In this document: positions 1-64,000 of the stretch, piece by piece
Layout: every line of letters begins with the position of its first letter
Position numbering within the stretch: position 1 is the stretch's first letter
Origin: Hypomesus transpacificus
Taxonomy: Eukaryota; Chordata; Actinopteri; Osmeriformes; Osmeridae
Assembly (NCBI RefSeq): GCF_021917145.1
Contig: NC_061072.1
Coordinates: 13,060,742 to 13,124,741, forward strand
Reading direction: 5' to 3'
Length of the DNA: 64,000 nt
The notes under the pieces: model-generated
The model's database searches: none
Seen by the model: the letters and a program-made list of their open reading frames with translations, nothing else
What the model was told of the DNA's origin: nothing
Position numbers and translations under genes: made by a program

Positions 1-37
1 TCTCTCTTCCTCTCTCCTCCTCCTCCTCCCCCTCCAG

Positions 38-540
<503 letters not shown>

Positions 541-2500
541 GGTAGCCCACGCCCCCCAGCATCCCAAATCAACCAATTTCCTGTCCCTCCCTGCCCCCCA
601 GACCTCAGCTCCCCATCCTATCAAAGCCCTAAACAGGCTGTGTACTCATGGGAACTACTTGTGTACGCTTGTGCTTTACCAATAAGGTGTTGAGAATCCT
701 TTCTCTTTCTTACCTTTTTTAAGTTCTTATTACGTCTATCCCAGGCTTGTAGAGTAGTGGTACACAAAGAAACTTCTCTTTCCCTTTAATCCTAATTGAA
801 CTGAAAACCCTCTCACATCCCATAGTTTAGTAGGAGAGCCGAGTTACCATGCCGACCTGTCTAGTGCCTGGAACCCTTAGCTAACAAGGCCTAACTGTCT
901 TTCTGATAAAGGCTGATTAGTGACGTGTGTGTGTGTATCTGTACCTACAGTAGACCTACCTACAGTAGTACAGGTGTGTGTGTGTGTTCCGTCCTTTCCG
1001 AACCCTTGCCACAAACCCTAATGATGCCGAGCAGGTGCATGAAGCATCTCTGTCCCCACAACATGGTAGCTGTGTCTGTCTGTGTGCGCACTAACACACA
1101 GCCTACCCATACAGTAGTGGCTGTGCACCTGCCCAGACCACCTGTCTAAACAATGTTAAACCCTATAGCTCAGTAGCTAGGAGAGCACCTGTATCGCATG
1201 ATCATCTCATTCTAGGGTGTTTTTGCTTTACACAAGAAAAAACGGATTTGTTTACCATTTGGTCCTAAGTTATGATTCCTATTTTTGTTAATTTTTATAT
1301 ATTTGTTGTTTTGTTGCCTTTCAAGCAAATATGTACAGTAGTTTATACACTACAGTTACTGTCTAGGTTGTTGTACGGGCAAACTTGCCCAGCAGAAACA
1401 CAGGAATACAGACACCGTCTGGGGAATAATGGAGCAAACAGCGGTTAGATGGCTCCAGTCTTACACATGCTGGAGTAACTGTGTGTGTGTGTGTGTCTGT
1501 GTAACACTGTGCGCTGATGATGGTGGTGGTTAAGACTCCTGTCTTTCGATGCGGGAGCTGAGTAGATTTCAGCCCTCCCCAGATCTGGTACCTACTGTGT
1601 CTCTGTGAGAGTCTGTCTTTCAGGAGACCTGATTGGTCAGCAGCAGGTCACATGTCTGATGTCAGCTTCCTTGGTGGAGGAAATATCTGGCTGCTGTTGC
1701 AATGTCAGTGTGTATAACCACCATAAATGACTAATATTACCATTTGAATCACGCTGTGTATTTGGTTTTTCTGTCTTTCTTCAATGTGAAAAACATATTC
1801 CCACATTCCGGAAATTTTGTTACTGTAATGTTTTGATTATTGTTTATAATATCAAGGCTGTCAACAAGCAATGCTTCTAAATGCTAAAAGCACCTTTCTC
1901 AATGAGACTGAGCAGTGATGGAGTGTCTGTGCTTACTGAGGTGAAGTCCTGCCAAGCCAGGTTCCTCTCTCTCTGGATATCAGGGGCCTTGCTTGAATAC
2001 TCTAAAAACCCTCCTTTATCCTTTCCTTGGTGCAAACTGATGTGGAGGAATGGAGGGTGGATAGAGCTCATGAGTATTGAGATGGGTAGAGGTAATGTCT
2101 GCTGTTCTGCTGATAGTGATGTCCCTCAGGGCATTGTCAGGTGTAGAATCTTCTAGAACAGGTGTGGGGTGCTGGTAGACAGCAGCTCCATCTCCTGGTC
2201 ACAGATCAGATGTTACAAACTGACCTATGCCTTCTGCTGTTACTGACTCCCATGACCCTTACTGACCCCTGACCCCAGTCCTCCACAGACAGGGTACCCA
2301 TCACAGATCGCAACAGGTGGGCTTGACCTCTGAGACCTCTGATTGGGTCAATGACGAGTCAGATGACCCGACTGGTGCGTGGTGATTGGTTACAGTGAGG
2401 AGGAGGTGATGGCATGTTCCTCTTTAAGTGTAATTTGTCCATGTATTTATTGTACTAGTCCAAATAAAAAAAATATCACTAACATTGCAGTGTCACTGTT
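541..2500 (+). other. fasn: Probable FASN 3' UTR with polyadenylation signal
   Basis: No coding exon is seen after the FASN stop. The stretch contains short GT runs and AT-rich sequence. An AATAAA hexamer lies at 2463-2468, and more A-rich AATAAA-like sequence follows near 2518-2535. A 3' UTR of nearly 2 kb is inferred only from the position of these signals; an earlier weak site is possible. Confidence 0.45.
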
Positions 2501-4943
2501 GTTTGAGCAATAATTGTAATAAAAAAAAATAAAAGAAGCACTAATCAAACAACCATTTTGAAAGGTTTGGCCAACTTTGTTAATACACTCCCATGCATGC
2601 CTGTACATGCGCGTGCACACACATCTCCAGCAGTGTTTACAATCATAAAGTCATTTGATTTAGTAGCTTGATGGTGAGCTTCTCACACACTATGATCATG
2701 ACTTTCATGTCTGCTTGGACCACCAACTACTCTCCACATCTATCTCCTCTCCCTGCGGTGTCAGAGATAAGGACTGCTCAGACTGACTGATGCAGTTACC
2801 CTTTACAAACATCGGGGGGCGGTCAAGCGCCTGCGGTGAGACCCTGCACCTCTCCTAGTTAGTGGGAAGGCAGCCACAGGTTTCCTTATAGATAAGCCTC
2901 AGAGGCAGCTGATGGCCCAGATCAATAGCTTTGATGATAAAGACAGCATGGCTGACTGTGGAAGAGGCAATGAAACGCACATGCTCCTGTCTGCTTAGCC
3001 AGGCACAACCAACAGTCCAGAATCCTGACTCTGACAGGCAGGATTCAGACGTAGGAAAAGGAGTGTTTAGAGAAATCAAATAAACCACATTTCGTGTCTT
3101 ATTCCTGAAGCAACTGTACATGGTGGGTGGTGGAATCAAACATGTTTTTATGATGTCCATTAGTTTATCAACCACTTGAGTTCCAGAAAGGACACAATAG
3201 CGAGACTGTTACATTACATAGGTTGCATTGCTATTGATTTCTCTGAAGCCAGATGAATAGTAAGGATTGTGTGCTACGATGTTATCGGTCTGAAAGTGGG
3301 CGATTATAACAGACAGCAGCATCAGGCCTCCCCTGCAGGCCACTCTCTCATCCACCCTTCCTTGAAAACCCATCTCCACTCTCCCCTCACCTCTCAATCT
3401 CTTGGTTTTCTCTCTTTTTTCGATTCCTCTTTCTTTCTCCCTTCTCAAATCCCTCTCAATTTCAATCTTCTTTCCCCTCCTCATCTTTCTGACTTATTTT
3501 CTTCCCTCTCGCTCTATCTCTCTCCTCCCTCCCCCCCTCCTTCCCTTCCTCTCTCTATCTATCTCTTTCTCTCTGTTTGTCGTATCTCAGCCGTACCCCA
3601 TGAATCTCACTCTCCCCATTAGTGAGTTTGGGCTTCGGTCATCCAGTCAGTCAGACAGAGATGAGTAGCTGGGTTGAAACAGCACAGACTACTTACTGCG
3701 GACCTCATTCAATGTTCTCATGACCTCCCTCAATCCCTCAATTCCCTCTCTCTGTCCTTTCCCCTGTTCTCTTGTTCACTCCTCCCTCTTCTCTCTCTCT
3801 CTCTTTTTCTCCTGCAGGTCACATAACGAACATGGAGAAGGCTGTTGTGATGAAGTCCAGTAGAGGAGTTCAATGTGTTTTCATCAAAGAAGAACTGGTC
3901 TCTGTGGCTTGTGACACCCTTAGTGTTCTATGGAGAAAGATTATTGTCATCCCATATGAAATGTTTATAAATGTCAGAGGATTTGGGGAATCTAAAAGCT
4001 TAGTAGTTAAAAAAAAAAAAAAGCATTTGAAAGCTAAAAATGGGACATAATAGTTCTATTTCAGGGCATTAAACATGATGCAAGTCAGTGCCCAGAGTTT
4101 ATCTCCAGGACTGATAGGACTGGTCAGAGAGCCAAGATGAAGAGATGACAGAGAGGAGAGATGGCGTGCACATCCTTCTGTATCATCCCTCCATCTAGCC
4201 CATTATGATCCCTCCATTTGAGGAGCATGGATGGGATTTTGAATCTTCTGTTCTCTCTGCAGGCTATACATTTGAAACCTTAAATTATTCTGTCTCTCTG
4301 GTGTCTTGATAGCTTCATCTATCTTTTCTGTGTGTGTGTATGTGTGTGTGTGCGTTCACATGTGCATGTTGACGTGTGTGTGTGCGCACATCTGTGCACG
4401 CGTGCGCATGAATGTAACGTGTTGATCGCTCAACTGTGGTGTCAATTTCATCCCTCGTTGTGCCATGAAAGTATGAGTGAGTGAATGTGAGTGAGAGTCT
4501 GAGAGTATGTGAGTGTGTGTGAATATGTATGAAAGTGTGTGAGTAAGTGTATGTGAGGTTGTGTGAGGGTGTGTTGGGGAAGAGGGGGGATCTCCTCAAA
4601 GACAGGTCTGGGGTGTCATGGTACTGTGGTCTCCTCTGGTCAGAGCTCAGTACTCAGGTGGATGGAGACGATCTGATGGATAAACAGGTTACAATGAGAG
4701 AAAACAGCCTCACCAGCCAAAGACATGGATGGATGGACCAGAAGAGAGAGAACTGAGGAAACGGAATGAAAGAGGTCGATGGAGAACGAGAGGAAGAGCA
4801 GAGAAGGAGAGAGAAAGAGGAGGTGAAATATGTGGAGCATATAAGAGACAAAGAAAATGATTCTGAGAGGGAGGAAAGTACAGGTTGAGAAAAACATTTT
4901 TGAATTGTCAGTTGAAGGTTTTTCACCCACTTTCCTGTGATAA

Positions 4944-5003
4944 AACAGAATGCCAGTGAATAGAATGCCAGTGAACAGAATGCCAGTGAATAGAATGGCA
5001 GTT
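4944..5003. repeat. Short minisatellite, 15-bp unit, about 4 copies
   Basis: The unit AATGCCAGTGAATAG recurs about four times with single-base changes (AACAG for AATAG, GGC for GCC). Confidence 0.85.
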
Positions 5004-5411
5004 ATGTGACATGATATGAATGGAATGGCCAAAGAAGCATACTAGGACTTCTAGCGTGGTTTTTTTAATTCCATTTTCGGGTGTTTTGAGCCTCGGTAAA
5101 GGTTGGGTTGAATGCGTCACTCTCTTTATTTCCTTCATTCCTTTTTACATTCATTCTCTCTCAATAAGTGCTTTGCCTCAGGCATCATAAATACAAGCCA
5201 TAATGAAGCAATTGGAATAATTACTGCCCTCCTCTCTCATTTACACTCTTCTCTTACTCTCACTCTCTTTTTCTCCATCACAGTTATGGAGAACTTGTTT
5301 ATTCAGAGATTGTTTCTCCAGCAGACAATAAGCTTTGTTTTCACATTACGAAAATAGTTATGAATTATGCTTGTCACCTTTTACGATGGGGAATGGTGAT
5401 GTATGGTGCTG

Positions 5412-5413
<2 letters not shown>

Positions 5414-5453
<40 letters not shown>
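5414..5453. repeat. (GT)n microsatellite
   Basis: About 40 bases of uninterrupted GT dinucleotide. Confidence 0.95.
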
Positions 5454-5456
<3 letters not shown>

Positions 5457-6248
5457 CAGGTTCTTCATTATAGAAGTGTGTTTCTGTTACAGAAGTCTCT
5501 ATAGAAGTTTAAGCACACCCTGGCCTGTCACTGTCGCCATGGAGACAGTGTCTAACAGCAGGTCAGGGTCTGTTGCCATTACCTATCAGACAGGCAGCTG
5601 TTTCCAGGACAACCATGCAACTTCTAATCTACTGGTCTATGTACCTTCTCACTGTCACAACATCACGTACTTGCATGTTGGCATGTGAATGCAGTTCAGA
5701 TGCAGACAGGCATTTCCTAAAGATGGGAAATTCAGTAGGTGAAGTGCCAATGCTCAAATCTGACTTCTTTAAGATGGTAGTTAGAGCAGCTCACTGTCGG
5801 GTAGGGAGAATGGCTCTGATAGGGGGAGAGAAATCAACAAATCAATCCAAGTGCAGTGATTGGTGCAGAGGGTCTTGTGTCCAGTCTGGCAACCTTTCAA
5901 TCATCATTATCCACACAGGAGAAGCGGCAGAGTCTGATTAGCTGGGGTGAACAACAATCAACAACAACTTTTTCCCCTGTCTCTCTACCTCTCCTTGTCT
6001 GACCTCCACTCTTCTCTCTTGGTTACTCATCTTCCCTCTCTCTTCCATTCTCCTTCTCTCCTTGACTCTCTCCTCCTGTCCTCTCATTCTGTACTCTCCT
6101 CTCCTCCCAGAGGAACTGGTTGTCAGGTCAGAGAGGTAGATTGCCTTTGGAAGTGTGTGTTTGGAGCCAGTGGAAAATGACTTAGAGCCCCCCTCCCTGG
6201 GAATGGTTATAACTCAGAGCCCTGTCAGAACTGAGGGGTTCTGGGTTT

Positions 6249-6250
6249 GA

Positions 6251-6321
<71 letters not shown>
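6249..6321. repeat. (GA)n microsatellite
   Basis: About 70 bases of nearly perfect GA dinucleotide. The Ser/Leu-rich reverse-strand frame over it is an artefact of the repeat. Confidence 0.95.
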
Positions 6322-6324
<3 letters not shown>

Positions 6325-6503
6325 GAACATAGAGGGCCAGAGATAGAGACATAGAGTGGGAGATCAGGGATGTGTGTGGTACTTGGGCAGAGCACAAGTC
6401 TCTCTGGTCTCTGGCCATAGGCCAATGGGGTGAGAGACTGGCGTCGGCAGTGGAGTGGCACTGCTGCTTAGGGGTTTGAGAGGGTATCACTAAATACTTG
6501 CGC

Positions 6504-6522
6504 TGTGTGTGTGTGTGTGTGT

Positions 6523-6558
<36 letters not shown>

Positions 6559-6559
6559 C
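6504..6559. repeat. (GT)n microsatellite with GC interruptions
   Basis: GT dinucleotide run interrupted by GC dinucleotides. Confidence 0.9.
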
Positions 6560-8130
6560 AGCTTGTCACTATACTGCTGTGTCCATCTTTCATAAGAGAG
6601 CAGTTAAGATTTATGAGGTAGGAAATGTAGAAAGCAGCAGAGTTTCTGGAAGCAGCCGGACCCTTCATAGTAATCCCCTGTCAGACAGTTAATAACACAC
6701 TCCACACTGGCTCCGCACACACTCCCCCCTCCAAATCCCCAAAGATGGATCCATTAGAGATCAGATTCTGCGGGATTTTGTGGGAGTGTATACTGGGCAC
6801 TGTTTCAAACTCAAGTCAATGCCATCTCATGCCAGCTTCAAGGAAACGCTGGTGTGTCAGATAACCTCATGAAGAAGTTAACTGTCTCCAATCTGAATTT
6901 GGTGGAATATATTATGCCTGATAGGTGTATTGCTTTTCTGGAAACATTTTGGAACATGGTGTTCTTCAGCCTTGATCTGATCATAACTTCCTTTCTGAAG
7001 GACCACTCCAGATGCTCCTCTGAATGTCATTTATTTTGCTGCAATCCCTAGTTCTATCTCTCGCTCTCTATGGCTCTCGTTTCCACAAACACAAGCATAC
7101 TCACACTCTGCCAATTCAGTAGATATTGGCGAGTCTATTTTTTATGAAAATGTGTCATTTTGCTCTCCCTCCCCTGCTTCTCTCCTCTCTCCTAAATAGG
7201 GGGTGAGATTGAGGAGGAGGGCTGAGCACTTGAGGCGTGCTGAGACCCAGGTGCATCGTGTGGGTCCTTGTTGATTGCTTTTGTGATCAGTAGGGAGATT
7301 AAGGCCACCGTGTCTGATGAATTTTCGTCTCAGCGGTGTCCAGAGCTATCATGTCTGACCTGGCAACCGATCTTCCGTCTGCCATCACGCACGATGTGAG
7401 ATGGTTGTTCTTTCTGTCTCCAAGAGGTGTCATCGGTCTGTTGGTGTGGGAGCAGAGATGTGACTCATCTCAAGTCTTGTTAACCACTGTCAAATTGATC
7501 AGGTGGATGTGGACGTCAGAATATAGACAGTATTTGTGTAGGTGTGATTAAGTGACTGGTGTACAGACGATCCCAACTCTAATCGCCAGCCTTGTGTCAC
7601 TGTTTAAGAGATGACAAATAGTCACCCGGAGAAAGCACACTACAGCATCCACACACAGCCGTCTGGGGGAATGTGTGAAAACTCTTCCTTTCTCTCTTTC
7701 CATTTTCTCCCTTTCTCTCTTTCACGCAATGTTCCTGTCAACTCTGTTGATGTTTCTTTCTCCGTCCCTCTCTCCGTCTCTTTCATACGGACCCTCTCTC
7801 TCTCCTTATCGCTTTTCCTTTGTCAGTGGGTTAGGCTTTATCGCCTGCCTGCTTATCTACCTTGGATGTAAACAGGTGATGTTCTTCAATATGGAAAGAG
7901 GAAAAGGAAGAGGAGGGGCAAGAGAAGGGGTAGAAATGGAGAGGGGAGGACCATCCTCAGGGAAATGGGAACACACATTAGCCCATCTGCTGTGTTAAGT
8001 TGGAGTGGTTTTCCCCGAACGGTGGAAGAGTGCGTGCACGTGTTGTTTTGACGGTGCATTGGTGTCACAGAGCTTGGTGTGTAAGTGTGTGTTCACGTGG
8101 ACATGAGAGGTTGCTCTCCATCAGCAGAGG

Positions 8131-8303
8131 AACCTAACCCCAACCTAACCCTAACCCTAACCCAACCTAACCTAACCCTAACCCTAACCCAACCTAACCC
8201 TAACCCTAACCCTAACCCTAACCCTAACCCTAACCCAAACCCTAACCCTAACCCAACCTAACCTAACCCTAACCCTAACCCTAACCCTAACCTAACCCTA
8301 ACA
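8131..8303. repeat. Interstitial telomeric repeat tract (CCCTAA)n
   Basis: About 170 bases of CCCTAA units, mostly exact, mixed with 5-base CCTAA and CCCAA variants. This is the C-rich strand of the vertebrate telomere repeat, and it sits between FASN and the GPCR. Confidence 0.95.
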
Positions 8304-8639
8304 CTCCCTGATATTTTTCTTGCGTGGGGCTTTTATCCACTCATCTACTTCGTTAGGAGTCGGTCTTGTAATCAGATGAACATGCAGCAGGGCCAATGCA
8401 GCCCCGAGGAGCACCTTCAGGTCTGAGTCTCACTAATGAGACTAATGAGTCACAACACTTAACTCGGGGGGGGGGGGGGATCCTACTGAAAAGTAGGACA
8501 GGCAGGCAGGAACGACGGGGAATAATAACAGCTTCCACATACGGGGCCAACACACCTTCTTCTGTTATTAAGGGACTGAATGCAACACCTGTTTCCTGAC
8601 AGGTACAAGATTATATTTATCTTGTCAAATCCGAAAGCA

Positions 8640-8709
8640 AACTGAGACACACATACACTCACTCACTCACTCACACACACACACACACACACACGCATAC
8701 ACACACACC
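8640..8709. repeat. (CA)n / (CACT)n microsatellite
   Basis: A CACT run passes into a CA dinucleotide run with TA and GC interruptions. Confidence 0.85.
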
Positions 8710-10524
8710 ATAGACTATACATTATACAAAGGAGCTAGATATTGTTTTGGCTTCAAAATCCCTGAGTCCTGTGTGCCAGTTAGTGACTAGACAGTCAGAA
8801 CACATCTGATCAATCTCCTTCCCCCACCCCATGATGATAGCTCCAGTCTTAGCACAACATGTTCTGCTTCCCTGCAATGAACCAATCACCACACACATCC
8901 ATCTCCATCGGCGCCCTATTAGAGGAGCCCAGACCAATCAAGGGGTAGAGATGTCAAAAATGTTTTAAAATTGATGGCGGTCTAAAGATGTAAAGATCTC
9001 AGTGTGTGGGAACGACCATGGACCATATGGAGACAGTCTTCATGGAGGGGAGGGGTGGATGAATGGAGGAGTGAGGTGGTGTCAGTGCAGAGGAAGGAGC
9101 AGGATGAGGAAGTGAGGGAAAAGGATGAAAGAGTGAGACATTCATTGAACATAGTGGGGGACTGTTTATGATGCTGCCACACAGTAATTATTTTGCCACT
9201 CTCTTCTTTCCCCAATCCCTCCCTCCCTCCCTCTCAGTCTCTCACCTCATTTTCCCATCTCTCTCTCTTCCCTCTCACAGCCGCCTACTGTTTTTGTTTC
9301 GCTCTCCAGCTTTTTTTCCCCCCGCACCCACGCCCTGTAATTTTTCTATCTGAACAACTGTGATATTTCATTTTCTCCTGTGTTTGCAAGTGCTGCTTTC
9401 ATTTTTGGAAAACGTTTTGTTATAATTTTAAAATTGCAGTTATTAAACCTATTGAACGGTCAAAAACTGTAAAAAAAAAAAAAACGTTCTCACTCTCTCT
9501 CTGTAGCACTTTACTTCCAGTAAATCCCGGAATAGCACTTCAGAATACCCTGGTGTCTGTTTACAAATAGCATTGCCATACTCTTCTATCTCTCCTCTTG
9601 GTCTTCCTGTTCATCTTCTTCCTCCTCCTTATTTTCCTTCCCCTCCTTTCTTTCCCCCCTTCTCATCCTACCATGCTGCCGTGCAAGTAAGCAAAGGCCC
9701 CAGACAGCCTTCTCCAGGACAGATTCATTTACAATTCACCAGCAGACTTCTTGTGGTTTTCTTATTTCTGTCACAGTCAGGGGTTGGAGCTTCTGTGGAC
9801 AAGGTAAGGTTAGGCCAGGCTCCTATTGAGTGAAAGTTACTTATTTCTTCCTCACAAAGTGTCGAAGGAGCTTTTCACAAAGACACAGGCTCTTAGTACA
9901 CAACCCTGTCAGAGACTGGGTGGCAGAGGTTTCTGAAGACTGGAATCTCAGTAAACTGTTCTACCAACACAGAAGTAGTTTGAAGCTCTCTAGTGTGCAA
10001 AGATCTCCTCAAAAGGGCACAAAGACAAAATTGCATTGATCAAATACAGAATTTACGGATATTTAATTTGTCTCTTTGTCATGATCCTCTGAATGGAAAA
10101 CAAACGTGTGCACCGAGCTTGCACTTGACATGGCTGTGATGGACGGACTTGTTTCATTCACACAGCATCCAGCTGTTTTCACTGGCAAAATAAATAAAAA
10201 AGAAGGTTTGAAAAAATACATAGTTAGATACGATTTTGGATGAAAGGTTTGTGTGTGTTTGTGTGTGGGTGGATCAGTGTGTAAATCCTGTCATCTACTC
10301 GTTCCTGATGTGGGTGGGCTTGGGTGACAAGAGGATCAGGTCATGTGATGTGTAGTTACTCACACCTCGTCAGGCAGAGCGGATGATGTCACAGCGCCAG
10401 CCTGTACACCTCCACTGAGAGGTCGGACAAGGCCAAGACTTCCTGGGGTGTCTAGCCCCCCCCCCCCCCTCTCCTGATCTCTCTTTACCTCTCTCGCTCT
10501 CTGTTGCTCTCCCTCTCACTGTCT

Positions 10525-10578
10525 TCCTCCCTCCCTCCCTCCCTCTTTTTCTCCCTCTCTCTCTCTCTCTCTCTCTCT

Positions 10579-10647
<69 letters not shown>

Positions 10648-10672
10648 TCTCTCTCTCTCTTTCTCTCTCGGG
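10525..10672. repeat. Long (CT)n polypyrimidine tract
   Basis: About 145 bases of CT dinucleotides broken by CCCTCCC blocks. A run of about 13 C lies just upstream at 10457-10469. Arg/Glu-rich frames on the minus strand are artefacts of this tract. Confidence 0.9.
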
Positions 10673-13436
10673 ATCAGCAACTGCTCGGTGACAAAGTGTA
10701 GGGATGAGTAATACTGTATCATCAAACAATCCTGATGTATTAGCCAACCTGTGCCTTCTGAAGGTACGCGCCGCCCTGGTGATGAGATGACTTCGAAAGG
10801 CCAGCGTGTTTGTCATCCTAGTTGACATGTGTCCATTACCACCCCTCTCCAGACACACGGCACTCCGTTCTGCATCCTCACCAGAGAGACAGGAATCTGG
10901 GTGATGCCACTGTGGCACTTTGTGGCACCGTTGGTATGGAAACAGTCCAAGAAGACAAATGTGTTCAGCTCTATGACAACGGTGTTCATTTAGCTTTAGA
11001 TAAATGTTGGCACACTGACAGAATTTGCCGAACTGAAAATCTCTGTTTGCCGGGGCCATAATTTCATGGAGGGTGTTGACCAGGAGTCTGCAGCAGATGA
11101 ATGCCACCTGGGCAGGTCACTGGATGTGTCAACCAAGTCAGTGGCGACCAGGAAATGGCTAGTGGTGTTGAATCTAATCAAATCTGAAATGAAATGTGGG
11201 ATTGATTTAATTAAGATGTCGTCAGGAAGCCTTGAGGTGCAGATTAACCTGTTGATGAAAATGAACTCTGGGAAATGAGTGTCTTCCTATGTGTATGTAG
11301 ACTATGCCACACACACTACTCATTGTGTGTGTGTGTGTATGGGGGGCGGGCTGTTGGCATTCTTACTGTAACAACATCACAATTCAACAGAGACTGAGCT
11401 ATGGAGTTAGAAGGTGGAGAGGAGGTTTGAGTTGTGTTGTACAGCAGCAGTACCCTGCAGGACCCTGCAGATGGCTCCTGCTCCAGAGTCCTCCTTGGCT
11501 CTGATGTGCTGCTGCACCAGATGGTGCTGCCTTGGGACCTCTCCCCAGCGTCCATCTGCATTCCACCAAACAGACCTCCCCGCCCCTCCATCCTGGCCTC
11601 CCCAGCCCTTCCTAACCCTCCCTTCCTCAGCTCACCCTGTACAGACCTCCTTTAACTCCCGCCCCCCATTCTGGCGTCCCCAGCCCCAGCCCCAGCCCCA
11701 GCCTCAGCTCCCAGCCCTTCCACACCCCCCTTTCCCTCAGCTCACCCTCTGTAACCCCCCCAGCCCCGTCCTCGCTGGCCTGCCAGCTCCACTCTCCATC
11801 CTCTCTGTGCTACATTGGGTATTAGCTTGATAGGGTAGAAAGGCTTTAATTGGGGGTGAGATCACAGAGTTGGAGGGGGTAATTATCCTACCGGCTATCT
11901 GAGATCACGTGTGTTTGGTGAAAGAGTTTCACGTGTGTTTGGTGGAGAGGAGGCGTGGCGTTGGAGGTTGTGTACATGTTATTGCGTGTGTGCACTAAAA
12001 AGTAAAGTGACTCCAACCTGGTCTACATGGACCCAACATGAGTCACCATTGCAAAATATGATCACAGCTGTAGTTTTCCCAGAAAAGAAGAACCATCGAC
12101 TGTAAATAGTGATCATCCTAGAGCAGTCTCCACTGGTCTCTCCCTCTCTCCTTCACCAAAGTCACGGTTCAAATGACCAGGGGCCACCTAGTTATGCAAT
12201 CTGCACTCTTCTGCCTCAGGTTGTAGTTGTGTGTGTGTGCGTGTGTGTGTGTGTATGGGGGGAGGGGGGATGTTAAGAGGATGTATATGTGTGGAGGAAG
12301 ATATGTGGAGGAAGAAAAGGTATAGGCAGGTGAAACAGAAAGGAGGGGGGTGAGGGGGTGCTGAGAGCAGTAATATCTATGGGGAGTGACCCCTACATCT
12401 CCTATTCTGGTTCACTCCCTCGCACACTCTCTCGCTTATACACACACACACACATACACTGATACGGTCTGGGTGGTTTATAAATAGGGTAATTGTGGTG
12501 TAATTAAATAATTTAAAGAAACAGAAAACCTTTCTAGACTAAGGTGCTCCTTACAGATATATATCCCATCTTTTTAAAGGCTAATGGTTTATAATTGTCA
12601 AGGAGAATGTGAATTAAGGGACTGAATCATATCAGCAGAAATGAACTGATTTCTCAGTTTCTCTCTAAAATCATAGACACATCTCTCAGTCATTTCAGTG
12701 ACATTAGTGCCTACACCTGTATCCATATTATTGTTTAAAGTGGTGGAATATGTTGTGTAGCCCTACACAACTATACTGCTAAACACGTAGATAGGCATCA
12801 AAGCAACTAAGAGATGAATTGGTATAATGACAACCTTGTACAGCAATGTATATTTTATCACAAAACAATTATTTTTGTCTCACAAAAGCAACTTTTGTTT
12901 GTGAGCACCTTTTGATGCCTGAGGACATTGCCAGGTAATTTCAGAGATTATCTAATAGGTTCATTGGTGTGTGTGTATGTGTGTGGGTGGGTGGAAGGGG
13001 GGTACTGATCATGTTGCCCTTTCACTCTCTTCCATACCAAAACGGTGTGACCTCCCACCAGGCCTCACAAGCGCGCTTTGCTGGGCTTAAACAGAACAAA
13101 AAAGTTAGTGCACGAGCGTGGGCAGAAAGAGAGCCCATCCTTTTAGCTAAAGAGAAGATGTGATTGGTCCAGCACGCCCCTTCTCTTGGGCAGTGTGGAA
13201 TACCATTATGAGTGCGACAGACATAGATATTGAGGTCTCAGTTTGACAGATATATGCTTTCTCATATAAAATTCTGGTAAATTATTAGACAAATTCGATG
13301 TACTATTTGTTATCCTCGCAGTGTCTGCCGGTGGGGCACGCCGTCCCCACAGTCCACTCCTTGGGGTTGAGTTCTCACCTGTCTGCGTCAGAGACGGACA
13401 CTTCTCACATTGCCACGATGTGAGAAGCTGCGGGAA

Positions 13437-14738
13437 ATGAATTTAACTAACTTCTACACTAAATTCGGACAATTACTGTCAGCGAATGTGTCACTTGGTG
13501 GACCTCAACATGAAGCGGACAACTGGACTTTCGCAAATACCAATCCCTTTGCGGTGGACGTTTTATTTTCGGGACATGAGCCAGGCACCATCGTTCTGGT
13601 GGTTATGTACACGCTTTCTTTTATTACCGGACTCGGTGGGAACATCATGGCTCTCCTGGTGCTCACGCGCAAGAGGAACCGTTTGGCGGGGGCATCGGCT
13701 ACGCGCCGGCTCCTGGTAAACCTGGCAGTATGTGACATGATGGTCGTGTGCGTGTGTATGCCCGTAAACCTGGGACACCAGGTTTATAACGCCTGGGTGT
13801 TTGGAGACTTCATGTGCCGCGCGGTGCCGTTCGTTCAGGCGGTGTCGGTGTCCGCCAGCGTTCTGAGCCTGGCCGTGATCAGCCTGAACCGGTACTACAG
13901 TGTACATAACCCACTCCACGCAAGGTCCTTCTTTACAGGGCGGCGGATACTCTGCATGATCTTGGTGGTGTGGGCTGTGTCGTCAGTTCTCTGCCTCCCG
14001 CTAGTGTTCATGAACACCACTCGGACCCTGTCTCTCCTAGACGGGGCGCACACCGTCACCGTGTGCGTGGAGAGCTGGGGCAAAGTTAAGCTGCGACAGG
14101 GCTACAACTTCCTCCTCTTCTGTTCGCTCTACGGATTCCCCGTGCTGTTCAACTTGGTCATCTGCCTGCTTACGGCATGGAAGCTATGGGGAACGGACGA
14201 CAAACTCCAAGAACCAAGCAAATATGGTATTGCGCAATCAGTCTCTCGTCTAAAAGTTCGTCAAAGGATCGCCAAGATGGTGTTGTCTTTGGTACTGCTT
14301 TTCACATTGTCCTGGTTACCCCTATACGTGGTGGACATCTGGATAGACTTCAACATGCCGGAGACAATAGGTGGAGAAGAGGGAAATCATTTCGAACACG
14401 AGTGGATCATGCAGAGCAGACCCTTTGCACAGTGGCTTGGTCTGACCAACTCTGCTCTCAACCCACTGTGTTATTGCTTCGTGGGAAACCTGTACCGGTC
14501 AGCCAAGAGGTTCCGGGAGAGCTACAGACAGAAACTGTCGTCAGTGTTCAGTCTGTCGTTACAGCAGTCTACCATGGGCGACTCCGTGCGTAATTTCTCC
14601 CTCTCCCACAGCCGCCCTCCATCAAACAAGCGCGCCACCGAGAAGCGCGCGTCCAAAGATTGCGACAATCTTGGTGACAGGTTGACTAAGAGTCAAAGTT
14701 TGTCTACTGTCACAGTTTGTGAGACAGTTTTCGATTGA
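13437..14738 (+). CDS. Class A (rhodopsin-like) peptide-type G protein-coupled receptor, single exon
   Basis: An intronless 433-residue frame. The ATG at 13437 (MNLTNFYTKF) is taken as start because it precedes a typical N-terminus with N-glycosylation sequons NLT, NVS and NWT. Seven hydrophobic spans are visible: TM1 about 51-76 (GN motif), TM2 92-112 (NLAVCD, with the conserved Asp), TM3 starting after Cys127, TM4 near 162-182, TM5 near 222-248, TM6 with SWLP, and TM7 with NSALNPLCY (the NPxxY motif). Cys127 and the Cys in VTVCVES of loop 2 can form the usual disulphide. The DRY motif is NRY (SLNRYYSV). TM3 text VQAVSVSASVLSL and loop-2 text resemble the orexin/QRFP/NPFF/CCK receptor branch, so a peptide ligand is likely, but I cannot name the receptor. 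The tail (about 75 residues) is Ser/Thr/Lys-rich. Membrane receptor: certain; ligand: unknown. Confidence 0.9.
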   Translation: MNLTNFYTKFGQLLSANVSLGGPQHEADNWTFANTNPFAVDVLFSGHEPGTIVLVVMYTLSFITGLGGNIMALLVLTRKRNRLAGASATRRLLVNLAVCDMMVVCVCMPVNLGHQVYNAWVFGDFMCRAVPFVQAVSVSASVLSLAVISLNRYYSVHNPLHARSFFTGRRILCMILVVWAVSSVLCLPLVFMNTTRTLSLLDGAHTVTVCVESWGKVKLRQGYNFLLFCSLYGFPVLFNLVICLLTAWKLWGTDDKLQEPSKYGIAQSVSRLKVRQRIAKMVLSLVLLFTLSWLPLYVVDIWIDFNMPETIGGEEGNHFEHEWIMQSRPFAQWLGLTNSALNPLCYCFVGNLYRSAKRFRESYRQKLSSVFSLSLQQSTMGDSVRNFSLSHSRPPSNKRATEKRASKDCDNLGDRLTKSQSLSTVTVCETVFD

Positions 14739-15269
14739 CGTGTTGAAAGTATCATGTCGTGACACAATGAATGTCGAAAACAAACCTACTCACTTGCCCA
14801 GATCCGTCTGAGAACATCTTTCAGTACCCTGTTTGGTGTCCTATTTTTTATTTGCGCTTCAGAAAAAAAAGATTTTGGTGGCAGATTGTGCTGGTAAACT
14901 AATTTAGATTTAGCATGGGGTCGCTAACCTTTGGGGTTTGGTGGTCTTAAAAGCTTAGACGTTCTGGGCTAGCTACTTGTTGTTCATATCTCTTGAAATG
15001 TACAAAAGTGAGTACTGTGCATTTTATTAAATGTTGTGGACATGTTCTATTTTACATCACATGATTTATCAATCAATTAAGTAGCCTAGGTCCAGGATTC
15101 TGTGGCGCAACTACAAGCCTACTAAAATAGAATAATTAAAATCCAATCAAATTGTATTCGATATACAGAACACCCAAGGCCCAATTTAAACACTCATACA
15201 ATTTAAACGTGAAAATTGTAAATGTGTCGTAAAACCCTGTGAGATTTCAGAATGGGTTAATTTATTTAA
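14739..15269. other. GPCR 3' flank, no gene seen
   Basis: AT-rich sequence after the GPCR stop, presumably its 3' UTR. No classical AATAAA hexamer stands out before the transposon at 15270. The left TTAA target site is at 15266-15269. Confidence 0.4.
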
Positions 15270-16241
15270 AGGGGCAATTGACTGGGTTTTTTGGGTATTT
15301 CACACTGTTCCTTAAGGTCTCCGAATAGGGTATGTAACATTGGTTGGGTTGAAAATGGCCCGTGTGCTGTTCTATGCCCTCTGACAGATCCTCTGAAATG
15401 TTCCCGGGAAAAAACACTGGCTTTTCTCCTTTTATGGTATGCTCATTAATATTTAGATCAGCTGCAAGCTGATTGGTTGGTTATCAACGAGTGAAGCTGG
15501 GAGCAAAAACACAACACGGCCAACAGCAACACCGAAGTTGGAGACTTGAAATAAAAATGCGCAAAGAAATCTATTGTGTCTACACAACACTGTTTTCAAC
15601 AGATTGACTATATATCATTTGAAATGATAACATTACTTGTTTCCACTTCTGTTGTTGAAGCAAACTGGATTGATTCAGGTGGGTAGAACGTTAGGCTACA
15701 GCTTAGCAACCAAACCATATCCTGATTCTACTCGGCTTCAGTTAGTTAGCTAGGCTAGCTCTAGATATCTTGCTGTAAAATAACATGACAAAGATCTGGA
15801 CAAACATGCATCGTGAATTGTAGATTTTCATTACACAGGTTATTTATTTGAATGAAACACAGTCAGGAACATGAATCAACGTTAGCCCCATTGCCAATAA
15901 ACTAGGCTAAATTATCACACATTCTACCTATGCTCTTGCATTAACTAGCAAGCTAAACTTGTTTACATGCCTACAGTCTAAGTGTTACTAGTAACAGTTA
16001 ATAGCAATGCTAACTATCCTGTATCTAGAACCTGCCTTTCTCCAGTTCTTTCAAATAGATTATCTAGACAGGCGTTAGCAATAAGCCAGACTGCAGTTCG
16101 TTTTCTGGCTATTTTTCGGAAGCTTCCCTTCTAATGCCGACTACAGCTAGTCTAGCTAGAGTCATTTGATGTGTGTAGAAACGTATTTAGCATTCTACCT
16201 GGTATGCTATATACAGGAAACGTTAGCATTGCTAATAACTG

Positions 16242-16540
16242 TTAGCACAACATCATACTGTCCTTAGCTTGCGGTTGCAATGAGCATACGGTTGGAACAG
16301 CACCTCTTTCCAGGTTCAGCTTCCTAGCATATCCTGCTTGAAATTGTCCAAGGTTGTCAAAACTGTCTTGGGTGAAATGTTCAGAGCAAATGAATGATTG
16401 AGTGTCGAACTTCGCCGGGATCTTCTCATAGACAACAGCAGCCATGCCTGTTGAATGTTTGGCTCCTTGGGAAGACTGTGAGTGTTAGCCTTCCCTGTAC
16501 AGCCTGGAACACAGCATTTACGACCGTGGTCCATTTTCAA
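16242..16540 (-). pseudogene. THAP zinc-finger domain fragment, frameshifted
   Basis: Two overlapping reading frames together cover a THAP domain. The first (start near 16540) gives CCVPGCTGK and HSLPKEP followed by a Trp. The second gives SFICSEHFTQDSF and LNLERGAVPTV. These are the C2-x-CH zinc ligands, the conserved Trp and the AVPT box of THAP proteins, in the right order. The switch between frames falls just after the Trp, near 16440-16450, so one frameshift separates the halves and the domain is broken. Reading ends soon after the domain at 16242. The position inside the inverted-repeat element suggests the first exon of its transposase, or a captured THAP exon. Confidence 0.8.
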
Positions 16541-16708
16541 TATCCTTGCTATAATTCAAAACGTTCTTCTTTGTAATTCCTTATAAGTAGCCTACACAGA
16601 GCAGCGCGCAGCTAAACTAGTATCGGAGATAGACGCTACCTCGGGCTGGTCTGGATGTAAATTCTGGGGCGTGACAAAGATACAGACCAGAGCCAATAAG
16701 AGGGCGAT

Positions 16709-16732
16709 CACCGGTCCTACGTAGGACCGGTG
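16709..16732. repeat. Perfect 24-bp palindrome
   Basis: CACCGGTCCTAC followed by its exact inverse, with no spacer. It lies inside the TTAA element, about 170 bp from its right end. Confidence 0.9.
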
Positions 16733-16903
16733 GCTTTGTTGAAAAGCTAGCGTTTTACAGCCAAATTTTTGCTTTTTGAGATTTGAATAGGAAAGAGGTG
16801 TCAATGGACTTTGATATTCACGGTATGTTCAGTTTACCCTCCGAACTGTCGTTTTTCAACAATGACAAGGTAAAATCGGTTTTGCAGTCAATTGCCCCTT
16901 TAA

Positions 16904-19100
16904 ATATCGAAAATATCAGTAGCCGTGTAATTGACTAAATGTACTAACCCTGTACTTTTCAGCCTGATTTTCCACATTTGTGGCAGTTAGTGTAGATGTA
17001 TTTTGCGGGAAACCATCACCGTGCAGGATGTGTCTTGGCATACCGCTTCTTTGGTAGCCTACGATCCGAGGTGATTAACTCTGTCGGTGAGAACGGGGCC
17101 CACTGGCAGCTGCAGCTGGGACAGAAAACTTGATATCCTGATTAAGTATTACTGCTGATGCGGCCTGGTCCATGATCAGTGTTTGCTTGCTGCGGTGCAC
17201 CGATCCAACGCTGGCGTACAATCGGCGGCTGGCACAAAAATCTAAATCCTGCCATCTGCACTGAAAGGGGATTGATCAACACTGGGAAGGGAGGACATAA
17301 TATGAGATGGAGAGGAGCATACGTTAATAGGCACTACAAACATCAATCAAAACTTCATTTACCTCTGCTAGTGTATATATCTCACGCTCTGTAGTGGTAC
17401 CATCAGAGAGGGGGCAAACCCATTGACATGCATGATATACCTACAGCCTTCCCCAGAGCCTCGAGACAACATAATTATAGACAAGGCGCTAGACTGACCA
17501 AACCAATTGCTGGCAAAAGGCGCTGCCCTTGATGTAGCTACTCATTAAATACTGCAAAGGTCACAGTCCCAGAGGAAAGGCCCTGAGCTGGTTCTTAATG
17601 TTTAAAATGACTGGGAGTGTCATTGTCTGGGCAGAGAGAAATTGAGATAGAGCGAGAGCAAGATAGAAAAGAGAGACGAGAGAGTCAGAGGGAAAAGAGA
17701 GTCAGAGAGAAAAGAGAGTCAGAGAGAAAAGAGATGAGAGTCAGAGAGGGATAAAAGATAGCTGACTACTTACAGAAGAGAGAGAGGTTTAGGAGAGATG
17801 ATGGGAGGAAGAAGGAAGAGGGTGCACATTGAAAAGGCGTGTTCATCTGTCTGTCTTGTTGCTATGGCTCTGTTATCTCTCTTCCCTCTCCTCTCCCACT
17901 CTCATAGCTTTGCTGGTATAATTATTGTTAATTGGCAGTAATAGAGTGTGACAGGGAGATTGCACAAAGAGGGGGAACTACAGCGGGGGACAGAGACCGA
18001 TCAAGTGTCGATGTTTCTTTAGATCAGACGCCCGTAGTGACTTGACCACAGCACAAAAGACTCCCTGGTTCAGTAGGTGTAATACTGGATGTTATCCATC
18101 ATCTGGTCAGGCCAACCATCTAAACCAGTGAGCCACAAAACAAGGAAATGCTCATAAGATGTAGGCTACCCCACAATAGTCCACAAGGAAAGTATTTCAA
18201 TCGGTAGATTATTTATTTGGATTTAATATTGGTCAGTGTCTATGTGTGTGTGTGAAGCCTGACAAGCAGGACCTGCCTCATTACCTTGGTGTCTACATTC
18301 CTCTCACACTCTACCCACTCAGACCTGACCAGTCGGCAGAGGAGGCCAAAGATGTCTGGCATCAGAAAAGCTATTTATGCAGACTCACAAAGACCACACT
18401 CTCATATTCACAAACCCGCAGTGCATGTGAACTTTGATCACAATGACACATTAAAAATTAAAAGTCACAAAGTCTGGCTATAGTCTGGCTCTAGAGGGCT
18501 CCATGCAGTCTTTGATAGATAGTGAGTGGACTAAACAGCCAAACCTTCTGTCGAGCAACACGCATGCAACAGTGGTCTGAAAACCTACATTCAACCGGTA
18601 AAATGTCTGCACAACCCAGAATATTCACGATTATTTTCCAGGCTTCATCCAAGAAATGCATACCACCCAGATATGCGTACACTGAAATGAAGCGCCCGGT
18701 TTGGGTCAACGTTGTGCCAAATTAAGGGATTATGGGATTTCACCTGTCTTCCAATGTCTCTGTTTTCCTCTTCAGATCCTCTACGTTTTTGTCTCCATTA
18801 ATCATCAGTTACCTGCTAATCTGATCATAACATCAATCAAGGAACACGAGGCGTTTCCTAGGGACAAGAGATAGACAGGGCTGAATCCGTACAGGCCTGG
18901 ATTAGAGCAATTCACAACAGGTAGGCGAAGTTAGGCTTTTATAGGTACTGACCTTTATTTAAACATAACACACGTTAGAACTGTAAGATGTAATAACTCA
19001 ATCGTAATAAATACTAAATAAATAAAATGTGGAAAAAACACGCGGCTACACACCGTATGAAGGCCAGTGTAGGCTATTGTCTACTAGGCCTATAGGCAAT
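16904..19100. other. Intergenic, no gene recognised
   Basis: Mixed-composition sequence with a purine-rich AGAGAGAAAAGAGAGTCAG-type tract near 17640-17760. Frames here are short and show no domain. Nothing further can be supported. Confidence 0.5.
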
Positions 19101-19243
19101 GGCCGGGTTTCCCAGATTCGTTAAGAAGCTCTTAACGCTAAGATCTTCTAAAAACGTTCTAAGAGCGTTCGAGAGCGCCCTTAGAACGTTCTTAAGACGC
19201 TCTTGGCGTCAAGAGCTTCTTAACGAATCTGGGAAACCCGGCC
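19101..19243. mobile_element. Foldback MITE with long inverted arms
   Basis: A 143-bp near-complete palindrome. The outer 33 bases at each end, starting GGCCGGGTTTCCCAGATTCG, are exact inverse copies; inner sequence stays complementary with mismatches and is rich in CTTAAGA/ACGTTCT words. No coding content. Both flanks carry AAT next to the element, a possible 3-bp target duplication. The superfamily is not assignable from this alone. Confidence 0.85.
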
Positions 19244-20295
19244 AATATAAGTTACCAATTTAATCAGACGAAGGATCGATGATCCATCATCCAGACATAT
19301 AGCTCACACTTTTTAAACTAGAAAGAAAACTAGCGGACTGGAGAGAGCTGAACTGCATGAGATTACATAACCTGTTTAAACAACTTAATCCTGTCACGAT
19401 GCTGCATCGCATACAGCTAGGCCTGTCCATCCCAGGCTCTCGCACACGTAGCCTACGCACCGAGTAGCCTTGTGTAATCAAGATAAACCCAGTTTGGGTT
19501 TGACACAGCTGCTGCTGGATAAAATAATAACCCAAGACTGTTATCCGCAAAATAAATAATCCCAAACCTATAGAGACGTAGGGCCTACCGCAAACAACGC
19601 TTTTGTATGCTGTATTGAAACTGAACATTAATCAACTCTACACCCGCAACCTCATCATAAATTTGGAACCCAGGGCCGATTACGTTACACAATTTTGTAG
19701 ACGACTTCACTCGCACTAACGTCAATCTCCAATGAGCACCCCTATTTCAACTAACATAAGGGTCATTTTATATCCAACTCTATGAAATAGCCTAGTATTT
19801 GAAAGGGTGTTGAACGTATGACTAGATTTTCACCCAGGATGGCAGCTCAGAAACGGAACATCGCTGCTCAGTGGGACCATTTTACATTCATTTCAATTTC
19901 ACCTCAGAATCTACTTTCACACCTCATACTCTCCCACTGATGCAGATGAGTGGTTCACTGGGTGCGATTAAAGAAAACACCTTTCCCCCGGAGATAACAT
20001 TCTGTTTTCCCCACGACCAAAGAAATTCAGATCCAGTCTTCACTTGCTGTCGTCACTGATCAGTACACTTTAATAAGTCAGGAAGAATAACAGAAAACAG
20101 GCAATAATCATTAATAATTTGTTGATTCAGCGAACGTGAAAAAGACGTATCCTTCTTAATGTCATCCTGTGCTTTGACCAATACCACAAGTTTGATTCTG
20201 TTTGACAGTTTTTGTATACAGCATCAGTGATGCAGAAACTGCCCAGAGGATTAACAAAGGAACATGGTCCTGAACAAGTCTGATTTTCATACACA
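19244..20295. other. Intergenic sequence downstream of GPS1
   Basis: No coding signal recognised. On the minus strand an AATAAA hexamer at 20296-20301 (read as TTTATT on +) is a candidate polyadenylation signal for GPS1, so this stretch would lie beyond its 3' end. Confidence 0.4.
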
Positions 20296-20469
20296 TTTAT
20301 TTTAAAATCAGATCTTGTGGACATCGGTTCTGAGGCTCAGCAGACTTCTCGATGGGTGCATTCAAAGTCTGTCATCAAGAGAAGGAGAGGGCGAGCGAGA
20401 GAGTGAGACACGTAAGAGAAAGAAAAGTGCATCTTATACAAAGAGGAGGACAGTACTGTGAAGCGCCTG

Positions 20470-20488
20470 AGCACTGCTCTTTATATAT

Positions 20489-20523
<35 letters not shown>

Positions 20524-20650
20524 ACACTCCCCGATTACAGCAACACAACCCGAGCGCTGCTCTTTACACATGCACAACCACACGCATGAACACCCACACA
20601 CACACAAAACAAACAAGCAACACACTCCCCAATTACAGCAACACAATCAG
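20470..20650. repeat. CA-rich tract with an imperfect tandem duplication of about 100 bp
   Basis: The block GCTCTTTA, then CA repeats, then ACTCCCCGATTACAGCAACA, occurs twice (second copy ACTCCCCAATTACAGCAACA), diverged by a few bases. It lies in the probable GPS1 3' UTR. Confidence 0.75.
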
Positions 20651-20938
20651 ATCTTTAAACGAAGAGTCTTTAGTCTACACACAGACTGCCACCATGTCTT
20701 CCCTATAGGTCCTAATGGTGTGAATGCCTCTGCTTTCTTCTCCTCTCTTCATGACATTTTCAGCGGGGAAGGGGTGGTGGGGGGGTAGTTTATGCGGCGG
20801 AAGGTGATCCTCCTTGATGGTTGGACTGGTTAGAGGTGTGTGTACGTGTGTGTGTGTGTGTGTGTGTGGGGGGGGGGTATTCTGTCCCCTTGGGACTGTC
20901 GAGCAGACGTGTCACTTCCTGGCTGAGGCATGATGGGT

Positions 20939-28443
<7,505 letters not shown>

Positions 28444-28560
28444 CTTTCCCGTTTCTGACGCGCGCTGCAGCAACAAACAGCGACGTTCGATTACTTCCGG
28501 TTCACCGACTGACAAACAGCAATTCCTGACTTCCCTTGCTCCAGATGTGATCGTGGTTTC
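28444..28560 (-). promoter_or_regulatory. gps1: Probable GPS1 promoter / 5' UTR
   Basis: GC-rich sequence directly upstream of the GPS1 ATG, without a TATA box. ACTTCCGG at 28493-28500 is a good ETS-type site (orientation-reversed CCGGAAGT), typical of housekeeping promoters. The start site itself cannot be read. Confidence 0.45.
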
Positions 28561-28899
28561 TTTGATTTAGTTCTTAAAAAAAAAAAATTCTGTCAGAGAA
28601 ATTGCTTTTGACACTTAAAAAACTATCTTGTTAGTTTCTACGACATCTAAAATCCGCAGAGTGGTAGTGAATCAATCAGAATGTGGTTCGCTGCGTCTGC
28701 AGCCAGGCTGATAATAAGATTAGTATGAGGTTAGTCTATATTCAATGTATTCTGTATATATATTTAACAACTTTATAAACAACCCTGACAAATAATACCG
28801 TAGCACAATCAGAACATTTCAAAACGACTGATCACCGCACATGATTGAGGAGTTTTACTTGTTTGCCACAGTCGACAGTTTCATCAGACAGAGGGCGCT

Positions 28900-29362
28900 A
28901 AGTTCCATAGTGCGAAGGCAGGACGCCTTCACATTAGGGAAACAATCACGGGGTTAACACAGTGGAGTTTTGAGAAGAATCCGTGGAACAAGAGCTCGTT
29001 TGTAATCTCATTGGAAACAAACGATGTTTGACTCCAATGCACTTTCCTGGCGAGCGTCTAGCCAGCTAGCCAGTTTATAATCTTTCTCGCCATTGAGAGA
29101 GGCAAGGGAGACAGAAGGGGTTAGAAGGGAGACTGTGATGATCAAAGTTCGAGGCAGTATCAAAGTCAGAACGCAAGGAACTAAAAGGGACGTTTTAGAG
29201 GGATCAACTATATTTTTATTATATTAGATATCAAGGGACAAGAGAAACTTGAGTTTTTGGCTCCAAAGTTTTGAGTTGTTTGTGTCTGCTGATTCACAAT
29301 TTCGGGGAGATCTGAGGACAAGATGTGAAGCATCCACAACCATGTGTGTTTTGTGTTTCATG
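28900..29362 (+). other. rfng: Possible non-coding first exon of RFNG with a uORF start
   Basis: A strong donor ATG|GTAAGA ends at 29362. A matching acceptor (TTTCAG) ends at 30391, just upstream of the RFNG ATG. If joined, an ATG at 29341 opens a 15-codon upstream frame that stops before the main ATG. The exon's 5' end is not determinable; support is splice signals only. Confidence 0.35.
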
Positions 29363-30497
29363 GTAAGAAAGATCATTTAATTCCTTTATTATACCTGGAA
29401 CGTTGTGTACATTACTATAGCACGATCACCGACATTGTCGATATGATCTGCTGTGTATTGTTTTCAAAACATGCGATTTAAGTTTATTTGATTCAACAGA
29501 ATTTGACTCAAGACAAGCATCTTGCGCCCCTCTTTTGTTTACAATGGGGGTCGTCTTGCATGTGCATGATACTTTCACTCGGGCACGGCAGAACTTTAAA
29601 CGGCATTTAAACGTTGCATTAAATGTTGTAGAAATGCCTCATTCAAATTGTCACCAGTCTGTACAATTGTATGCACAAACGGTCTGACCTGTTTCCATTG
29701 GCAGGAACTCAACTTTTATGTTTCAACTTTGAAACACAATAACCTCTGGATTAGACAACATACTATCTCCCTATCTTTAATATATAAACTATTGCCTGAT
29801 ATGGATGTTATACCTTCTAAAAAGAACTAACTCAACACATATTTTAGCATTCTTCTTATTTTTAGCATTCTTATATGTAGCCTATTATGCAGAGAAGTAT
29901 TTATTTAATCAGTAGCTAATTTTAGCAAAGAAGAGGATTCATTTCATCCGTCTCTGCTTCCTACACTGACATCTGTTTCTGGCTGAGGTATCATGCCACT
30001 CTGAAAATAGCAACAAACAGGACATTTCTAACACTCTGAAGGTAAGTCTGGATATTAAATGTGACTCATAAACTCGCTGGCAAATTGCAAGACGTAAGTG
30101 ATAAAGGGCCAAGATTTTAGAGCCTCAACATTGTTCCTGCTTTTATGCATTCAACACAAGAACACTGAAGTGCCTTCCACTTGCAGAGGACTAGAGCTAC
30201 TTTTAGAGTTGTGCAACCCTTGCTCTGCAGCTCACTTTCAAATAAAAGGGGGTGGTGGGTGATATCCAGATGGCTAATCACAAACTGAAGATGTGCTGTA
30301 ACGGTTGTTTTTAGCGCCTAAGCTAGAGGCATACCCAGTGCTTTAGTACTGTTACAATATGGACATGTTAGTCATATATTATGTCTTTCAGGTGGTGTCA
30401 TTTCCACTTTCTGTCTGATGTCATGAAGATGGGACGCTGCAGTGCGGAGAGCGAAGCCGGCGCCGGCGGCTGATAGGCCCTCCACTGGCCAATCAGG

Positions 30498-33400
30498 ATG
30501 CACCTTGCTTCAGTGGGCTCCAGCAAGCTGTGCTTTCTGTTGTCACTGGCATTCTGCGGCTTCCTGCTGCTTCTCATCCCAGCCTTTCAGCCCACTCCTC
30601 ACCAGGTGGACCTGCCCCCGCCTCGTCCTCACCCCAGGCCTGCCCGTGTGGGCAAACGGCCTGCCAACACCCCCCGCAATCCTGGAGGTCTGGTAGTCCC
30701 TCTCCAGGAAGAAGGGCTGGCCCTTGGGAATAATGTGAGCTCTGTGGGGCAGGGAAGACCCAGAGACACTCAAACCAACAGGGAGGGTGGCCATGCACCT
30801 ATAACAGGGCAAAGGGATCTCCCGAACACAAGGAGGGGGACAGTCTCACATAGAGGCCCAGCGGAGGGCTCCCTACCTGGGGTGAGGGGAGTAGTTTTCA
30901 GGTCTAGGGAACCTCTGGAGTCGAAGGACATCTTCCTGGCAGTGAAGACCACCAGGAAGTACCATAAATCCCGCCTGGAGCTGCTGCTGCAGACCTGGGT
31001 GTCCAGGGCCCGAGAACAGGTAGGAGCACAAGGCCTTGTGAGAGCAGGTAGTAGTAGTAGTTCCCATAGCTGGTGTAGTCCATGTTTGTGTGATTGAACA
31101 AACTCCTGTCTTATCCAAAACAGTTCAGTGCTCACAAACACACAGTAAGGAACCAACACACATCAAATCAGGCCTGTTAAAATACTAACAATCTCTGTTT
31201 GTTGCTGTTTTGTTTGTGTACCAGAACTGGGTGTTTCCCCAGGCTCTTCTCCACTCCAAATTCCAACGTTAATATGTAACCAGAAACTCATATCTTATAT
31301 GACTGATTTATAGATTGATCTCTACTCCTCTCTCCCTATCTACCCCTCCAGCTCCACTCCCCCTCTCCCGTTTCCTCATTACCCCTAGCCCAGTATCCTC
31401 ATTAACCCTAGCCCAGTGTCCTCATTACCCCTAACCCAGGGTCTTCATTAACCCTAGCCCAGTATCCTCATTACCCCTAGCCCAGTGTCTTCATTAACCC
31501 TAGCCCAGTGTCTTCATTAACCCTAGCCCAGTATCCTCATTAACCCTAGCCCAGTGTCTTCATTAACCCTAGCCCAGTATCCTCATTAACCCTAGCCCAG
31601 TGTCTTCATTAACCCTAGCCCAGTATCCTCATTAACCCTAGACCAGTGTCCTCATGCACATCTCCCCCTCATCTAATCAGTCCATGGGGCTGATTACCAG
31701 GTTGATTAATGTGTAGTACTTGGTTGTATGCTTTGCCATGCTGGAGAACATTATGTCCTCTCTTGTGCTTAGATAGATAGGACTACAGCCTGAGTATTAG
31801 ACAGACTTGCAGGTTGTGTGTGTGTGTGTGTGCGCGTTAGTGTGTGGTTGGTGCTGGTTCCTCTGTGTTCAGGGACATGAGGTTGCTATATGACTGTGTT
31901 TAACTTGGAGGTTAACTGGAAAGTCATGGCAGCTGCTCTACATGTTCCCGGGTATGTGGTTGGTAGGGAAGTGCGTGTGCGTGCGTGTGTGTGAGCAAGC
32001 AGGCCCCTGGAGGAAGTTCCTCAGCAACCTGAGACTGAGACACATGTGTGCTGGAACACTGGGGTGTTTGCTCTCCCTCGCTGCCAGATTCTGGAATCTC
32101 CGCCCCCCCCCCCCCCCTCCCACTGCCGTGTACCCTCCACCCCGAACCCCCACCCTGTAGATGGCTTTTAGATGAATATACCAGGAATCTGGTAGGTGGG
32201 GGAGAGCAGAGGAATGGGAAGGGTAGAGCCTAACAGGGAAGAGAAAGGGGTTTACTATTAGAGGGATGGGCCTGGGGGGGGGGGGGGGGGGGGGGTGCAG
32301 AATGGGAGGGGGCTGGATGGAAGGAAAGGGGGGTGGATGGGAGACGGTGGGAGCCAGAGGGAAATGGGTGGGGGAGCCGACAGGCAAACAGAGAGGCTCG
32401 CTAGGGGACTAGGGGTGGCTGGAAGCCACAAGAGTACAGACTGGAGCTGGGGCATGCACAATGGAGAGGAGGAGAGGGTGTCGGGCCCAATAGTCTGGAG
32501 AAATCATGCCGTCTTTGTGGAATATTGTGTTCCAGGGTATAAGCCTAAATCGGTGTGTTTTGTTAACCCGGCTTGCTCACAGTCCTAGAACAGCGGCTAA
32601 TACAAGATTAGGATAGGAGAAGACTGAGACTATGTACAGCTACACAAATAACCAACCATATGAGGTCATGGGGGTGACCGTTCTCCACGCGATGACATCG
32701 ACACGCAGTATGTGACATAGTTACCCTCCATGCTATGATGCCTTTGGAAAAACCACTAGTCTGCCCCTGCTGCGGCGTCTGGGCTCCTGTGGTGACATCA
32801 CACACGGTGGACCACCGTCGTACCTCTAACCAACTCCATTTGGGTTTATTTACAAAGATTCTACGAGATCCCCCAGGCGAAGGCAGAGTTAACGCCGTAA
32901 CACCCGAGATATCCTGTACACTGTGTGAGGTATACTGTACTAGACAGGTAGAACATACACATGGTGCCTCACCCTAGAGGAGGGTGTGACCACTAAACCT
33001 GAGACTCTTAACCTCTCAGTGGTGGCACGAGGTCAGCCAGGTCCAGCTGGGTCGGCGGCCATCTTGGCAAGCATCTGTCAACAAAAAGAGAGAGTATTTT
33101 CACAGATCTTAATAGATGCTGTCTCATCAGTTGTTCATCTGGTTGGCTCTCCAGATGGAGGGGACATCAGGATCATTGATGACAGGTTTTGAGATGTGCA
33201 ATATGGGTTCCAGGTCTTTAGACCTCTCTGTGCTCTGAGTGGTTAACAGCAGACCTCCTGGTGTTATACAGCCCTCTTAAATCCCCAAACATCTGTCTAT
33301 CTTTACCAAGGACTTAGCTCTAGGCAGACTCTACTCTACCATGTTCTACTCTTCTACTCCAGCCACTCATGGAAGGGAAGTTTCTCTAAATAATGGAACC

Positions 33401-36400
33401 AATGAGTCATATATTAACCCCCCTATCTTCCTAGTGTGTAAACTATTCTTGGAATCCAGCAGTACACATACAAGTATTGGAGAAACGCTCCAAACCCAGC
33501 ATACCTAACATGCAACTTGGTCTAAAATACTGTCTCTTTGGGAAGGATAATGGCAGGCTTATCATAGTTCAGTTTCTTGTGTAATCTGTGTTTTAGTATC
33601 AGACAAATCAGTCTGTCAAAACAAAACACCATAGCTTTGCAGCAAACAGCTAAGTCCTCCCACTCTGCTATGCCAGAGTAGCCCCAGGCTGACGCAGCAC
33701 AGTAAGAATGACTGGGCCTCGCTCTAGGGCTCTGGGGGCCTTTGAGGGCCCAGGTCGACCAGCACTGGCATCTCTACCCTCCTCCTGGCTCTTCAAGGTA
33801 CCCCTTCCTGAGGTGTTTGGAAGTTGCTATTTGTTCTGTCAACTGGGCTGGGCGTGTGTGTGTGTGCAACTCATGCTTGTGGTGTCCTCTGCCAAGCCAA
33901 GCAAAGACAGCCAGGCGTCTCTCTGCCCACAGGAAAGAGGGCATGCCACTGGGCACGGGTAAGGGAAAGGGAGAGGAAAGGAGGGAGGAAATAATATAGA
34001 TGAAAAACACGACACACCACCAGGCGTGAGGCAGACGGAGAGGAAGGAAAAGCAATGGAAGGATATGGAGGGGAAAAAAAGAGGGCATGCCACTGCGCAC
34101 GAGGCTGGCGGACGGGCGGGCGGGGGTGGGCGAGGAGGGGGGCTGCATTTAGCCTGTTAGATGGAAAAGAGGAGAGGGAGAGATTAGGTAGAGATTGGGG
34201 AGGAGAGGACTAGCAGTGTGTGGAGAGAGGAGGACTAGCAGTGTGTGGAGAGGGGAGCAGAGAGGGGAGCAGAGAGGGGAGCAGAGAGGGGAGCAGAGAG
34301 GGGAGGAGGGGGTGAGCAGCAGGGAGTCAGGCCTGACTGCTCTCTGATCATCTGAAAGATTCTTCTTATCGTCCCTCTGCCAACTTTCCTGAATCCTGTC
34401 CATAGACTTGGTGGACTAGTTTGCTCGAACACACATTCTGTCTCTCTCTCTCTTTTTCCCTCCACTCTTTCAGTCAGTACATTTGTTCTTCACAACCTCA
34501 CGCCTCTACCTTTTGAACAATGGACTGCTTTATTGTAACTTGGGCTGCTGTGTGTGTATGTGTGTGAGCGGCCTGGTAACACTGTGTCTTTGTCTCTTGC
34601 AGACCTTTATATTCACTGATGGGGAGGACAAGGAGCTAAGGAAAACAGGTACACATACACACACAAATAGAGGTTCAAATATGAGAGCCTTTATAGATGT
34701 ACATGATTTAAATGTTTAATGAAGACTGTAATGTGCCATTTCCCCCTCTATCATCTCCCCCCCCAGGAGCAAACATCATCAACACCAACTGTTCAGCAGC
34801 TCACACACGCCAGGCACTCTGCTGTAAGATGTCGGTGGAGTACGACAAGTTCATTGAGTCACAGAAAAAGTACGTCCGCTCCTCTCCTTATCCCTAACAG
34901 ACCTAAATCGAACCTAGTCCCAGCCTAAGAAGTTGCTAACATTGTACTAACTCTGCTCTGATAGTTCCAACTGGTGGGAGTAGAGTAGAGCCAAGCAGGC
35001 TCCCACTACAGTCTGAAGAGCTGGGCTTGCTGTGTTTGACTATGGAGGTCAGCAGATGGTCAGAACAGTGTTGTGGTCTCTCAGGTCTCTGCCAGTAATA
35101 GAATATATATGCCCATATGGGTTCTGGAGGTCCCACGTGTGTGCGTGTGTTTTTTGACACTGAATCGATATAGTTACATATCTCACACCAGTCTGTCAGA
35201 AACCGACTAGAACATAAATGACTGATGGGTTTGTTGATTGATGGGCTTCGTAGCTGTGTCATAATTCATTTACTAGGTGGATAACCCCTCGTCCCTTCCC
35301 TCCAGGTGGTTCTGTCACTTGGATGACGATAACTACGTAGTCCTCCCCAGTCTACTGGTCCTGCTGTCGTCATATCACCACAGCCAGGACGTGTACCTGG
35401 GCCGGCCCAGTCTGGACCACCCTATAGAGGCTGCAGAGAGGGTCAAGGCTGATGGATCTGTATGTTCCTCGTTTCCTCTGCCACGCCCACTCGCTGTCGT
35501 TTTTCTCTCCTTTTTTTCTCCCCCCTTCTTTCTCTTTCACTGCTACACCTTTTCTCAGTCACTCATTTATCAGCTTGTTGTCTCAATGTGGACTGGTTCC
35601 TGGACTAAGTAGGTGTCTGCCTCTGAGGTTGTGTGTGTGTGTTGTGTACCTCAGGCGTCGGTGAAGTTCTGGTTTGCCACTGGGGGAGCTGGCTTCTGCA
35701 TCAGCCGGGGCCTGGCGCTGAAGATGAGTCCGTGGGCCAGGTCAGTCACACCCGGTCCTGGTCATGCTTAGTGCTGGGCATGGTCACGGTCCCATGATCC
35801 TGGTCCTGGTCTCGGTCCTGGAGTCTGAATGTCATTTGAGGTCCGTAGCTTCATCATTCAGCAACATTAAAGTGGCCTTCTCTTCTACTTTCTTCTCTCC
35901 CGTCGTTCCTCTGTGCGTCTCTTCTCTCCCATGGGGGTCCTTCCTCCTCCAGTCTGGGGAACTTCATCAGCACGGCGGAGAGGATCCGTCTCCCTGACGA
36001 CTGCACGGTGGGCTACATCATCGAGGCTCTGCTGGAGGTGTCGCTGACCCACACGCGCCTGTTCCACTCCCACCTGGAGAACCTGACCCGCCTCCCCTCC
36101 AACACCCTGCTGCAGCAGGTAGGGAAGGAGAGGGGGAGAGAGAGGGGGCAGGGGGAGAGAAGGGGAGGGGGGGTTAGGCGGACGGGGAGAGAGAAACAAT
36201 CTCCCCTTGTCTAACTGTCTGTGTAGCATACAATAGCCGCTAATTGTTCTGGGAAATCAAACGAATCGTGTGTCCGTGTGTGTCCGTGTGTGTCCGTGTG
36301 TGTCCCAGGTCACTCTGAGCTATGGAGGCTTTGAAAACCGAAGGAACGTGGTCAGCATTGGAGGAGCCTTCCCTCTGGTTGAAGACCCTTCACGGTACCC

Positions 36401-36565
36401 AGCCATGCACAGCTCAGACACAGAGAATTTATTGAGTTTGTCTTTGTGCGGTGTGAAAGTTATTCCCTCCCCTTCTCTCTCATCCTTGTCTCCAGGTTTA
36501 AGACAGTCCACTGCCTCCTGTATCCAGACACGGACTGGTGCCCCAGGAAGAATCAACACCACTAA
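30498..36565 (+). CDS. rfng: Radical fringe, beta-1,3-N-acetylglucosaminyltransferase
   Basis: Eight coding exons: 30498-31019, 34603-34648, 34767-34869, 35306-35459, 35655-35740, 35953-36118, 36309-36394, 36496-36565, all phase-compatible, giving about 410 residues. The ATG at 30498 follows an in-frame TAG and opens a signal-anchor ([18 protein letters not shown]). Then comes a long Pro/Arg/Gly-rich stem, and the GT31 fringe domain from [39 protein letters not shown] carries the metal-binding [29 protein letters not shown] and [18 protein letters not shown] end the protein. Fringe enzymes add GlcNAc to O-fucose on Notch EGF repeats in the Golgi. The residues [14 protein letters not shown] and the neighbours GPS1 and DCXR make radical fringe the best paralogue. 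The stem before the catalytic domain is longer than I recall for mammalian RFNG (331 residues in total). Confidence 0.96.
31373..31657. repeat. Minisatellite, 23-bp unit, about 12 copies
   Basis: The unit CCTCATTAACCCTAGCCCAG plus TAT or TGT alternates, with TCTTCATTA variants. It lies in RFNG intron 1. Confidence 0.93.
31658..34602. other. RFNG intron 1, remainder
   Basis: No coding exon recognised. It includes a C run at 32102-32117, a G run of about 24 at 32274-32297, and a short GGGGAGCAGAGA tandem repeat near 34250-34305. Confidence 0.6.
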
Positions 36566-37403
36566 AGACCACCACTCTACCCCAGCATCCACCAGTCTGA
36601 TTACCCTCCCGCCTTAATAGTCACTCTGCACTCTCTAGCCAAAGTGACTTGCTGTTTTTTGTCTACATTTATGGACCCCTATGCATAATGCTGCCATCAA
36701 CCATCGCCACAATGATCCTTCTCACCACTTCCTGTTGTTATTTTTTTTCTCTTCCATGTCTGAATTCCAACTGGTAAACTGTATGTGTGTGTGTGTGTGT
36801 GTTTGAATGAGTGCTGAGGTACAGAACTGATATAAAAGCTTATAGTTACTGAACAGGGTGAAGTGTTTACATATTAATATCTGAGTTTTCATTTAAGGAC
36901 TGGTTTAGTTTACCAAATTTGACCAGACAGTGTTAACGATGAGAGAATGTGAGTCAAGTCGCATGCCTTTAAACAATGAAAGAAAATTGTTTTCTTAAGT
37001 AATTCTCCAACCAGGATGTATTTGTGTGTATGTGTGTCAACAAAGCCATCATCATTGTGTACGGAATAATGCCCTTTAACACACCTGTTGTATTCTTTTC
37101 TGAAAGACGATTGGCCTTCCTATGACGTTTGCACTGTTCGAGAACTGTTCTCTCAGATCATCTCACTTCCTGCCTGCTCTGTTCTGTGGCCCTTCCAGTA
37201 TTGTTTTGTAAGTTGGGAATAGTATGTTTGTCTCACGCTCAATCTTTTGCACAAAAACACTAGAATCCAAAAACATAGCCTGCGTGTGTCCATCCCTCCA
37301 TCTGCCCCTACTGCCGGCCAGTGGGGGAGGCAGACAGAGCAACACTCCTATGCTTGCCTGTCAGGATTTGTTTTCCTTAACTTCTGATGTTTGATGTTAT
37401 CTG

Positions 37404-37409
37404 AATAAA
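37404..37409 (+). promoter_or_regulatory. rfng: RFNG polyadenylation signal
   Basis: AATAAA about 840 bases after the RFNG stop, followed by a GT-rich stretch (CATGTGTGTTG) that fits a downstream element. Further AATAAA copies occur at about 37523 and 37561. Confidence 0.65.
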
Positions 37410-37992
37410 GCATGTGTGTTGCATTACCAAATAACTGGTTTCTTAAAATCTTTTTTTAAATGGTTCCATTACAGGCTTTATCTGAACTTCTGTATCTGAA
37501 CAAATTATGTAAGAAAACATTAAATAAACTGAATGCTCCTATTTTCAACATTTGATTACGAAATAAAAAAGAATGTGCAGTCAGCATTACATTTGTTTTC
37601 TGTTTGGTTCCTGTTCCACCTGAGGGGGTCAACGAGGAGGGTTGACGTTTTTGTCCATTAACTTCAGTTGCAACTTTGCCCCCTTAGCGCGAGCTCAGCG
37701 GTGCCAAAATTATCTAAACGTAGTTATTTCTTCATCACTTACGGAGATAAAGTGTTGGCATACATAGTCTTACTGGTAGGTAGCTAGAGTTTATTCGATG
37801 GCATTTATTTCACTCAATCGAATGACGACTGCAATTTCTTCAAAGATAATTGGAAACAAAACAGCGTGACTGATGGGCTTTCTAGTGGCGTGTGTGGGCC
37901 TTTAACCGAGGGTTGTACAGTTCGAGTGTTTTTCAAATGCATATCTGTTGTTCCCTTATTGTTTAGCCGGAAAAACTACTTTACAAACAATC

Positions 37993-40713
<2,721 letters not shown>

Positions 40714-40872
40714 CCCCTGACCTCCTTATTCTGGATCCCTATTAGATGAATCTTTCCTCTGACCTCCTTATTCTTTTGTGATTGGCTAGTCTCACCTCAC
40801 ATGTACAACATACCTAAGTCATTCTGTAACCTGAGATTCTTATGCTGCTGATGAAATAGATGCCTAATGAAA

Positions 40873-40878
40873 AATAAA
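40873..40878 (+). promoter_or_regulatory. dcxr: DCXR polyadenylation signal
   Basis: AATAAA 160 bases after the DCXR stop, followed by a GT-rich stretch (CTTGTTGTGTG). Confidence 0.7.
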
Positions 40879-40981
40879 TTTCCAAATTATTTCAGTTATC
40901 TTGTTGTGTGTTATCTGACTTTGGTACTTTGATGTAAATTGAATCCATTCACAAATGAGTCCCCTTACATATACATTTGTA

Positions 40982-42766
40982 TTTATTATACAAAATTGAA
41001 ATATTTCACAACACTGACATGTGAAGTCATAAAAAATAAGACAAAACAGTTAAACAAGTTTACAAGTCATCTTACAGTACATACATCGCCAATGCATCTC
41101 ATATAACCGTCCTAAAAGTTACAATGGGTCAATTTCACCTGTTCATATCCATGCAATAGTAGATTGTACTCTGTAGCGTTTTTGAGCTACCATATAACTG
41201 ACACCTTAGGCAGGACCAGACACATAATTCAACCACACAGTTGCTATGCCAACCAATGACAGCATGACAGAAGACTGTCGTGCTCTGTCACACCAGAAGA
41301 GGGAGACAAAACACTTCAGATCTATGACCACACAGAAATGCATTTGTAAAAAGTGCAATCCACTTATTCGCCACGAGGGACAAATGTTCCATGGATTGCC
41401 TCTTTATTTATTTACTTACTGTTTAGCAACATCTCTAAATTCAGCGTGAGTGACTATTATTATCCTTTTAGTTTAACTTGTTTAGAATTAAAGAGCTAAA
41501 TATTCAGGTACATATAGATATATCCATAATGCATTCCCTCTCTAAGGTTAACCTGTACATCACTAGACTCAGCATTAACACCCCTCCCATCTATGTGGAT
41601 AGCTCATTGAAAGTCTGGTGTAGAACTACAATACAATATGAAATAGTACCAAAAACTTGACACTAAAAAACTTGCTTGAAACAATACTGTCCTTCACACA
41701 CATATCCATGCTCACTCACGCCTGCAGGCACACACACACACACACACTCTTCCGCACACCCACGCACACAAACAGAAACGATGGGGTACTTTAAGACTAA
41801 GATCAGTCATACCCATGCAGGCTCCTCAGGCAGGCCATGTTAGACAGCTCCTTGTTGGGCATGCTAGTCTGTCACACTAAGACCTAGTAGTTGCCCCTAC
41901 ACACAGATCTGGGATCAGATTGGTCTTGATGAGTCTGATAGCCTTGGTTCAGGCCTGGAGCCTGTAAACTGACCCCAGATATGTGGCTCGGGACAACTTC
42001 TACCAGGAGCCCTATTCACAGTTGACTTTCCAGGCTGTTTGAAACACGGTGTTTAAACTCAGCATTAGCTCAGAATAGCAGGACTGTTGGGAGGTTGGGG
42101 CTGCAGTGGGGTTAGGGTGGGGGTAGAGGCAGGGATGGGATGAGGTTGGCAGGGTGAAGTTGAGGGTGGTGGGGGTAGAGGCAGGGATGGGATGAGGTTG
42201 GCAGGGTGAGGTTGAGGTTGGCAGGGTGAGGTTGAGGGTGGTGGGGTGAGGTTGAGGGTGGTGGGGTGAGGTTGGCAGGGTGAGGTTGAGGGTGGTGGGG
42301 TGAGGTTGAGGGTGGTGGGGTGGGGAGGGAGGTGGATGAGGACAGACTGTGCTACAGTCCACAGGTGCGGTTGTTCATTTGAGTTTCCCCCTCATATAAA
42401 AACTGAATGATGACTCAAAAGTGATTTGATCAATTTCTCAAGGTGAAAAATTTTACATATTCAATAATAATTTACTGTAAAAAATAAAGAAAATAAAAAC
42501 TGTCCAGTTATCTTTGTTGTATCTGTACTGTAGCAACATCTTAGAAGAAACAAAGATTTAACTTAGAAAAAAGCTCAGCAGTGCAGTATCTCTCTCTCTG
42601 TCACTCGCTTCCTATCTCTCACATCTCTTCTTTCATCTCTCAGAGAAGTAGTGGTTGTTGTCATGGTTATGTTTTGTAATACTAACTATCGGTTGACCGT
42701 TCGAAGCTCCTTACGGATGGGGGGGGGGGGGGAGGGCTCTGGAGGTCTGGGGACGGCAGGGGCTGT
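40982..42766 (-). other. rac3: Probable RAC3 3' UTR
   Basis: No coding exon is seen between the RAC3 and DCXR stops. Minus-strand AATAAA hexamers (TTTATT on +) lie at 40982-40987 and 41403-41408. If the distal one is used, the RAC3 and DCXR transcripts end within about 100 bases of each other, tail to tail. Confidence 0.45.
42080..42330. repeat. GGTGAGGTTGAGGGTGGTGG-type minisatellite
   Basis: Irregular tandem array of units of about 20 bp (GTGAGGTTGAGGGTGGTGGG) and a second longer unit with GTAGAGGCAGGGATGGGATG. It lies in the probable RAC3 3' UTR. Confidence 0.85.
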
Positions 42767-45484
<2,718 letters not shown>

Positions 45485-45775
45485 TTGCAAAAGATCCGGT
45501 GGTAACTAAAAGATAATAGTAGTGGTTATGTCTCACAATGAGCGCCGAGATTCGGATGAGAGAAGCGGGCCAGTCCGCTCAGCGTTCCAGCCGCAGTGAA
45601 AGGGGTCGATGACGAGATTTTTCGAAAGTAAACGGAAAAACACGAGCATATTTAAAGGGACAGTACAAAGGCATACTTGTATGGCCCAGTGCCCTCATCC
45701 GAACTTACTTCTAATGGTTTACGTCACTTTTTTATAACCAAATACACAAACTGTATATTTTTTTATTCGACACGT

Positions 45776-45781
45776 TTTATT
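45776..45781 (-). promoter_or_regulatory. lrrc45: Candidate LRRC45 polyadenylation signal
   Basis: AATAAA on the minus strand, about 690 bases after the LRRC45 stop and about 290 bases upstream of the RAC3 ATG. A second copy lies near 45762. Confidence 0.45.
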
Positions 45782-46471
45782 GATAGAAAAAACAGATCCA
45801 ATCGTAACATTAGAAAATTGTAAAAACACAATTGAAAACAATGTTCATTATACTTAATATAAAATTGAATTGAAGACACACAACTCACAACAGTCACTGA
45901 TATGTGTAACAGTTGCTTCATGTTAAAACACAAACAGACTGTGGGCTTTTGGTAAACAGGCTGTTTTGACACTTACAGACAGACTGAGCTCAGTCAGAGT
46001 CTGAGAGAATGTTCCAGTGCTGTGGATCCTCAGGGATGATTCAGAGTGGTGAAGCGCTTGATTATGAGGTGTCCGTACGTTCACAGGCTGAGCACCCGAA
46101 ACAGACCAAGGCAAGTGGATGAACTAAATAAAAATGTGCTTGTAAAGATGTTGAGGTGTGACCAAAACAGATGGGTAAAATGTAGACCGAAGTGCCAATA
46201 CATCAGCAGACTGCTGTCAAATACTATTAGGAATACTTTGAAATGATTTATCTGTGCTTTTTTGTCTGCCAAAATGTAAGCAAATGAGCATCATCCACCT
46301 GAAACACCAGGCAGAATCAATAAACACCTCAGTATTTCCAAAAATATTTCAAATAGTATTTTGACCCAATTATGGATATCAGTAACCCCCTGTGAATGCA
46401 GACCTGAGATCTTTGTAAACAAGCACAGAGATATAGGTATGGTGTGTAGGTCATAGTTCAAGGGTCAGGGT

Positions 46472-47320
46472 TCATTTCTTGGGACTGTAGTGCAGCGGGG
46501 AGCCCTGTACGTAGGTGAGGATGGCGCTCTGGAGGAAGCTGGCCCTCTGCGCCTCGTCCTCCCTCATCCTCTGGATCTCAGCGTCTCTCAGGCGCAGCTT
46601 CTCACACAGCGACGCAATCTCACTCTCCCTGTCGAGCAGCGCCTCCCGGTGGCTACTGGACACACCTGCGGCGCAAGAAAAAGGACAGGAAACGACGACA
46701 TGAATTGAATCCACTCCGGATATTTCACGGAGAAGGCAAACCTTTACTGGGCGGAACATGGAAGGGGGGAGGGAAAGGAGAGAGGCTGATAGAGCGGTCG
46801 CTAACGCGTACCTTTCATCTCTCTCTCCAGGGCGGCGATCTTCTCCTTCAGCCCGCCCTGAGCGGTCCTCTCGGCCTGCAGGTGACCCATGTGCTCCTGA
46901 AGCTCCACCCTCACCCTGCTCACCTCCGCCACGCGCTCCTGGTCCTTACCCGACAGCTCCTGCAACACACACACACATTGAAGTTAAACCCTGCTCTCTC
47001 TCTGTGATTGGTCTTGTGTGTGTATCATAGATATAGGAGGACAGGTAACATCATTACTGAGAACAAACTGCCAGCTGGGGCATCCTTCTTAAGAAAGTGT
47101 GGGTGTGTGTGTGTGTGACCTGCTGCAGCTCGTCTATCCGGCGGCGCAGGCCGTCCATCTCCAGGCTCTGCTGGCTGTTGCGCGCCTGCAGCTCAGCGAT
47201 GCTCTGCTTCTGCTGGGTGCAGTGGGACTGGGACTCATCCCTGGACTGACGCAACGCCCGCAGCTTGTCCTCCAGAGCACTTACATTCTGCTGCTGCTCA
47301 GGGGGGAAGACACAGAGAGA

Positions 47321-47352
<32 letters not shown>

Positions 47353-50300
47353 AGGGTGAGACAGTATTGTCTTGAATGAATGGTGTAGTACATTGGAAAA
47401 TATCTCTCACACACACACACACAGAATATGTTCACTTCACCAGGAGTGCATGGCCTACCTCCTCCAGGCGGATTTGGGAGCGCACCTTCCCCATTTCCTC
47501 ATCTGCTTGGGCCCTCTCAGTCACACACGCTGCCTTGGCCCTGCTCAGCTCCTGTACGGGAGCATACACACACACACACAGAAACACACACACATACATA
47601 TACAAAAGTTAATGTAAATACAAGCTGTCCCGCCAACATTAGGGACGTTTGCGTTCGTGTGTGCATGCGCATGGGCTTATGAACCTCCTCCAGGTGAATG
47701 CGCTGTCCCTCCAGTTTGAGGATCCTCTCCTGCAGGCCTCTCTCACTCTCCTCCAGGTGACGATTCACATGGTCCACCTGGTCACACGAACACAATCCCA
47801 CAAGTAGTGAGACTTGCCACTTTTCACTCATCATTAAGGGGACCTTCTCAGCATGTGTCTACCTCTTTCTGCCGTAGGCCGTCTATGTCCTCCACAGCCT
47901 GCTTGGACCTCTTTCTCTCTAGGTCCAGACGCTCTGGGGGAGGAACAGACGGCAAGTGAGTTCGAGAGAGACGTAGAGAGAGGGAAAAAGAGAGAGGCAG
48001 GCAGAGTGAATGTGTTTGTGTGTGTTTGCGCGTGTGTGTGAGAGGGCGTTACCTTCTGCCTGCGCGAGCCTCAGCTTCAGCTCTGCTGTGCTGTTGGTGA
48101 GCTCCTGCTTCAGCTCAAAGATCACATCCTGCTGGGTCTTACACCTCCGCTCCATCTCATCCACCTGGCGCACACACACACACACAGACACACGCACACA
48201 CAAATACACTTCAGAACTTCATTTTTTTAAGGCTTGACAAATGATGCTGACATCATTTGTCACACACATTTAAGATAATAATAATAATAATTCGTATTTT
48301 TTATAGCGCTTTTCTAATACTCAAAGTCGCTTTACATGTATGAGTACAAGCAAAACAAGACAAAAGTAAAATATGAAGACAAAGGATTGAACAAAACAGA
48401 CAAACATAATATTATAAAGAAAACTAGCATATAAATCTAGTAGTGGAGGGGATGGAGCAGGGGATGTTCAGGTGAAGGCGAGGTTGAAGAGGTGAGTTTT
48501 GAGGGATTGTTTAAATAGTGCTATACTGGGAGCCAGACGGATAGGGAGAGGGAGGTCATTCCAGAGGGAGGGTGCAGCAGCCGATATGCCCACTTTGATA
48601 CACAAATCCCACCTTGTTCTTGAGCTGCAGGCTGGTCTCTGACATGTTGTTCATCTCTCTGAGTAGCTTCCCCTCCCTCAGCACGCTGTCCTGTGACACA
48701 CACACACCCTGTTATACACCAGTCAATGACTTCCATTCCCTCTTCTCTCTCTGTGGTCCCTCCCTCCCTCCTTACCTCCTGCTCCTTCTTTCTCTCCCTG
48801 CTCTGTCGGTTCCTCTGTTCGTCCTTCTCACTCTTCAGACGCCCCAGCAGCTCCTGCAGGTTGTGGTTCTTCTGCTCCGACAGAGTCAATGCCGCCTCTG
48901 TCATCTGCAGCCTGCGCGCACACACACACACAACGGTTAGTCAGTCTGTGCGTGAGTTAGTGAGGAGGACTCCTAAAATGAATTTGAAAAGGCAGGTCTA
49001 CTTCCTATTACAATAGTAATACTAAATGTGTAAGTGTCCTCTGTAACATTGAGCCCACCATAAGTGGGTCACCGGGGTCCATAGAGTCCCCTCCTCTCTG
49101 CTGCTCTACCTGAGAATGTAGTTAATAATAGTGGCAGACCCAGGACAGGATACAAATGAGATACCTAATATTCTTATACTATTAAAAAAACGTTGAGTGT
49201 TGGGAGGTGTGTAGAACAGAATGCAGAGGGTCTTCACAGAGCAGCTTTGGGAGGCAGAAGGGTGGGGGTGAAGGTGGGGGTGGAGGTGGTGGGTGAAAGG
49301 GGGGGGTGGGGGTGGTGGGTGGAGGTGGGGGTGGGGGTGGTGGGTGGAGGTGGTGGGTGGAGGTGGTGGGTGAAGGTGGGGGTGAAGGTGGGGGTGAAGG
49401 TGGTGGGTGAAGGTGGTGGGTGAAGGTGGGGGTGAAGGTGGTGGGTGGAGGTGGTGAGGCCTGACACAGACGAGCTGGCTGCTTACTTGGCGGTGAGAGA
49501 GTTAACGACCGACTTCCTGTCATTCAGGGCTTCCTGTAGCTGGCCCACATGGATGGAGGTGGACCTGTAGGAGGGTAGGATGGAGGAGGGCACATGGCAA
49601 AAGTTACAGAGACAGACTGGCTTCAGTAGGCCAGACTGCCTGTGTCTCCCCCGATCCAGTTAGACATCCAGTCCTCCAAGCCCCCCACCCAGACCCAGTT
49701 AGACATCCAGTCCTCCAAGCCCTCCGCCCAGACCCAGTTAGACATCCAATCCTCCAAGCCCCCCGCCCAGACCCAGTTAGACATCCAGTCCTCCAAGCCC
49801 CCCACCCAGACCCAGTTAGACATCCAGTCCTCCAAGCCCCCCACCCAGACCCAGTTAGACATCCAGTCCTCCAAGCCCCCCACCCAGACCCAGTTAGACA
49901 TCCAGTCCTCCAAGCCCCCCGCCCAGACCCAGTTAGACATCCAGTCCTCCAAGCCCCCCACCCATACCCAGTTAGACATCCAGTCCTCCAAGCCCCCCAC
50001 CCAGACCCAGTTAGACATCCACTCACGCTGACCTGCTGCTGCGGCCCATCTCATCCCTCTGCTTGTCGATGGTCTCCATGAGATTCAGGAACTACAGTGA
50101 CATCAGCACTCAGTTAGTATTTCAAACAGCAACTGTAAGACCAGTGTGGTTTGTAAACCAGTTTACCTGCCGACCCTTCTCCTCCTTCAGGATCTGGATT
50201 TCCTTGCTGAGGACCTGGGTTCTGCTACGGCTCTCTCTCAGAGTGGACTGTCTGTCTGAGTTGTGCTCCATGGCCTGTTCTGGAGGGCGGAGACAGGGGG

Positions 50301-51581
50301 AATCAGCCCCTGGACGGGGGAGAGAGATTAGGCATGGAGGGGGGAGGGATACAGCTCTTACCAAGGGCTTTGAGCGTGTCGCTGGGGATGTTGTTCCCAG
50401 CCATCTCCAGCTGGACCAGGGTCCGGTTGTGCTGCAGAGCCTCCAGAACCGAGCGACCACCCAGTAGACCGATGTTGTTCCAGCGCAGATCTAGAACCAG
50501 GTGGAGAACAGAACCCCACCAGAGAGAACCATCACAACCCAACCCTCCTGAAAACGCAGTGTGGATGGAGGAGGACGTGGGGAGGGATTGAGACAGGGTG
50601 TGCAGTGTTCGCCTCCAGTCTCACCTAGCTCCTGCAGAGTGCTGTTCCTCTTCAGAGCCAGTGAGAGCTCTGAGGCTCCCTGGTGGTTTATCTGGTTATT
50701 GCGCAGGTCCAGCTGTGACAGATTGGTGTTGGAGGCAAGGCCCTCGCAGAAAATGGAGAAGGCCTCATCCCACATCCCCAATGCATTCCACTCCAGAACC
50801 AGCCTGCACCAAGACACACACACACACACAGTTAACATAATCATAGACATAGTCAGCTTATGGGGAGTGCTCGGTCAACAAGGTGTGTGTTCTGGCAACA
50901 AGCCAGCGCCTGACCTGCGAAGCGTCTTGTTTGTCGCCAGAAGCTTCCCCAAAGCCTCTGCACCGGTTGATCTCAAGTTGTTACCCTGGCAACACACACA
51001 TCATTCTGCATCAACAGACGAGCTACCTACACCCTGACCTGGAAAGTGACTGGTAGTGCCAGAATGGTCTGTGATGTCTTTATCAGTACCTTCAGATCGA
51101 GGACCTTAACTGTGGTGTTGGCACAAAGCCCATTTAGAAGTAGCTTGGCACCTGGGCATGACAGAGACAAGTGGCAGTGAGATAAGAAGGTATTTAAAGT
51201 GTTAGTAATAGACTTACCTCTCAAACCTCAAGATACAGATTTGAACTATCATCAGACCTATACTCTAAATATGCAGTGAACACGAACCATAATAAGTTAC
51301 CCTTAAAAGGATAGTGACACACTGCTTAACACTGCAGATGAACACGTACCTTCCTCGCTGAGCATGCAATCGCTGAGGGCTAGCTCGATAAAGAGTGTGT
51401 CCTTCCGGAGGACTCTGCCCAGGACACTACAGGTGTCTGCTGAGAGGCTGTGTCCTCTCAGGTCCAGCCTGGAGCTCTCCAGGGCCCCCCTGGACCCCTG
51501 GAGCTGGGCTAGGATGGACTCCTGGGGCTCCACGCCCCCCTCCTTACACACCCGCAGGTAGGTCCTCCTGAAGTCTTCCAT
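46472..51581 (-). CDS. lrrc45: Leucine-rich repeat-containing protein 45 (centrosomal linker)
   Basis: Seventeen coding exons: 51581-51350, 51151-51090, 50985-50915, 50803-50625, 50490-50362, 50279-50167, 50091-50033, 49564-49487, 48911-48776, 48690-48613, 48164-48053, 47933-47863, 47777-47685, 47551-47459, 47293-47120, 46959-46812, 46665-46472, all in phase, giving about 673 residues (human 670). The first 240 or so residues are leucine-rich repeats of the NLRC/RNI type ([44 protein letters not shown]). The rest is coiled coil (Glu/Gln/Lys/Arg heptads). Start [16 protein letters not shown] and end [25 protein letters not shown] match human LRRC45. The protein links mother and daughter centrioles before mitosis and supports cilium formation. 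Exon 7 has two donors 6 bases apart (GTCAGC and GTGAGT); both keep frame. Exon 13 has a weak GTTCAT donor. Confidence 0.96.
48262..48590. repeat. Fish dispersed repeat fragment in LRRC45 intron 10
   Basis: It opens with an (AAT)n run and the words ATAGCGCTTTTCTAATACTC and AAAGTCGCTTTACA, and continues to GAGTTTTGAGGG and CATTCCAGAGGGAGGGTGCA. I know these from a very common teleost interspersed repeat (probably a LINE-tail or SINE-like family). No frame is coding. Confidence 0.7.
49258..49460. repeat. GGTGGTGGGTGAAGGTGG-type minisatellite
   Basis: Irregular array of 12- and 6-bp G-rich units in LRRC45 intron 8, reaching to within 30 bases of the exon 8 donor. Confidence 0.85.
49655..50020. 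repeat. Minisatellite, 39-bp unit, about 9 copies
   Basis: The unit opens CCCAGTTAGACATCCAGTCC and continues TCCAAGCCCCCCACCCAGA. Copies are almost identical. Because 39 is a multiple of three, long frames ([13 protein letters not shown]-type) cross it, but they are not coding. It fills LRRC45 intron 7 up to its donor. Confidence 0.97.
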
Positions 51582-53676
51582 TCCAGTGCAGTAGCTGGAA
51601 CCTCTGCTCTCGCTGGTCAGGTAGTCGTGTTGGTGGTGGTGGTGGGGGACTTACACCCTTTAATATGTTTCCCTCTTTCTCTAATATGTTTTCTTTTTTC
51701 TATTTCCTCTGTGTTTTCTTCCGTCCTTCCGCCTGTCCCTCCTCTGACTCACTCTCTTCCTCCACGGGTTGTCCGTGTTGGCTCGCTCGCTCCTCTCAGA
51801 CGCTGCTCCTCCTCCTGCCTCCAACTGCGCTGGGGAGTGAAGAGATGCAATGGCTGATCGGTGACCTTGTTGTCCTCTCAACAGCAAAGGACTTGATTTC
51901 AGTATGGATGATAAGTAGCTTTGCATGACAGGCAGCCGACAGCAGCCTCTAAAATATAGTCATTCAATCAAATTTCAAAGGTCCTTCTGCTGTCTGGCCC
52001 AGTTTACAACCTGCACAATAATATGGTAACTGTGAGAGTCCCTCCATTGTTGATTCAGAATAGTAATCAACAGGGAGTAGCCTAATTGCAACCAAACGTC
52101 TGATTTTCCTCCTCATCAGTGAATGGACTGATTAGGCATACCATACATCATTAGAAAGAGAACACACACCATACATCATTAGAAAGAAAACACACACAGA
52201 TGCTCATTCACACACATCTCAATCAGTGACGATGGCCCTTGAGCAACTGCCAGTGATATCGCTGATTGGACTTCAGTCCGAGTCCCTGTCTCATACATTT
52301 CAATGTATCGTTTAAGAACGTCAACATCGTGCGTTAAATATAAACACATTAGCCCATGATGCAAGTAGCTATTCAGATTTATCAGCACCACCTTGGCAGT
52401 CTAACCACCTTGTTGAAGAAACTGGTTATTTTACATTTAACAGCTACTGTCTAAGCTACTTCCCTGCCACACACGCTACAATGCCCTGGATAAACTGGTA
52501 TTGTCCAATCTAGCTAGGTAACGTACCGTCCACATGGACAGTAGCTGGGTGTAACTAATTATATACTTGTTTGTAAACAGTAGGATTTGTTAGCACTACA
52601 GTCCTGTACCGAGCTACCAAGTTGCTAGTCTAGCTATCCTTGCACTATACTTTGTTAGAATAGTATTCTATTCTATTCTGAATACGCTTAAACCCGGCAC
52701 AGCATGTTTGCAAGTTAGGGAATATATTAATGAAGAGCAAACCTCACCGTGAAGATCACATCTCCATAGCATTCTTCTTTTTTTCAACTATCAAACGTTG
52801 TTTCGTTGTTGTTGACATGACAGCTGTAGGTCCCTGACAGTTTGCACAAACGTAACCAGGAAGTGAGATGTCTACGTAAAGCACACCACTATGGCATGCT
52901 GGTTAGTGTAGTTTATCAAGATTAGGTAAATTGAGTGCAACTGTAGATGTAACTAATCAAGTGGCATTGAAAGCTATACAATCACAAACGGGTCGTTTGC
53001 TAATCTATATCAAATTAAAATAGTTAAGATTCTGATTTCGATGTATCCAAAATATTTTTTCTTTATGATTTAGAGAACATTTCTGTGTTTGTGTTCTCTC
53101 ACAGTCTAAGTCAAAATCATATCATGTATATGAGGCTTATTTTAAAGTTGCTTAGAACAATGGTTTAGGTTTAGCATTTGAACCTGCCCAGTGATCCAGG
53201 GTGTATTATGGAAAACTAGAATGCCCTAGAGAAGGCATTGCTCCTTGTCGGTCACTTTGGGACAGTTGTTATACTACGTCTCTACAACACAGACTCACTT
53301 TGAAATCATTAACCTGTGCTAAATGCCAGGTGTTTGTGCTAGCGTGACTTCCAGAGCTGCTGATATGATGGATGGTCTGCTATCTCTGGTCTCCAGCAGA
53401 GATGTGTTGACTCTCTCCCTCTCCCTCTGTACGTCTGGTCAAACCCCTGTGACTGATGAGCCCTTGGTTTGTGGTCGCAAGCATTCCACAAAGAGCTTTC
53501 AGGAGATTGGGATGGTCTCGGCTGAGTGAGAGATGGAGGAAGGAGGGGAGACGAACAAACCCTTTTGCTGTTTAAACCCAGAGGATGCTGGAGAAGACTC
53601 CGAGGGGTCAGAGTGGCTGGCTGTGGGGAGTGGCTGTAGGCTCTCTGTAGGCTGGTGATAAGACCACTGTGTCTGT
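51582..53676. other. Region between LRRC45 and the WD-repeat gene
   Basis: No gene is recognised. It would contain the LRRC45 5' UTR intron and the start regions of two divergent genes. Many short CTAGCTAG-type words occur near 52490-52640; no repeat family was assigned. Confidence 0.45.
52748..52880 (-). promoter_or_regulatory. lrrc45: Possible LRRC45 promoter and non-coding first exon
   Basis: On the minus strand CTTCACG|GTGAGG at 52748 is a good donor, preceded by about 100 bases that include an ETS-type site (CAGGAAGTG on + near 52857). The intron would run to just upstream of the ATG exon. No coding potential. Confidence 0.3.
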
Positions 53677-56600
53677 ATGGAGGTCCTGGGAGACCACAGG
53701 GGTCCATGGGAGGTGTATGAGACAGAGCTACCAAGCAGCAGTTGTTGGTGAGTTTACTGTGTTACTAGTTTAAGCGAGATAGACTTTGTTATGGATCATC
53801 CACATGTTCAATTGTAACACCAGTCACATTTCAATAATGTTCAATGATTCATGAGAAGAATAATATTAGGTATGTAAAATGAGTTTTTTGTCTGTTTGGA
53901 ATTTCCACATAGTAGTCCACATCATCACCCAGTTACTTGTTTGTGTAATGCATTAACCAATGAGGTTATGCAACTAGTTATTTCACAGAAAGCATGTCAG
54001 AAAATTGTGCCAAGTACAACTTTTTTTTCCATAGTAAAGGAACTCTTAAAAAAGGTTTTCCCTTTTCCTGAAAAACTCGTTTTGTATTCTAAACTGCACA
54101 TTTTGAGTGGTGGGAACTGAACCACAGCATGGTTGTATTTGGAACAGTTTTCTCTGACAGTGAATGGAAGTGTTTCATCAAGGACAAAGACTATCCTGGA
54201 AGAGCAAAAAGAATATATTTTGAGACACAATCCATTGTGAACTCTCTTCCCTGTGTACCCAGACTTACTGTCTCAGTGACTGCTCTGCATCAATGATTAG
54301 TGAGGGAGATGATGGCGAGAACCAGCCACATGTAAAAGAGTCGCTCAGGCACGCTCTGACTCAACAAGAAGACAGCTCACAATCTGTAGTCATGTGACTG
54401 ATTGTTCTACACAGTGGTTGCCCTTGGCAACGTGGCCACACAAGGACTGGTTCTCATCAAGTGTGGAGGGACAAAGTGGGGGACGTTGTGTCACCCCAGA
54501 AACATGCCTTGACCCAAACCTCACCCCTGGGCCCTTCCCCCAAATCCGCATAACCTGCCTTTAAATCGAAACAAAAGGCTTTGTGAAACTTTTATAGTGA
54601 GTTGGTGTTTGATTTTCCATGTAATCGTAATCAGAGTTACCACATAAAACTTAGGACAGTGTGATGCTGGAAACAGTGTTAGGCTTGTTGCACTGCTTCT
54701 CTCTTGTCAGTAGAGAGTGCTGTGTGCTCATATTTTAAACTGCAATCCATGCTCAACCACAGTTTCTGTACACATTTTACATAAAGTAAATCCATGCATG
54801 AGAAAAAGCTTTTGAGCATTAGAACATGTGTTTATCTGTGTCTCATAGTTGCATCTCATTGTTATGTTGTTGGTTCATCTCTACACGCTCCTCCATTTCC
54901 TCTCCACAGTGACCCAGCCTGGAGCATCAGTCCTGAGGAGCAACTCAGTCTGGACCATCTGCTGGTGCTAAGGGAAGCATTTACCTGCTGCACACCCTCA
55001 GACAGGAAGCCAGGGGATGGGGGGCACAGTAGAACTGTACAAAGAGAGGAAGGAGGAGGACGAGGAGGAAGAGGAGCAGAAGGAGACGAGGGGATGACTT
55101 TGAAGGAGTTCCGGGATGTTTTGAGCCCTGTGATCGGTTCAGACAGTCAGGCAGGATGGATAGAAAAGTTCTACAAGGAGGTAAGGAGATTCCTCATTCT
55201 GACTTCAGTCACAGCTCTATAGTGTGGTACATCACCCCACAGTACAGACCACTCACAGGTAGTAACTGCTTTCAAGGGCTCAAAATGCCCTTCAACAAAC
55301 CCTAACTAGTGTGTAGAATAATGTTAGCCTGATTCCCATCCTGTGAGCTGTGGTGCATATGCATGTGTGTGTGTGTGTGCTCCAGGTGGACATCACCTGT
55401 GTGGGCAGTGTTGCCTGGGGGGATCTGTGTGGCTACCTGCTGCAGCAGGCCAGAGAGAGAGAGCTCTCCTCCATCCCCAGAGGGGCCCTGTTGGACACTG
55501 AACCCCTCATCACACACTGCTCTCACAACAAGGTGAGTGGACTCGCTCTCTGGCTCTGGCTATGTCTCCTTCTCAGTCTCTGTTTCGGTCTCTGTTTCAC
55601 TTGAGCCCTTTCCTTCTATTTCTTCCCTGTAATCTGGCTCTCTTTTTCTATCTATTCTATAATTAGGTGTCTGTCTCTGTGTGTGTCTGTGTGTGTGTCT
55701 TGGTCTGTCTGTCTGTTTCTCACGCCTTCCCCTCTCTGTTTTTCTCCTGCAGCAGGAGCCCACTACGCGTGTGGTGGCTGTCCCCCATCCACCCCCCCTC
55801 CGCTACATCAGTGTCAGCAAGGGCGGGCTGCTTACTGTGTGGAACAGCCGCCTACACATCCTCAAGACGCTGGAAGTGAGTGTCAAACAACGACACATGC
55901 ACACAAACACACACACACACAGACACACACAGACACACACTAATGGCCTGTTCCATCTAGCTTGCGGGGGACCCAACAGAGGAGGCAGCTAACAGGAGGA
56001 GATTCAGAGGATGGACCACCGACGCCGTACACATGCCCAATGTACATAAGGTTGCCATAGCAACTAGCAGCAGGGACATTCACTTTGTTGACGTTTCCAC
56101 AGCGAGTTGCTTTGAGGAGGTCCACCTGTTTGGTAAGGATGAGGTTTGATGGCTCACAGTTACCTTTATTTTTGTTTGTTGTCCCTTTAAATCGTCTACT
56201 AATTTCTCCATTCCAATCACAACAGGTTTCCAGAATGTTCCAACTGCTTTGTGCTACTCGTGTGACATAAAGGTAGGAACTTTAACCACATTCCCCTGTC
56301 TGCTTCCAACAATCTTATTTTCTACAGCTAATACATGAATGAATACATGATGAGAACGATGAGAAAAGTTAATCCAAATCACTTGTGTCAGGAGTTTAGT
56401 GATGGGTGACTGAAACCTCTGATGCTGTCCATCTGATGTCTCCCCTCCCTGCTGTTACCTTCCCAGGCTCCAGGGCGGCGCTCTCTGCTCCTGTGGGGGG
56501 ATGAGAGGGGTGGGGTCCACCTGTTGTGGTTCCTGTTGCCTCTCTCAGGGTTGTTTGAAAGCCCCTTCAGCGAGGCGAACGGACCACAGAAGATCTACAT

Positions 56601-59600
56601 GCAGGTTGGTCTCGTCTCCATCACCTGAAGCAGTAAAACTGCACCACATGCCCCTGCCATAGCTATATTATACATTATAGACTCCTGCAGTTATAATAAT
56701 AATTATATCTCTGTAGTTTAAACCCATTTCAACACATTGCAACTTTCTTCTTTTACCAGGACCTTGGTGACCACAGCCATGTGGTGTCTTATCAGCACCT
56801 CCCGTCCATCCACCAAGAACCAATCAACAGAGTCCTTTATGATCCCCACACAGATCTCATCATGACATCATCCGGAAGTGACGAGTCGTCTGTGGTCATC
56901 ATGGATGCAAGCCTCAAAAGGAATCCCTACATTTGGAACATTATGAAGGTACACACAAACACATACACACACACACACTAAAGTAGGCACACACACACCA
57001 AGACTACAGAATCAGATCATTAAGGTGGATGGGATGGTAAAACAAAACACCAAAGCAAAGATTAGCGGTTGACAGCTGGTGTCAAGAGCTGTATTTGCTG
57101 CTGTCTCATAATTATGAGGAGTGAAGTACACTGACGTGCACCACTTCCCTCCAGACACACAGCAGAGACTGACCACAGTTTGTGTCCTGTGAGATGATGT
57201 GACGATCGGTGAGGTCAAGGTTCAAGGCTGCTCTGGAACAATCAGGCTGACAGTGACCCAGGTTGGTTTGACCTGTCAGCTTTCAGCCAATGAGCTCGGG
57301 GTCAAACTTGTTTTTCTCGATCAGTCAGGTGGTCAGGATGGTCCAAACAGATGTAGTCTAAAAAGCTGCCTGTAATTTAAACTCACATGAAGAGGTCAAG
57401 TGAACAGATTCAGTTATAAACAAAACAAAACCTCAATGCAAGCCAGTCGTCTCAGTCATAACCATTGTATTCCTTAATAAATGAATCCACATATTCAATG
57501 GATGGCCCAAACTGCAACCAATATAATGAAAGCTCACTCAGAAGAACCATGAATGTGGAGAGTGTGTGTCATTCGTCTAGTCGGGCAGAAAAACAGTGAT
57601 TAAACTGGGTGGGGGTGTTTTGGAGCTACTGTTATGCTTGAGGAAAGGGCAAATTTTGTGCTCTAATAAACTGTGTTTTTGGTCAACTTAACCTTAATAG
57701 TGGCCTTCACAATTCCTCAGTGCTGACTAATATAATCAGAGTGACAGTAGGGTATCTTTAGAGTCTTAGTCAGGCCTCTGTGTGCTAAACAATTGTCATC
57801 CACCAAGCGCACCAGAGGCCTGGGATGCTGTTTCTTCCTAAGGGTTTCTCTCTATTCTCTCCCCACTTATCCTCTTGTCTTTCTATCTGTCCCTCACTCA
57901 TACTCAACCTTTTCATGATTCCACTCTGACTTGCCCTCTACCTTGCCCTGTCTCTTTCTCTCTCAACCCCTCTCCCACAGGGTGTGCAGTGTTTCGACTA
58001 CAGCCGGCCTCTGGGTCTGTTGGTGACCGGTGGGCTGGACCCCGCGGTGCGTTTGTGGAACCGCTTTGTGCCGTCTCGGCCCGTTGCCACGCTGGAGGGT
58101 CACGGCACCACGGTGGTGGACCTGGCCTTCTACCAGCCGCTGGCTCAAGTCCTCAGCTACTCCAAAGATGCGGTAGGCTCCTTCAGTGTCAACACTGATT
58201 CATGGTCCGTTATTACTGTAGCTGCTCCAGTGGAATCACTGTAGCTGCTGGTCAGCTGTAATGAGACACTCATACTGTCTGTTTGATTCTCCCCCTCACC
58301 CCCCCCCCTCCCATTTCTCCTCTGAAGGAGGTGAGGGTGTGGGACATTTCCTCTCATCGCTGTCTCAGGACCCTACACCTGCAGTTCCCCTGTTTGCAGC
58401 CAGGCCACTCTCCAGAGTATGGAGACTTCCCCTTCCTCTTAGTGACTCCTCCCCTTCCTTCACGGACTCCGCCCCATTTGCTGGTGAGCTGTAAGGACTA
58501 CCTGGCTCTGCTGAGGCTGGGAGAGAGAGGGAAAGGAGGCAACATGGAGAGAATTGGAGGAGGGGGAAGGAGAGAAGCAGGAGGGGGGACACAACTCCAG
58601 CACATTCCCCTTTCCTGTGCCCTCTATAACCCCACTCTGAGACAGTTGGTAACCGGGAGCAATGACTCAACTGTTTTGGTGTGGGATGTGGCAACTGGAG
58701 CGTGGCTTATGACTATTGCCAATGCCCATGGAGAGGAGGAGGTCACTTGCATGGCGTTGGACTCCTCCCACAGACGACTCATCACTGCATCAACCAACGG
58801 CACCATCAAGGTACAGACATGCCCCCTCACACCTCTTTCTCAGAGATTTCAGGTTCCCACTAGCAACCAGATAGTGGCTAAAAATAAACATTCATGTGAC
58901 TTTTTTACAAACTGGAGTGATCATAGGAAATGTAAGATATACCAATTTATCTCCTGTACAGGTGTGGAATCTTCTAAATGGGCACAATTTGCATAAACTG
59001 GAGCCTGTCACAAGCTCTGAGGTCACTGGGATCATCTGTCTCTATGACAACCGGCTACTCGCTGTGGGGTGGAGCCAGCAAATAGTTCAGTATGACATCA
59101 CAGGAGCAAAGGTAAGGTCAAAGTTTCACACATGGATGAATACGTTGCACAGGCATTTTAGATGCTTTCTTAAAATTCACAGATAGTTCAGTATGTGTGT
59201 GTACATCTCCAAGCATAAATGTGTGTGTGTGTAGGATGTGTGTGTGAAGGCAGACATGTCATGGAAGTCTGGACGTATTCACAAAGCAGACATCCAAGCT
59301 TTGGCCCACTGTCCTGCCTTGGGGGTTGTTGCCACGGCGAGCCATGATGGAGAGATCATTGTCTGGGCGATGGAAACCCAGAGGCCCCTGGTGCGCCTGC
59401 GAAGGGACCCTCCATCTGGGTGAGAAGATTGTGTGTGTGTGTCAAATAAAAATGCTCTGTGCATGTTAACTCTAAGGTGTATGCTGACCATGTACAGCGA
59501 TTAATGAAGTGCCAATTAAATTGAATGTGAGTACAGTGTGTGTGTGTGTGTATGTGTCCAGGGTGGCGCCCCCTGTGGAGAATCTACTGTTCCTGCAGGC

Positions 59601-60439
59601 CAGGGCTGGAGCCAGACAGTGGAGGAGCACAGCTGTCCTGGTTTCCTCTCAGGACGCCTGGATCTGCTTCTGGAGCATTGCAGGACGCACTCACACACAG
59701 GGTGAGATCACACACACACACACACACACACACACAAAGTGCGATCACATACATACACACACACACACACAAGGGGGAGATCACATGCATACAGGGTAAG
59801 AAAACGGGAGAATAGAGAGACAAAGTAAAGTAGAAGAATACAGGAAGTAGATGAACCTAGATCATAAAAACAGTGAGGTAAAGATGCAAAGCACGGAGAA
59901 ATAGGTTTACATAGAGACCAACGCTGGTAAGGATACAAGCCAGACATTTTCAGCACCTGTATATTTGACAGCTATCAGAGAGGAACGCTCTGAGACAGCA
60001 GTCTGAAGAGCCAGAGGCAGCTGGAGCCCTGGTTAAAGCTGATGTGCAGCTGCATCATTCCTGACAAACCACAGTTATGTCTCCTGCTTCCCCATCTGTG
60101 TTTAGTGGTGGCGGATGCATACACTAAGGCCATATCTGTGTGTGTGTGTGTGTGTGCAAAAGTGTATGCAAAAGTGTTCATGTTTGTGTGTGTGAAGGAG
60201 TGTGTGTTAGTGACTCGCCTGTATGTGTCAGACTGTGAGTGTGTGCGTAGTGCTGTGGGTACTGATTGAGACCTAACGATGACAGCTGTGAGGCAGCTAA
60301 CTGAGATTAGGGAACTGCTTCACAGACCCCCCTGGGGAGACGTTTATTTGCATCTCTGATTCCTGATGTCTGTTCTTACCTGCTGGAATAACATCAAGCT
60401 ACACTGCTCAGTGTACATGAAACCTTTAATCAATGTGGA

Positions 60440-60500
<61 letters not shown>

Positions 60501-62148
60501 GGGGAGTTTTGTCCCTCAGCCCCAGCAGGGGAGGTGTTGTGTCTGACGTCAGACCAGGACAGCAGCCTGCTGGTGTCTGGAGACAGGAGTGGCCATGTGA
60601 AGCTGTGGGACATCTCTCAGTATGCTCTGGACATCACCCTCCAGGTGTGTTAGCATGTGTCGACGTGTTGGTGCTAATGTTCAGGAGGCACGCATGGGTG
60701 TCTACTGTGATGCGAGACTAGTAGATTAGTTTCTATGTGATGTGCTAGCTATGAAAAAGACTGTGTGGGAATACCTGCTGTTACGCCTGTCTCTCCAGCC
60801 CACCTCGGCCAGCCCCCCTCTGCTGCGCTCTTGGAGGGCCCACCAGGGGGCGCTGGTGAGCCTGGAGCTGCTGCAGGAGGACCCAGGCGCCCTGTTTCTG
60901 CTGACGGCATCAGGAGACGGCTCTGCCCGACTGTGGACCAGGGAGGGGGGGTGTGTGGGGACGTTTGGACTGGACGCACATTGGGACCTCCAGCATCCAG
61001 ACACCTACCATGGGTTAGAACATGAAGTAGAAGCTATCATCTTAAGAATGTGTGTGTGTGCTTTTTAGACTTGGTAAATAGCGTTGACAAAGATATCCTG
61101 CACCTCTATAAACATTCATCAAGCTTAATTGTTGCCCAGGCGAACGGTTGTTGATAGGTTTTACGGTAAGCGCAGCTAAGTTAAGCCACATGGGTTGGGT
61201 TTGGAAAGTATGAAGAGTTTGTCAGTTAGCGTAGACAGTGTGTGTGTGTACGTGTGTGTACATGCTATCACCCATGGCGACCAATTGTCGTCGTGGGGAT
61301 GAGGATGTGGTAAAGATTGTTTCATTCCTTCTCCCATGATGTCAAAACCCTTAGACAAGACACACACACAAATAAACACACACATAGAGCACCCACACAC
61401 CCATGCCTTACAGCCATGAGAGGATGATCAATATTGTGAGGACACAGTGACCACTCAAGCTGGGCAAGGAACTCTACCATGTTAGCCAACTGCACCAACA
61501 GTGGCTTGCGTGGGTGTGTGCCCTTTCTAGCCCTTTCTAAGTTGTGAAATGGGTGAATGTGAGCATCTGTTTGAGATCTGCCCTCTCCACAGGAGCTGGC
61601 ACCAGGAGACCACGGGGACGGAGGAGGTGCAGAGTGGAGAGGACCAATCAGAAAGCAATGAGGTCAGAGGTCAGCTTGGTGACCTTGTCAGTCGAGGCCA
61701 AACATCACAGGAGGAGGATCAAGGGGAAGGTTAGTACAGTACCCTGCTCCAAACAGGTGTTCTGGTACATTCTTTCTCTGTTTCTCTCTCTCCCTCTCTA
61801 GCTCACTTTCTTGCTCTCTCTCTCTCTTCTTCTCACTCTCTTAAAAACACGAAAATACACACGCGCACACATTGACAGGTGAGTCTCTGCTGGTTTGTGT
61901 GTGTGTGTCTGTGTCTTGGTGAGAATTGGAAATGGCAGGTCATTTAGAAAGGAAGAGGATATGTTCAACCTATAGAGGCCAAACCCTTCCAACCTCATTA
62001 AATACGATACCATAATTGAATCATTCAATTTCCCAGCTTTATGCAGAGGAGACTGGACATTCCTGACATTCTAGAACTCTGGAGCAGAGGTTTGGAACCT
62101 TCAGGCAATGTTCCGCTGAGGATACATGGGCCAGGCTTAGAGTGGAGG

Positions 62149-62190
<42 letters not shown>

Positions 62191-64000
62191 TGCGAGTCTG
62201 TGTATGTGTGTGTGTGTTTTAGAACATTTCCTACTCTCCTCTCTCGCTGTCTGTCTTATGCTCTGAACCTTCCAAAATAAGCGATTAGCTATGCTCTTTC
62301 TCCAGCCGCACCCAGAAGAACACAAACACACATTTTCTCCCCACCTCCAGCCTCTAGCCCTGAGGAGTTGGACCAGAGGAACCTAACTGGAGTTGTCAAC
62401 ACCTCAGAGAACCCTGCTCAGACTCAACAAACCAAAGTGAGGCTCTCTCCAAAACAGACACTCACTCTCACTCACTCACTCACTCACTCACTCACTCACT
62501 CACTCACTCACTCACTCACTGTCTCTCTCTCTCTTACACACACACACTCATAATAAATGATTTACACTGTCCCAAATGTGTCAACACCGATCACAAGAGT
62601 ACAAACGTTTGTTCAGTGTGGAACATGCAGTGGTTAACCTGACCTGAAAGGTCAACCTTCCCTAGCTCTCTCCCTCCACTCTTTCATCCTTCTCTCCATC
62701 CCTCTCCAGGGATATGTGTGTCGGGGTGTGTATGAGGACCTCAGGAGGAAGGCGGCCGTGCGCTGTGAGAGGAGACGGCTGTTTGGTGACATTGACGTCA
62801 ACAAACTCAGCCTGGTGGGAGGGGTGTGCACACCCTACCAAACTCTTGTGCTACAGGTGAGGTCATACCATCTGTTTGTTTGTGTGTGTGTGAACCTCAC
62901 CCTGCCTTTCAAAACCAGACTGACACACCATTGTAGAGGGGACTGCTTCCTGTCTAGCAGCAACCCATATCCTGTCAAAGGAACAAACTGCCCTGCAGTT
63001 CCTCAACTCTCTGATAGGAGAAACCTGGTTATGTGTCGGCACAGCCACCATTAAAAGAGCTGTAGAAATTCTCCAGCACGCACGTAGCATGTTGAAGATA
63101 GTGTAAGTGTATGCAAAATAGTTTGAATGTCACCCATGGAGGAGAGTATCGGTCACATTCTTCCCATTTTATGGGTGGTGGCCATATGGGTGTTGTGAGG
63201 ACCGCCTACAGTCCTTTCATTCAAACATGTTAACAGTCAGAAACATGGCTCACTAAGCACCACTGGCTCTCAGGGAAATGTGACAGCAGCTCCATTCCAT
63301 AGCCAGGCTGAGGCTCTCCAGGAAGCGGGATGGATGGAGGAATAGGGGTCAGATGGCTGAGCGGTTAAGGAATCGGGCTATTAATCTGAAGGTTGCTGGT
63401 TCGATTGCTGGACGTGCAAAATGACGTTGTGTCCTAGGGCAAGGCACCTCATCCTACTCGCCTTGGGGGAATGTCCCTGTACTTACTTAAAGTCGCTCTG
63501 GATAAGAGCGTCTGCTATATGTCTAAATGTAAATAATGAAAGAGAGGATGAAACTAGGAGAAGTCTATCTGTTCTAGTACAGCCAGCTTTGATCAGAGAA
63601 CAATATTTTTTCTGACTATTTCCCATCTCCATAGTGACGCTTTCTGAATGCTGTTTATCTTTCTTCTCCTTTATTTCCTCTCTTTCTCTGTTCCTGTGAG
63701 TGTGTGGCTCAGATCTGTCTTGATGGCTTGGGGTCTAACCTTGACAGTGAACAGCACCTGAAAGTTATTGGAGGGATGGAGAGATTGAAAGAGTCTTCAG
63801 GCAGTTATTTGAAGGAAGAATTTCAGAAATGTCTGTCAAAATGTCAGGTAGACATTCTTCAGCTGCTGCACCTCGTGTTGCTGTCTCTGGTTCTCTGTCT
63901 GGCCTTCAACCCCCCCTTTACCCTCCTCCCTCTCACCCTCTCTTCCTCCTCCCTCTCCTTCACCCCCCCCCCCCCCACCCCTATCCAGGACTACCAGGAA
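53677..64000 (+). CDS. EF-hand and WD-repeat protein of the WDR49/WDR64/EFCAB8 type, 3' incomplete
   Basis: Nineteen exons were chained in frame (about 1061 residues), and the gene runs off the window. Exons: 53677-53747 (tentative), 54910-55180, 55386-55532, 55753-55875, 55961-56132, 56226-56272, 56467-56604, 56760-56948, 57981-58172, 58328-58810, 58962-59111, 59235-59419, 59562-59701, 60502-60644, 60799-61013, 61593-61729, 62351-62436, 62710-62856, 63713-63847, 63989-64000. The N-terminal part has EF-hand-like sequence (MTLKEFRDVLSP; loop DITCVGSVAWGD). WD-repeat ends follow: LTVWN, VRLWN, VRVWD, VLVWD, IKVWN, IIVWA, ICFWS, VKLWD, ARLWT, enough for two beta-propellers. A Glu/Ser/Gln-rich region and a short basic segment (RRKAAVRCERRRLFGDIDVNKLS) come after. 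This order fits the WDR49/WDR64/EFCAB8/WDY family; the exact orthologue is not certain and function is poorly known. The first exon rests on an ATG after an in-frame TAA, a GTGAGT donor and correct phase. Confidence 0.85.
56949..57980 (+). other. Large intron of the WD-repeat gene
   Basis: About 1 kb without coding signal. It ends in a long pyrimidine tract (CTCTTTCTCTCTCAACCCCT) before the acceptor at 57980. Confidence 0.6.
59702..60501 (+). other. Intron of the WD-repeat gene with CA, GT and CT microsatellites
   Basis: CA runs at 59708-59735 and 59754-59772, GT runs near 60138-60155, and a (CT)n tract at 60440-60497 that also serves as the polypyrimidine tract of the next acceptor. No coding exon recognised. 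Confidence 0.75.
62464..62521. repeat. (TCAC)n tetranucleotide microsatellite
   Basis: About 14 perfect copies of TCAC, starting about 25 bases after a donor in the WD-repeat gene. Confidence 0.95.
63344..63536 (+). mobile_element. tRNA-derived SINE
   Basis: A tRNA-like head carries an A-box (TGGCTGAGCGGTTAAGG, Ser/Leu-tRNA type) and a B-box (GGTTCGATTGC). A body with GGGCAAGGCACC follows. The tail is AAGTCGCTCTGGATAAGAGC, then GTCTGCTATATG, a conserved SINE tail seen across teleosts. It lies in an intron of the WD-repeat gene. The tRNA part is degenerate and not a functional tRNA gene. Confidence 0.9.

Follow-up and report, generated by a model that had tools for sequence, protein, structure and literature searches.

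The 64,000 nucleotides of Hypomesus transpacificus DNA analysed here (the window) contain a 1630-bp unit (Table 1) that is very probably a young nonautonomous DNA transposon of the Kolobok superfamily with T2-type ends, one that would have arisen by internal deletion and been mobilised by a transposase supplied from another locus. The type of element is an ordinary one, of which the window holds a well-preserved copy. The evidence comes from its ends and target site, from its many close copies in the host genome, and from a THAP-coding stretch whose frame is broken in most copies of the family.

Results

Structure of the element

The two ends of the unit carry exact inverted repeats, and an alignment of the ends of the window copy stops after 15 bp. 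The inverted arms of this unit come to 22 nt in total (15263-15284 and 16885-16906), longer than the repeats since the insertion target is itself a palindrome (TATTTAAATA). When the 19-mer consisting of TTAA plus the end was sought in the window with up to 3 mismatches, there were 2 matches relative to 0.03 expected from shuffled sequences. Among the 5943 pairs of TTAA lying 100-6000 bp apart in the window, this was the sole pair with more than 7 matching inverted bases, and the runner-up had 7. The inverted match of the ends is therefore not due to chance, and the exact inverted ends and exact TTAA duplications claimed in a preliminary description of this DNA were confirmed at coordinates 15266-16903.

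Table 1. Features of the element and its target site (positions in the window)
Feature	Position	Strand	Remarks
Left target-site copy, TTAA	15266..15269		TTAA there in 36/36 distinct full-length insertions
Element, very probably Kolobok-type nonautonomous, 1630 bp	15270..16899		
Left terminal inverted repeat, AGGGGCAATTGACTG, 15 bp	15270..15284	+	
Internal stretch	15992..16244		23-nt, 96% complementary inverted repeats at its ends
Open frame, C-terminal half of THAP (C-x2-H, AVPTV)	16242..16484	-	PF05485 profile 48-86, 25.9 bits
Open frame, N-terminal half of THAP (C-x3-C, P, W)	16316..16555	-	PF05485 profile 1-45, 22.1 bits
Perfect palindrome, CACCGGTCCTACGTAGGACCGGTG, 24 bp	16709..16732		5' flank of THAP frame
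Right terminal inverted repeat, exact reverse complement of AGGGGCAATTGACTG	16885..16899	-	
Right target-site copy, TTAA	16900..16903		TTAA there in 34/36 distinct full-length insertions

Several other features of the window were recorded. A gene for a rhodopsin-type receptor lies on the plus strand at 13371-14738 in one open frame (Pfam 7tm_1, 160.6 bits) and ends about 530 bp before the element; the best solved sequences for it were orexin and neuropeptide FF receptors. There are minisatellite arrays at 24216-24755 (30-bp units), 24686-25266 (38 bp), 31321-31711 (23 bp), and 49571-50102 (39 bp), and an interstitial array of telomere-like CCCTAA repeats at 8133-8319.

The family in the host genome

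A search of the host genome, an assembly of 376 contigs totalling 437 Mb, gave at least 39 full-length matches to the unit at 94-100% identity; the 72 matches listed came from the best 40 of 1915 candidates scored, and the count is thus a lower bound. Short pieces made up the rest of the list, together with two interrupted copies, namely the outer copy on contig C369 and a copy on C367. The 19-bp pattern of TTAA plus the end, with at most 1 mismatch, occurred at 910 places in the genome (461 forward, 449 reverse), and the reversed control pattern occurred at none in either direction. Among the copies fetched (L001-L040), L028, L029, L031, and L033 lie on four contigs but share their flanks as printed and differ by 0-0.18%; they were counted as a single insertion. 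Either duplication of the surroundings spread this insertion, or one locus was assembled more than once.

On this count, which leaves out the two interrupted copies, TTAA was present on both sides of 34 of the 36 distinct full-length insertions and on the left side of all of them; the right target copy had changed in the other two, to TCAA in L018 and to TTTA in L037. The flanks of the 36 insertions showed no preference beyond TTAA other than a mild excess of A+T (62% in the 16 bp on either side). An empty site was provided by L010 (C369:176414-179681), where one copy is nested in an internal TTAA of another. The outer copy reads CTGTTCC-TTAA-copy-TTAA-GGTCTCC, where the window unit shows just one TTAA, so that this nested insertion directly shows duplication of the four target bases.

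Positions 105-691 of L045 hold a derivative of 587 bp that shares the ends of the unit but has lost its middle, retaining unit positions 1-425 and 1479-1630. A single TTAA separates it from a full copy alongside; the family therefore also makes smaller elements. Another unit copy, at 2294-3950 of L040, is interrupted by an insert starting CAGTGCCCTCCAAAAGTATT, which we take to look like a Tc1-type end.

The 40 copies aligned diverge from one another by 1.9% on average. The window copy diverged by 0.49% from its nearest relatives and had 1 private substitution; the median was 5 for a set of 36 copies that leaves out L010n and three shared-flank duplicates. Given this low divergence and the single private substitution, the window insertion is recent. 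The fairly recent mobilisation suggested in the preliminary description thus found support, both in that substitution and in the many near-identical, TTAA-flanked copies recovered by the genome search. Those copies also answer one refuting condition set in that description, a lack of further copies sharing the ends, which did not arise.

The THAP-coding stretch

The THAP reading of the window copy starts with an ATG at 16534, which is base 366 counted from the right end, and it falls into two halves in two frames. Relative to the Pfam cut-off for PF05485 of 23.9 bits, the C-terminal half lies above and the N-terminal half just below. The two PF05485 matches adjoin to within one base near 16406, which points to a frameshift and not to an intron; the halves are one domain, split by a change of frame near that position. 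Between them they contain the features of the THAP family (C2CH, P-W-F, and an AVPTIF-like box), single residues being read by eye, with AVPTV as the box in place of AVPTIF, and AVSTV in L013 and L014. A sequence search of the PDB returned weak matches to THAP1, THAP2, and THAP11 and nothing else. No DDE catalytic domain was found in the unit, whose longest open stretch in any frame is 80 aa, and in a Pfam search with four frames of the unit the two THAP halves alone were matched.

To describe the state of the domain across the family we used the 55 copies in L001-L060 that have the whole THAP stretch, shared-flank duplicates kept in. Markers for the N-terminal half without the C-terminal half in the open frame that begins at the start codon were found in 39 copies, the reverse in 4, and neither in 9; only 3 (L013, L014, and L045) had both halves in one open frame, of 93-96 aa. 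By this marker test the frame is broken, with one half or both missing, in 52 of the 55 copies; the classes rest on short marker strings, and a point change can move a copy from one to another, as in L044. The three intact frames clear the PF05485 cut-off, with scores of 46.7, 47.0, and 48.4 bits, and L015, in which the N-terminal half is shifted, still scored 32.7 bits. The frameshift is inherited within the family and, set beside the relatives described below, looks like a mark of this young family.

We then compared variation in the THAP stretch with that in 1630 equally long windows of the unit. The stretch had 51 variable states, and 870 of the 1630 windows were as low or lower. Shared variants taken alone were somewhat few (239 of 1630), and singletons were not (1225 of 1630), so that in this comparison there was no clear sign of selection on the stretch. 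With most of the copies read carrying it in broken form, and with no clear conservation, the stretch is probably not needed, and was probably kept through its closeness to the right end.

These results bear on a different reading, in which the element regulates itself: a THAP-only protein from some copies would bind the ends and restrain the transposase. KP, which keeps the THAP start of the P transposase, would be the model. The three intact frames and the score of L015 are what this reading would call for, and the KP repressor of P elements is a precedent, as described in the consulted part of PMC7776569. Against it stand the 52 copies that lack one half or both and the variation of the THAP stretch, which is ordinary for the unit, and we consider self-regulation improbable. 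We regard as similarly doubtful the broader proposal that the family supplies THAP-only genes, with a minority of copies, reopened by different indels, making end-binding dampeners of 93-96 aa and occasionally host exons. The preliminary description had reported a broken THAP zinc finger on the minus strand and had held that only the DNA-binding part of a transposase was left; the former was borne out as two adjoining PF05485 parts in two frames, and the latter agrees with a unit that has no room for the catalytic part. Its further suggestion of a mobile THAP carrier, acting as a source of host exons or as a repressor, is unsupported, the frame being broken in nearly all copies by the marker test and the stretch varying like the rest of the unit.

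Related sequences

A Pfam search for THAP domains in the host genome gave 150 matches, the best 150 of 1139 candidates scored. Five of these (L061-L065), taken with 700 bp upstream, were picked because they covered the domain without a stop; all five read THAP in one frame, which follows from the choice of sample and is no measure of frequency. Relatives with a whole THAP do exist, L061 and L064 being whole by Pfam. Both of these have the sibling ends TTAA-AGGGGCGATTGATTG, and their identity to the right 613 bp of the unit is 83.7% for L061 and 94.1% for L064. The sibling end was not seen within 700 bp upstream in L062, L063, or L065, which match shorter parts of the unit at 90.6-95.3%.

A second sample, L041-L060, comprised 20 longer or single-end cases chosen among 100 ends listed of the 910. 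Seven were units broken by inserts (L041-L044, L048, L051, L054), seven were whole or nearly whole units (L045-L047, L056-L058, L060), and six were partial (L049, L050, L052, L053, L055, L059). The unit in L060 is an older relative, 71-82% identical by segment, with no match to unit positions 666-1027; a THAP-like sequence can be read there in one frame, interrupted by two stops, and its two pieces are weak in Pfam (none; 13.3 bits). None of these 20 loci yielded a full-length relative that has a DDE domain. Ten larger frames from the six partial loci gave no transposase match in Pfam, which may lack a model for the Kolobok DDE domain; they yielded zinc fingers in L055, a zinc knuckle in L049, and an ALKBH8_N match in L052, and the other seven had no match. 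The partial loci could be ends of longer elements.

Two further features of the unit were followed through these sequences. The palindrome listed in Table 1 is the longest in the window, the next being 16 bp, and it is perfect over at least 24 bp in 32 of 40 copies. An imperfect version occupies the site in the oldest copy (L010n) and in L061, L062, and L064, and a different perfect palindrome, of 16 bp, occupies it in L063 (about 491-506). A conserved binding site was considered and rejected, since the letters differ in L010n and L061-L064 and are thus not conserved; the palindromic state may have arisen separately in two lineages, by repeated correction of an imperfect palindrome. In L062 a further palindrome, of 24 bp, lies shortly beyond the part that matches the unit. 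The second feature is the internal stretch, the region of which (15970-16270) folds better than all 100 shuffles (z-score -4.58) and has no match in the older relative in L060. As to whether 15992-16244 is a nested second element, no copy of it outside the family was found in the sequences examined, the one exception being a 27-bp match of its surroundings beside the copy in L053.

Discussion

TTAA duplication, RR...YY ends, and a THAP domain are given as marks of Kolobok elements in the consulted parts of PMC9587614 and PMC6004289, the latter also giving TTAA followed by AGGRR as the mark of T2-MITEs. The unit has termini AGGGG...CCCCT, of the form 5'-RR...YY-3', its left end reads TTAA plus AGGGG, and its 4-bp TTAA target duplication is documented by the 34 of 36 insertions and by the empty site in L010. 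With the THAP halves, these features give good support to the Kolobok class proposed in the preliminary description, the source transposase being presumed. The family was not seen in the literature searched, which consisted of listings and the beginnings of abstracts.

TTAA is also the target of piggyBac, and its duplication would fit an element of that type as well. We think this very unlikely, however, as the unit carries a THAP domain and piggyBac elements are not known to have one. A piggyBac element would moreover be expected to have ends other than RR...YY at its TTAA target; in the part of PMC9587614 consulted, RR...YY ends separate Kolobok from piggyBac, and those of the unit are of the RR...YY form. 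A P-element or THAP9-type element, suggested by a coding part that begins with THAP, is scarcely credible with the 4-bp TTAA on both sides of 34 of 36 insertions in place of an 8-bp target duplication, zebrafish P-like elements having 13-bp repeats and 8-bp duplications in the portion of PMC7776569 available.

Among known systems the Xenopus T2-MITE families, as portrayed in the sections of PMC6004289 consulted, resemble this one in TTAA target, AGGRR ends, many very similar copies, and recent activity; in contrast to them, the present unit is 1630 bp long, has a THAP-coding stretch, and comes from a fish, and the likeness of the ends is one of printed sequences. The full-length Xenopus element A5 has ends AGGGGAACTATCATGA and AGGGGATCTATCATGA, of which the first five bases are common to the unit (same sections). 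Full-length Kolobok elements (Xenopus XKol; Danio Kolobok-1_DR; PMC6004289, in part) share TTAA, ends beginning AG, and THAP, whereas the window unit has no DDE or H2CH part. KP and internally deleted P elements, in the excerpt of PMC7776569, are likewise nonautonomous and keep part of the transposase gene; unlike the present family with its TTAA and its THAP frame broken in 52 of 55 copies, P-like elements have 8-bp duplications.

We propose that the Kolobok-type unit derives from a transposase-coding element by an internal deletion that would have removed the catalytic part but spared the two ends and the beginning of the transposase gene, which codes for THAP. A transposase from another locus, presumably with a DDE domain and still working, would recognise the ends, excise the unit, and insert it at TTAA, duplicating the four bases.

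The result is a clean, very young nonautonomous fish family of Kolobok type, with near-identical copies and an exact TTAA empty site, in which an inherited broken THAP coexists with relatives whose THAP is whole. Its history can be read as deletion, then frameshift, then amplification, with some frames reopened. If a live transposase remains in the genome, the family might be useful for studying TTAA-directed transposition outside piggyBac.
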